From Amylostereum areolatum (Eukaryota; Basidiomycota; Agaricomycetes; Russulales; Stereaceae): a stretch of 64,000 bases of DNA. Position numbers and translations under genes: made by a program. Below the pieces are notes generated by a model, which was given only the letters and a program-made list of their open reading frames with translations, had not been told where the DNA came from and searched no databases. The stretch's first letter is position 1, and every line of letters begins with the position of its first letter. Location: positions 62,001 to 126,000 of the forward strand of contig SAXG01000091.1 in assembly GCA_012932865.1 (NCBI GenBank), given 5' to 3'. Below are positions 1-64,000 of the stretch, piece by piece.

Positions 1-1335
1 GGGAGATATGCTGGAGGAGATCTTTACATTTTCTCGGGGTATACCCAGCGAGATCACAGGTACCGGTACCGGTTCTGAACAGTCTACGTTCCTCTTCGAA
101 GCAGCCTATGCCACCATTTTGTGCGACGTTGAAGGCAAATTGAATAGGTGGGGTTTCCTCGCCGCTTACTGGGTCAGATTATTAACTACCTAACATATGA
201 AGCCTGCCAGCGGAAAACCTCTCGAAGGAGCTCGAAACACTGAAAGCGCTGCTCTCCAGGTGGTGGTCCTCCGATGAGTCTCTCATTCTTTTCCGAGCCG
301 AGGTAGAGCTATAACACGTTGTATCATAATATCTTCTCTCATTTCTCTTCCTCCAGTTCGCGGTGATCTTAGCGGTCAAACTCGCACTAGCTATATATAC
401 CATCATATCGAAAAAGCCAGCAACTACTTCGGACAATGAAAACCTCGCTGGGGCTTCTGCTGCTCCGGACTCAACACTGGTAGAAGCATCGTTGTTGTAA
501 GTGTTTCTGCGACTAGCACATTACTATAGGTCTGGTCTGGCCTGATTCGTTCCACCGACTTTCAGCGCCGCGGAAGCGTTGGATAAAGCGATCAAGAATC
601 CTACTGATACCTCCCTCGCAAAGGACTTCAAACATTCTTGGGACTTGCTAACGATCATGACGGTGATATTACACTTTCTTCGAGCGTACAGACATATCGC
701 TAAATTTAATTAAACGCAGGACGATTCCGGGTTGAACTTTGCCATGCTCTCCTTGGTATTCATAAGACTCGTGCCGAGAATCCGTTGGCAGGACCAGCAC
801 ATCTCCCTGGCCGAGACCATTAGCCGCGATCTCCGTGATCTCGACTTGAAAAAGGGATCATACAAGCTGGTGGGCGAGGTGGAAGAGCAGCGCAAGAGGT
901 GCGTACTGCCCTACATATCTAGCTTCTCTCTTCCTCACATTGAAGGTCACATCTAGAGATTTCTGCGCATCCTTTAAAGCTCTGCGCGAGGCAACCGGAG
1001 ATTCCACTGGCAACGAAGAGGGGGTCCGAGTCGATGAAACATTGAAGTCAATTAGCAACGTGATCGGATTATGCTCTGAATTTTTCAAGGTGTGATATTG
1101 TTCGTTATTGTAATGTTCATTCCCTGATTCGAAACACGTCCGTCTAGTCTACATACAACTTACAGCCGTCCCATCATCCTTAGGTGCGCTCTCATACAGC
1201 TCTTTTACAGACGAATGGCATTTTACACTCGAAATCCAGATCGAAAGTAACATCAAGGAGGTAGTCGAGGATTCCGGGAAGTCGAAATTCGGGCTCGCCT
1301 CGATCCTGCACCAAAGGCAAGAAGGCAAGAAGTAA
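1..1335 (+). CDS. Unknown protein with one membrane segment, 5' end uncertain
   Basis: I do not recognise this family. A coding path runs from the window edge (first ATG at 8) to the TAA at 1333-1335. Exon 1 ends at 147, the intron 148-202 is removed, exon 2 is about 203-302, exon 3 starts at 357, and further short exons follow. Joined this way, exon 2 reads as a charged helix (ELETLKALLSRWW) leading into a hydrophobic stretch FAVILAVKLALAIYTII, a likely transmembrane segment, followed by an acidic linker. Later exons (about 570-660, 720-897, 960-1090, 1205-1335) are helical and charged, ending in QRQEGKK. The frame is open back to base 1, so the gene may begin outside the window. The alternation of open segments and splice-like GT/AG pairs supports a real gene; its function is unknown. 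Confidence 0.45.
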
Positions 1336-1990
1336 CACTCTTATTATGTGTCAATGGGGCGTGAAGCATGGCAGATGTCTTATTTTGTATTCATTGTGTT
1401 TGAGATTGGGTGCTACCGAGTAGCGGCGTAGATAGTGGCTTAGGAGTTCTGGCCCCGTTTGTATGTACTTCTTGATCTGTTATCGTAGCCGTGAATGTGA
1501 TATATCGTCCTTGTGGACAGACGGCGGAACAGGTGAATGTAGCCAAGTACACTAGCTGTGATTCAAAGGACGAGGGTAAGCGAGGGACGAGATATCCGAC
1601 CGGAAAATGAACAGAGTTACAAGAATTAGGCAAGGTCTTGGCCCGTCGCCTCGGCGACTCATCGCAGCGGCAGCGTCGAAAAACTCGTCCTTCGACGAGG
1701 TAGATTGGTCTGGTAGTGGTTTTTGGACGCCTGCTGCATCTCTTTCCCTCAAATTGTCTTCACCAAAAAGCAAAAATTTGACTTGGGGACGAAGGACAGA
1801 GAAGGCGCGGAGTACTCCAAAGGAGGGGGCATCGCCATATTGAACAAGGCATCTTCATTTGCCAGACGGTGGCGTTACACAAGTACACGCCGTCCAAGTA
1901 CAGCATCGCCCCCGTATCTCTCTTGCTCTTCCCCCCCATCGTCGCCTTTGCCTTTCCCCTCCATCAACCCAAACTAAAGCGGATATCCCA
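1336..1990. other. Intergenic region, no gene seen
   Basis: Only short overlapping open frames are present, with no recognisable protein. Pyrimidine-rich sequence at about 1915-1965 lies just upstream of the phosphatase start and may be its core promoter and 5' leader. Confidence 0.4.
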
Positions 1991-2831
1991 ATGACGGGTT
2001 CGGTGATCCGAGTGCACATTGTCCGACACGGGGAGACGGACGAGAACAAGAACCATATTATTCAAGGGAAGATGGACACGCCGGAGTTGAACGCTGAAGG
2101 CCGCAGTCAGGCGGAGAAGGTCGGCGAGTGGTTCAGAGACGAGAAAGTGCGGTCTGAGCGGGGTTTGAGAAGGCTTGGACGAGCGATTTGAAACGGGCAA
2201 TCGAGGTGCGTCCAGCCCCTTTCCTTCGAGAATATGGAGAGGAGCGCGCGATGAGGGGCTCGTTGTATTCGTCGCAGACGACGAGGATAATTTTGGAGAA
2301 GCAGCTTCCGAGTCAGGCTGTGACTGAAGGGGAGAATGCGGGTCGGCCAGTGCAGATGGTGGAAAGCGTCGAGATGCGCGAGCGGGTGAGCCTATCCTCG
2401 AAATCTAGGATCCAATAGGGATGCTGATTTGCCTTGGGAATGGTGAGAAGAACATGGGCGAGTGGGAGGGCATGTCGATCCAGGAGCGGGAGGAACGGGT
2501 CAAGAGAGGGGCCGACAGGGAGCACACTACGGAGCCCCGGGAAGAGGTGCGCCAGCGGGCGGCGAAGTGGTGGGAGGAGGCTATCTGTGAGTTCGTGTCG
2601 GAGGTGCGGAAAACGCAACAAGAAGGACAAGAGGATGAAAAGCGACATGTACTGGCAGTCAGCCACGGGGCCTGGATCGAGGCGCTCGTCAAAGAGCTCG
2701 TCGAGAGAGAGTGGGTTACGAAGCCCGACCCGGCGCTCAAGGACATGAGGATAAAGAACACTGCGGTATGCGTTATCGATGTGCCAGTGGACGAGGAGGG
2801 GAAGCAGCCTAAGGGTAAGGTGGTGTCTTAA
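1991..2831 (+). CDS. Histidine phosphatase (phosphoglycerate mutase/TIGAR-like), frame broken once
   Basis: The N-terminus carries the signature RHGETDEN, whose His forms the phospho-enzyme in histidine phosphatases. WTSDLKRAIE, NMGEWEGMS and the second catalytic-pocket motif VSHGAWIEAL follow. The best model has exons 1991-2205 (with one frame change), 2278-2385 and 2448-2831, with introns 2206-2277 and 2386-2447. Between residue block WFRDEK and WTSDLKRA the frame jumps. A run of four G at 2160-2163 would need a fifth G for the expected protein to continue. Either the allele is frameshifted or the base is missing in the assembly. The family covers phosphoglycerate mutases, fructose-2,6-bisphosphatases and other phosphatases. 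The size (about 230-240 aa) and lack of a kinase domain fit a broad-specificity cytosolic phosphatase. Confidence 0.8.
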
Positions 2832-3159
2832 GGGAATGCGGGGCATTTGAATTTTTTAAGCGAACTAGCGGCAAGCAACGCGGACGCGGAGGCGTCACCC
2901 ATATTATGGCGTTATGCATCATCATGTGAATCTGTAAATTGTCCTGCTTAGCTCTGCCTTTTGGATTCTTGACAAAAAAAAATCGCGTGGATCGCTGGAG
3001 GAGATACATCGTACATGGTGTATATTCGCAAAGATCGAAAAATATCATTAGACTGCGGACTCCGAGTCTGCAACTTGGACATTGAGTAGCGTAGAGGCCG
3101 CTGCCTTCAATTCATGTGCGTTTTATATCTCTTTTTCTCTTCGCTCTGTCCGACTCACA

Positions 3160-4054
3160 CCTACGAACCACAGATCTCGCACCTCACCGCCCTGCAGGCC
3201 CTCTACCTCCGCATGCACCTCTCCCCACCCTCCGCGCCCACCACATCTTCATGCACGATCCTCATCTGGGGCGGCGCGACCGCGGTCGGCCACCACTCCG
3301 TGCAGCTCGCAAAATAGTCCGTGATCACGACGGCCTCACCAGCGAACCACGCCACGCTTCGTTCACTTGGTGCAGACGCCGTGTTCGATTACAGAGACCC
3401 GGACGTCATGCGAAGATCAAGGAGGCTGCTGGTGCGCTCGACGCCGCGTCGGAAGCGGGGAGCACCGACTGGACCGTTGGTGCGTTCATTTTCATCGATT
3501 TATCTTCAATGGAGGCTGACTATGGGCGATTTTTTGTAGACTCCATTGGCGCGCAGGGCGGGCGCGTCATCATGGTCTTGCCGCAATCCGACCAGACCAA
3601 GACGCGACGCGCGGACGTCGTCGTCGAGTTCACGCTCGGGTATACGCTGCTCGGCAACGTGGTACGTCTCCTGCTCTCACTGCGCTCTACCCGTTGCGTA
3701 GAGGCTGACGATGTGACGCTGACCAGACCACGTTTGCGGGCACGCTCTCGTACCCCGCGATGCCGGAGGACAACGCCGCGGCGGGCGCGTGGATGGAGAA
3801 CGAGTTGCAGCCTGCCCGCGCTGCTCGACGGGTGGGACTCGGCGAAGGGCGGCAGCCCGAAGCTCATGATCAAGCGCTCAAGGCGCCCAAGCTGCGCGTG
3901 CTCGACGGCGGGTTGGACCGTGCGTGTTTTTCTTTCTTTCCTGTCTTGGGAGAGGGATGCTGATGGATGGATGGGCTCAGGGATACGCGAGGGGCTCGAT
4001 ATCATGCAGAAGGGAGATCACAAGGCGGAGAAGTTGGTGTACAAGCTGGCATAG
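3160..4054 (+). pseudogene. Truncated, decayed copy of the medium-chain reductase at 11.5 kb
   Basis: Exon by exon this matches the 3' two thirds of the intact reductase at 11490-12957: HLTALQALYLRMHLSPPSAP, then the nucleotide-binding segment WGGATAVGHHSVQLAK, then DADAVFDYRDP-like sequence, ending in EKLVYKLA. The first three exons are missing. A TAG stop directly follows LAK (about 3316). A short deletion and a frame change follow the DYRDP block near 3400-3430. The intron positions are conserved (about 3480-3540, 3660-3726 and 3918-3980), which shows it arose by genomic duplication and not retroposition. It is therefore a dead paralog. Confidence 0.85.
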
Positions 4055-4538
4055 GCGCGGGGATGGCAGATGAAGCCACAAGGGTTTCTACGAATACTGG
4101 TACAAGACTCAGGAGAGCTTCTATCCACAAGGCCTGAGGGCGCAAATGCGATCGCAATGCGCATTTGCTTCTACATGGCACGGCGGCAAATATCGCGGCC
4201 GGCAAGTAGGCGGCGCAATATGTTTGGGCGCAACAGGCTACGGAATCGCCGCGAACTGGCCGTCAAGACGCCATGGAGCCGTTTCAGAGTCGTTCTCGAT
4301 CCTACAGCTCTCCCTTTGACAGCCCGCAACTCGAGCATCCGGAGTCAATCGCCAACATACGATAGGGAGAAGACGAGTGCTTTGAGAAGGGAGAATGAAC
4401 GATCAATTTCATGGAAGACGTACATATACTAAGGTAACTGCAAGCAAATTGCGACAATTGAATGTGCAGAGTCACTCAATCTTGCATCCAGAGTGCGGTC
4501 GCTCGTATCGATTGGGTCTGATGATCCTTTCAATGCTC
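4055..4538. other. Intergenic region upstream of the inverted repeat
   Basis: No protein-coding signal was found. In the pre-insertion locus this stretch would have been continuous with 5730-6293 as the region upstream of the amine oxidase gene. Confidence 0.4.
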
Positions 4539-5727
4539 CATCAGGGAAACCCTCACCTGCTAAAGCCAGGTTTTTTAACGCTCAGTTATATGAGACATGT
4601 GAATCGTGTTAAGCGGAGAAAACAAGAGCTAACTCACCTCGATGGACGGTCGTGCCTCAGCTCGTCCTTTAGTGCAAGCCAGCAGAGGCGACATCGGGCT
4701 TGCGCCAAGCGAGGGAGAGCCATGGGCTCTCCTCGAGCACGAACTTAGAACAGGGTCGAGCCTCGAGGCGCCGTCGCCGTCGGAGCTCGAATCGACTTCG
4801 CATTGATCGTCCCAGTGCCAGCTCACCTTACTTCCTACCACTTCGACCTCCCGGTCCTCCCCTCCTTGACCGCCTGCAGTCAGCCATCAACCGCGCTCGA
4901 CCATGCTCGCCCTGTTGTGCACTCAACGCCTGCCACAAGCCATGTCGTCCTTCTTCCTATGTCTGTTGTCGCACATGGTCTGCTTTGGATGGTATGACTA
5001 GGCCCGTGGGTTAGGACCTCCAACGTGCGTAACCCACATCGTGCATCTCGTCCTCAACCCTGATGTACTCATTTTCTTAGCGAGTGAAGCTTGTCAAGAG
5101 TCTCTCCTTCTTTCTGGACCGGCGACACCCTCGGCATCATCACTAGATTCGCTACACCCTCAGCGTCATCACACCCACGCTCCCTTCCTTTTTTTCACCG
5201 CCATTAACCAACGTATTAGAATCCATGTTAATCAATGGGAGGACCAAGTCATCCTTTGCTTGTCAGTAAGTCGTATCTCCTCCGTTCTCGCACGCTGACC
5301 CGCGTCGTAGCATCAGGCGCTGGCGAACATGATATCGGTGTCCTATTCACACACGTCCGAGTCACTGTAGCATTATCTCTTCTTTCTTCCCCCTGCCTTT
5401 TTCTATCCGAGTACCTGCATCCCTGTATCACCCATTTCTCACATCCTGTACTGCGTCGACGTACCGTAGTAATAGATAGTAATGGAGTATTTCATGAATA
5501 ATCTCGTACCAATTGTGTGAATAGCAAAATTAGCAGCCGAAAGGGACTAGAAAGGATCGGGTACCAATCTTCTGGAGGAAGATCTGCCGCCGATGCCAAG
5601 TTTTAGCTTGGATGAGCTGCAAATGTTGCGCGAAATTATGGGGGGGGAACCGAATTCTGCTAATCCACTAATTACCGTGAATTACGTCCGAGTTAATGCT
5701 AGTTAACAGATGAGGGTTTGCCTGATG
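4539..5727 (+). mobile_element. 1189-bp non-autonomous transposon, left copy of an inverted pair
   Basis: The element is bounded by imperfect terminal inverted repeats: the left end reads CATCAGGGAAACCCTCACCT, and the right end, reverse-complemented, reads CATCAGGCAAACCCTCATCT. It is mirrored base for base by 6294-7482: every pair of matching positions sums to 12021, so there is no indel between the copies. It carries no transposase-like frame, so it must be mobilised in trans. The flanks end and begin with TC (4537-4538 and 5728-5729), compatible with a 2-bp target duplication. I cannot place it in a named superfamily. Confidence 0.8.
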
Positions 5728-6293
5728 TCTGCAAGATTCTATAGAACGAACGATGTTGCTTGTCATGCATATGAGACCATAGTGAGCCGTCCTTCTCTCA
5801 CTGCATTCTCCCTATCGTTTTCATTAATCTTCCTACTCCGTTTTTATTGCACTCGTCTTCTCCCTATCGCACGTAGACGATTGCCGCTCGAAGTGGAGAC
5901 TGAAAACGCTGGACAAGGGCGACCTTCGGGAACGGATCGACTCGTTGCGCGACTTAGAGACGGAGTCCCAGCTCATGTTTAATCAACCAGCGCGGGACGA
6001 TGTCGTCGGCAGTCTTACTGAGAACTTGGTCGTTGCATGAACCGTCGGAGGGGCGTACTGCATGTACGTGTTTATAACGGTCCCTGGCTGGCCTTGAAGA
6101 AGGCCGGCTCGTGGTTCGGCGCTGGTTAATCTGCCTTCCGTGTCTATCCCGCACACTATCACCTGCTCATACCCTCTGCCCACAGTCTGAAAATATTTAC
6201 GTTTTCCATACCATTATAAGGACGTCTTCGTACCGCAACACTGTGACCCACCGGCTTCAGCTTCTGTCAAACTCCACCTCTTCGCATCACCAT
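5728..6293 (+). promoter_or_regulatory. Displaced promoter and 5' leader of the amine oxidase gene
   Basis: This unique spacer between the two inverted elements has a TATA-like TATAAG at 6215-6220. Its last bases read CGCATCACCAT. If the right-hand element and one copy of AT are removed, these join to ATGGCCGAC at 7483 to give CACCATGG, an optimal start context, about 75 bp downstream of the TATA motif. This is inference from the junction sequences, but it explains the spacer well. The spacer is otherwise non-coding. Confidence 0.55.
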
Positions 6294-7482
6294 CATCAGG
6301 CAAACCCTCATCTGTTAACTAGCATTAACTCGGACGTAATTCACGGTAATTAGTGGATTAGCAGAATTCGGTTCCCCCCCCATAATTTCGCGCAACATTT
6401 GCAGCTCATCCAAGCTAAAACTTGGCATCGGCGGCAGATCTTCCTCCAGAAGATTGGTACCCGATCCTTTCTAGTCCCTTTCGGCTGCTAATTTTGCTAT
6501 TCACACAATTGGTACGAGATTATTCATGAAATACTCCATTACTATCTATTACTACGGTACGTCGACGCAGTACAGGATGTGAGAAATGGGTGATACAGGG
6601 ATGCAGGTACTCGGATAGAAAAAGGCAGGGGGAAGAAAGAAGAGATAATGCTACAGTGACTCGGACGTGTGTGAATAGGACACCGATATCATGTTCGCCA
6701 GCGCCTGATGCTACGACGCGGGTCAGCGTGCGAGAACGGAGGAGATACGACTTACTGACAAGCAAAGGATGACTTGGTCCTCCCATTGATTAACATGGAT
6801 TCTAATACGTTGGTTAATGGCGGTGAAAAAAAGGAAGGGAGCGTGGGTGTGATGACGCTGAGGGTGTAGCGAATCTAGTGATGATGCCGAGGGTGTCGCC
6901 GGTCCAGAAAGAAGGAGAGACTCTTGACAAGCTTCACTCGCTAAGAAAATGAGTACATCAGGGTTGAGGACGAGATGCACGATGTGGGTTACGCACGTTG
7001 GAGGTCCTAACCCACGGGCCTAGTCATACCATCCAAAGCAGACCATGTGCGACAACAGACATAGGAAGAAGGACGACATGGCTTGTGGCAGGCGTTGAGT
7101 GCACAACAGGGCGAGCATGGTCGAGCGCGGTTGATGGCTGACTGCAGGCGGTCAAGGAGGGGAGGACCGGGAGGTCGAAGTGGTAGGAAGTAAGGTGAGC
7201 TGGCACTGGGACGATCAATGCGAAGTCGATTCGAGCTCCGACGGCGACGGCGCCTCGAGGCTCGACCCTGTTCTAAGTTCGTGCTCGAGGAGAGCCCATG
7301 GCTCTCCCTCGCTTGGCGCAAGCCCGATGTCGCCTCTGCTGGCTTGCACTAAAGGACGAGCTGAGGCACGACCGTCCATCGAGGTGAGTTAGCTCTTGTT
7401 TTCTCCGCTTAACACGATTCACATGTCTCATATAACTGAGCGTTAAAAAACCTGGCTTTAGCAGGTGAGGGTTTCCCTGATG
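6294..7482 (-). mobile_element. 1189-bp non-autonomous transposon, right copy of an inverted pair
   Basis: This is the exact reverse complement of 4539-5727, with the same CATCAGG-type ends. The left flank ends in AT (6292-6293) and the right flank begins with AT (7483-7484), which gives a 2-bp target duplication at the A-T of the start codon of the amine oxidase gene. The last three bases of the element are themselves ATG (7480-7482), in frame with the gene. The copy therefore separates the coding region from its likely promoter by 1.2 kb. Confidence 0.8.
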
Positions 7483-9499
7483 ATGGCCGACTTCTCTTAT
7501 GATTTCTCCCATATCCGTGACGACTACGCCCATCATATCTTGCGCAACTATCAAAAAAACCGGCCAATCACAGTCCCTGTCTCTGGCATTCAATCTGGAA
7601 ACTTGATGATCCCCCCTCAGACAGGACCTCTGAAAATTGGCATTCTCGGCGCCGGTGTCTCTGGCTTGTTCGCGGCATTGATCCTCCAGGCCGCCATCGA
7701 CAAGTCAGTGGTCGAAGGAACCCCTCTGAATATCACCTATGAGATATTGGAGGTAGAGGCAGGGGAAGGGGAACACCCCTACGGTGGACGGCTCTGGACC
7801 AAGTCTCTCGGAGGTGGCAAAAACGACTATTATGTGAGCTACCTGCTTAACCTCGCCTCCTTTGAGACACTGCTGGCGATTGACTTGAGCGTGTGCTTAT
7901 CGATACCTCCACCCCTAGGACCGTGGTGCGATGCGCTTCCCAGACGTTCCCTTCGCGAAACCAGTCTCCTACCTCTTGGAGTATCTCTCCCTACACTCGT
8001 CCAGAATCGAGTACATCATGTCCACAAACAATAACTTGCGTTTCTACAACAACAGGAGACTCACAAAGGGCCAGATCGCCGCGAACGCTCAAATTGACAA
8101 CCACGACCCATTCAAGACCAACGTTACCGAACTTTCCGCTACGCCAGAAGATATGCTCCAGGGGAAAATCCAGCCACTCGTGGACGGCCTCATCGAAAAT
8201 AAAAAGAAGGGAAAGGAGTTCCTACGGAAGCTCGACAGAGAAGGATATTCAACACGCAGCTATCTTTCCATGACAGAACCGAAGTATAACAATGACGTAC
8301 GCCAGCCACGTATCTTCCTAAGCCCGCCGCTAACGGTTAACCTGGTATCTACCAGGTCATCAACTATCTCGAGACATTCACCGCTGGCACAACTTCGTTC
8401 GATCAATCGCTCTACGAGACGGTCATGAGCGAGCTCGCGTTCCACTACCCCGGACACCACGGCAAGAGCGATGCCAAGTGGTTCTGCATTCAGTGCGTTT
8501 AAGCGTAGCTTAGCTATGGTTTTTTCAAGTCACTAACAAAAGTGTATCCTAGGGGTGGCGCGGGAAAGATAGCCACGAAGTTGGTGGGCAAGCTCAAGCC
8601 GATGGCCATTCGCAACGGGATGAAGGTCACTGCGTTGGCGCCCTCAACTTCCGGCGGAGTCTCTGTCACTTGCAACAATAGTACATTGACCAAAGCAACG
8701 TACGACCATGTCATCAATACGCTGCCATTCTCGTGCCTTCGTGTCGTCGACACATCTGCCTATGACTTCGACTGGGCGCTGCTGACAGCAATCCGCGCAA
8801 TCCGCTATGAGGCGTCGACTAAGGTCGCGATAAGCTTCAAGGAGCGGTGGTGGGAGAACCTTAGCACGAGGTTTGACGGCCTTGTGGATCAGCGCGGAGG
8901 CGTATCAAAGACAGACCTCCCAACTCGTATGGTGGTCTACCCATCGTATGGCATCAACCAGACGACGGGCGCAACGATCATCGTCAGCTATACATGGGCA
9001 CAGGACGCGGCACGCCTTGGCGCGCTCATCGATGGGGGGCCCGGGACGACTCAAAACGAAACCCTGAAGAACTTGATCCTGAGAGATCTTACCGCCATCC
9101 ACGGAATCCCCGATGGCGACTTCCTTCCGAACCTCGTCGCGGAGAACGGCTTTGATGCATGGGCGTGGTACAACTACGAGCACAGCGCAGGCATGTCTCT
9201 CACTCCGTGTCCTGAGTCTAGATTTGAAATCACTGACATACGCATTGCAGGCGCATTCGCGCGTTTCGGGCCAGGCCAGTTCCAAAGCCTCTATCCACAG
9301 GTCACCAAGCCTGTCAATGGTACCCTGCACTTTGCTGGAGAAGCAACAAGCACCCACCATGCGTGAGCTTCCCACATTGTGTCATTTATTACCAACCCCT
9401 TGGCTTACGACGCATAAAAGGTGGGTTCTCGGTGCCCTTGAAAGCGCTGCGCGTGCGGTTTTGGAAATCGTACGCCGTGGATTACCTTCTACTTGCTGA
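7483..9499 (+). CDS. Flavin-containing amine oxidase (monoamine/L-amino-acid oxidase type)
   Basis: The N-terminus contains the FAD-binding Rossmann motif KIGILGAGVSGLFAALIL, followed by an acidic strand end (YEILEVEAG) and the GGRLWT motif, all typical of the amine oxidase superfamily. The C-terminal FAD motif is LHFAGEATSTHHAW. Such enzymes oxidise amines or amino acids to imines with H2O2 release. Introns: 7834-7918, 8297-8355, 8493-8552 and 9363-9420. Exon 5 reads WVLGALESAARAVLEI and ends at the TGA at 9497-9499, but an alternative frame to about 9660 is also open, so the C-terminus is uncertain. I chose the ATG at 7483 because ATGGCC matches the start context reconstructed across the transposon; an in-frame ATG also lies at 7480. 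No signal peptide was seen. Expression may be altered by the element directly upstream. Confidence 0.85.
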
Positions 9500-9966
9500 A
9501 GCTCATACTAACGCGCTGCGATGGGCTCCGGACACTCAAGTGCATCTACAAGAATGACAGCAATCTCACGGAGTACGTCAGGGAATTCCTGCGGCCATTC
9601 GATTTCCAGGAATACGAGGAATCTCTCCTTAAAAAGCAGGTGATGCTTGGGGTTTACTTTTAGAGCGATCTTGAAGGCGAAGGTTGGTAAAGCGTTACCG
9701 CGCGAAGAATTTCGAAGATGGCATCGATATGATGATGTAAAGAGCAATGTATGATAGGTGCCAGTGGCAGCGGATGCTTGAGCCGTCGATATAGCTTAGT
9801 ACGGGATGAATGTATGAAAGAAAGGCACTGTCGACGGAATGGCTAGGATGCATGATGGCGTTGTGGCGCCGTGCGTCAATGGGTCAGCGCTTCAGCAATT
9901 CTGCGAGGGAGACCGTCAACAAGGATTAGCAACGACAATTAATCACATAAGTACCACGGCTTGAAA
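9500..9966. other. Region downstream of the amine oxidase, possible extended C-terminus
   Basis: A frame open to about 9663 reads as plausible coding sequence (EYVREFLRPFDFQEYEES) and may be the true last exon of the amine oxidase, which would need a splice or frame change near 9470-9500. The rest shows nothing recognisable. Confidence 0.25.
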
Positions 9967-10640
9967 TCATAGTATAAGGGCGGGGAGGACAATCTCCGTC
10001 ACCGCGACGATGCCCGCGCCGGCCGAAATCACGACCCATGCCGCGGTCACGAACGGCGGGCCCAGGACTGGCTTATGCTCCTGTCCCTTCGTCTGCACGA
10101 CGTCAGTCTCACGCCTCAACGGCGATCCCTCGTCTTCTTCCTCCTCTCCATCGTGACTGTCGTCCAGCGCGTGTTGCGAGTGCCGTTCGCGGAAGGAGGC
10201 GCACGCGAAGAGGAGCGTGGCGAGAACGGCGTAAGTATAATAGGTAGACTGACAGAGATTACTAGTTTCTCTTTCGGAGAGACGGTGGCGAGGAATACAC
10301 ACTGTGAAAGAACTGCCGTTGGAAGAGCCGGAGGACGGTGAGAGAGGGGGGGAAGACGCACATGCCTGTACGTTGGGCCATGTTACATGTCCATACGTGG
10401 GGCTCTGGGCAGATAGATCAGTATACAGTCTTACCAGATGAATAAAACGCATACATTGTCCCTATGACACACCCTCCAAATCTGTCGTAAGTAGAAGTTC
10501 GTGTCGTGGTAGTAGTCGCAGACCAAGCGCTTGCCGAAAAACCCTGAAAAACCGCGCCGCGTCGCCGCGTCAGGCGCGTCTTGCTTCTCGCGTTCACCAC
10601 TTTCGGATCCCCGTTCTCCACCTCGGGCAGCAGATTTCGC
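9967..10640 (-). pseudogene. Small membrane protein locus, copy 1 (possibly degenerate)
   Basis: The minus strand encodes YAVLATLLFACASFRERHSQ, an acidic linker, then PFVTAAWVVISAGAG and VTEIVLPALIL: two hydrophobic segments with a short loop. The same locus recurs at 13124-13620 plus 14510-14740 with many conserved positions (ALDDSH, EDEGSPLRR, DVVQTKG, GPPFVTA). Copy 1 lacks the exon block RQRTFNGAYARSALGDLGYS that copy 2 keeps, so its 5' part looks deleted. The conserved RQRTF...GAY...AL block followed by membrane segments recalls DUF202-type membrane proteins, but I cannot confirm that. The function is unknown. Confidence 0.4.
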
Positions 10641-11489
10641 CCAGCTTTTCACCACCAAAAGTATTTATCTTTGCGAAAGGAAGACGTACTCCTAGGAAAT
10701 CTGGAAAAATGGCGAGCGCAGGACTGCTCCTTCGGGTGTCGTGTACGAGGTGCGTCACGACCCAGCTCCTTGTCCGAACACAGCTAACGCAGACGAAAAA
10801 CAGGGCCGCACCGCGCTCAGTACTGCCCTTAAGTGCACAGGTACGTTCGTGGCAATTCTCAAGGAGATTCATCCAGTGGACCCTTCATTGTAGCGACCGG
10901 CGCTGGCGCACACGCACGCACTCCAACTCACCCTTGTCGCGTCACGAAATCTCTGGGGTTTCGGCTCAAAAGCGCCAGCGCAAGGCCAAACTGCATCCGT
11001 GTCGACGCCTCCACCGCCAGCCTCGACATTTTCCGAGTTCGACACCACGACGGCTGCGGCGTCAACGCGACCGCCGCCGCCCCCTTCGGCATCCTGCCCG
11101 ACGACATCATCACCGCCTCGCCGATATCCAATACCGTAAAAACCCCATGGGTACTGCGTTCCTCCAATACACCGACCTGGTCCCGCTCGGCCTTGCCTCG
11201 TGGACAAGTCTCCAAAAAACATCGAGCCGGAATTCCTCATCGTTGCATTGGTCATCTCCGGCTGCGTTTCGGGCACGACGTGAACTTGGTGCTCAGGCCG
11301 TCTATAGCCTTAGACCGTCTCCCACCGGCATATACTGACGTCGAGCTCAAGAGCCCTACACCCATCTCAGTCATGTTCTTTCCTACTCAATTAGTAATGC
11401 AGGAAGGAAGCCACCAACCCCGTAGAAGGCCGCATTCCCTCAATATATAACTCTCGACTGGCCTTGGCTCGCTAACCGAGTAGTACAGC
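10641..11489. other. Unassigned stretch, possible remnant exons
   Basis: At 10709 an ATG opens MASAGLLLRVSCT, a mitochondrial-presequence-like start with a GT donor nearby; this slightly resembles the start of the helicase at 14923 (MLLLRRVS). Around 11000-11270 one frame is proline and threonine rich and another holds a hydrophobic stretch (EFLIVALVISGCVSG). I could not assemble a convincing gene. It may be the decayed downstream part of the duplicated segment. Confidence 0.2.
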
Positions 11490-12957
11490 ATGGCACCGAC
11501 CCTCCCTGAGACGATCAAAGCTCTCAAGACCCTCGACAAAAAGCTTTCCGTCGTCGACGTCCCCTTCGCTGAAAGAGACGACATCAAGAACCTCCGCCCC
11601 GATGACATCATCGTACGTATCTTTTCCATCGCCCCCTCGACATCCACGTTCTCTCGTTCATTTACGTATGTTATACAGACCAAGACCCTCGCTGTCGGCC
11701 TGAATCCGGTCGACTGGTTACGTTCGTTGCACACCTTCACCCGCGATTGCATCCGCCTGATCACACCCTGATCACAGACGCCATTGGTTTCTTGAATCCT
11801 CCCGGCGCGTTCAATGTCACCGGCAGCGACTCAGTCGGGGAGGTCGTCGCCGTGGGCTCCGCCGTCACGCACATCAAGGTTGGCGATCGCGTCGCCGGAT
11901 TCGTCTACGGCGCCAGCGACGCGAACAACGGCGCGTTCGCCGAGTACGTGAGGCAGAACAAGAACGTCTGCTTCGTCCTCCCGGAGAGCATAAGCAACAC
12001 CGAGGCCGCCGCTTTCCCGGTGCGCGGCCTATCTCTGATTTTCGTCGCTCTGGCCATCTCACGGCCATGAACGCCCAGATCCCCCACCTCACCGCCGTGC
12101 AGACCCTCTACCTCCGCCTACGCCTCGCGCCGCCCTCTGCGCCGATCGCGACCCCGCGCACGCTCCTCATCTGGGGTGGCGCGACAGCGGTCGGCCACCA
12201 CGCCGTGCAGCTCGCCAAGCTATCCGGGTACAAGGTGCTTACGACAGCCTCGCCCGCAAACCACGCCGCCCTGCGCGCGCTCGGTGCGGACGCTGTGTTC
12301 GACTACAGGGACCCGGAGGCCGTGCAGAAGATCAAGGACGCCGCGGGCACAGAGGGCGTGTTCGCCGCGCTCGACACCGCGGCCGAGGCGGGGAGCACCG
12401 ATCTGACCATCGGTACGTCCGTTTTCGCCAATATTTTTCCCCGTTCGAGGCTGACCGTGTTTCGGTAGACGCCATCGGCGCACAGGGCGGGCCCGTCATC
12501 GTGCTTTTGCCACCGTCCGATGCGTCCAAGGCGCGCCGCGCGGACGTCTCCGTCGAGTACACGCTCGCGTACACGCTGCTCGGTTACGGGGTACGTCTCG
12601 TCGTCTCTGTTATCCCTTTTGGGTGGGACTGATCCGCCGACGACCAGTTCACGTATTATAACGACACATTCACATACCCCGCGTTTCCTGAGGACAACGC
12701 CGCGGTGGGCGCGTGGGTGGCGAACGAACTGCCCGCGCTGCTCGGCGGGTGGGACACGGCGAAGGGCGGGAGCCCCAAACTCAAGGCGCCCAAGCTGCGC
12801 GTGCTCGACGGCGGGCTGGACCGTGCGTGTTTCTCTTTCTGTCTTGTCTTGGGAGAGCGATGCTGATGGTGGAACGGGGTTAGGGATACACGAGGGGCTC
12901 GAGATCATGCAGAAGGGGGATTACAAGGCGGAGAAATTGGTGTACAAGCTGGCGTAG
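11490..12957 (+). CDS. Medium-chain dehydrogenase/reductase (zinc-independent quinone/enoyl reductase type)
   Basis: Seven exons can be followed: 11490-11612, 11679-11721, 11778-12019, 12079-12412, 12469-12590, 12648-12822 and 12884-12957. The protein has the GroES-like N-terminal domain (LAVGLNPVDW, GSDSVGEVVAVGS, KVGDRVAGFVYG, GAFAEYV), then the NADPH-binding Rossmann domain (LIWGGATAVGHHAVQLAK, DADAVFDYRDP-like block), and ends EKLVYKLA. The catalytic and structural zinc cysteines of alcohol dehydrogenases are absent, which places it with the NADPH-dependent quinone/enoyl reductase branch. It is cytosolic by the absence of targeting signals. The truncated relative at 3160-4054 shows the segment was duplicated. 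There is no polyketide or peptide synthase nearby, so a role in a metabolite cluster is not supported. The intron 11722-11777 uses the only phase-compatible donor I found. Confidence 0.88.
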
Positions 12958-13123
12958 GGTCGTATGTGCAATGCGGTTTATATCACTTTGTACGAGTATG
13001 TAGCTGTTCTATTACTACGTAAAGACCGTCGTCGAACCTGTCGTGGTACTGGTGCGACCGCCGACCACCACCGAAGAATCGATCGGATGGAAAGATTTTT
13101 AGGCATCAAGACACATTCTAAAT

Positions 13124-14740
13124 CTCCAGTAGGGCGAGGAGGTCGATTTCCGTCACCGCGACGATGCCCATTACGACCCATCCTGCGGTCACAAACGGTG
13201 GGCCCAAAACTGGCGTATGCTCGTGTCCCTTGGTCTGAACGACGTCCCTCCCACGCCTCAGCGGCGACCCCTCGTCTTCCTCCTCTCCGCTGTGACTGTC
13301 GTCCAGCGCGCGTTGCGAGTAGCCGTTCGCGGAAATAGGCGCACGCGAACAGGAGCGCGGCGAGAACGGCGTATAACAGGCCGACTGATGCAAAATATCA
13401 GTTCTGTTTGCTTTCAAAGGAGACGGTGGCCATGGGTACTCACTGCGAAAGAACTGCCGTTGGAGGATCCGGAGGACGGCGAGAGACTCGAGTACCCGAG
13501 GTCGCCCAGCGCTGACCGGGCGTAGGCCCCGTTGAACGTGCGCTGGCGGGCCCGAATCTCAACTAAGGCATCGACATCGACTTTTGAAAGATTCCGATGG
13601 TGCTCTACGTATTTTATCAATTTTTATGAGCACTTTTAGGTCGATGCTCCGAGGGGGACTGTCGGAAAAATCGAACTTACATGATACCTTGGTATACCTA
13701 GCTATCAGCACTGGTAAGGCCGTCAGGTCCAGGGGGGGGTTATCAGACTCAAAAAATGGGCGATAAACTCGCATCAGCCACGCCTTGTGGGGCTATCAGG
13801 GGTGATAAGGTCGCGCAAGAAATCAAAGAAAATGTTTATTTTCTTACTTTATCAGGAGTCTCTCCGGCGGCTTGCCTGCTTACGTGATGTCCAAGTGCTG
13901 AGATGTCCAAGTCCGAGATCCGAGATTACAAGCAAGTGCTAGAGATCGCTCCAAGTCCAGTGGCTCCGAGTGGGGTGTCGTAAGATTTCATAGCTATGAG
14001 TGGGGCAAAAAGACACCAACCGAGTTTTGAATTATGTTTGAGCCACGGGTGTCTGACTCTGGCAGCCCCTGCTAGTGCAGGCTGCCTGTGAGTCCCGCGG
14101 CTGCTATGTAGCTCATTTCCTTCTCGTCTTCATTCGAGTAAATGAGCTTCTGATACATATATACATGTTTATACATATAATCCGTATGCTACTCAAATTT
14201 CTTTCGTAGAGAGGCTATATAAGTCGCCAGTTGGTGGCGGGAACCACTGGCCCAAAGCGCAATTCGACTTCGCAGATTTTTCTCGCCGTCGGACCGGCGG
14301 TTCTGTCTTGCACGTGCACTGCATATCAGAGGTGATGTCATCGAATCACCAATTATTACCTTCACGGCGCCACCTTGCAGCCACTTGCCAGCGGCTGATC
14401 ATGGGCTGAGCACCACTCACGAGTTCAGATAAGCCGTCCGAAACCGTCAGCTGTCGTCAGATTTCCGTAAGGTGCTGATCAGCTAAATCCGGTTTTTCCG
14501 ACCCAGGGGAAGACGCGCATGTCTGAACGTTAGGCCATGTTACATGTCCATACGTGGGGCTCTGGGCAGATAGATCGGTATACAGTCTACCAAATAAATG
14601 AAACGCATACCTTGTCCCCATCGCACACCCTCCAGATCTGTCGTAAGTAGAAGTTCGTGTTGTCGTCGCAGAGCAAGCGCTTCCCGCCGCGTCGCCGCCG
14701 CCGCGTCAGGCGCGTCTTGCTTCTCGCGTCCACCACTCCC
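13124..14740 (-). pseudogene. Small membrane protein locus, copy 2, split by an insertion
   Basis: The part at 13124-13620 encodes ALVEIRARQRTFNGAYARSA, then GSSNGSSFA, PFVTAGWVVMGIVAVTEI and conserved linkers shared with copy 1. The 5' part homologous to 10345-10640 is found at 14510-14740 (the shared NFYLRQIWRVC frame), about 1 kb away. An element at 13661-14502 lies between them. The remaining 3' coding block could still be expressed from a new start (ATG near 13620), so complete loss of function is not proven. The locus starts 167 bp past the stop of the reductase gene and is convergent with it. Confidence 0.45.
13661..14502. mobile_element. ~840-bp insertion with short terminal inverted repeats
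   Basis: The left end GTCGGAAAAATCG at 13661 and the right end, reverse-complemented as GTCGGAAAAACCGG at 14502, form a terminal inverted repeat of about 13 bp. The motif TATCAG occurs four times in the left part (near 13703, 13741, 13793 and 13850), like the subterminal binding sites of transposases. There is no long open frame, so the element is non-autonomous. I could not find a clear target-site duplication, so the exact borders are uncertain. Confidence 0.55.
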
Positions 14741-14922
14741 GAGTACCCGAGTCCCCGAGCCGCCGCGTCAGGACTGCCAGCGCGCTCGTCATCTTGCTCC
14801 TTACCACCATCTGCGAGAGTGCAAGCACGCCTTTACTTCATCGATATCATTCAGTAGAAAGGCCCTCAATATACCCCGCTTCTTGGCCCAGAACACATAC
14901 ACACTGAAAAGCGCGGCTGAAA

Positions 14923-17183
14923 ATGCTGCTGCTCCGTCGTGTCTCGATCGTTGGCCCGTCTGCGGACGCAGTAAGCTGCTTGGGGGCGCGCTTTGCGTCA
15001 AGTACGTCTCCCTTTTTTCTCTCTCATGCTCTGAACCAACCGCGTCCCAACAGCGTCGCACACATCCGCCAGGACGCGACTCGCGGACGACCTCACCCCG
15101 CGTACGCACAAGCAAAAGGGGTCAAGACGACGGTCCAAACTGCTCGATGTCGCCCCGCGCGAGCCCCGGCCAGCCTTTGAGCGGGACTCTCTTCCGCACA
15201 CCGACTTCAAGGAGCTCGACCGCACGCGAAACGGCCGGCCGCTCGACCTCAGGCGTGACCGACGGCTCGACGACCGGCGGGAGCTACGTGGAGAGCGTAA
15301 ATCTCACGAAGAGCGGGAGCCACGCAGGGAGCGGGAGCCACGCAGAGAGTGGGAGCCTCGCAAGGAACGGGAGCCACGTAAGGAATGGGAGCCACGCAAG
15401 GAATGGGAGCCACGCATGGAACGAGATTCACACAGGGAGCGTAAGCCTCGCGAAGACCGAGAGCCTCGCGGAGACCGAGAACGCGAACGGCGGCCGTCGT
15501 GGTCCAAGGACGCGTCTGCTGAAGGGAGGCGACCGCCATGGGAGCACCGGTACTCCAAGGATGCGGACCGCACGCAGGCCCGACCGTCGGGGCCGTCACC
15601 CAGCGCACAGAAAGCCGCGGACGACATCGAGGCCGAGTTTGACTTTTCCACCGTATCGCCCCCGCTCAAGACGCTTCCTCCACGCTTCCTCTCCCCGCCC
15701 CTCGTCGACGGTCTGCTCCAGTCCGTGCACGCCCTTCTCGGTCCCGACGCCCGACCGACACCCATCCAGTCCCTCTCCCTAAAACACCTCTTCACCCCGC
15801 CCGCCGACGACCTTCCCTACCGACAGTTCCTGCTCGCGTCCGAGACGGGCTCGGGAAAGTCGCTCGCGTACCTCCTCCCGATGCTGCAGGACATCAAGCA
15901 GGCCGAGGCTGATCGTCCGCGCACGCCTGGTCCACTTCCGGAGCCTCGCGGTCTCGTCCTCGCGCCGACGCACGAGCTCTCCCGGCAGCTCGCGGGCTTC
16001 GCCAAGGCGCTCATCCACAACATCAAGCTGCGGGTGCAGAGCACGTCCCGCGCGAACGTCGCGAGCGCGGCCGCAAACTCGCGGGTGTCCGCGTCGAAGA
16101 TGGCGGAAGCGTTCGGGACGGGGGGAGAGGGCGAGTTCGAGGTTACGAGAGGTGGGGCGGGGCACGCGGTGGATGTGTTGGTGGGCACGCCGTCGAAGGT
16201 ACTGGAGATGGTGCGGGGGAACGGGTGGGACCACGATGCGAGGGTGGCGAGGGAAGATGCGGAGCGGGGAAGGGAACGGGAGAGGGAGGCACCGAAGCGC
16301 AAATGGGTAGTAGGGAGGCCGGAGTTGGGGCTGGCGAACGTGGAGTGGGTCGTCGTGGACGAAGCGGACATCCTGTTTGGTATGTTTCTCTTCATACGCA
16401 TACGGCCTTCAATCCCCATCTGACACTCGATTTCCAGACCCGGACTTTATCGAGCAGACGCGCACGCTGCTGTCCGACGTCGCGCAGGCGCGGGGTGCCT
16501 CCGGGACGGACACGCCGTTCAACCTGATCTTGACGTCGGCCACGATCCCGGCTTCGCTCGCGGCGCATCTGGACGCGCACCACCCGCGGATGACGCGCTT
16601 GGTCTCTCCGCACCTGCACCGTCTCCCGTCGGCGCTGGAGCTCGAGTTTTCCTCCTACGCGTCGGGCAACCGCCACGCGGACGTCGAGCGTCGTCTGCGG
16701 GACGTGTGGTCCGCGGACGCGCTCGCGGGGCGGCCGCCGAGTCGGGTGGTCGTGTTTGGGAACACGCGCACGGGCGTGGACGAGTTCGGGCGGTTCTTGA
16801 GCGGGAAGGGGATCGAGAACGTCGCGGTGACGGGGGCGGGCGGGCGGGCGCACGGGTCCAACAAGCATCTGGAGGGGTTCTTGCGGCCCGTGATGCCGCA
16901 GGCGCAGATGGAGGGGGCGGCGAAGGAAAGGGAGGCGGAGGGCCCGCGGGTGCTGCTGAGCACGTCGCTCCTGGCGCGCGGCCTCGACTTCGACGCGTCG
17001 GTGTCCCACGTGTTCGTGCTGGACCCGCCGCGGAACACGGCGGATTTTCTGCATCGGGCGGGGCGGACGGCGAGGGCGGGGAGAGTGGGGAAGGTGGTCG
17101 TGTTTGAGAGGGCGGATGGGCGGGGCTCGGAGAGAGGGCGGGAGATGAAGAGGCGGATTCGGGCGTTGAAGGCGCGGAAGTGA
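14923..17183 (+). CDS. MRH4: Mitochondrial DEAD-box RNA helicase, MRH4-like
   Basis: Exons are 14923-15001, 15054-16379 and 16438-17183. The start MLLLRRVS...RFAS is an Arg-rich amphipathic presequence without acidic residues, fitting mitochondrial import. Helicase motifs in order: Q-type PTPIQ, motif I ASETGSGKS, Ia LVLAPTHELSRQL, Ib VGTP, motif II VVDEAD, motif III TSATI, IV VVFGNT, V STSLLARGLDF and VI HRAGRTARAG. MRH4 in yeast assembles the large mitochondrial ribosomal subunit; assignment here rests on the presequence and the divergent, insertion-bearing helicase core. The N-terminal region before the core contains a long RE-rich repeat tract (about 15290-15490). mL57 of the same ribosomal subunit is also encoded in this window at 35 kb. 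Confidence 0.85.
15290..15490 (+). repeat. 18-nt-type minisatellite coding for RE-rich hexapeptides in the helicase
   Basis: Repeated GGGAGCCACGCA-like units run through the exon and encode tandem hexapeptides of the type EPRREW/EPRKEW. The tract lies between the mitochondrial presequence and the helicase core and is probably disordered or a charged helix that contacts RNA. Unit number is likely to vary between strains. Confidence 0.75.
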
Positions 17184-17481
17184 GGGGGATCTGGGAGGGG
17201 GACGTAACCACCACTCTGTTTATTTTATGTTCGCTCTCCTTGCATACTATCCGTAAGGAACTTACTGTGTGAAGGCTATCTATCTTCAGGGGAAAGAAAC
17301 AAGAGGAATCGTCACTTGCATACATGCACCTGTCAACAGAGCATACATAATACAGTTTGTTCATGAGTACCACTTCTACTAAGTACTGTACATGATGAGA
17401 CCATCGTCGTCGCGCCGGTTGAATCTGCCGACACGACGAGAGATATCGTCCACGTCGAGGTGCGTTTTTTCGCCGCAAGGT

Positions 17482-18439
17482 CAGGTCTTATTCTTGCCGC
17501 GTCCGAGCTGCACAACAATCACACCTTCGTTGATCGGGTCGAGTGCTGCCACGAGACGATGCCTGTAACGCAGCAACAACCCGGCGCCTGGTATTCAAAA
17601 CGAATGCAAGATACAGACCTCTTTAGATGCTTCTCGATAGCTGGTTTAATTTTTGGGACTTTGTTCTCGGAGTGAAGTCCCTTGCCTAGTTGAGAGACTA
17701 TGCTAGAGTTGTCTAGTAGTAAGCGGCGGTGCATATATGAACTACGCACCGACAATGAGATATACCTTGTGGTCGCCGCGCGCTTGCGCCCCCTCAATCG
17801 CCCGGTCGGTGTACTCGATTGCCTCTTTCACGCGTAGCCCATGCAGATCGATTTCACCGGTTGGACGGAACTAAAAACCACGTCATTGTACATGATGCTG
17901 GACAGACGACTTGGATGCGCACTTCGTTGTTATCTATTCACCGAAGTCCGACGTTGACGTTGAGGAATAGTCCGAAGGCGAGGAAAGTGACTGACATTTG
18001 ACCTACCCTTGTATATCTGTGCACTCGCCTGTGTATGCAGCTCCTCGCGTCTCATCGCGTCGCCTCCGTCATTTGCACGTCGGCGCAGCTCGTCATATTT
18101 CCGATTCGGTTTCTGTTCGTGCTGCCGAGGGCGTTTCTGCTTCTTCTTTGGGGAATGAGGGGGCTTTTGACCAGGATAGCTTGAATAGATCATACTGCCC
18201 AGGGGCCTAAATTCCACCCCCTGTGTATCTGTGCATGGTTCACGAGATGATGGGGGGTAGGATGGAGGTAAGAGTGCGTCTATACTATCACGCGTGTTGG
18301 TCGAAGGTTCTCCCTCGTCGTCGGAGTCATGGGGATAGAGAAGGTTTATGAATTCGACAAGCTTGGTGAAAAGCTCCATAGAGGGGACGAGGGAGTGTGA
18401 AATCGCGAGTGAAAGGCGGGGACGGGATGGAGACAGCAT
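17482..18439 (-). CDS. Smr-domain protein (small MutS-related)
   Basis: Minus strand, start at 18439 (MLSPS; an internal Met at 18379 is an alternative) and stop at 17482. Exon 1 encodes an acidic, disordered N-terminus, then a KKKQKRPRQHEQK basic stretch and a helical YDELRRRAN...EELHTQASAQIYK block (the DUF1771-type region that precedes Smr domains). Later exons encode GEIDLHGLRVKEAIEYTD, the LDLHG-type signature, then VYLIVGKGLHSEN, KIKPAIEKHL, and the end ALDPINEGVIVVQLGRGKNK. Eukaryotic Smr proteins are nucleases or RNA/DNA-binding factors, some linked to ribosome quality control. The gene is convergent with MRH4, about 300 bp from its stop. Confidence 0.85.
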
Positions 18440-19021
18440 TTAAGGCTGTCGATGGGCGCAATCGCGCTTGATGAAGAGTTGAAGGCTGAGGTTATTGATT
18501 CGGTGTCCGGATCTCGTCCCTTCCTTTTGACACTTGCCAGTGGTACGCCTCGCGGAAGACACAAGGCAAGCATGAGGTCGGCGCATCGTGTAGAGCACTT
18601 GACCCAGACACGGGGAGGCAGGTTGACCTAAGGGAGGGCGTCTCACAACGTCCATTACGACTCCCTATGAATCGTGCACGTGTAAAGGGATAATTATGGT
18701 TGGGGCGTTAGGCGGCACGCATTCCTATTGGCTACCAGTGATACAGTGAGCAGGATGCAGGGGTTTGGATCGAACTTACTCTTATCACAACTTCTCCCAA
18801 GAAAGTCGTGACGACCGCATCCCTCGAACTTCTCCCGCCCGAATGTGTCTTCGCTCAAAGGACTGATGCCAGTGAAAAATGAAAGCCAATTGATTGCAAG
18901 CTGGGACGCACTAAATCGAGAAGTTCGTACATAGCGGGATTTCGTCAGGATGAAGAAAGCGAGGAAGAGCATAGTACACGATACTAACACAGAGGCTGAG
19001 CGCCAAGGATGAGTGAAGCTT
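18440..19021. other. Intergenic region, no gene seen
   Basis: Only short frames without recognisable content. It contains the promoter of the Smr gene and the 3' end of the next minus-strand gene. Confidence 0.4.
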
Positions 19022-20017
19022 TTACACAATGCTGGCCTCATTCGTCGATATCTTCTCTGGGATCCCGGGAGCATCGCCAGGGCCTCCCATCTCGACCGTT
19101 GTCGCATTCTTCCCATGCCACTCCGCCATGAGCTGGTCGTGAGTCTCTTCTAGAACCTGCAGCTCTCTCTGCTCTTGGAAGTAGCGGTACGGATTCGTCC
19201 TCTCTACGACCGCTATGAAAATCAGCTGGAAGGTCGCCGGTCAGCAGTTGATAGCGCGAGTGGAGGATAGGAGCGCACCGAGATCGATACGGCCGTGCTA
19301 TAGAGAGCACCCCACCAGCGAACATACCAGAGGCCCTTCTCCCACAAGAACGGGGCCGTATTTCCTATGGTATTTCTGGTAGTATACAGAAGGCCTATAC
19401 CGCAGAGGAGCCAGAACCCGGATAAAAACCAAATCCTCAAAGGGTAGAGTATGTTCTCGAGGCGTTCCTTGCTGGATCAAACATATGCATAAGTGTTGGC
19501 TTCACTGAGAGAGGAAGGAAGGAAACAAACTAGGGCTGAAGAGACGCGACGATGATATACCGAATGCCCATCCCGAATCCGGACAACAGGATCCAAACGG
19601 TAATCCAGACCATGAAGGGCCATCCGTGATATAGCTGCGTGTGTAGGGAATCGACCGGACTCTCCAGCTCTTTGGCGGCCATCCCAACAGTGACAATTTG
19701 GAGAGGAGCCTGGTGAGAATGTATAAGTCGCGCTCGACAACACAGTCCTGAGTCCGTGCGACGTACGAGGATGATTGGTATCCAGCCACTCAGGACCTCC
19801 GAGACGCCGGGCATCCGCATCGTGTAGTAGTCAAGGGGGTTCGAGTCGAGGTCGGATACTACGACCGCCTTGATCAGTGTCGTACTTGGCGGGAGGTAGA
19901 TGTGTAGGGGCTGAAAGGAAGAGAATATAGATCCAACAGCTAACGCCACACTCAAGTACTGCTGAATGGAACCTGTGCAGCTATGCGTATTTGGTTGCTC
20001 AGGCTGTGCGACGGCAT
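19022..20017 (-). CDS. Multi-spanning membrane protein, basidiomycete type, unknown function
   Basis: The minus strand starts at 20017 with MPSHSLSNQIRIAAQ, is spliced (intron 19911-19972) to PLHIYLPPSTTLIKAVVVSD, and continues through several exons to a stop at 19022. Hydrophobic stretches include VLSGWIPIIL, WPFMVWITVWILLSGFGMG, WFLSGFWLLCGIGLLY and a segment around LIFIAVV. The hydrophilic C-terminal tail (EQRELQVLEETHDQLMAEW, then EISTNEASIV-like) looks cytosolic and partly coiled. I count at least four membrane segments. The family is not recognised. The layout of short exons each holding one helix is similar to the 7-TM gene at 25.6 kb but the sequence is different. Confidence 0.6.
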
Positions 20018-21962
20018 CCTCGCTCGTTCTAGCCTTTGTGATAGATGACTCACTGCGATGTCCGAGATGTGAGAGAGTCGGTCAGGGCAGAGGCAGAGTC
20101 AGAGGGAGAAGGAGGGAGATGTCCATGCAGTGGTCTGGTGGTCGGCCCATCCGTCCCGATTCGGCCTTAATAGAACCAAATATGGAAACTTTTGTGCCAT
20201 TCGGCACATCAGGACCGAAAGTGGAACAAATCTGACACAGCACAGGGCCGGGCGAGCGCTGAGCGTGGCCGAGCAACGAACGACCATGACCACCGTCTTC
20301 AATTCTACAGTGTTTCGATACTTTCATCAGTCACGCCGTCTACAAATGTTGAACGATTGAAGATATGCTCTTGAAACACGAGAACGCTCTCGCAGGCGCC
20401 GGTCTTTCCGCAAATTCTCAACTACCGACAGTTTTGAGCGAAGGTGGATTATGGTAGGATTATGGTTCAACAGTTTCAACTCGGACGCTGTCAGCCCTCC
20501 AAGCTTCGCCATTCAAGAGCGCGCAACGTAGCAGCCTTCGAGTACAGGATCTGAAAGGTGGTCGCCTCAAAGGCGTTCAAACGAGTCTGGGAGTCGCGTT
20601 TGGAAGGGAACGATTACCTGCACGGGGTCGGGGTGTGACAAGTACGCGTATTGGCTCTATGTTTGGTGTTCAATCTCATGCATATCTCTTAAGCTGCTTG
20701 CGTTCCAATCTTCATGCTGACCGCCGCATCATGGACCCATAGCACTCTTGTCGCCTCTTCCGAGTCCCCGCGCACCAGTGACCAGAGCCTCAGTCCCCAC
20801 CCAAGTCTATAGCATGGCCCAGAACTTCGCCAACTTCCCACGTCCCCGTTTCCCCGGTTTACTTGCGGACGGACAGTGCGCTACTCGGATGAATGCATCC
20901 AAAATGCGTTGTTCCGACTGAGTGAAGATCGTATCTCCATTATCAAGACATGGTGCCAACGATGCGATCTCGTCAGGCTGTCCTTAGTACGAATCGCCAC
21001 TGGCTCCTTTTTCACCGGACTATTGAAGAACTGCCCTCCGCCGCATTCAGACTGGGATTCGACCTTCATCTCCCTAGAGGCGCATCCGAAGTGCGGCGGC
21101 GCCCAATGGAACAGCTCACATCGTTATGGACGTTGCGGCGACTTAGGCCGAATATCGTATGGTGTGGCCAGGTTCCCAAGGGGCAGGGCGAGATCGCGCG
21201 CGCATCGAAGGAGCTCACCATCGTTGGGACATCTTTTCTGGTACGCTATCCTTGATTAACCTAGTGCTTTCGGCTCATGCGGCGTATATGTGGACCCTGC
21301 GGCGGGATATGCAAAGATAGAGGAGGAGTTGTGGCAACATTCAAGCTGGAAGGTTGGGCCTTGGCGGGACGACGAAGCTCTCATCCCTGCTCCCCCTTCG
21401 AGGAAACACCGTCGCAGGTCCTTGAGATCAATGTGTAGAACTGTACGCGTTTTCTCTCTCGGTTTCGGTGTGTTTGATGCCCAATCGGGTATATCAAATG
21501 TACGCCGACTGCCTGTGTTAACTTTGTGGTAACTGGTCTAATCACGGCCACAAGAATGATAGCTATATGCATGAGGTCGTACGTTCTGTGTGACCACATC
21601 AGGTTAACTTCGTTGACTTGCGTCCATGGCGGACTATGTCGGAGGTCAGAACATCATTGATTCCTTCGTGGTCTAACTAAACGTCCATCCTATGTAGATG
21701 ACCCAGTGCGAAGGACATGCCATGAAGTGAGGTACCTAGTACAGCTCTTAACCTGAACCGCCATAGCCCCCATTTTGTCGCATGCCCTATGTGTAATAAT
21801 GGACCACTTCCAACATTGCAAAACATGCGGCGCGTTGGTCCGTCGCCCGGTACTATCAGGAGGACAGCAGATCGCGCCTCAGAGGCTTAGCTCCAGACAT
21901 TTTAAGCACGCAAGCACACATTTCCAACTCCCATCGTTTTTCACCCTCAAGAACGAGATCCA
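20018..21962. other. Long region with no convincing gene
   Basis: An open frame at 20950-21255 (+) has a leucine and arginine rich sequence that could be a decayed F-box-type protein, but no motif is clear and the following frames do not connect by good splice sites. The last 200 bases are pyrimidine-rich and likely the promoter of the P450. Confidence 0.3.
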
Positions 21963-24328
21963 ATGCCTGACCTTGTTTTTCCCGCTATATCCCTTCTCAC
22001 TTTGCTCGTCACCACGGCGCTCTTTCTGCTCAAGGAGCCACGCTCCTCGTCGCCTCTCCCTCCCGGCCCGCGCGGTCTACCGCTTATCGGTAACCTCCTC
22101 GACTGGCCCTTCGAGTCCGGCTGGCTTACGTTCGCTGAATGGGGGAAGAAATTCGGTAGGCGCACCTGTCTTTCAAGTTGAACATCTGGGATAACTGCGT
22201 TGGACGCGCGAACAGGCGATATCATCCACATCGAGATATTTGGAGTACATATCGTCATCCTCAATGCCTACGAGACCGCACAACATCTCATGAACCAAGC
22301 CTCGTATTCGGACCGCCCCCCTTTGGCCATGGTCGGAGACCTGTACGTCTCATTCTCATCTCTTCCCGGGTATAGGTTGCGTGCTAAGACGGCGATAATA
22401 TAGGATGGGCTTCATGCCGAGCATCGTGCTTTCGCCCTATGGTGACCACTGGAAGGCCATGCGTCGGATCACCCAACAGAGCCTGAACCGCGCGGCCTCG
22501 GCTACCTTCCTGCCCAGCCAGCTCACTGATGCTCGGATGCTGCTTCAACAGCTCCTCGAGAATCCGCGCAAGCATATCTCCTGTATTCGTTTGTACGTCT
22601 CGCCCCCTCCGGCGTTCGTCGGGTGATTAATCGGCGCTGGCTCGCTGCTGCAATACGCAGTGCGCTGGGGAAGAACATCATAGAGAACACATACGGGATA
22701 CCGATTGACTCGCCTACTTCTGAGGTATCGGCTTCTCTTCATCGGAGTCCGTGCCCATCTGAAATCCTAGAGTCTAGTTCGTTCAAATCTCCCGAGAAAC
22801 CCACGAGGTGATACAGAACGCCGTCATTCCTGGAAGTTTTCTCGTCGACATCTTCCCGTCTTGTTAGTCTTCTTCCTTCTTACACTGATACTTGATCGTC
22901 ATAACGAGCCGTTGCGTAGTGAGGTGGATCCCGTCCTTTTTTCCTGGCGCCGGGTTCAAACGTCTCGCGCGCCTTGCTCGTAAACGTGGACAGCGTATGG
23001 TTGATGGCGCATTTGCAGAATCGAAGAAGGCTGCAGTGAGTGATGCTCATTTATGGCGGTGGTACATAGTCCGCTGACTTCATGTTGGTCTTGTAAAACA
23101 GATGCGTGATGGTGCCATCGCGTCTCTCGTGGGAACGCTCCTGCAGAGCGATCCTCAAGATATGACACAGGATCAGTACGAGTATGTGGTCAAATGGGCA
23201 GCAGGATCTTTGTATGGAGGCACGGCGGTCTTTTCACCTTACCCGTTCTTGCATCGGCTGACCGTCTTTATCTTCGCAGCTGGTACGGAATCAGTACGTT
23301 CGTCGCACCCATGACAATCAGCGCGCCTCTTATCACCACCACAATGAATAACCCATAGACCGTGTCGAGTATTTCGACCTTCGTTCTCATGATGGCCAAG
23401 CACCCGGAAATCCAGAAGAGAGCCCAAGCGGAGCTGGACAGCGTTCTGAGCCCGAATCGGCTCCCGACATTTGAGGACCGCGACAGCCTTCCGTACCTTG
23501 ACAGCGTGATCAAGGAAGTGTTGCGGACTCACCCGCCGACGCCTCTTGGTGTGTGAATGTCCGTTCACAGGATACATGGCGATTGACTCAAACTGAATAG
23601 GCATCGCCCACCGGTTGTCCGAAGATGACGTGTATGCTGGGTATCACCTCCCGAGGGGCTCTATCATCCTATCAAACATCTGGTTAAAATTTCTCCTTTG
23701 CTTTTTGGGGTGCAGAGGACTGACGCCAATACATATCCCCAGGGCCATGAGCAAGGATCCGCGTCAATATACTGACCCTCTGACGTTCAACCCCGATCGC
23801 TACTCCAAAGAGAACCTTGCGCCCGAGCTCGACTCCGCGAATCTTGTATTTGGCTTTGGCAGAAGGTGGGCACGTCTCACACTGTCACTGTGCTCAGGCT
23901 GACAGACTGTGTGCGGTTGACAGGGCATGTTTGGGTACGCATTATGCCACGGCTGCAATTTACATTACCGTCGCATCGATCCTGGCGGTGTTCGATATTC
24001 GCGCGCAGGACGAAGACGGTGTGAACGTTGTCGTCAAGGCTGAGTACACCGGAGGTCCGTGGCTGCTTTTTTTCACGCGGCAATTGGCTGACTCGCGCGT
24101 GGTGTTTCTCCTTGGTTTCTCCTTCAATCTTATCTTCCCTTCGGGTGTTTTTCGTATCAAGGTTTCGTGAGGTACTTACGTTTGCGCTTCATGACACCCC
24201 ACTGTTCAAATTGACTGATATTTTTGTGATGGCCTGCCCCACGTAGTCACCCGAAGGCGTTCCCGTGCCGCCTCGTTCCTCGCTCTCAGGCCGCGATTGA
24301 GCTCATCAAGGCGGGGACTCTCATTTGA
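21963..24328 (+). CDS. Cytochrome P450 monooxygenase
   Basis: About ten exons: 21963-22155, 22216-22342, 22404-22592, from 22661, and onward to the TGA at 24326-24328. The N-terminus is a membrane anchor (LLTLLVTTALFLL) and a proline hinge PLPPGPRGLPLIGN. Further motifs are the C-helix block HWKAMRRITQQS, I-helix AGTES/T, K-helix ExxR in IKEVLRTHPP, the NPDRYSK region, and the heme loop FGFGR with the Cys ligand in ACLG. P450s of this layout oxidise hydrophobic substrates at the ER membrane with a reductase partner; the substrate is unknown. An intron interrupts the heme loop. With the only in-frame GT-AG pair I found, the loop reads FGFGRACLG, one residue shorter than the usual FxxGxRxCxG, so catalytic competence is uncertain. 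The I-helix has Ser where Thr is usual. Confidence 0.88.
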
Positions 24329-25597
24329 TCCTCCCAGACGCCCTCGATCTATGTATTCTGCCCATGCACCCCCCGTTTCGATACACTACATCGAGGTATG
24401 TACTCAGACTCTATAGCATTGCACTAGGTGACGACATCCTGATCATATGCAATTCAGCCAACAGTGACACGCGATCGGGGTATATAACCTTGTTCAGATC
24501 GTCGCCGTTTCTTCTCTACTCTTTCCTCTTCCCAGCAAATCTATTATCTCTTTTGTACCCATACAGTAAACCTCCCGGGCCACGGCAACACGACATGACA
24601 TTTCGCGCTTCGCGCCACATTCAATCGCACTCACTGATCGTGATGGGGTTTCCACTCTACCAACGCGCTTGTCCATTGCGAGGGTGCTGCTGACATTGAT
24701 ATCTTTCCCCCGCCCGGTCCCGAGAGATAAAATGATATGGGGTAAATTTGGGGTAAACTGGCAGGCGGCGAGCTAAGAGAGAAGTTGCTGCACTGATGAG
24801 GAGAGTTCGCAATTCACAGGTGCTTCTGCAGGTCCGCTGTGCCCGCTGCCGTTGTGTCAAGCTGTTGACGCCTTATTTTCGACTTCAAGCAATGCCTAGG
24901 ACACATGGAGATGCGACATATGGTAAGTACTGTTTTCAAACCAATTTTTTAGGGGGACTCAGGTCAAAGCTCGTTTCGCGTGCAGTAACTGTAAGTATGC
25001 GTGTATCACCTATTGGGCGCTCCGGAGTTGCGCTCGCCGTGCTGGCAAGGTCAAATCAACCGTAAGTAACGCAGGTACTTAGTTTGACTCAAACCGGAGC
25101 AGTATGTACTTACATTCTGACTGTCTGTGTATCCCACACTCGTCTCATCTCGTGCTGACGCAACAATTGCCACTGGCCCAGGCACGAGTTCACACCCACA
25201 TAAAGCGCTCAATATCCAAAAAATAGACCGATGTCTACCGGCGTGACGACGCTATCTTCCCCATTGCGCATCAAAAGGCCCTAGAGAGGCCAGAAGACCG
25301 GAGGATGTCGATGGGAGCGGACGTCCCTGTATGTAACTTACGTCCAGATGACCCAGACCGCCTGCCGCCCTTCGTTGCGAATGCGGAGGACTGAGGCTCA
25401 GCCGATCCTGCGCCCGATTGGCGGTCGCTTCGATCGACCATTCAAGCTTCAAAGCAGGGGCGGGCCCGGGCGTCTAGTTTTCGGTGGAGAAGATAGCATC
25501 GTCACCGGTGTATACTTATGTACGGGCGCGGTCGCACGCTGGTCAGGGTTCCCTTTCACCCCCTCCACTAGTTCCGCTGCGTGGTCTCGGAGCCACT
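24329..25597. other. Intergenic region, no gene seen
   Basis: Short frames only. The AT-rich part at about 24900-25230 and the flanks show no repeat ends or protein similarity that I could recognise. Confidence 0.35.
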
Positions 25598-27131
25598 ATG
25601 CCAATTTCGTTCTCTGGTTCAGAAATCGTCGCGCTGTGTTTGGAGTCTGTGCTCTACGGTGGGTGCACTCTATCTCCCCCGACGTGATCGACCCTCACGG
25701 TCAGCTAGGAGTGTTTGTTGCGCTGTTTGTCAGGTGTTGGAGGATTCTCCTCGTCAAATCGAACCTTAACGTCCGCCTGGTCCTCGTCTCCGGCTCTCTG
25801 TTCGTTCTGATAACATGGGTTCGTCGGCATTCTGGCGGTTGATTCCTGATGTTGCGCGCTCATCGTATAGCACATGATCAACAGCACGAAACTCTCGACG
25901 CGTTCCGCCTCGTGAAGGCGTTCAGAACCAGCCAGACGACCACTGGTGGCGACGCGTACTTCGCGGAGTTTACGTCCCCACTCAGTGTAATGAAGACCAC
26001 GGTATACGTCGCCGAGACTATAGTGTCGGATCTTTTCATCGTACGTGTTTCAGACGGGTCTTTGTGTAAGCTAAGGCTGGGCTGAAAGACAGCGGATTTT
26101 CCGCCCCTTCCACCACCCAGTTATATCGGTCTTTCATCGTGTGGGATAGACGATGGTCAATAGCTGCCTTCCCGTTTCTTGTGTTTATAGCAGATCTGGG
26201 TGAGCATCTCGTCTCCTTACAAGCCGCGGCCGTTAGTAATTTCGCGACTGCAGGGACGGGTATCGGCAGCATATACGAGCTTGCAAAATCTAAGCCAGAT
26301 CCTGCGTTCAACAAGCGGCAAGAGCGAATCACCAACGCCTTTTTCTCCTGCACACTCGGTTTGAATGCGCTGTGCACCGGTACGGGTTCTCTGAGCTGCA
26401 TCTCCCGGATCGCTCCTTATTGCATGCTACCATCATGCAGGCCTCATCGCGTTCCGGATCTGGTGGACGCAAGGACGGAACAAAGCGTTCAACGTCAAAT
26501 CCAGCCTGACCAAGGCGACTATCATCATGGTAGAGTCGGGTGAGGTCTACTGTTGATCTGTCGAGGGGCGTAGCTTCACATACATGGTATAGGCGTTGTA
26601 TACGTCGTTTCTTTAGTCGTCCTTGTGGCAACATATTCTGCGGAGTCTCTCGTGTTCAACATCTTCCTGGACGTTGTATGTGAAGTTGCTTCAACCTTGG
26701 ATATCGTGCTGACACTCCCGCCGGTGTGCACAGCTCTCTCCGATCATCGGCATAGTCGTGCGCAACCACCTCCCCTTATTTCCTTTCCAACTAGCTGACG
26801 CATAACTATGCAGTTCTTGCTCATCATCGTGCGCGTCGGTCTGGGCATCAGCTCTGACGCGGACACCCGTGTAGCCGCCGAATCAAGCATGGATGTCTCT
26901 GCAACACCTAAAAGGAGCCACCACCACGCCGCACGATGTACGGACACGGATCCGTCGTCGGCGTGGACCTCTGTTCCGGTTTCGAGCGGCGTGCATCTAG
27001 ACACGATGGATGACATCGTGCTCTCGAGCATAAGTGGAAACTCGGGCCCACTCCGCTCACAAGGCTCGTATGAGACGGGTATGTGGAAGGGCGACGACGA
27101 CAGCGAGGGACTTCCTCGGGGCGCAGTGTGA
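25598..27131 (+). CDS. Seven-TM-like integral membrane protein (basidiomycete family)
   Basis: The start MPISFSGSEIVALCLESVLYG-type helix at 25598 is followed by exons with one helix each: VFVALFVRCWRILL, VLVSGSLFVLITW, a conserved GGDAYFAEFTSPLSVMKTTV block, ETIVSDLFIVYR, FIVWDRRWSIAAFPFLVF, then LIAFRIWWTQGRN, VYVVSLVVLVATYSAES, and a last helix with MQFLLIIVRVGLG. A hydrophilic Ser/Asp-rich tail ends at the TGA 27129-27131. This arrangement is a very common Agaricomycete membrane-protein family with GPCR-like topology; no ligand or partner is known. The tail with EGLPRGAV is probably cytosolic. Confidence 0.75.
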
Positions 27132-27177
27132 CTTACCTATTAGAAAGACGGAATGCCCACGGGTTCGACTCTGTTTA

Positions 27178-27471
27178 CATCAGGAAAAACCTCCCTTACT
27201 AAAATCAACAAATCCAGCAAATTAGCGCTAGTTAGAGGGGGACCTTCCTAAAGTGAACTAACGGGCTCTATTCTCACAAAACCCCGTACACATTTCGATG
27301 CACCGTCGTCGACATTGACCTCATATTTGCACTTCAAATACATAGTTGAGGCCAGAAGGGTGACAGGGACCTACGTTGACGTAGTGCCTTGCAGGTTGGC
27401 AGCGGGAACAGGGAATTAGGAAGGTCCCCCTCTAATTAGTAGATTTTTAGTAAGGGAGGTTTTTCCTGATG
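27178..27471. mobile_element. 294-bp MITE with ~70-bp inverted ends
   Basis: The ends read CATCAGGAAAAACCTCCCTT at 27178 and, in reverse complement, the same from 27471. The similarity continues through ACTAAAATC and on to AGAGGGGGACCTTCCTAA, interrupted by about 18 extra bases in the left arm. The flanks carry TA on both sides (27176-27177 and 27472-27473). The CATCAGGNAAAACC-type end is shared with the two 1189-bp elements at 4.5-7.5 kb. It lies in the 3' flank of the 7-TM gene. Confidence 0.8.
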
Positions 27472-27881
27472 TACATTATTGTACGTTTATTTCCTTTCGT
27501 GCGTGACGATGCGCGAAGACGAAATGTGGCGAGTTAGTACCTTACCTGTATATGTATACCCATAATTTCCCGTCGCACACTGTACATACGAGTGGTTCCA
27601 TCGCTGAATGAGGACAATGCTACACCATGATGTGCAACTTGTACACGATATGATGAGAAACTGTACGTGCGACCGTTCTCAGCTCATAAATAAAAACGTC
27701 GAATCATATCAACGACGGCCGCACGGCGACAGGTATGGAACTTGAACGTCTTCCAGATGAGTTCTCGTTCGCAAGACCCCGAGAAGCCATGCCCATGTTC
27801 AGTCATCCCTGAGCAGAAGTCAATCAACCAGCGCGTCTCGGCCCATCTGCACAATAGATACGCACCTCGATGCCACCCAAG
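27472..27881. other. Intergenic region between two convergent genes
   Basis: No coding signal. It holds the 3' flanks of the 7-TM gene and of the minus-strand membrane protein. Confidence 0.4.
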
Positions 27882-28437
27882 CTACGTGCGATTGGCAAGG
27901 GAAAGGAAGGCGGTCACCTGGATGATTTGAGAGGGGAGTTCGATCACGAAGTAGGCTAAGCAGTAGGACCAGATGTCGGGCGCGTCTTGTGCCACGGACC
28001 GGCTCGTGAAGAGGAGCAATATCGCGCCGACGAGGTTCCACAGCAGCCACAGCCCAAACAGGGAAGCAGCCTGAAACTTCGCCTCGACCGACAACTCACT
28101 CAGGCTGGTCGCCGGTCAAACGTCAGCTGCGTGGCAATTCGACATAGAGAGAAGGGTACGGACTTGAGGGGAACTCGCGGTGCGGTCGCTCGCATCCAAA
28201 GACCGACGAATCGGAGCATTAGCACTGGGATGTGCCAAAAAACGATAGGCCACGCCACGCCTCCTTGCCGAAGAGAGCGGTCGTTCCGGTTCGGTTTGAA
28301 TACCGCGCGGAGAAACCAGGAGAGGGTGATTAGATGCTGTAGGTCGATGGTTTAGATGAGACGTCGGAAAGCTTGAACATGTGAAAGAGACGAACTAAAC
28401 CCAATACAGAGACGAGTTCAAAGGCGGAAATCGCCAT
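27882..28437 (-). CDS. Small multi-TM protein, unknown
   Basis: The minus-strand start at 28437 reads MAISAFELVSVLGLVRLFHM. After introns come ITLSWFLRAVFKPN, VAWPIVFWHIPVLMLRFVGL, then SVEAKFQAASLFGLWLLW, VGAILLLFTSRSVAQD and YCLAYFVIELPSQIIQVTAF, ending at a TAG at 27882-27884. I see four or five hydrophobic helices. The gene is short and the last exon boundary could be elsewhere. The family is not recognised. Confidence 0.45.
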
Positions 28438-29312
28438 GATCGTACTTATGAGCGTCGGGGGCGAGCAGTGGCGTAGAAACGAGAAGGGTCGAAGCTCAAC
28501 ATGCGAGGGTGACGAACGCCTTTATCCAACAGCACCATTCAGTGGCGTGGAAGCAAGCATGTTGAGTTATGTTTATCCTGGGCAGTGTTCATTGATGAAG
28601 AAAGGATGGATGGAACAAAAGACTGGAGGTGACGTCGACTACGACGAAAAGTTGAACAAAGGCCGTGCAGAAAGACACGAGTATCGAAGCGCCAGTGTAC
28701 TTGCTAGGATATGAAAGGAAGGCCCTTTGTGTAGCTTTGTAAATCAAAATCGTTGCTCCTCGTCAGGCGTCGAAGTCGAGGTCGAACTAGAGTAGCAAGA
28801 CGCCAGCGGCCAGTTGGACGTTCAGACTGCAGACTCCAGAGGAAAATATAGAATTGCGCGCGGCAAATGCCGAACCGTCGCGCGCATTTTCCCAGGCCCA
28901 CCATTGTTTTCGTGCCGTCTCGGCCGTCCCGACTCCCGACCTCCATTCCAGCTAAACGAAATCCCCTCCGTTTTCTTCTAACCATTCTCAACCGATACCA
29001 ATGCTTCGACGAAGGCACGGTGGACACGCCCGACGCCCCAGGCTCAGGTTAGCGCTCGCCAGCGGCGCCGTCGCCGTCGCGCTGTTCCGGAATCACTGTC
29101 CTTGGGGCCGACCGGACGCGCGCCTCCAATGACGCTTGCACTCGACGGGCATATAAGCGACCAGTCACCAATTTCTCAGCAGAACGCCCTCCGTCCGCCC
29201 AGCCGCAGACGAAAATTGGGATCGCCACGAGGTGCGTACATGCTCTGGTTTTCCTCTGGCACAGGACGCGGAAAATGACACGAACCAGTGTTTCCCCAGT
29301 CCCCGCACCATC
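28438..29312. other. Intergenic region, promoter side of two divergent genes
   Basis: No gene was seen. The minus-strand membrane protein and the epimerase-like gene diverge from this stretch. Confidence 0.4.
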
Positions 29313-30549
29313 ATGCCCTCCGTATTTTACCTCGGGGCGACGGGCTACATCGGAGGTACGCACCGACTTACCTCTCCTGCTCTCCTCCCACCGACCCATT
29401 TCACTACTTAGGCTCCGTCCTCGTCGCGCTCCTGGCGCGTTACCCCGATTGGAAGGTCACCGCCTTGGTCCGCACAGAGCGTTTCGTGCGGCGCGTGCGT
29501 GCGTTGGGCGTCACCGTCGTCCAGGGCTCCTTCACGGACGAGGCCCTCGTCACCGAACACGCGCGTGCGGCCGACGTCGTCATCAACGCCGCCGATTCGG
29601 ACAACGCACCGCTTACTGCTGCGATCCTCGCCGGGATGAAGCAGCGGTACGACGAGGGAAGGCCGAAGGGCACGCTCGTGCACACCAGCGGCGTTGCCGT
29701 GTTCTTAGACGATCGGAGGGACGGCATGTTCGACGCGACGGGCAGGGTCTGGAATGTACGTCGTCGTCGTCGCGCTGGGCGGATCTCGCGTCTTGGCTGA
29801 TGCTCGCGATTATGTATGCGTTGTGCTCGTAGGATGCCAGCGAGGATGACATCAAAAGCATCACAACTTCAATGTTGCATGGCCAGGTCGACGTCCCGTA
29901 GGTTCCACACCACCTCGCGCTATCTGCGGTTCTCCTAAACACCCTTCGCAGCATCCTCAAGGCTGGCGAACAAGGCTACGTCAACACCTACATCCTCTGT
30001 CCCGCCGCCGTCGTCGGCGCCGCCCCTCCCGGCGTCCCGGTCAAGAACGGATCCTTCTTCCTCAGAGCCGTCACCCGCCTCTACCTCCAAGCCCAAGGCG
30101 GGTTCTACGTCGGCGCGGGCTCGAACGAGTTCCAACTGGTGCATATCGAGGATCTGGTGGACTATTACCTGCGGGTGGTGGAGGTTGCGGCGGGAGGGAA
30201 GGACGTGGGCGCGAGCCCGTACGCGCGCTACTTCGTCGTCACGGCGAACGCTGTGAGCTGGAAGGAGATCGCGACGGTGGTGGCGGGGGCGCTGTACCGG
30301 CGTACCATCCTGGAGAGCGGGGCGCCGACGGCGGTGGATATGGCGGAGCTGGACCCGTACGTGCGCTTCACTCGCTCTTGTTTGGTGGCTCGTCGCTCAC
30401 CCGGTCCACGCAGGGGCATGTACTTTGTCTCGGCGAACGAGCGCGTGGTTGCTGAGAGGGGCAGGGCTCTCGGATGGAAGGCTCGGCGAGTGGAGCTGAA
30501 AGAATACATCAATGAGAGTATCGACGAGGTCCTGGAGGGGATGCATTGA
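29313..30549 (+). CDS. NAD(P)-binding epimerase/NmrA-like protein (extended SDR)
   Basis: The start MPSVFYLGATGYIGG at 29313 holds the GxTGxxG dinucleotide-binding motif of atypical/extended short-chain dehydrogenases. An intron (about 29357-29410) follows, then VLVALLARYPDWKVTALVRT, VVQGSFTDEAL and ADVVINAADSDN, the typical second half of the Rossmann fold. Later exons give VNTYILCPAAVVGAAPPG, where the Tyr of a YxxxK active site is not evident, and a helical C-terminus ending VLEGMH. This fits the NAD-dependent epimerase/NmrA-like group, either an enzyme or a redox sensor. It is 280 bp upstream of the cullin gene, same strand. Confidence 0.8.
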
Positions 30550-30827
30550 GGTTGGGGGGTCCGATCTACGCTCGCCATATCTCTCCTGTAACTATACTGT
30601 ACATGAAACCTATATGAAGCCCGCCAGCAGCGCATGAAGAAATGGTAAGCGAGCAGGGAGGGACTTAGATAATCTTCAACGGCGCGCGTTATCTTGTATC
30701 ATTTTGAAGCTTATCTTCAAGCCCCTCTACGTCACTTAAGTACCTCCCGTTTCGTAATCGAAATCGAACCGTCCTCTGGCTTTCCTCCGTCCTTTCCTCC
30801 GCCTCCGCCCCCGCCCACGCTTTCGCG

Positions 30828-33800
30828 ATGGCCGACGTCCTCTCCACATCGTCCATGCTCAGCTTCCCGAGCTTCTCCTCTTCCGCTTTCTCCACCTACC
30901 GAACCTCCGTCGTCGACCAGTCCGTGTCGGCTTCTCCCCGTCGCAAGGTCGCACGCCTGGACATCGACTCCGATTCTGCCTCCGCGTCCAGATCGAGGCC
31001 CAACCCCGCGCCAACAGACGCGACCCGTGGACCGCTCGTCCTCCACGTCTCTGGATCAGCACGTGCGTCCATCCACCGCGCATCCCCCCACCGTGTCCTC
31101 ACCGAAGCGCAGCGAAAGGCCCGGAGCTCAAGAACCTGCTGAACCCGTTGCAGGGATGCATGGAACTCCTCCTCAATTTCAAGACCCAGCAGAACGCCCC
31201 TCTCACCTACGAGCGCCTCTACGCCGCCGGCCGCTCCCTCGTCCTCGCCGGCCAAGGGGAGGACGTCGCGCACATGCTCGAGAGGCGGCTCGACCAATGC
31301 GTCAAAGACCAGGCCGAGGTGCTTTTGCGGGGCAATGCGGAGGGTATGGAGTACTTCAGCCTGGCGGTGGAGAGGCTGCGCTGGTTCGAGGCCCAGGTCG
31401 CGGTCCTCGTGTCCGTGCTGGCCTACCTCGACCGTGTGTACTTGGCCTCCTTCCATCCCGCGCAATCGGTTCGGTGCGTGTTCCGATGTGTCTCACTTCA
31501 CGCTCCTTCGGTCGGGTGTGGGACGCAGTGCGATCGGGGATCGTTCTGAAGGAACGATCGTTGAGCTGACGGGGCTCTCCTCTCTCGTTCAAATGCGACC
31601 CTTCGACTGATTCCTTCGCAGCTCGATGGCGTACACTCGAATAGAGTCGCGCGTGCTGAACCACTCCACATTTCACGAGAGGATCGAGTCCGCCATCAAA
31701 GCCTGGACGGCGGCGGAGCGCAAGAAAGGGTGAGCAATGCGCGCATATACCCTCCCTCCGTCCTCGCCTCAACCCCCTTCGCAGTGCCCCGCACGAGATT
31801 CGAAAACAGGTCTCCCCTCTCATCGAAATATTGCAACTCCACGGACTGTACCAGCCCCGCTTCGAGCGCTCGTACGTTCTCGAAACCGAACGCTACTATT
31901 CCGAGGCCGTCAAGGACCTCACGGGCCCCAAGGGTGAGGCGCTGCCCTTCCTCGCGTATTGCTTGGACAAGATCGACAAGGAGGCTTTGCGCGCGAAGGA
32001 CGTCCTTCCCGAAGAGAGCCGGGAGGCCGTTCGGAAGGCCACCGAACGCGGTCTGCTCACCGGCAACCTTGCGTGGTTGGCCAAGGGCGGTACGTGGGCT
32101 TCTGCAGTCATCCTCGGGTCGCCGTCTTCTGAACCCTCCGTTGCCTTAGCCATGCCTCCTGCCTTCGAGGCAAAGGACGTGGACACCCTTCAGCACCTGC
32201 ACGCGCTCTACTCCAGAAGAGAAAACCTCCCGTTGCTCGCGGACGAATTCAAGAACGTCGTCCAGGTGCGCTTGTCCATCCTCTTCGCGCAGGTGCCGCT
32301 CCTTACAGCTACCCCCGACCGCGCAGGCCCGCGTCACAGCGCTCATCTCGGACCCCGCCAAGGACGACAAGATGGTCGAGGGCCTGCTCGCGCTCAAGGC
32401 GCTCTCCGACGACGTCGTGTCCGCCGCGCTCGTGGACCGCTCGCGCGGGCAGGGCGGACAGGACCGCCGGTTCGCGTACGCGCTCCGGGACGCGTTCACG
32501 GGCGGGTTCAAGGCGCGCAGGGTGAAGCCGGCGGAGATGATCGCGAAGCACGTGGACTGGGTGATGCGCAAGGGCAAGCTGGCGGAGCAGCTGGACGCGG
32601 CGCTGGAGCTGTACCGGTTCACGGAGGACAGGGACGTGTTCCGCACGTTCTACCATCGCGCGCTGGCGAAGCGGCTGCTGCTGGAGTGGCGGAAGACGTC
32701 CTCGGACGACGTGGAGAAGGCGGTGTTGAAGAAGCTCAAAGACCGTGCGTGTCTCGTGGCTTGTTTGTTTTGTCGCTCTTGCGGCGAATCGGAGGTTAGG
32801 GACTGACGGGACCGGGGGCAGAGTACGACCCGGAGTTCGGGATGGGCGAACACATGTTCAAGGACCTCGATCTGTCGAAGGACCTGAGGGAAGGGTTTGA
32901 GAAGGAGGTGCTGGACGCGACCAAGGTCGGGGAGCACGACGTCGCGCGCAGGATGAAGGCCGTCGTCCTCCAACCGAGCTTCTGGCCGTTCCCCGCGCGC
33001 GAGAACACGACGACGCTCCCGTCCGACGTGCGCCTCCTAATCTCCGCGTTCAGCTTTTTTCCCGTGCGCTGACGCCGTGCGCCCCGCAGATGCGCAACGC
33101 GCTGGACATGTTCACGGCGTTCTACGTGAAGAAACACAAGGGACACAAGCTGAACTGGCACCCCTCGCTCGGCTGGGCGGTCCTCGAGGCGCGGTTCGAC
33201 GCGGACGGGACGGTGCCGAAGCAGCTGTCGGTCAGCCTGTTCCAGGCCGCGGTCCTCCTGCTCTTCAACGACCAGACGCGACTTTCGTTCCGGGAGATCA
33301 AGGCGTCGACGGAGATGGGTGCGTGCTTCGTCCACGCTTTGCCGACGGTCGGCTGGACGATGCTGACGGACTCGTCGGGTAGAGGACGAGGAGCTGAGAC
33401 GGACGCTGCAGAGCCTGGCGCTGGGGAAGAAGCGCGTGCTGCGGAGGACGGAGGGGAAGGGCCGCGAGATCGCGGACGCGGACGTGTTCGAGTTCAACGC
33501 TGCGTTCAAGGACCCCAAGGTCGAGATCCACATCAACTCGATCCAGTCCAAAGAAACGGTGCGTCTGCCGTTTGCTATGTTTTTTTTTTTGTTCGACGCG
33601 AGGCTGAGGGATACGAACAGCCGGAGGAGACGAAGCGCACAGAGCAGGCGATCGAGAGCGACCGGCGCCATTACCTGGACGCGGCGATCGTGCGCATCAT
33701 GAAGGCGCGGAAGCAGCTCACGTACGAGGAGATCAAGCTGGGCACGATCGAGGCCGTCCGCAAGCACTTCGCGCCGGACGTGGCGGGCATCAAGCAGCGC

Positions 33801-33875
33801 GTGGACCAGCTCGTGGAGCAGGAGTATATCCGTCGGGACGACGGCGAGAAGAACTTGTTTCATTACATTGCGTGA
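30828..33875 (+). CDS. Cullin, CUL4-like scaffold of an E3 ubiquitin ligase
   Basis: The N-terminal exon (30828 on) is Ser-rich and disordered, followed by cullin repeats (CMELLLNFKTQQNAPLTYER, DQCVKDQAEVLL, IESRVLNHSTFHERI). The cullin homology domain includes FRTFYHRALAKRLLLEW, MFKDLDLSKDLREGF and LNWHPSLGWAVLEARF. The C-terminal winged helix carries the neddylation site, the Lys in DAAIVRIMKARK, and ends NLFHYIA. A disordered N-terminus and the spacing of the cullin repeats fit CUL4, which binds DDB1 at the N-terminus and the RING protein RBX1 at the C-terminus, more than CUL1 or CUL3. About eight short introns interrupt the gene (for example near 31470-31620, 32740-32820, 33030-33090 and 33560-33620). 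Confidence 0.75.
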
Positions 33876-33937
33876 CGGGGATGTCCTCGGCGGGGCGGTG
33901 TGCTTATTTGACATGCATGTGTATCATAGAGGATGGA

Positions 33938-33957
33938 CCGAGCGAGCGAGCGAGCGA
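33938..33957. repeat. Short GAGC tetranucleotide repeat
   Basis: Four to five GAGC units downstream of the cullin stop, likely in its 3' UTR. Confidence 0.6.
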
Positions 33958-33959
33958 CA

Positions 33960-35118
33960 CGCGTTATATCGTTACTGATGTACAGTATATGAAGTCCTGT
34001 TGGACCTCGGCCCTCCGAGCTCACTTCCTCCTGCGGACGTGTGGCGGCTCGCGAATGCGACTATGCGCGGCAGTACCGGTATCGCACCGTCCTCTGGTAA
34101 GAACCACCTGTGCGGGGTGCTCGGACCAAATGGTTCATGCAGCATGAAACAGGAAGCCTAGCGCACCGTGCCCATCTGGTCCGGAATGTCGCGTTCGGGA
34201 GCGAACGAAAAGGTCGCTCTGGGCGGGGAGAGGGTCGTTTCCTCGTCGAGCGTGGGGCGTGTGAGCGCGACAAAACTGGTGAAGGCTATGGTGCCGAGTT
34301 GTCTTGACAGGCCACTGTGTGCAGAGGGCCGCGATTGCCCGATGTCAAGGACGGTTGGGGCCGCCAGATCAACGGAGGAAATCTGGGAGAACAAGAGATA
34401 GTAGGTCGTGAACACGATTGAGGGTTCAAACCGTCGAGATGCGTGGAGTGACGAACCTGAGTAGTACAGCCGAGCTCGCTGTTCCGTCCAGTGCAAGGAC
34501 GCGCACTTGATGCTGGACAGCAGGGGCTCGATGGTCGACGGAGTTTATTTCAGAGTCGATCCAGGAAAGATGAGTTCAGAAAGGATTGCCAGCAAACGGG
34601 GTCGCCATCGAAGACGACGTGCGACTGCGGCGCGGCTCTGGGATGACCTCTTGCATGTTTTTGATGATTGCGCGCTGGAAAAAAAAACAGCAGAGGGGGG
34701 AGACAGAGAATTGTGCGCCTCGAAGTCGGCGCGTATGTAACTCGAACTTGGACGAAAACGAAGCTCAAAAAACAGACGCTCGTCGCGCGCGGCAATTCCC
34801 GGGGTGCCGCTCGGAATTTGTGCCAGCGCTCTTTCTTGCCCTCGTCGTCGTCGTCGTCGCGCGCAACGTCTACCACCTCTCTCTCTCCGTTGAACATCCC
34901 ACCCTAATGTCGACCGGACTGCGCGGCGTCCAGCATGCACGACGTGCTCTGAAAACCGTCCGAGCGCGGCCCCCAGGTTCGTTGCGGAATCGCTCGCGTG
35001 CACCCCGGCCCCTCTGCTGACCAGGCCGCTCGTCCTCCCAGCCCCGGCCGTTTGCTCGCGTCGGACTCTGCACCTCACCACACCATCCTCGACAGAACAC
35101 GAACGATCGACATTCGGG
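33960..35118. other. Intergenic region, no gene seen
   Basis: Several short frames on both strands without recognisable content. Pyrimidine-rich sequence (34840-34900) and short leader-like sequence precede the mL57 start. Confidence 0.4.
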
Positions 35119-35966
35119 ATGCCGTCGCAGCGCACCGCGTCCACGTCCACGTCCACGTCGACACCACCCGCCACGGCCGCGCGCCTCGCCCGCCATCTCG
35201 ACGACACGTTCAAGCCCTTGCAATTCCCCCCCGAACTGGCTGCGCGCGTGTTGACGCATCTGAGCCATCGAGACGCGGCGCAGGGGCATAACGCGAGGCT
35301 TGCGTTCATGGGTGCGTTTTCTTCCTTCGCTGTACCGCGTACCCCGGCGCTCGCCGCTCACTGTCATGCACTCTTTCCCCCCCGCTCTCGTCGCTCCTCC
35401 GTCGCGTCCCGGCAACCCATGTGCACCTTTTGCAACCAACGCCAGGCCGTCGCGTTCTGGACTCGTATCTCCTTGCTTTCCTCCACTCGCTCCCCCCGGA
35501 CCTCGCCGCGCGGTACGACTACGAGCGCACGGCCGCGCGCGTCCTCAACACGTACGTCCTCGGCGAGCACGTCGCGCCCAAATGGAACCTCAACACGGTC
35601 GTCCGGTGGTCCTCGTCGCGCGGCGACGCCGCGCAGGTCGCCGCGTCGAGCGGCGAGATGCGCAGCGTGGGCCTGTACAAGGTCGCGGGCACGACGGTCG
35701 AGGCGATCGTCGGCGGGGTCTTCCACCAATTCGTGCGTCCTTTTTTCTTCTGGCGTGATGAGCGTGCGGTGCGGTTTTGGACTGACGTCGGGTTGTGCGC
35801 TCAGGGGGGCGCCGTCGCGCATCGGCTGTTCCACACGCGGCTGTTGCCGCACATCCTTCTGCATGGGCGGCCGGACGGGCTTCCGGATGCGCTGCATGAG
35901 TACGCGAAGGCGGCGTGCGAGAAAATGGGAGGGGTGCATGGACCTTTACTTGCTGCTCGCGCATAA
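35119..35966 (+). CDS. MRPL15: Mitochondrial large-subunit ribosomal protein mL57 (MRPL15-like, RNase III fold)
   Basis: Exons 35119-35311, 35445-35732 and 35805-35966. The N-terminus is Thr/Ser-rich and suitable for mitochondrial import. The core matches the RNase III-like fold of mL57: FPPELAARVLTHLSHRDAA, HNARLAFMGRRVLDSYLLAF, RVLNTYVLGEHVAPKWNL, VGLYKVAGTTVEAIVGGVFH, then VAHRLFHTRLLPHILL. The acidic residues required for RNase III catalysis are not conserved, as expected for a structural homolog. It should sit in the mitochondrial 54S subunit, in which the MRH4-like helicase of this window also acts as an assembly factor. Confidence 0.8.
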
Positions 35967-36347
35967 TAGAAGTGCTGTCCTTTTCCTTGTTGGTCTAGCT
36001 TTGGTTGTGTGCTATCTTCCCCAGTCAGTGGTGATCTCACAATTCCTCGCGCGGTAAGTTATGTTGCGACTTGACTTTCGTGACTCGTGGAGTCCTGCAT
36101 GTCCTGGCTTGCGCTGGTGAGGGCCGTAAACCACGCAACTTCGCAGTCACGTGTGTTATGCATGCCCCAGGTTCCAAGTCGTCGTGCTCGCGCTAGGACG
36201 GAACGTGTGCGCACGCAGTCTTTTGACTCTTTTCATAGGTCAAGCGCCCGGGTACATAAGGGAGTACTAGGGCATGGGCATTGGGCACGTCGTCCCCCCT
36301 CTTGCTCTCTGTCTTCGTTCCCATCGGCCTCCAATTCCGCGAACATA

Positions 36348-37945
36348 ATGAACGTCGTCAACGTCGACCCGTATCTTCCTACAGACACCAATAATCGACA
36401 GAACACAGTAGTCTCCACACCGGTCTCCCCCCTCATCGTGGCATGGAACAATCGAACTGTGGCGGTCGTACGTTACGATGCCTACGACGTGAGTCTTCCT
36501 CGTCGCTCGTATACATCCAAGGCGGCGGACCTCGAGCACCGTTCAGGATCAGATCGAGGCGGTGCGACGTGCTCGAGGATTCCAAGCTCTTGGTGGACGC
36601 CCGTTCCACTTGGAGGCGTCCCTTCCGGGGTATGGAGCCGAAGCACATGAGATATCGGAAGATTTATGGCCTCACGTCGTCCGCACCTTACGCACCGTTA
36701 CCCTAGCACTGGACGAGAACACGCCCAACGCTCTCGATCCAAGTACGCCGTGCTCGACGCTATTATTTCACAGAGTTTGACAGTGATGTACTTACTAGGC
36801 GCGATAGCTGGTCAGCCCGACTCACCTCATGTTTCCGATTCACGCACATCGAGGTCCTCCGGTGGGAGGATCTTCATGAGATCCATCAATGGAAGAACCA
36901 CCGAGATCGAAATCGACTCGTTTGGCACAACCACAGTATACGACCTCAAGAGCCTCTATCAGGCCAGGGAGAATCTTCCGATACGCAATCAAGGACTCAT
37001 TTCCAACGGTGAGAAATTGGAGGATAATCGAACCCTGCAAGACTCCAACGTCCACAACGAATCCACGATTTGGGTTACCGTGCGGCTGTCTCCTGGAAAA
37101 CCAGTCATTTACCTCTTTCCCCCTCATTTGATCGTGGACGCATCCGTCGTATTGGGTTTAACGCCTTCGTGGTCCTTTTCTGCGGTATATCCCAAGGCCA
37201 GAGACGTCTCTCCCGACAACGGCCTGCACGCCATCGAGTGGACGGTGGACGCACGGGCGGACGGTGTGCTCGTCGACAAAGCCAGCGGGTCTGAACTGTC
37301 TTATCTCTTCTGGGAGGCCCAGTGCGTACTCTACCTCCTGTGTGCTCTGGTATTGAATTCCCAATCTCCTCCAGCACCTACCCTGCACCTTCCCTCTCGC
37401 CACCGATCTCCCGACCTTCGACGCCCACGGAGGATGAAGATAAACCGGTTCATTTCGACCCTGCCCGTCCCCGACTCTCTCCACGCGGGGCGGTGCTGCT
37501 CGGCGTCGAGAAGCTGCCGATCTACCTCGACCACGCCCTCAAGGAGCTCTCCCTCCACACCGAAGCCCGCAATTCGTTTATCACGTACGTCCGCCCTGTA
37601 ACCCTCGTGCGTGACCGGGAAGGCTGAACCTGGTCGGCGCGCTGCCGCAGCTACTGGCTCCCGTCCTTCCTCAAGCACAAGCACATCGCGCTCCGGTTCC
37701 TGTCGCAAGATTCGTACGAAGCAGCCGCGCCGATGACGGTCACGCCCGCACCGGACGTCGTCACGCGGGTGTTTATGCTCTTCAAGGGCATCGACGAACG
37801 CGACTTGGGGACGTGGGCAGAGGCCGAAGCGCGTGCCACGCACGACGTCGCGTTCTGGAAGAAAGCCGTCGGGGTTGATGCTGAGCGTGCGGAGGACCGT
37901 GGCCTGTTCCGCGTGTTGGAATGGGGAGGTATGGAGGTGATATGA
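36348..37945 (+). CDS. Protein with internal ubiquitin-like domain, Agaricomycete family
   Basis: The start at 36348 (MNVVNVDPYLPTD) leads into a segment VVSTPVSPLIVAWNNRTVAV, then after an intron a helical block DQIEAVRRARGFQAL...WPHVVRTL. Next is a ubiquitin-like beta-grasp domain: RIFMRSINGRTTEIEIDSFG, TTVYDLKSLYQARE, LISNGEKLEDNRTLQDSN and STIWVTVRL, without a terminal diglycine. The C-terminal half (GLHAIEWTVDARADGVLVDK, GSELSYLFWEA, SVLLGVEKLPIYLDHALKEL-like, YWLPSFLKHKHIALRFL, ending LFRVLEWGGMEVI) is a domain I have seen repeatedly in Agaricomycete proteins next to ubiquitin folds; its function is unknown. The lack of GG means the domain is not cleaved for conjugation and probably acts as a docking module. 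Confidence 0.7.
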
Positions 37946-38002
37946 ACGACAACTGTGATCGCGTTGTGCGCTTTGTATCTGTAGGTTAATACCACCCGGG
38001 CG

Positions 38003-38311
38003 TTGAAAGTCAAAACGTGGAGCACCATAACAAGGATCCGACGAAGACCGCCTTCATCCTTCACGACGTCCGAAATAGAACTTGCGAACACAGTGAGGGG
38101 GTCGCCCAACCACGTGGGCCTTGCGGTGCTCTCCTTCTTGTCAAACATATTCGCGGCTGGAGTGGACGAAGCTCGGCGTAGTGACGAGAGGAGGACGGCA
38201 TACGCGCTGCACGACGCGATGAAACGTTTGCGCGATGAGGTGGGGGAGGGCGAATTCATGAGATGGGTGACCCCTATCCATATTGCTTGTACATACCAGG
38301 TTCTCGAGTAG
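38003..38311 (+). pseudogene. Relic of a CHAT-domain gene
   Basis: Fragments in two frames match the C-terminal part of the CHAT proteins at 47-63 kb: KTAFILHD-type sequence, then SPNHVGLAVLS, then RRTAYALHDAMKRLRDEVGE and GEFMRWV. The segment that should hold the catalytic Cys is deleted (LAVLSFLSNIFAAG), and a frame change separates the first two blocks. It starts only about 60 bp after the stop of the ubiquitin-like gene. It is most similar to the copy at 47.6 kb (shared GSPNH and GEGEFMRWV). Confidence 0.75.
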
Positions 38312-38771
38312 ACTCGGACCAATCCCTGTCGTGGGTGATGAGTACCGTCGATCACCCAGCCGCGACGTGTTAATGCCAGCTCGCCTCAGGGACTGGTTCG
38401 AGTCTAGTTCTCGAGGAACTTTGGCTGAACTTCGAAATCGCAGAAACGTAAAAGAAATGGTCACGTGTACACACTCACCAACTCACGTGGCGCGTCGTGT
38501 CGAGCGCGACGTCCGATACTTTGTGCTTTATCTCCTTCTTTGCACATCGCACCAAGGCATCCTGTGAGGGACTTGGACAGTGCCGTATAAATTATAATAT
38601 CAGTCCCCGTACGATCGCGCAACTTTTATATCGCTGACTCAGCTTCCTTCGGCCGCGCTCATTGCGTCATCCTCCCCTTGTCAGTTGACACCTCTCACAG
38701 CTTCAAACTTGCCCTGATCTCTCTATTCTTTCCTTCCATAACCACCACCACCGTATCCATCCCCCACCATC
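38312..38771. other. Intergenic region, promoter of the first NAD(P)-binding paralog
   Basis: No gene was seen. It contains TATAAATTATAATAT at about 38585-38600 and a CT-rich leader before the start at 38772. Confidence 0.4.
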
Positions 38772-39428
38772 ATGCGCATCCTGATCCTCGGTGGAACAGG
38801 GCCCTCCGGTGTCCTCCTCATCGAGGCTCTCCTCGCCGAGCCGGCGCACCACACCATCGTCGTCTACGCTCGCAACCCCCAAAAGCTTCCCACCAATGTC
38901 GCCCAGCACGCAGACGTCACCGTCATCCAGGGCGAGCTCACCGACGAGGAGGCCCTCTCAGGCGCCATGCGCGACGTGAACATCGTGCTCAGCGCGCTCG
39001 GGCCCGCCCCGGGCCATCCAGGCGGCAACATCCTCGCCAAAGCTTTCGAGCTCGTCTTCGCACTCATGAAGCGCCATTCTGTGCCCCGTATCATCCTGCT
39101 CGCCACGCCGAGTGTGGTAGACGAGAACGACCGCTTCAGCCTGGTGTACAAGGCCCTGATCCTCGGCGTGTCGCTCTTCGCCGGGAACGCGTACAGGGAC
39201 ATCGTCGCGGTGGGGAAGGTGGTGGATACCGAGGGCGAGGGGATAGAGTGGACGGTGGTGCGCGTGCCGATCCTGAACGACGCGGATAAGACGGAGGTGG
39301 TTGCGGGGTATGTTGGGGACGGGAAGCTGGGGTACGTGCTGTCGAGGAAGGGTTTTGCGGCATTTGTGGTGAAGGAGATGAACGAGAAGAAGTGGATTGG
39401 GAAGAGGCCAGCTATCTCTTCGGCGTAG
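38772..39428 (+). CDS. NAD(P)-binding protein, BVR-B/NmrA-like atypical SDR, paralog 1
   Basis: A single exon encodes 218 aa, a normal length for biliverdin reductase B/flavin reductase-like atypical SDRs. The N-terminal MRILILGGTGPSG contains the GxxGxxG nucleotide-binding motif (residues 7-13). ADVTVIQGELTDEEALSGA, VNIVLSALGP and RIILLATPSV follow the Rossmann order. C-terminal EWTVVRVPIL and GFAAFVVKEM are conserved with the second copy at 40018. Substrate unknown; NADPH-dependent reduction is likely but not shown. The protein is probably cytosolic. Confidence 0.85.
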   Translation: MRILILGGTGPSGVLLIEALLAEPAHHTIVVYARNPQKLPTNVAQHADVTVIQGELTDEEALSGAMRDVNIVLSALGPAPGHPGGNILAKAFELVFALMKRHSVPRIILLATPSVVDENDRFSLVYKALILGVSLFAGNAYRDIVAVGKVVDTEGEGIEWTVVRVPILNDADKTEVVAGYVGDGKLGYVLSRKGFAAFVVKEMNEKKWIGKRPAISSA

Positions 39429-40017
39429 TACCGCTGGTATTTTTTGGCTTGGCACTTTATGTACGCTTGCTCTCTCCTATCTTGTTGCGACCTCCTCCCG
39501 CGCGGCTTTCTATTGAAGGCGGTGGTACTTCCGAAGATGTGGTGATGGCATTTGGATGGGACGCGCAAGCAGTTACCATGAACGTATAATTTAGCCGGCT
39601 TGGAACAGGATGCAACTGAACTGCCAGGAAAGTATGTCGAGTCGTTCTTGAGTCGCTAGACCTGCGACCTGGGGAGTTAGACTTAGGAGAGGAACGATCA
39701 CGTGTACTGGGTTACTGACGCGTCCCCACAGTCCAGTGTCCACGCACGCGCCCTCACCAAAATCACGGCAACACCTCCGACTGTCTATGTACGCCATATT
39801 TCTCTCGTTTATCGGCGACTAGCATTCCCTTCAAGCGTGCCTTCACGCCTTTCAGTGCCCCTGTCTGTGTTGGCCGGCAACGGCCGGGAATACGTCATGT
39901 TCGTTTACTTTCGATACGCGTACGCCGTATATACCATTCTGCGCCGACGCCCACAACAACGACCTCCTCCCTCTCCCCTCTCCCCACGACCTCGATTCAC
40001 ATTCTCACATATACATC

Positions 40018-40698
40018 ATGCGCATCCTCGTCCTCGGCGGCACAGGTCCCACCGGGATGCTCCTCATCGAAGCCCTTCTCGCCGACCGGCGAGAACAGCA
40101 CTCGCTCGTCCTCTTCGCCCGCAGCCCGCAAAAGCTCCCAGACCACATCGCCCAGCACGCTGACGTCACCGTCGCCAATGGCGAGCTCACCGACGAGGAC
40201 GCGCTCTCCGGCGCGATGAACGGCGTGGACATCGTCCTGAGCGCGCTCGGACCCCTCGTCAAAGGCCACCCGAGCGGCAACCCCATCGCCACCGGCTACG
40301 CGCTCGTCTTCACCCTCATGAAGCGCCACGGCATCCCGCGCATCATCCTCCTCGGCACGCCCAGCGTCAAGGACCCACACGACCGCTGGAGCGCGGTGTA
40401 CGCGGCCATGGTCGCCGGGATCTCGCTTTACGCGGGGAACGCGTACAAGGACATCGTCGCGGTGGGCGAGGTGGTGGACAGGAGCGAAGGCGTGGTATGG
40501 ACGATGGTGCGCGTGCCGATCTTGAGGGACAAGGACGAGGCGGAGGTCGAGGCGGGCTATGTCGGCGACGGAAAGGTCGGGTTCCTGCTTGCTAGGAAGG
40601 GGTTTGCCGCGTTTGTGGTGAGAGAGATGCACGAGGCGAAGTGGAGCATGAAGAGACCGCTCATCGCGTCCAAGTCTCACGGACACCATGTTTCGTAG
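40018..40698 (+). CDS. NAD(P)-binding protein, BVR-B/NmrA-like atypical SDR, paralog 2
   Basis: Single exon, 226 aa, same strand as and about 590 bp downstream of its paralog. Motifs MRILVLGGTGPTG, IAQHADVTVANGELTDEDAL, VDIVLSALGP, RIILLGTPSVKDP, TMVRVPILRDKDE and GFAAFVVREM align along the full length. The two copies differ most in the middle loop and the C-terminal tail (SKSHGHHVS here). They are tandem duplicates without introns. Function as for paralog 1. Confidence 0.85.
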   Translation: MRILVLGGTGPTGMLLIEALLADRREQHSLVLFARSPQKLPDHIAQHADVTVANGELTDEDALSGAMNGVDIVLSALGPLVKGHPSGNPIATGYALVFTLMKRHGIPRIILLGTPSVKDPHDRWSAVYAAMVAGISLYAGNAYKDIVAVGEVVDRSEGVVWTMVRVPILRDKDEAEVEAGYVGDGKVGFLLARKGFAAFVVREMHEAKWSMKRPLIASKSHGHHVS

Positions 40699-41204
40699 GT
40701 CGAAGTGTGAGCGCGTAGGGAACTTCACGGCCTTCTCGGTGGCCCACTGTACAGTAAGTACTTACGACGAAGTGACAGTTTTCGCTTTGCAGTTGCAATG
40801 TCGAAACCTTGCGAAATCTCATCATCGAACTGAAGCTCAAAGTCACGCCCAGGGGATGTTCCGAACACAATTTTATTGTGCGCAATTACAAAAGGAGGGA
40901 AGATGCGAGGCACGGTACACAAAATATTCTGTCGCACAGTGGTCAGTAAAGGCCTCTGAGTGAGGGAAAGGTATCACTCACGATTTTATCGTACGCGTTC
41001 ATGACCGGACGCCCATGCATGCTAGCGAGAAAGCGGTCAACGCGTGCCGCACATCGCAAACGACTCAGAAACGACCCTTACCAAGGACCGACACTTCGAC
41101 GAACCGAAAGAAACGCGACGAGACCGGAGAAAGAAAGGCTGCGAGACAGGGTGTCAGCGCGTGCGACGGCAGTGCCAGAGATCCAAGACGAAATATTCGT
41201 ACGT
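40699..41204. other. Intergenic region between convergent genes
   Basis: No gene seen; it contains the 3' flanks of paralog 2 and the cellobiohydrolase. Confidence 0.4.
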
Positions 41205-42722
41205 TCACGCAGTGTAAGTCGAGCCGAGCGGGCCAAACTTGATGTTGGAGTACGTGACCTGGACGTTCGGGCTCTGCGACTCGACGTCGGTGGGGACACC
41301 CGACGTGGTGGCGCAGGGGCCGCGGGAGATGCCGGGCTGGGAGGGGTCGGCGTCGGTGGGGTAGTCCGAGTCGAGCCAGAGCATGTTGACGGCGTGGTCG
41401 TCCCAGATGGACATGACGAGCACCATCCCGGCCTCGAACGCGTCGCCCATGGCAGCCACTCCCCCGCGGGTCTCGAACGAGTTGGTGTCGCCGAACGCGG
41501 TCTTCTGCGCGTTGCAGAAGTCGTCGCTGACGGAGTTGAAGGTGTCCATGCCGGGGATGTTCGTGTTCGAGTTCTGGATCACCTGCCCGTTCTGCACGTA
41601 CAGACGCCGGATCTCGCTCAGCGTGCCGGTGGTCGTGTTGTCCGAGGTGAGGAACTGCGTGACGACGGTGAACTTGGAGGATGTGTCGACGGTCAGCCCG
41701 GGCCCGAGGAAGGTCTGGTCGCCCATGCGCCACGAGTTGAAGTCGCACCCGTCCTTGTCGCAGACGCCGTTGTAACGGTCGTCGCCCTCGCCGCAGTCAG
41801 TGCCCGAGCAGCGCGTCTGGCCGTCGACGGTGCAGACGTGCGGAGTGAACGCCTCGGCCATCGAGTTGGCCTCCCAGACGTCCATCTCCGTGCAGCAGGT
41901 GCCGTACTGACCCGTGCCCGCGTTGGTGTCGTTGGGGGAGGGTGCCCAACCCTGGACATTGGCCTGTCCGGTCACGGTAATGAATACCAGCCTGGTAACA
42001 TCGCAGGCAGAGGCGAGGGGCAGAGAAAACACGCACCTCGCCGTTGATGAACTTGATATCCTGCGGGCACTGCGAGTCGCAGTAGCCAGTTCCGAACTTG
42101 GCGCCGGCCTTGTTGCCGGTGTACTTGGACATGCCGCCGTCGGAGTCCATCTGTACGAAGTAGAGCGCGCCGTTGAGGCCGCAGGGGAGCTGGGACATGT
42201 CGATGTCGAACGCGAACTCCTGGTTCTTGAGGTTGAACATTTGGTAGGTCGAGTCGTCCGCGAGCAGGTACGTGCGCGAGCCGACGTTCTTTTGCGCGCT
42301 CTGGGTCACGAACTTGAGTGTGAGCCCGTTGCCGGACGCGGTGATGCCGTAGGTGCCTACCCAACCGAAGCTTGTGGTCAGCACAAGAAAGAAACACACG
42401 AGGACGAGGCAGAAGCCGAAGCGTACTAACCGCTGTAGTCGGCGCCGTCGAGCGCGCAGTTTTGGGCGCAGGCCGCGTCGTCGGGGCAGAGCGTGGCGTC
42501 CCAGGTGTTGCCGGTGTAACAGTTGGTGCTGCTGCTGACGTCGTGGGTCCAGCGCCAGTTGCTGTCGAGGACGACCTTCGTCTGGAGCGTCGTGCAGCTG
42601 CCACCCGCAGAGCAGGACTCGATGGGCAGCGACGGGTGGGTCTCCGCGGTGAGCGTCCCGGCCTGCTGGCCACGGACGGCGGCGGCGAGGGAGAAAGCGA
42701 TGAGCGCTGCAGTGGGGAACAT
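41205..42722 (-). CDS. GH7 cellobiohydrolase, no carbohydrate-binding module
   Basis: Exons on the minus strand are 42722-42431, 42356-42037 and 41963-41205, giving 456 aa. A signal peptide [18 protein letters not shown] precedes the mature QQAGTLTAE start typical of Cel7A. Conserved blocks are [40 protein letters not shown] and [19 protein letters not shown]. The catalytic [12 protein letters not shown] contains the two acidic residues spaced E-x-D-x-x-E used for retaining hydrolysis of cellulose from the reducing end. The C-terminus ends [14 protein letters not shown] without linker or CBM1. Secreted. A Zn2Cys6 regulator starts about 3.6 kb further along the minus strand. Confidence 0.93.
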
Positions 42723-42786
42723 GCTGCTCGAGGGTGTCTGGCGAGTTCGGCTGACCGATGAGGATGGTGGGGGGCACCCCCGGTCA

Positions 42787-42795
42787 TCTTATATA
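42787..42795 (-). promoter_or_regulatory. TATA box of the cellobiohydrolase
   Basis: On the minus strand TATATAAG lies at about 42788-42795, some 66 bp upstream of the start codon at 42722, a normal fungal distance. Confidence 0.6.
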
Positions 42796-43732
42796 CCCAT
42801 GGGACATACGGGGCGGATATTTTTGACAAAGAGCTTCGCGATGGCACGGTCGCCGCGGTACACTTGCCTCGGCCTTGTGCGTGCGGAAAGAGGACAGAAC
42901 GCGTGAACAACTGCGAGCTCGGAGAAATAACAAGAACATCCGAACGCAGGCTCAGCCATGGGGGGAAAGCATCCGACGACCTCCCGAGAATACACGTTTT
43001 TGGTTCGACGTGGCCAGTCGGAGGATCAGATCGTTTGCGCGCACTTACGAGGGTCGAGCCGAGTATTCTGCGCGCGGCGGACGGCTGGTGCTCGAGCTCG
43101 GAGGGACGAGCGCGTCAGATTGTGCTCTCCGCAGAGGGAAGGAACGCCCCCGAAAGATAGGCGTGAACCAGAGGACAGATACCGGGACCGTCGGCGCGTG
43201 CGTTGGTTATCGAAATCGCGACATGTAACGCAAGACGTACGTTCGCGGGCTGGCGGAAACGTGGGTTGGTCCGTGCGTTCCCTGAACACACGCACTAAAA
43301 TAAGCAAGGGAGTGTGAACAAACAGAGCCCTGGGTCCTTGTGACCGCGCTGCTATTTATAATGCCATACGGCAGAAAAAATACCTTCACCGATGTCAAGG
43401 CGGCGCGAGTGGCGAAAGGTCCGAATATACGCACCGTTCTCGAAGAAACGGCGCTCAGATGATTCTCAGCGCAGAGCCCAAACACCGAAGATCGGGCAGG
43501 GTGCGTCACGCGGGTTGAGGAATATGATGTTGGGAGAAAGCAAAGCTCCTGGAAGAGGATGCCGTCGGCATCTTTCTCCGACGAAGTCAAAGCTAGCTAA
43601 CCGTGTCGCCCCTCAGCAGCCCTTTGACGTCCAATAAAAACAAGGTTTACACATTTCAGCAGCATACAACGACCGAGAGCAAACACGTACATACGAAACC
43701 ACACCACCGAGAATACTCGTTTTCCAGAACGA
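42796..43732. other. Upstream region of the cellobiohydrolase, no gene seen
   Basis: Only short overlapping frames. It is the promoter side of the cellobiohydrolase and the 3' flank of the transcription factor gene. Confidence 0.4.
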
Positions 43733-46319
43733 TCAAAACTCCCCGAAATCGCCCATTAAGTCTCCGGGCCACACGAAATCGTCCCCAAGGTCTACCGCCC
43801 CCGCCCCCTGCGCTTGCGCCTCCTCCTGCTCGAATGTGAATCCCGACGATGGATCCAGCGTGCTACCTCCGCTCATGGAGTATCCGAGTCCAGTGAAGGA
43901 TGAGAGACTGAGGGGATCAGAGCCGCTCCGTATACGTCTCTGTGTCGCTCCCGCAAAGCCCGCTCCTCCCGTGTCATTCGCGGTGGTGCTTCCACTCCCT
44001 GCCATACGAAATGCTGTCCATGAGGTCGACGGGGTTGTATGGCTAGACGTGACGACGGACGTGAGCGGCGAGGACGCGTGGGACGTCATTGACATCGGTG
44101 TTGCCGTAAAGGACATCGACCGCGTGGCGGCGGCAGGATTGTCAGGGAATGCGAATGCATTGACCTGGGCCAGCGCGTCTGCTTTTTTCTTCTGGAACTC
44201 CTCCCTACCCTCCAGCACGGCTAATTCGGAACACAAAGGCGCCATGACGCGCATGATGGAGAGCGCCTTGTCTGCGTAAGGTTTGCCTGCGAAACGTTCG
44301 AGCACAGTCACAGCGTCGCCGATATTGTGCCGGAAGGTCTGGTGCGAAGGTTTGAATGGATCATCCAAGATGAGAAGTGCCAGGAAAAGGGCGGAGGATA
44401 GGACATGATATGGAATCATCGAAAGATAGGTCATGACGGAGGCAGAGGATTCCCCTAGGTCTTGCGGCTGTATATGCAGGACCAATGCTATAAGCTTTCC
44501 GGCGGCCTCGACCGCCATGTTCATACTTGTCGTCTTCTCCGGCGAGTCTTGCTGCAGGGGGACGCTGGCAGCGTGATGAAGGGTGAAACGTGCATGGAAG
44601 AAGTGTGTGCGGAGGACAAGGCCTTGGATGGCAAAGCGGCGAATACTGAGAATAGAGGAGGAGAGACTACGGGCGAGGGACTGATCATCGAGGCTGAGCT
44701 CGGAACTGAGGGTGTCGAACCATTCTTGGAGGAGGTTGTCCTTGTCTAAGATTGTACCATAGGGTACAGATTGGAAAGACGTAACGTCGAACATGAACTC
44801 CCCGACAAGGTGATATAGGCGGAGGAGGGCAATCGATCCAACATGCATGCGTCCTTTGTCGCTTGAGTGACCGGTAGAGTAGGGCAGTCGTGTGTTAAAA
44901 TGATGTGATGCGATGCTGAGCGGACGGCCCATGATAAATGCTTGACATCTATCCACGAAATGGGTTGAGAGACTTGCGTCATTGTGTGGACAGATGGACT
45001 TGCCTATCGACGCAGAGGACATTCCACCACGCCCACCGCCTCCTCTCGTTCAGCTCCGGGATGCTGTCATCTTCTGGTTCGTGGTGCAGGCCTAGCGCCA
45101 GCGCAATGGTGACGAGCCTGCCTTTGAGGTACCACAGTTCCTCTGATTCCACTTGGGTAAGCGTCAGATAATGATATTGGGCCAAAAGCAGTTCGACCAT
45201 CTCAAGGCCGTATTGAGTCGAGTCCATCGGCTCGCGTGCTAGGAAATCCAACATCGAGCGGTAGTAGCGGGAGTTCAGCTCGCTACGGGGGTCGGAGAGC
45301 TCGCCCAGGATTTCATGTCCGTCGGGGAGGTGGCAAAGTGCGATGGCCATGAGAACGCATACCATCGCAAGGATGAGGCGAGAGGGATAGTCGCCGGTCT
45401 TGTAACGTGCCCATTGAACTGTGAATGCCGCTTCATGTACGTATCTGCACAAAAGGCTGTTCAGTGTGACCATCGCGGAAGAAAAAGTAGCCCAGGAGAA
45501 GAAGCTCACCTGTAGATCCAATTCGAATGTTCAAAGTAGTAATCCACAAGACTATCGATGACCTTCATCGACGGAAGCTGGTTGACGAGATCACTATCCG
45601 TTGCGTACCGTGCGCCCATCACATCTGGGGGTATGTCCTTGTCCGGCGCGTCCCAATAGTCCGAACCATCGCCTTTCTGTGAAGATTCCTGAACGACGCA
45701 TGTCAACGAACAGTCCACCGGTGTAGGCTAATAAGGAACGTACAATCACGTCGAAGTACGACATCCAGTGGGTAGATCCTCTTCGGAGAGTGTGGCGGGA
45801 CGGCCAACCTGGTCTGGGGTAAGTTGAATGCTTGGAATCGGAAGACACCCCTGGCTGCAATGCCGGTGCCATAGGTTGAGGGTCTGGCGACGAAAGTTCT
45901 TGCTCAAGTCGGGATTCTAGTAGAGCAAGCGATTGCCGAATCTTCTTGAATTCAGAGCTAGCGCTGATAGGTCTGCGGATCCGGATGTGTCAGGATGGTC
46001 AATACAGCGTAGTATGATACGCACGTTATAGTCTCTCTCGATGTGGATGTCTCTGGATCGTCGACAGAACGACAGAGCGACGCGTGTCCTAATAAATGGG
46101 ACGGCACTGTCAGCAACAGAACAAAACGAGCCAAGGTTGTAGACTTGCCCCTTATTATGCACGACGAGCAAGGGTGACCTCTAATGGAACATAAGGACGC
46201 AGCATATACGCAAGAGGGAAAGATCCTCGCCTGTCGCATTTAAGCTTGCTGGTTCTACATGGTTCGCAGTTGCGTATCTTTCGAGACCGTTTGACGGGCT
46301 TTGTATCTTGTGAAGACAT
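43733..46319 (-). CDS. Zn2Cys6 transcription factor with fungal-specific TF domain
   Basis: The minus-strand start at 46319 gives MSSQDTKPVKRSRKIRNCEP; the binuclear zinc cluster begins NCEPCRTSKLKCDR and, after a 50-nt intron, continues GHPCSSCIIRGK. That intron starts with GC, not GT. The middle region holds the fungal-specific TF domain: LPSMKVIDSLVDYYFEHSNW, WARYKTGDYPSRLILAMVC, ELWYLKGRLVTIALALGLHH and RRRWAWWNVLCVDRQ, then CQAFIMGRPLSI. The C-terminus is Ser/Thr-rich with an acidic end GDDFVWPGDLMGDFGEF, probably an activation domain. The position of the sixth zinc Cys was not resolved because of a second intron. Nuclear; target unknown, though the cellobiohydrolase is its neighbour. 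Confidence 0.85.
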
Positions 46320-47560
46320 GCCTCCTGTTGAGAGAAATGGTCAGGATGAAGGATGGGAAAGGAGACGACGCTTTGAACGTGCAGAGAGTCCCGAAGTTAT
46401 AAGGAACAGCACGCCACCGCGGAGTGGTCAAGAGCCCGAACTCCTAAGACAGTAACGTACCGTAAAGCGTTTCCAAGAAAACATGAAGGTACGAGAACCA
46501 GCTGTATGTGCGGGCGACTAAGACGTAAGCCTTGCAACGCCAACCAGCGCCAATACGAGGTCAATCAGAGAACATCATGAAGCTTGAAGGCGCGCGGGGC
46601 CGGTCCGAGTCGGAAAGAGATCGTTTCATTTTTGAGGCCAGCCAAAATTGCGTGGACGAAGATGAAAAGAGAGAGTGGATGTGTGTTTGTCGAAGTAAGG
46701 TCTGCGGTGCGGTGGGTTGCAGATCTGCGGAGACTAAATATCAACCAATCTGTACCACTTTAACACAACAACCGTACGTACGGAGTGCATACGCACTGTA
46801 CACACGATCCTTGGTGCTCCCAGGACCACCGAGGCTGCCCGGACGTCCCTGCTGAACAACACTGGGCGATGGCAGACCGAAGGCTCCTTCCTTGAGGTCC
46901 ATGTCGGCAATATCGAATCCCGGTTCGAAGCCTCGAACGAACATCAGTAGTTCAATGGGCGACATTAATGACCCTTCCGAGTCGCAAGATGGTGGAGATA
47001 TCGAACATGGTGGCCCATAGAGGTCCGAGACTCAGAGTGCTGGATGTCAGCGTGAAGGAGTGTTGGCGCTTGCCATTGGCCGATTCGGACTCGGAGGTCA
47101 GGAACACCGTATTCGTACGATCGGCACAGCGGCATTCTCCCAAATATGGACAGCATTTGGACCCAAATCGGTACGTGATGGTACCCTCGTCATGCCGCCG
47201 GTCCACCGGGTTGGTTTTTCGAGTTTGCCGCCGGCAAGCAACTCCTCTTTGCAGATTCCGAGGCCGCCGAGGGCTGCCTGGGGCAAAATCGCAAATTAAC
47301 CGTTCGTCATCTACTCTCGGGCTTGGTTCTGACGGAGATTCGACACTGTGCCACCCGCGTTGATTACGCGTCAGCCTCAGTTTTCAGGCTATACATACGA
47401 ACTTCGAATTGAAGGTATTAATGAGAAAGAAGACTAGGGAGTAAGGTAAACTTGTCGTGTAAAAACTAGGCGCGCACCGGTGTATCACCTGCATAGTGAT
47501 AGAGTCAGGTAAGGAACAAACTACAGCCAAAGTGCCTGGACCACCTACGTATAACATCGT
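46320..47560. other. Long region with no convincing gene
   Basis: A possible minus-strand exon at 46741-46965 (MSPIELLMFVRGFEPGFDI) and one near 46980-47130 (GPLWATMFDISTILRLGR) could belong to a decayed gene, but they do not join into a clear protein. Confidence 0.3.
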
Positions 47561-50255
47561 TTACAGACCAATATGAATAAAGGGCACCCATCTCATAAAC
47601 TCGCCCTCCCCGACCTCGTCGCGCAAATGCTTCACCGTGTCGTGCAGCGCATATGCTGTCTTCCACTCGTCACCACTGTGAGCATCGTCCACCAGTCGCG
47701 AATACAACTCCCTCGCGAAGACGAGGGTGTCGCCGTCAGGAATTGGCCATAGTGTCGCGATGACGCTGCGATATCCGGCCATGAACATTTCCGCCGATAG
47801 GAGAGGGATCGTCTCCTCTGGAAGCTCCTCCGCTCCTGCGGTTGCCTGGCAAGAGGAGAGCACTGCAAGGTCCGTGTGGTTGGGCGACCCCTTCATTATG
47901 TCCACGAGTTCCATTCGGCCGTCGTGAAGGATGAAGGCGCTCTTCATGGGGTGATACGCGATGCGACAGGCGAGGTGGATCCAGTCGTGTTCCGTCATGG
48001 CTTTGAGCACGGCGTCCTTGGTTGCCTGCTCTCCGTCCATCCAGCAGAATGCCGGTTTTCCAACACATTCTTCAATGGCGGCAATTTCGTCCATGGTTCC
48101 CGGTGATAAATGTTGACCTGACATTCCAGGCTGGGAGACGACGAGGACGCTGGGGATGGAAGTTTGAGGACGCTTCTTTCCACCTTCGAGTAGGGCAGTG
48201 AGAGTGTATGTGGTCCTCCTTGCTGGTCGTAAAGGCCTGCAGCATGGAGAGGAAGGAAGGCCAGTGGCCCCGTTGCGCACCAAGTGATATGGGGTAGATC
48301 ACCCGTCGTTCTTGACACTAACAGCTATGAATGCCGATCGGGTTGTTAGTAGAGGAATATTGTTAAATAATGGCATGGATGCGTTACCTTGAGCTCGCGA
48401 AGAACCAGCTGCAAGACACTTGACCAAAGCTCTGCCAAAACCTGCGATATCTCTCCGTTGGCGACCGCAACGATCGTGGTATCGCCAGCCCCGACACCTG
48501 ACGTTGAGCTTTTGAGTGACCGGTCGAGCACGTCCCGCCAACGGTCTGCGGTTTCGTGATTAAGAGCGGGAAGGGGGACGTGGATCACTTCATCCGAAGA
48601 ACGGCGAAGGACCAGCGCATCGGAGCGCTGCTGGCCGACATTGACGACGACCACAGGGCCAGAATCAGCGGCACCGCGAAGCTCGGCCAACGTCTTCGGC
48701 CGCAGGAAGCCTTCACAGCCAGGGAGCTTGCGGGCTTTCGCGACCACCCGATCGTATTCCTCCGCAAACCGGCGGTGTCTCTGCGCCTCAATCTCTGGGG
48801 AAACATTGCTAGAATCGCCGCCCTGAACCCCTGCCTTTTCGAGCTCTCGTAAAACGCCTTCCAGATCATCCGCAAGCTTTGCGTCCACAGCATGTAAGGC
48901 TTCGAGAGACGCACGATGTTGCAATGTCTGCCCCCAGACCATGCATTGACCTTGCTCCACCCATTCGAGCGCAGATGCAAGATCGCCATATATGATTGCG
49001 GCAGCGGTGGCCTCGCTCACGGCAACCGTAATGGACGTGAAATGTTCATGGTCGCGGTGAAGCTTGAAATGAGGCCAGACCAGCCGTGGTACGAGTTCCA
49101 TGATCAGTTTGTAGGCATCCAACGGTGAAAGCGCAGGGTCTTCGGAAGCTAATCGTGCCCATATCGTCTTTGGGAGTAAGGTCGATAGCGCGCTGCTGGG
49201 TACGGATGGCATTGTCGAGGTCATCGACCTCTCCTAAACGCCGAAATCGGGTCTGGAAGGAGTTCGCGAGGTTGTTGAGACGACCAGCCTTGTCAGCGTG
49301 CCCCTCGGGAATAAATTCCAAGGCCCGTTGATGAGCAATAATGGCGTTGTCGAGGTCAACGACTTCTCCTAGGAGCTCAAATCGATGCACGAGGGTGTTT
49401 CCAAAGATGTTGAGGAATGCTGACTTGTTTGGATGGTCTTCGGGTGTGTATTCGACAGCTTGCTGCTGAGCGGTGATGGCGCTGTGAAGGTCAATGAGGT
49501 CATGTAAACACAGAAATCGGGTCTGATAAGAGTTTCCAAGGTTGTTGAGGAACACGGTCTTGTCCGGGTGGTCATCACGAGTAAGGTTGACAGCCTGTTG
49601 TTGAGCACTGATTGCACTGTCAAGGGTGGCCTGGTCTCCTAAGTATTGAAATCGAGCCAGAAGGGAGGTTGTTGAGATGCCCGGCTTTGTCCGCATCACC
49701 TTCCGGTGTGAGTTGGATAGCCTGTCGGTGAGCGTTGACCGAGCCTTCTACATCCACGAGGTCTCCTGAGCGTTGGAAGCGTGCCAATAATGCGTTCCCG
49801 AGGCCATTATGACATGCGGCTTGATACGAGTGATCGTCTGGGGTCAGTGTTGCGGCATGCTGGTAGGTATTGATGGCAGCCTGGATGTCTACGAGTTCAC
49901 CCCGCTCCTGAAAGCGTTTCGATAGAAAGGCGCCGATGACATTGAGCGTTTCCAGGTTACAATCGTCAGACGTCAGTGTCGCGATATACGCCAGTCTTGA
50001 CTCGACGGTGTCGTGCAGATCGATGTTGGTACTGCTCTGCGAAAAGATCAGGTTTCGCACAATCGTCAAAGTTGACACTAACCATACCTCAAGGAGGGAT
50101 CGTAGGTCATTAGCCTCGACATGGCTTATCAACGTACGGGAGATGGAGGACCTGACAGGACCCGCGGCGCTCAACTGCTCAGCATGCTCATAAGAAGAAG
50201 ATGCCGACGATGACTGTTGAGGCCCGTCGTCATGAGATACGGGATCGGACAGCAC
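47561..50255 (-). pseudogene. TPR-CHAT protein, broken by frameshifts
   Basis: Three large frames read in order on the minus strand: TPR repeats (GAFLSKRFQERGELVDIQAA, then TPDDHSYQAACHNGLGNALL) to 49620, more TPRs (about 49690-49150), and the CHAT precursor region 49180-48388 (LPGCEGFLRPKTLAELRGAA, SGPVVVVNVGQQRSDALVL). A true intron 48325-48387 leads to the CHAT domain. Frames change near 49660 (deletion inside an LNNLGNS motif), near 49160 and near 48210 (deletion after YDQQGGP). The active-site His motif reads HLACRIAYH, with Arg for His; the Cys motif LSSCQATAG is kept. It has no NACHT domain. At least three lesions suggest a pseudogene, though sequencing errors cannot be excluded from sequence alone. 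Confidence 0.7.
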
Positions 50256-53200
50256 GTCATCCTCTGCCTGGTCGTAGGTGTTAGTGACGGGGCAAACAAT
50301 GATATATTAACGGAAACTGACCATATGTTTTATTAGGCACGACGAGGGATTCGGTAGGGTTGATCCCAGTGAAGAGGGACGTTTAATGAGGCTTAAGACG
50401 TAACTGAGGTCTCGAGACCTTTGTGACCTATACGAGCGATCATCGATCAGGCCGCACATCCTGTACGTTTGACTTATGAAGGAACATACCCCCCGAACGA
50501 GAGTAGTTATACTTGAAGCGATTGAAGGGAAATTTGATAGGGAGAAGGGGATGTGGATTAAGATGCCAAACGACGAGGTAGAACCGCAAGGAGCTGTGAA
50601 AATTTGAGTCGCGCTCGACGGGCATGATGGAGAAAAGCGAATGTTGCACGAACAGCCAACACGTTGAAGTGCAATGTGATAGTTTGCGCAAAGTGGACGA
50701 TACAAGAACGTCGTGGTAAGAGGGAAAAGGCAAGGACGCCTGTCCTTGGAACGTCACGGTATTCACGGACCCTGCGACCCGCGTATAGTAAGCACCTTGC
50801 ACAGGATATCCAGGCGCCTCTCTATTAGTGTTGACACCGTCTTGCCCCAACCAACAACTGACGGGGACGATTGGAGTCCGAGTGGTGCACCATGAGTGTT
50901 ACATCATGTTGGACGAACGTTCATGTTTGAAAATGACGAGTTATACCCATGATGAGGAAGTGGGGCATTGATCTAGAGTAGCGGGGAGAGACGGCGTGGT
51001 CAGCTTTCTCCATCGTAAAGAAAGAAAAAACCTACTCTTCAACGGCTATACCTTTCTCTCTTCTCACACGCCCATATGATTGTCTCCTTCACGCTAAATC
51101 TATTCTCAGCCCGACCCATCTCCAAACTGTAAGCACCAACGTTGTTATAGTTCTCAAAGGTTTTGCAGGTATCAAGAAGACGGCGAGGGGCCGGTCCAGT
51201 GCGGGTCGTCCGTGTCATGGGTATGCCTCATTTTGACGGCGGGCATGTGCGAAAAGGACGACGGCTTGTGAACTGGAAGAGGATTGAGGGGAGATGGGGT
51301 GATGCTTTTAGACGGTATGGGCGGCCGCGTCCTCGTACCCCTAAGGCGGTTGGTGTCGGATGAGAGCGCGAGGCGGACGAGATTTTTGGCCGTCTTAACC
51401 TTGGACTGCGTCGTTCCAAAAGTCGTCTGTGTGACGTCCACCAGAGGTATCATCCTGGTTTGGCTCTCGAGCCGGTCGCGCCATCGATCGGTGTGCGTGG
51501 TAGAGAGATTGAACGGCGTCTCTTGCGCTCCAGTTCAATTATACTCCTGAGATTTGCACCTTCCCTTTCCTCGGGCGCCGATGATGGGACTGACAGTGAC
51601 CGCGAGCTATATACACAAAGGTCAGTATAGCTTCGAGTGGTTTACAATCGTGGCTCACCTGACTCCATTCCCAGTTCTAATGCGGATGCAAAGTACACGG
51701 CGAGAAGACGAAAGGAAGGTGAATCGAGGGCCGGACGAAGGGTATTGTTGTGCGCTTCTCGATACGGCTCCGCCAGCTGGATTATTGAACCGTGGCTATG
51801 AGACGAAGTTATGCGATTGGAGCGAACCTAGACCCTTGAAGAAGTTGACCCCGCCAAAGGGAGAGCAATGGTCAACGTGCATGTGTGACCGAATTGCGTA
51901 TGCCGCGGTCCGAAACGCTCGATATTCTCATTGATGTGGGAAGCTGGCGTGCGGCCGGTGACGCCCGATGTTATACGTTGAAGCAGCCAGTGTTGTTGAG
52001 AAAGTCGGAGAAAGTGTCGGGTGTCTCCGGTGTTGGGGAGGTGGGCGCGTCTGCAAGAAACGTTGGACGCTGGAGGCTGATGGATAGGGCACGGAAGTAT
52101 CGGCATGGCGGGGCTTCAAGTGACAGTGGAGGTTTCCGAATTGTGAACAAAATCCTTCATGTCTTCGGCGCGCCGCGGATGTCGGACGGCGAAGAAAGCT
52201 TCGAGATAGCGCGGTGACGAGTATGCTATGGCAAAAGGTTAGAAAGAGAAACGGACCAGGAAAAAACGCGCACCTCTGCGGCGGACATCGCGTCTTGAAA
52301 AGAGACGGGCTTGAAGTCGTGCGCGAGCCGGTTGAGCGTAGATCGCGCGGACGATCTTCTCCCCAAAACGCATTCTGACATCCAAACCCGGGGTCTGGGA
52401 GGTTTAAGTATGGCTTTGAGAGACTGATCCATGAAGGAGATGGAGTTTCCAAGGCCGGTGAAAGCTGCGAGGGATGAAAGACCGGTCACGAACTCGTGCT
52501 CAGTGGATGGAACGAGATGGTTCCTTCAAGAGGGAGTCCCAGCATGGGTTAGGTGCCTGTGTTGTGTGGAAGGCGGAAGAAGAGAGGCTGGAGCTGGCTG
52601 TAGTTGGCCCGGGGAAGCTTGGTGGGATGGGTGTTGGCACTGTGAGTTTCTGCTGTGCGGAATCGGGGGGGAATTTCATCTTGAGGATAGTTATATGGAC
52701 TTTGTGTCGAAGCGAGACAGGATGCGAGCGAGCCGCCGACGACGGTGGCAGAAAAAGTTGTGTAGGGTGAAAGGGTAAAGCAAAGAGGAATCAGGATCAA
52801 GTCGAACCGACTCCGTGTCTCACAGTCTCAAGTCTGCGAGTGTGAGTCGCATATCCTTGATTCCTTCCTCTGTCCTCGCGCAACTCACCTCGCACGGAAC
52901 ACGAACTACGACGGCCGTCACAAACGACTCTCATAAGTGTGGTCCATAATCCTATAAGCCACCCGGCGATGTCTTCAAGGCAATCCGATACGCCCGCAGC
53001 CTGCAGGTCATCGTATCCGTGCATATCGTCAATACTACTTACAGCCTCGGGTATTCTCCCCCTCGACGATCATGGACGTTCTCTGACCCTCTCGCCGCCT
53101 TGCAAGACCTTCTCCGCAAGCTTTGGGTCGCAGCCCTTCCAGATGCAGCGAAGGCGGCAGGCGAAGACTTTGGACCGTCGAACAAGGAGCGCTGCTCGCG

Positions 53201-53918
53201 ACAGGATTGACACGAAACAACTTTTCAACTTTTATCGGTAGTCTATGTACGCCGCTTCCAAGATAACTCTCTCTTGTTACGACAGGCCTCTTCCTCGCAT
53301 GGTCTTGCTCGCCGGGCCCACCGACCTCTGGCTCTGTTCTTTGAAGACGAGAATTAGCGAGATCGCCTGGGTTTGAGCGTCCCCGTTTGTTCTCCCGGCC
53401 CAGCCCATTTCCCCCTTCCATTGATACTATTTGCCAGCGCAGACTCCCCACCACCCTGCAACGTCGTCAACCTCCCGTACGGCGTTACATGTCAGGCGTC
53501 CCGAAGTCCATCTGGGTGAGGGCTGGCAATGCCGAAGGTGACGGTGGTGGAGAAACATGTGAGACTGCTACCGAATGTGTACGATGGCATCGCGCGAGGT
53601 GAGCGGAATACGTGGTAGCTTGACGAGTGGATCTGACGCGCCGTTTACAGGTTCCCAGAGATTCCGAGGTTCTAGTCCGAGATCAGCACGCGTAGTTATT
53701 CTTCGATCCTCCTGTGTACGATGCCCTGCGAAAATGATATGCATAACGATGGGGTAGAAATGGCAGAGAGCCCTGTCAAGTGGTCCGTATGTTCCGTCGA
53801 TAAGTAAGTAGGTGAAGCGGCTGCAAAGAGACAAATCGAGACCGGATACATCAAGTTAAGGAGGCGAAAAGATGTCTCATCGACCAGAAAAATGTTCATC
53901 GTTCGTGGGCGGACAAGT
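50256..53918. other. Region between two CHAT genes; possible minus-strand gene at 51.2-52.5 kb
   Basis: On the minus strand 52489-52265 reads MTGLSSLAAFTGLGNSISFM, LKPPRPRVWMSECVLGRR, then a GT donor, and 51530-51172 reads RDRLESQTRMIPLVDVTQTT, SKVKTAKNLVRLALSSDTNR. These look like real exons of one unknown protein, but the middle exons were not found. Near 53160-52940 another minus-strand frame (HGYDDLQAAGVSDCLEDIAG) may be coding. No family recognised. Confidence 0.3.
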
Positions 53919-56900
53919 TCAGATTCCAATGTGAAAGAAGGACGCCCACCGCATGACCTCCTTCTCCCCAACTTCGTCGCGCAGACGTTTCACCGCGGTG
54001 TGAAGCGCGTATGCCACCTTCCTTCGATTATTCCCGCCTTCCTCCATTAGCAGCGAGTAAAATTCCTCCACGACCATGGGCGCATCCTTGTCCTCGATCG
54101 GCCACATCGTCGCCACAACGCTTGGATATCCCACCATGAACATTCCTGTTGCAATCTGGACCTCATTCTCCGTAAATCCCGAGCCGCCTGACAGGAACGC
54201 GAGCTCCGTGTGCTTCAATGAGCGGCGCACGATGGAGAGGAGGTCTAATTGACTGTCGTGGAGGATGAACGCGCTTTGCTCGGGGTCTTGAGTATGCTGA
54301 TGCGCTTGACAAGCGAGGTGAATCCAGCTATGGTCCTCCATAGCTGTCAGTACGGAATTCCTCGTCGCTTCCTCTCCGTTCAGATATATACCCGAGTTTC
54401 CTACAACCTTCTTGATGGCTGCGATTTCCGCGATGGTCCCTTGCAACGCGTTTTGACCAGGTATTCTAGGCTGAGATACAGCGAGCATGCTAGGGGTCTG
54501 CAAGTGACTATCGTTGCGCCTTCTAGCGTTGAGCAGTGCGGAGAGCGTCGGCGTGTAGGAAGACACAACAAAGTCGAAAATCTTCGGCCCGGCGTCGTCG
54601 TCGTAGATGCCGGCTGCATGGAGAGGAAGGAAGCCTAAAGCACTCGTCGTACACCAGGTGACGTGAGGGAGATCGCCTGTCGTCGACTTTTCTAACAACT
54701 ACGGACAGTCGACTCCCAATGAGTACGCTTGGAAAACATTACATGTTGTTGAAGGCTTACCTTGAGCTCAAGGAGAATTGGATGGACGATACCCGACCAA
54801 AGCTTCGCGAGGATACCCACCATGGGATTGCCTTCTCCAACAACTTCAGGAAATTGTCGTGATTCACCGGTCCAAAGGCCTGACTGTTGGAGGAATTGAA
54901 GCATCGAGTCTTTCCAGTGCGCCACCTCTGCGTGATTGAGAGTGGGAAGTGGGATATGTAGGACCTCTTCGGAAGACTGGAGTAAGACCAACGCGTCGCA
55001 GCGTTCCGTATCTATGTTCACCACGACCACAGGGCCGGAGTCAGCAACCGCGCGAAGATTTGCCAGCCTCTTCGGTCGTAGAAAATCTTCACATCCAGGA
55101 AGCGTGCGAGCCTTCTCAACTGTCCGCTCGTATTGCTCTGCGAGGTGATGATGTTTCCGTGCCTCCTGCTCCAACGTCGGCCATTCATTCTTCTCCTTGC
55201 TGGCATTGAAGCCTCGACCTGTTCCTGGAGCATCGAGCGCGTTTGAGATGCGTTCTATGTAATCTGCGAGAGCTGGGTCTACAGCACGCAGGTCATCAAG
55301 CGGCGTGCGGAGTTGAAGACACCGGCCCTCCTCCAGCCATTCGAAAGCACATCCCAGATCGCCAACGGCAATTGCGGCGGCAACAGCTTCACTTACCACT
55401 TCGGCCATGGAAGGAAGCTTCTCATCATAGCCCAGCCACACTGGCACTCGTGGAACAAGCGCTAATGCCACTTGGTAGGCCTCTAAAGGCGAGGACGTGG
55501 AATGCGGCAAGGACAGTGATAGGGCCCATTTACAGGCAGCATAGAACCTGTGTGATGGTGGTCCAGATGGACTGTTCGCAGATATCCTGTAAACATCGAC
55601 CGCAGCGTGAGAATCGGCCGTCTCCCCCAATCGCTGGAATCGGAAATGGAGGGAATTCCCCAGGTTATTGAGCTGCCGAGGCTTGTCGGCGTGGCCATCG
55701 GGAGTCAGATCCACGGCCTGGCGTTGCACATGTATGGCACTGTCGAGGTCTGCGACATCTCTTAGTCGCTCGAACCGGGCCTGAAGGGAGAGCCCGAGGT
55801 TGTCGAGGAAGCTAGGCTTGTTGCGATGGCCCTTGGGGGTCAGATTCACGGCCTCGCGGTACACACGAATGGCGCTGTCGATATCTGCCGCATCTCCCGA
55901 TTGCTGGAATCGAGAATGGAAGGAATACCCCAGGTTATTAAGCCGCAGAGGCTTGTCGGCGTGGCCCTTGGGGGTCAGATCCACGGCCGCGCGGTACACA
56001 CGAATGGCGCTGTCGACATCTGCCACCTCTCCCAATCGCTGGAATCGAGAATGGAAGAAATTCCCCAGGTAATTAAGCCGCAGAGGCTTGTCGGCGTGGC
56101 CCTCGGGGGTCAGATCCACGGCCGCGCGGTACACACGAATGGCGCTGTCGATATCTGCCACATCCCCCGATCGCTGGAATCGAGAATGGAAGGAATTCCC
56201 AAGGTTATTGAGCCGCAGAGGCTTGCTGGCGTGGCCATCGGGAGTCAGATCTACGGCCTTGCGCTGGACATGAATGGCACTGTCAATATCCGCCACGTCT
56301 CCGAAGTGCTGGGATCGAGAATGGAAGGAATTCCCGAGGTTGCTGAGGAATCTGGGCTTGTCGACGTCGCCCTCGGGAGTCAGATCCACGGCCGTGTGGT
56401 ACACACGAATGGCGCTGTCAATATCTGACACATACCCTAATCGCTGGAATCGAGAACGAAAGGAATTCCCCAGGTTCTCAAGCCGCCCAGGTTTGTTGGC
56501 GTGGCCCTCGGGAGTCATGTCGACGGCCTCGCAGTGGACACGAATGGCACTGTCAATATCTGCCAGGTCTCCGAAGTGCTGGAATCGAGAATGGAATGAA
56601 TTCCCGAGGTTGCTGAGGAATCTGAGCTTGTCGACGTCGCCCTCGGGAGTCAGATCCACGGCCGCGCGGTACACACGAATGGCGCTGTCAATATCTGCCA
56701 CATACCCCAATCGCTGGAAGCGAGAACGAAAGGAATTCCCCAGGTTATCAAGCCGCCCAGGTTTGTTGGCGTGGCCCTCGGGAGTCATGTCGACGGCCTC
56801 GCAGTGGACACGAATGGCACTGTCAATATCTGCGACATCTCCGAAGTGCTGGAATCGAGAATGGAAGGAATTTCCGAGGTTGCTGAGGAATCTGGGCTTG

Positions 56901-59900
56901 TCGGCGTGGCCTTCGGGAGTCATGTCGACGACCTCGCGGTGCACACGGATAGCACTGTCAATATCTGCCACGTCTCCGAAGTGCTGGAATCGAGAATGGA
57001 AGGAATTCCCGAGGTTGCTGAGGAATCTGAGCTTGTCGACATGGCCCTCAGGAGTCAGATCCACGGCCCCATGGCACACACGAACGGCGCTGTCGATATC
57101 TGCCTCATACCCTAATCGCTGGAATCGAGAACGAAAGGAATTCCCCAGGTTCTCAAGCCGCCCAGGTTTGTTGGCGTGGCCCTCGGGAGTCATGTCGACG
57201 GCCTCGCAGTGGACACGAATGGCACTGTCAATATCTGCCAGGTCTCCGAAGTGCTGGAATCGAGAATGGAATGAATTCCCGAGGTTGCTGAGGAATCTGA
57301 GCTTGTCGACGTCGCCCTCGGGAGTCAGATCCACGGCCGCGCGGTGCACACGAATAGCACTGTCAATATCTGCCACGTCTCCGAAGTGCTGAAATCGAAA
57401 ATGGAGCGAATTCCCGAGGTTATCGAGGAATGCAGGTTTGTCAATGTGGTTTTCGGAAGTGATGTTGATAGCGTGCTGCTGCACACTGATAGCACGTTCA
57501 ATATCAGTCCAATGTCCCTCTTGGTGGAATCGATTTTTGTGGGAAAAAGCAAGGCTTGCGAGCAATATAGGCTTTCTATCGTCATCATCCGGTGCTAGAG
57601 ATGCGCCTAGCGTCTGAACAACGATCCTCCGGTCAAGATCGTCCGTGACATTGCCTGACCGTACAGGCGGATCATGGAGTAAATATGTGTTAAACTTGTG
57701 GACCACGGCGATTATACGTTCCACATAATTGTCGCGTGAGATGAAAAACTGGGATGAGGACCGGCGTTCGTTGGACGCACATGGTTCCTCTGTGAGGAAG
57801 TCGCCGAACGAGGGGTGTATAAAGCGGATCCCGGGGGGGTTGATCAAGAGGACGGATGCAAGCAGTGGGATGGTAGCTTCGATAGTTTCCATTGTGTAAG
57901 TGCCCTTGGAATCCGATTCGAGGATATAGCCCATGATTTCAACTTCCAACGGTACATCCGCAGCAATGACGAAGCCAAGGACATCTCGAAGGAGGGGGAT
58001 GGCACCATGGTAGTTCCCCTCTGAAAATTGAGATAGTACAACGTCATACACATTGTTGAGAGAGTGTATGCCAGGATGTGCACCGAGTACAAGATCAAGA
58101 ATGCCGTTTTTTTTGATCCATGTTACTTCAGCCATGAATTGGAATACGAGCTTGACCCAAAAGTAAAGGCCTCCCGCTTTGGACACGAGGTCATCGAATC
58201 GCGGTTGCACCACTTCGGCGACGCTTGTGGGTGACATGTCCAGCTGTTGAAGAGCATACTTTTTGACCCCCGCAAGTTGAGCGCCACTCTCTGTGTTGAT
58301 GTCCCATCCTGCGTAGGCCCGGAAAGCGTACTTGAGATCCACCTCCGGTCTGCTGGTAATGAACAATTTGAACCATGTTGGTAGCGTCGCATTAGAGTTG
58401 GTAAGACACTTCAATAGCTCTTTGCGGGTTCCTCTTGTTCCACATTCGTCCAACGCGTCGAGGACGACGAATAGTTGGGGTAGGTTATGCAGCACGTCCA
58501 AAGAAGATAGAGGCTTGACAAGGAGTTCCATAAACTGGAATTTGACGGGTGATGTTGCTATGCTACGATGCGTACGCACAGTGTTTGCGATGGGGGTTTT
58601 CAGCAACGGGAAAGTGCAAGCGAGATCGTAAGCAATAGCGGGTATGACATGCTTTGGCATGGTTATGTTTCGCTTGCAGAAGAACTTCGCGCCAAGAACA
58701 GCGCCCCTTGCCGCAGGCTCTTCTCTTTCACCCTGTGACGATGACCCGACCACCGTCGACGCGATGGTCGACTTCCCGCTGCCGGTCACTCCACGGAGCC
58801 AGAATATTCTTCTAACATCCTCCCTGACCATCCAATCGTCGATGTCCCGCAGAACGTGGTCCTGGGTGCCTTTGAGACATTTGATGTCTGGATCGTAGTC
58901 CATACCATGGGCGTGCACGTTAAGGAGCTCCAGCATGTCTGTCGATTATTTAGCGCGATGGAGAGCATGCCAATCAAACAACGCTTACCTTCTTCATCGC
59001 GAATCTTCTGCCGCTCTTGTAGCTTTGTTATGATCCCAAGAACAGTCATGATCGTTTGGAAGTTTTGGATATCTATCCCCAGGCGAAAGCATTCCGTCAA
59101 GCGCTCGAATGCAAGCTTGAAATCGTCGATCTTCTTTCTGTCTTCTTGTCTAACAATTCGACCTGCACGGACAGTGAGATACTGGTTATAAAGATCACAG
59201 GAGATCGTACCAGGGAGCGAACGATCCGCGTAGAGTACGATGAAATCCGAACACTCCTTGATTTTGGTCATCATGAGCCTCATCGCATCTTCAAGCAACT
59301 TGATCTTCTCCTGCTCCCGGATAGCGGCCAAGGGCTCGAGCATCTCACGCATCGTAGATGCCAAGTTCTGGGTATCTTCATCGCGTTCCTTCTGCTTCTG
59401 GACAATCTAGATACGTCCCTCGGTAAGAGGAACAATATGAGAAGTGACGAGACATGGGAGACCTTGCATGCCTGGAGTAGTCCTTCTTGAGCCGCCTTGG
59501 CAATTGGAGACATCTACGATACTGATTTTCAGCCACTGCGAAGTGAAGCTCAAAGCTTAAGGACGTCATATACGCATACCTCAGTGATAAAGGAGACTCC
59601 CTCCAAAACACTTATGACAGTGTCAAGATATTCGAGCGAATTCGCCAAGGCTTCAGAGTGGATATTCTGGATGGCTTCATTCGCATGGTCTACGTCGCGG
59701 CGCGTTGAATCCAACGATGACTGAGAGGTCGTCTCGACTTTGTCGCCTTTCAGATCACGTTCTGAATATAACTGTGATATTAAGAGAATGCAGGGTTGAC
59801 GAACCTGCCGGAATGAAACTAGCCGGTAATGGTTTTGGAGGGAGATCCGAGAAGGAAAACTTGATTTGCATGGATGTCCATCTGGGGTTCAACACCTTGA

Positions 59901-60310
59901 GATTAGGGATGTATTCTGTTTTCACCACGCATGTCAAAATCCAGCCAGCCACGGAAAGATCAGCGCGCACCACACAAGACGTCCCCGTCATTCCGAGAAA
60001 GGTCGAACGGATCCACTAGTGCTTCCGCAATGAAATAATTGAAGAGAGCCCCGCGTTCGTAAACTTGAGCTTTGAAGAACGCATATGGTCTGCAGGCGCT
60101 GCATTTCAGTCGCACGGCACCAGATGAGAGAAACATCGACGAACATATCCGCATTCGCTTGCCAGGTCCGCCAGGAGCCATCAATGCCGGCAAGGTATTC
60201 GGTGCGATATAATTCCTTTTTCTGTCTGGAGACCAGATGAACACGGAGCTTGGTGTCAGAGGACAGTTGAGTAGCGTCCGACAGACGCAATGATATTTTC
60301 GAGACTACAC
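53919..60310 (-). CDS. NACHT-TPR-CHAT protein (NLR-like/STAND), CHAT active site lost
   Basis: Minus strand. A cluster of small exons at about 60310-58940 encodes the N-terminus (LSSDTKLRVHLVSRQKKELY, PYAFFKAQVYERGALFNYF, KVLNPRWTSMQIKFSFSD, then a helical bundle STMREMLEPLAAIREQEKIK). One exon of about 4.2 kb (58938-54771) has the NACHT NTPase with Walker A GVTGSGKST and Walker B LFVVLDALDECG, then 14 tandem 45-residue TPR-like repeats, then the CHAT-associated helical region. After the intron 54699-54770 the CHAT domain runs to the stop at 53919. The usual HLACHG reads HLACQAHQ and the usual LSACQTATG reads LSGGSGFTEN, so both catalytic residues are absent. NLR-like proteins of this layout sense ligands through the repeats and oligomerise by the NACHT. 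The exact start is unresolved. Confidence 0.8.
55600..57495 (-). repeat. 14 tandem TPR-like repeats of 45 residues (135 nt)
   Basis: Each unit follows the pattern AVDLTPEGHADKP, LNNLGNSFHSRFQ, FGDVADIDSAI. Units 2 and 3 are almost identical to units 7 and 8, and unit 6 resembles unit 3, so blocks of several units were duplicated. The outer units (1, 13, 14) are more diverged. The same region is open on the plus strand for 372 codons, which is only a shadow of the repeat. Confidence 0.85.
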
Positions 60311-62656
60311 AGAAGAAGGCAGGATATGAGCAGCGGAGCGACAGTTGTCAATAAGGATGTCGCACCTTTCATTCGGGATGTTTGACTGCGTTCAGATAGC
60401 ACGTTATGGTGAGAATCTAAAGGCCGGATTCGTGTCGGAATACTCACGGTTCCGGCACTGATTGTAGTGGTTTCCGGCGCAAACGGAGTAAAACATTGGT
60501 TTGGCTTGCCTCGCCTGATATAGTTTCACTAGCTGTGCGGATTGTGAGCAAGATATAAGATCTGCATAACTCGACTTGCCTTGCTTCGATAGACTGGGAG
60601 GTTGTGAAGGTTGACGGGAGGGAGGTTCTTCGTGCTGATCTCCCGGACTTTGTTTGGCTAAAGTATTGTGAGTGAGGATCGAGGGGAGTAAAGACGAGCT
60701 TACATCGCGATTGAATGGCCAGCCGTAAGGGCCCTTCGCGCGACGGTTGGTCGCTGTGGCCACCTATATTGGCCATGAGATTTCTTTCGGAAGCTGGGCA
60801 GCATTCTGGCGCACGTGCGATAAAACGATTGTTCGTGTCCATACTTAGCTGCTATCCGAGGACAGGTAAAGTCGTCGCTTGACCTATCGAAAACGAGTCA
60901 GAACGTGAGTGTGATGAATGAAGGGTTCCACTCACAAAGGTGCCGCAGGAATGTAAGACAGAGGTGGACGGTCGTGGTAGAGTGGTTGAGGGGATAGTGG
61001 TGGTCGAGGGAGAACCGTCGTATCAGGGCGTTTGTTGTCGCCTTGCGTATGCTGTGATGATGCACCCCAATTCAGAAGGAATGCAGTAGTTTCATCGCCC
61101 CACTAGGACAGCTTGCGCGCCTAAATAAATAATGAAGCCACGCGGAAACAGTCTTCGTATTGAAGTAAAATGTCCCTGAGGTCATCGGCGTTGAGGACCA
61201 GTGGAGTACGGTATTTGAACGTTCCCGACCCATCCACGCATCGCCGTAACAACAATCGAGGGTCAAAGAGTTATAGAACCACATTTGGTGGGGAAATACA
61301 ACGCTGACGCTGACCATATCATAAACAGAAACACGAGTCTCGTTCGCGAACACGGGGATTCCGCCCAACCTGGGCCCGACACGATCAGCACACGACCCCG
61401 ACCTTGGTAATTATGGATGAAGCCTTCCGTGCCAACCCATTCATAACCATCGCCACCATGCTGGACGCGTTTTCTGTCTCAAAGCACCATACAAAGTTTC
61501 ACCATTGAAAGGGCGGGGGCGTGGTGTTTGGGTGAAGATCGATAGACCAACGCTGAGGACAGGGAGGGGACAACATTTTGCCTGAAAACTGTGATCATGC
61601 TTTTGGAGCGGGTGCGTCGTGAGCGATTGCGAAATCCTGATGGACGACCTAACGTTTGAGGTCAGAAGGGAGGCATTTGAACAAAGAATTCGTGAACGTA
61701 CTCATCGGCACCACGTACACGCGCCGCGCGGGACGTCGAGGAAAATGGAAAGAGATTGGGGACGGCTATAATGTCAAATTTTTGAGTGTTAAGTAGTCCC
61801 AGACTTGTGCGCGAGTCAAAAGAGGTGCGTGCATGAGAGAGATATTAAACTTACCCAGAATCTCGCATAGAGAACTGGATCCAGGTTAAAGACCGTGTCT
61901 TGCGCAATTCTATCGCCCTAGCGCATTAATGCGCAGCCGGAAGGGGTACACAAATGCAAGGATGTTTTCTGAAAACGGGTGGAAAGGGAAAGACGACGGG
62001 ATGGGCGTGTGCTGAGCCAGGAAGAAGAAGGGGCGTCCACGGAAAGGCTTCGTCCACCAGGTCGACGGACGAGGTAAGACATTGTGCTATCCGTTTACTT
62101 CTAAACTCAAGGATAGCTAGTGTCGACACACAGTTCTAGGATTTCAGGATAATGGGGAATCGCACGCACCTCGCGTCCCGTTCGCGTCAGGAACGGCATT
62201 CCCGTCGATCTCGACGCAACAGCTTCCATCAAAACCTTGAACGAGCGATGATTGAGATTAAACTGAGAGCCTCCGTGGCAAGGCTTTGTGTGACAGTACA
62301 GGAGGGTGAGGTGAACGTACTATGTGAACGTCGAACGACAAAGTTGGGTTAGAGATCCGAACCATCGGTGCTCCCGGCACTTTCCGGCAGCGTCTTGGAT
62401 TTGCTCTCTGACTCAGCCTGTGACTGCGACCAGCTCTCAAGATCTCACCGGTGAGCGCAAGGTGAGCGGTTGTGGGGTTATAGGTGACGCGGCTGTTGTG
62501 CGAACTCTCGAGTTACCCGTGAGTGTACTCTACTTCGTTATCCATTTCTTCGAAGTTAGCATATATAGTCCAAGAATCCGATGTAATACAGGCGTACGAA
62601 GAGATAACTGGGTCGTATTCAAGCACCTCATTTGCGAATGAAAAGCATTCAGATAT
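60311..62656. other. Long region with no convincing gene; possible N-terminal exons of the NLR-like gene
   Basis: On the minus strand 60842-60700 reads MDTNNRFIARAPECCPASER and, after an intron, a Ser/Pro/Gln-rich stretch to about 60450; these may be disordered 5' exons of the NACHT gene. From 60850 to 62650 I saw no coding signal beyond short frames. Confidence 0.3.
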
Positions 62657-64000
62657 TCAGACCCCAATGTGGATGAAGGGTACCCATCTGATGAATTCAG
62701 TCTCCCCAACCTCGTCGCGTAGACGCTTCACAGCGTCGTGCAGCGCATACGCCACCTTCCTTTCGTCACCATGGCCGGTTTCCTTCATCAGCCCCGAGTA
62801 TAGTATTTTCACCACAACAGGCGCATCCCTGTCCCGAATCGACCACATCGTGGCGATAACGCTTCGATATCCCGCCATGAGCATCCCGGCTGCGAGATGA
62901 ACTGCCTCTTCTGAAAGATCCTCCGCGCCCGTGGCGGTTTGGCAAGCGGAAAGTACCGCAAGCTCCGTGTGCTTGAATGACTTCTTCATGATGTCTAGGA
63001 GCTCCAATCTGCCGTCATGAAGAATGAAGGCGCTTTTCGCGGGGTCGCCGACATGCTGCTCGGCGTGGCAAGCGAAATGGATCCAGCTATGCTCCCCCAT
63101 GGCCTCGAGCACGACGCTCTTGGTGGCCTCTTCTCCGTTCAGCCGGTGGAAGCCCATGTTTCCGATGCAACCTTGAACTTCTGCGACCTCGATTACGGTC
63201 CCTGGTAAAGAACTTTGACCTGGCGTTGCGGGTTGGGATACAGCAAGGATGCTGGGAGTGGAGTCGAGGTAACCATGCTGTCTGGCCTCGAGCAAGGCTG
63301 TAAGGGTGGGCGTATACGAGGAGACGACGTGGTTGAATATCTTCGGTCCTCCTTGACCATCGTAAACACCTGCGGCATGAAGGGGAAGGAATGCAAGCGG
63401 CCCCGTTGTGCACCAGGTGACGTGGGGAAGCCGATCGTCTGGCCCTTGTCCTAACAACTACACGCAGTTGACCCTCTAAGTAAGAAGACGTTGAACGGGA
63501 AGGGATAAACCGCTACCTTGAGCTCGAGAAGAACAGGATGCACAACGTTGGACCAGAGTTTCGCCAAGATTGGCGACATCTTGTCGTTGTCGGCCATTCG
63601 ACGTCGCGAACCACGAGCAAGAACGCCAGCCCTTCGGAGCGACTGGAAAATTAAACCTTGCCAGTGAGCTGCATCTTTGCGGGTAAGGGAGCGTAAGGGA
63701 ACATGGACGACAGCGCCAGATGATCGTTGAAGGATCAAGGCATCGCAGCGTTGCTTGTCGACGTTGACAATTACCACGGGGCCAGAATTGGCGGCCTTGC
63801 AAAGGTCAACGAGTCGTTTTGGTTGCAGGAAGCCTTCGAGTCCGGGGAGCGCGCGCGCTTGCTGAACAAGGTCCTCGTATTTCTTCGCCAGACGACGTCG
63901 ACGTTGTGCATCGTTTTCCAACGATATTTCTTTGTCACTGCCTGCTTCGCCAGAATCGGGCGCGGAGACAATCCCTCCATTTTCAAGCCCCCGCGAAACG
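62657..64000 (-). CDS. CHAT-domain protein with intact active site, 5' part outside the window
   Basis: Minus strand, stop at 62657, running off the window edge. The 5' visible exon (64000-63517) holds the CHAT-associated region: RRRRLAKKYEDLVQQARALP, LEGFLQPKRLVDLCKAANS, SGPVVIVNVDKQRCDALIL. Intron 63458-63516, then the CHAT domain: PHVTWCTTGPLAFLPLHAAG, SSYTPTLTALLEARQ, the His motif HFACHAEQ (near 63068), and the Cys motif LSACQTATG (near 62945), ending RDEVGETEFIRWVPFIHIGV. Both catalytic residues are kept, unlike the other two copies. CHAT domains are caspase-like Cys proteases. The part upstream of the window should show whether it also has TPRs and a NACHT. Confidence 0.85.

What the first reader, a model, noticed from the sequence alone, without database searches (positions are those of the whole stretch)
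47561..64000. Cluster of CHAT proteins with graded loss of the active site
Three CHAT genes on one strand differ at the His/Cys pair: copy at 62.7 kb has both (HFACHAEQ and LSACQTATG), the copy at 47.6 kb has Arg for His but keeps Cys, and the large NACHT-TPR-CHAT protein at 54 kb has lost both (HLACQAHQ and LSGGSGFTEN). CHAT domains are caspase-like proteases. A sensor with a dead protease beside an active relative recalls paired receptor/executor arrangements in which the pseudoprotease regulates the active one. This is a candidate fungal immune or allorecognition module.
Basis: partly seen in the sequence, partly recalled or inferred. Interest (0 to 1): 0.75.

Follow-up and report, generated by a model that had tools for sequence, protein, structure and literature searches.

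The report
Fungal NLR with dead CHAT protease
A wood-rot fungus carries an intact immune-receptor-like gene that ends in a caspase-like protease domain whose two catalytic residues are missing, beside related genes whose protease keeps them; the second 'half-dead' neighbour is just a broken gene.

Summary
The motif observation is right; the 'graded' reading is not. Gene C (62.7 kb) keeps His and Cys. Gene A (47.6 kb) is a pseudogene: frame breaks common to two haplotype contigs, one inside its CHAT exon; its His-to-Arg change lies on a branch separate from gene B. Gene B (54 kb) is real: an open five-exon frame of at least 1868 aa (N-terminal region, NACHT, TPR array, CHAT), open in both haplotypes, with both catalytic residues gone in both and in the matching Amylostereum chailletii protein. 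Of 34 CHAT columns invariant in 29 active copies of this genome, B keeps 30; three of the four lost lie in the catalytic motifs. The domain still models as CHAT/separase-like. B's alleles differ most over its receptor half and upstream region and carry 14 versus 17 TPR units, as in fungal allorecognition NLRs. Best reading: a sensor NLR that gained a TPR-CHAT tail and keeps it as a non-catalytic module. A pair with gene C specifically is not supported. Constraint on B's CHAT is relaxed, so a decaying relic is not excluded. Dead CHATs also turned up in Ceratobasidium and Serendipita proteins.

The parts
53919..59761 (-). Gene B: NLR-type gene, five exons found (59761-59580, 59513-59463, 59406-58989, 58938-54761, 54698-53919), at least 1868 aa; the first exon with the start codon was not found
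   Evidence: open frame across four introns of 50-66 bases that begin GT and end AG; allele on C150 open too, 2001 aa
58989..59761 (-). Gene B, N-terminal region (216 aa over three exons)
   Evidence: similar to the region before NACHT in some other basidiomycete proteins, best 2.6e-13; low-confidence model is all helical; no Pfam match above cut-off
58349..58846 (-). Gene B, NACHT-type domain (PF24883 NPHP3_N) with P-loop GVTGSGKST and VVLDALDE
   Evidence: Pfam E 5e-21; motifs read; NACHT PF05729 only below cut-off
55538..57427 (-). Gene B, 14 TPR-type units of 45 aa (17 on the C150 haplotype)
   Evidence: unit census and codon table
53919..54698 (-). Gene B, last exon: CHAT domain without catalytic His (Gln, 54308-54306) and without the Cys motif (junction 54189/54188)
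   Evidence: PF12770 E 1.8e-28; alignment; model and fold match
47561..50306 (-). Gene A: TPR-CHAT pseudogene, CHAT with Arg for His
   Evidence: frame fragments on C174 and C150; break inside the CHAT exon at about 48219
62657..64000 (-). Gene C (3' part in the window, runs on to about 67.5 kb): TPR-CHAT with His and Cys
   Evidence: open as 1335 + 266 aa on C150, frame split by a one-base length difference on C174 outside the window
56000..62500 (.). Region of raised divergence between the two haplotype contigs (gene B receptor half and upstream region)
   Evidence: 500-base bins

Best explanation
Gene B is a working, polymorphic NLR-type receptor whose C-terminal TPR-CHAT part derives from the local TPR-CHAT family. 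SHOWN by sequence: open frame in both haplotypes, NACHT, internally near-identical TPR units that differ between haplotypes, CHAT fold predicted without the His/Cys dyad, same state in an A. chailletii protein. INFERRED: the TPR array (perhaps with the CHAT surface) senses a ligand; NACHT drives oligomerisation; the output comes from the N-terminal region and not from proteolysis; the CHAT domain stays as a non-catalytic module, that is a bait, brake or structural transducer modelled on the active CHAT proteases of the same genome. Which of these three roles it has is open.
For: Open five-exon frame and open allele. Allelic pN/pS of 0.40 in the N-terminal region, 0.38 in NACHT plus linker and 0.34 in the last TPR units plus linker, i.e. 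purifying selection. Catalytic loss is focused: 30 of 34 columns invariant in 29 active copies are kept, and 3 of the 4 lost lie in the His or Cys motif. The exon shows no stop and no frameshift although its branch dS is about 0.2-0.3; a simulation of full neutrality at d 0.12 gives 0.083 for no stop, and 0.00016 jointly with an assumed indel rate. The model matches SAVED-CHAT, Csx29 TPR-CHAT and separase. P0122 of A. chailletii has the same loss with CHAT 99.2-99.6% alike. TPR units 14 versus 17, a 270-base double unit repeated without change in C150, and most amino-acid variety at unit positions 28-30. A Cys mutant of bacterial TPR-CHAT has no protease activity (PMC9729208, passages).
Against: B's CHAT is the least constrained part: branch dN/dS 0.60 (0.28-1.57) or 0.44 (0.19-1.36), against 0.07-0.16 in sisters, and the intervals include 1. 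At the 90% level it keeps 55 of 65 columns, fewer than all but 2 of 29 active copies. The CHAT exon differs by one base between haplotypes, so selection after the loss cannot be measured there. The two Amylostereum sources are so alike that P0122 adds little independent time. No expression data. The N-terminal region is unidentified.
Confidence: 0.45

Rival explanations
1. Relic: the TPR-CHAT tail came along with the fusion, the TPR units became the sensor, and the CHAT domain is now useless and slowly decaying (or only a passive cap of the TPR stack).
For: CHAT-specific relaxation: CHAT dN 0.128 against 0.044-0.069 in five sisters, while the linker before it has dN/dS 0.22 against 0.28-0.36 in those sisters. 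10 of 65 columns at the 90% level lost.
Against: No stop or frameshift in 780 bases in either haplotype; the strictly invariant columns outside the catalytic motifs are kept but for one L to I; a neutral simulation makes full neutrality since the loss unlikely if the loss is old, but stops alone give only P 0.083 and the indel rate was assumed.
Confidence: 0.27
2. Pair: B's dead CHAT binds the CHAT of a neighbouring active TPR-CHAT protease (C or D) and holds it off or recruits it, as the first reader proposes (cFLIP/caspase-8 logic, recalled).
For: Tandem cluster D-C-B-A on both haplotypes. A Serendipita protein carries one CHAT without and one with the His in one chain, so dead/active combinations occur (P0008).
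Against: Tandem duplication alone explains the neighbours: many CHAT stretches elsewhere in the genome keep both residues (31 of 37 aligned stretches, allelic copies included). B's CHAT groups with copies on C117 and C110, not with C or D. No listed A. chailletii protein closer than 58% to gene C. On the window's own haplotype the frames of C and D are interrupted, though open on C150.
Confidence: 0.15
3. Gene B is itself a pseudogene or an assembly artefact.
For: The contig has a likely indel error or mutation in gene C and several near its end in gene D; near-identical repeats are hard to assemble. No expression data.
Against: Open frame with four GT-AG introns on two contigs that differ by several percent; pN/pS about 0.4; independent sequence of A. 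chailletii with the same CHAT exon.
Confidence: 0.05

Closest known systems
Fungal NLRs with high-internal-conservation repeats, e.g. het-d/het-e of Podospora anserina (PMC12222747, abstract and outline only)
   Same: NACHT-type core, C-terminal repeats nearly identical inside an allele, different repeat arrays between haplotypes, hypervariable unit positions
   Different: TPR instead of WD40, different N-terminal region, and a CHAT domain behind the repeats; no incompatibility phenotype known
TPR-CHAT proteases (bacterial Csx29/Craspase; fungal TPR-CHAT next to gasdermin; PMC9729208, PMC12881547, PMC10197012, passages)
   Same: TPR-CHAT order, CHAT fold predicted
   Different: catalytic dyad absent, NACHT in front, no gasdermin found with PF04598 (a weak test)
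Fungal NLRs that carry CHAT as effector (PMC10197012 and PMC12881547, passages)
   Same: NLR and CHAT in one chain
   Different: there the protease is described as N-terminal signalling module and active; here CHAT is C-terminal, behind the sensor repeats, and without the dyad
NLRs with C-terminal integrated domains, candidate integrated decoys: PKinase from CHK-2 in Sordariales NLRs (PMC12258605, passages and section 14)
   Same: extra C-terminal enzyme-like domain derived from another gene family, behind a complete tripartite NLR
   Different: here the domain is a CHAT that lost its catalytic residues; the decoy role is untested in both
Ceratobasidium sp. AG-I P0276 and P0286 (TPR-CHAT, S/S and Y/S) and Serendipita vermifera P0008 (one of two CHATs Q/C)
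   Same: CHAT without one or both catalytic residues in an otherwise full-length prediction
   Different: no NACHT domain in these predictions; independent losses

Membership tests
NLR (STAND receptor) | NACHT or NB-ARC domain with Walker motifs | tested here: met
   PF24883 E 5e-21 above cut-off, P-loop and VVLDALDE read in the protein; PF05729 only E 0.0065, below cut-off
NLR (STAND receptor) | C-terminal repeat sensor | tested here: met
   14/17 TPR-type units of 45 aa; several TPR profiles
NLR (STAND receptor) | identified N-terminal effector domain | tested here: inconclusive
   shared with some basidiomycete proteins upstream of NACHT but no Pfam family, model pTM 0.31, no fold match at E below 0.001
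CHAT peptidase | CHAT fold | tested here: met
   PF12770 E 1.8e-28; model (mean pLDDT 67, pTM 0.71, first 66 residues poor) matches SAVED-CHAT 8.5e-08 and Csx29 9.0e-08; no sequence match in the PDB
CHAT peptidase | His/Cys catalytic dyad | tested here: not met
   Q and gap in both haplotypes and in P0122
Gasdermin-CHAT two-gene unit | gasdermin-like gene close by | tested here: inconclusive
   PF04598 gave 0 matches at E up to 10 in the whole genome, but the profile is of animal type and had no fungal positive control
High-internal-conservation allorecognition NLR | near-identical repeats with hypervariable positions and divergent alleles | tested here: met
High-internal-conservation allorecognition NLR | incompatibility reaction | not testable with these tools
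   needs crosses or transformants
Paired NLRs of plant type | head-to-head partner NLR | tested here: not met
   genes D, C, B, A lie on one strand; C has no match to a NACHT in the genome search

The most novel reading that the evidence does not exclude
Gene B is a fungal NLR with an integrated decoy made from the fungus's own cell-death protease: a copy of a TPR-CHAT protease was fused behind a NACHT, disarmed at its dyad and kept as bait, so that a parasite factor (virus, bacterium or rival fungus) that attacks CHAT proteases is sensed through its binding to the dead copy. Dead CHATs in Ceratobasidium and Serendipita would be free-standing or in-chain versions of the same trick.
Probability: 0.18. 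Interest if true: 0.85.

Novelty: new variant of a known kind. Interest (0 to 1): 0.5.

Why it matters
CHAT proteases are proposed executors of fungal and bacterial regulated cell death, and NLRs its sensors. A sensor that carries a disarmed copy of such a protease behind its repeats would show that fungi, like plants, build decoys or brakes out of their own defence machinery, and it makes the question 'what do basidiomycete NLRs sense' testable with a defined bait. Even if the tail is a relic, the locus shows a receptor whose sensor half diverges between the two nuclei of one mycelium while its dead tail does not.

Tried and rejected
Rejected: a graded series. Gene A's frame is in pieces on C174 and C150, its CHAT exon has lost about 31 bases relative to what the A. 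chailletii protein P0010 encodes there (inferred from that protein), and its branch is long (0.52 changes per column). P0010 has the same Arg, so that change is older than the deletion; but P0010 is a doubtful gene model (fused with the neighbouring Fungal_trans gene, and one TPR stretch apparently skipped), so I cannot say whether a working A gene exists there. The two further frame breaks in the TPR part of gene A were read from open frames, not proved against introns. The third contig, C157, is 99.97% identical to C150 over 9.85 kb with three gaps, and its CHAT stretch is identical; its open frames were not listed.

Rejected: neighbourhood of an active CHAT as evidence for a pair (41 CHAT matches in the genome). 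Led nowhere: gasdermin profile, Pfam on the N-terminal region, PDB by sequence, model and fold search of the N-terminal exon. The first allele count for the TPR end (1.03) was out of register because of a two-codon gap and was replaced. The NACHT census rests on PF24883 alone; NB-ARC and other NACHT profiles were not run over the genome.

Full report
WHERE IT IS. The window is G000:C174:62001-126000 of a 57.1-Mb, 182-contig genome. The nearest named source by protein is Amylostereum chailletii (Russulales): single CHAT stretches up to 99.6% identical, longer proteins about 88-93%. The published A. areolatum assembly is also about 57.5 Mb (PMC7227769, passages), but I did not establish the species. 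Contig C150 carries the same block in the opposite sense and is taken as the other haplotype.

THE CLUSTER. Four CHAT genes lie head to tail on one strand: D (C174:132.4 kb, outside the window), C, B and A. On C150, D is open as 799 + 265 aa and C as 1335 + 266 aa. On C174 the frame of C is split by a one-base length difference beyond the window end, and D is broken in several places near the contig end; mutation or sequencing error cannot be told apart. So even the 'active' gene C is interrupted on the window's own haplotype, though intact copies exist. C and D have no NACHT.

GENE A IS A PSEUDOGENE. The frame falls into pieces of 228, 233, 295 and 245 aa on both C174 and C150. Inside the CHAT exon the frame changes at about 48219 with no room for an intron; compared with A. 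chailletii P0010 about 31 bases are missing. It keeps 21 of 34 invariant CHAT columns.

GENE B IS AN NLR-TYPE GENE. Five exons with four GT-AG introns of 50-66 bases give an open frame of 1868 aa on C174 and 2001 aa on C150; the start codon was not found. Domains: an N-terminal region shared with some basidiomycete proteins upstream of NACHT (best 2.6e-13), NACHT-type PF24883 (E 5e-21), 14 or 17 TPR-type units, a linker and CHAT (E 1.8e-28). Comparing the 57 PF24883 matches with the 41 CHAT matches, gene B (two haplotypes) is the only case of the two in one gene; elsewhere they lie about 100 kb or more apart or on different contigs. Other NACHT or NB-ARC profiles were not run. Gene B's NACHT has no close relative in the genome (next best 27-32% identity).

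THE DEAD CHAT. His is Gln and a six-residue stretch with the Cys is missing, in both haplotypes. The matching A. chailletii protein P0122 (842 aa, model truncated at the N-terminus) has the same state, with CHAT 99.2-99.6% identical. Loss of the Cys abolishes activity in the bacterial TPR-CHAT (PMC9729208, passages), so activity here is very unlikely. Of 34 columns invariant in 29 active own copies B keeps 30; lost are the His, the Cys, an Ala in the missing stretch, and one L to I. At the 90% level it keeps 55 of 65, fewer than all but 2 of the 29 active copies. The AlphaFold2 model (pTM 0.71, first 66 residues poor) matches SAVED-CHAT, Csx29 and separase.

TREE AND RATES. In a tree without the motif columns, B sits inside a group of 16 rows (support 100/97) with copies from C117 and C110, and A on a separate stem (100/100), so the two losses are independent. 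By three-point distances B's CHAT branch has dN/dS 0.60 (0.28-1.57) against 0.07-0.16 in seven sisters; with five sisters for which the linker could also be compared, 0.44 (0.19-1.36) against 0.10-0.13, while the linker exon has 0.22 in B and 0.28-0.36 in the sisters. Constraint is thus relaxed in the CHAT exon only. A simulation of full neutrality at d 0.12 leaves no stop in 8.3% of runs, and 0.016% jointly with an assumed one indel per ten substitutions; this argues for some retained constraint but leans on an assumption.

POLYMORPHISM. In 500-base bins of the C174/C150 alignment, 44.0-56.0 kb is 99.2-100% identical and 63.0-69.0 kb 98.6-100%; 56.0-62.0 kb (gene B receptor half and upstream region) is 90.2-98.2%, and 62.0-62.5 kb hardly aligns (61.7%, 1271 gap columns). 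A second dip (93-95%) lies at 69.0-70.5 kb, outside the window. Within gene B, pN/pS is 0.40 (N-terminal region), 0.38 (NACHT and linker) and 0.34 (last TPR units and linker); the CHAT exon has one difference in 780 bases. In C150 a 270-base double unit is repeated without change; C174 has 12 different units among 13 compared; amino-acid variety peaks at unit positions 28-30. This is the pattern described for HET-D/HET-E (PMC12222747, abstract).

HOW COMMON ARE DEAD CHATS. Of 222 CHAT domains in 218 proteins from my three searches, 215 keep both residues. Exceptions: P0122 and P0010 (Amylostereum), P0276 and P0286 (Ceratobasidium sp. AG-I, S/S and Y/S, 78% identical to each other), the first of two CHATs of P0008 (Serendipita, Q/C), P0265 (Rhizoctonia, H/A, partial) and P0225 (domain cut before the Cys). 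The listed hits are the best 120 of 836 and of 175 and all 104 of the NACHT search, so this is no unbiased sample. The Ceratobasidium pair suggests that a dead CHAT can be kept through a duplication.

PAIR OR NOT. The B-C neighbourhood is therefore not shown to be conserved. A gasdermin profile found nothing, with weak sensitivity.

WHAT IS KNOWN. Reviews describe NLRs with CHAT as effector and TPR-CHAT control of gasdermin (PMC10197012, PMC12881547, passages), and C-terminal kinase domains as candidate decoys in Sordariales NLRs (PMC12258605, section 14). In the listings of eight literature searches I saw no paper on a CHAT pseudoprotease in a fungal NLR; only open-licence papers are held there, and listings were cut at 10 to 15 rows.

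Noticed in passing
L017-L019, L023, L025-L027, L036, L037 (C117:1458-1653 kb): A second, larger cluster of TPR-CHAT copies on both strands, with at least one frame-broken copy (L037).
   Followed up: partly
public proteins P0276, P0286: Two Ceratobasidium sp. AG-I TPR-CHAT proteins, 78% identical, both without the catalytic Cys and His (S/S and Y/S).
   Followed up: partly
public protein P0008: Serendipita vermifera protein of 2453 aa with two TPR-CHAT halves; the first CHAT has Gln for His, the second keeps both residues.
   Followed up: no
window 62000-62500: The two haplotypes hardly align here (61.7% identity, 1271 gap columns): a large insertion or replacement between genes B and C.
   Followed up: no
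C174:131000-132500 (69.0-70.5 kb in window numbering, outside the window): Second dip of haplotype identity (93-95%) between genes C and D.
   Followed up: no
window 43733-45989: Open frames 98% identical over 407 aa to the end of A. chailletii P0010, which bears the Fungal_trans domain PF04082: a likely transcription-factor gene fused to gene A in that annotation.
   Followed up: partly
   Followed up: no
C102:422310-423086 (L028): CHAT stretch with two in-frame stops, perhaps a short intron or a decayed copy.
   Followed up: no
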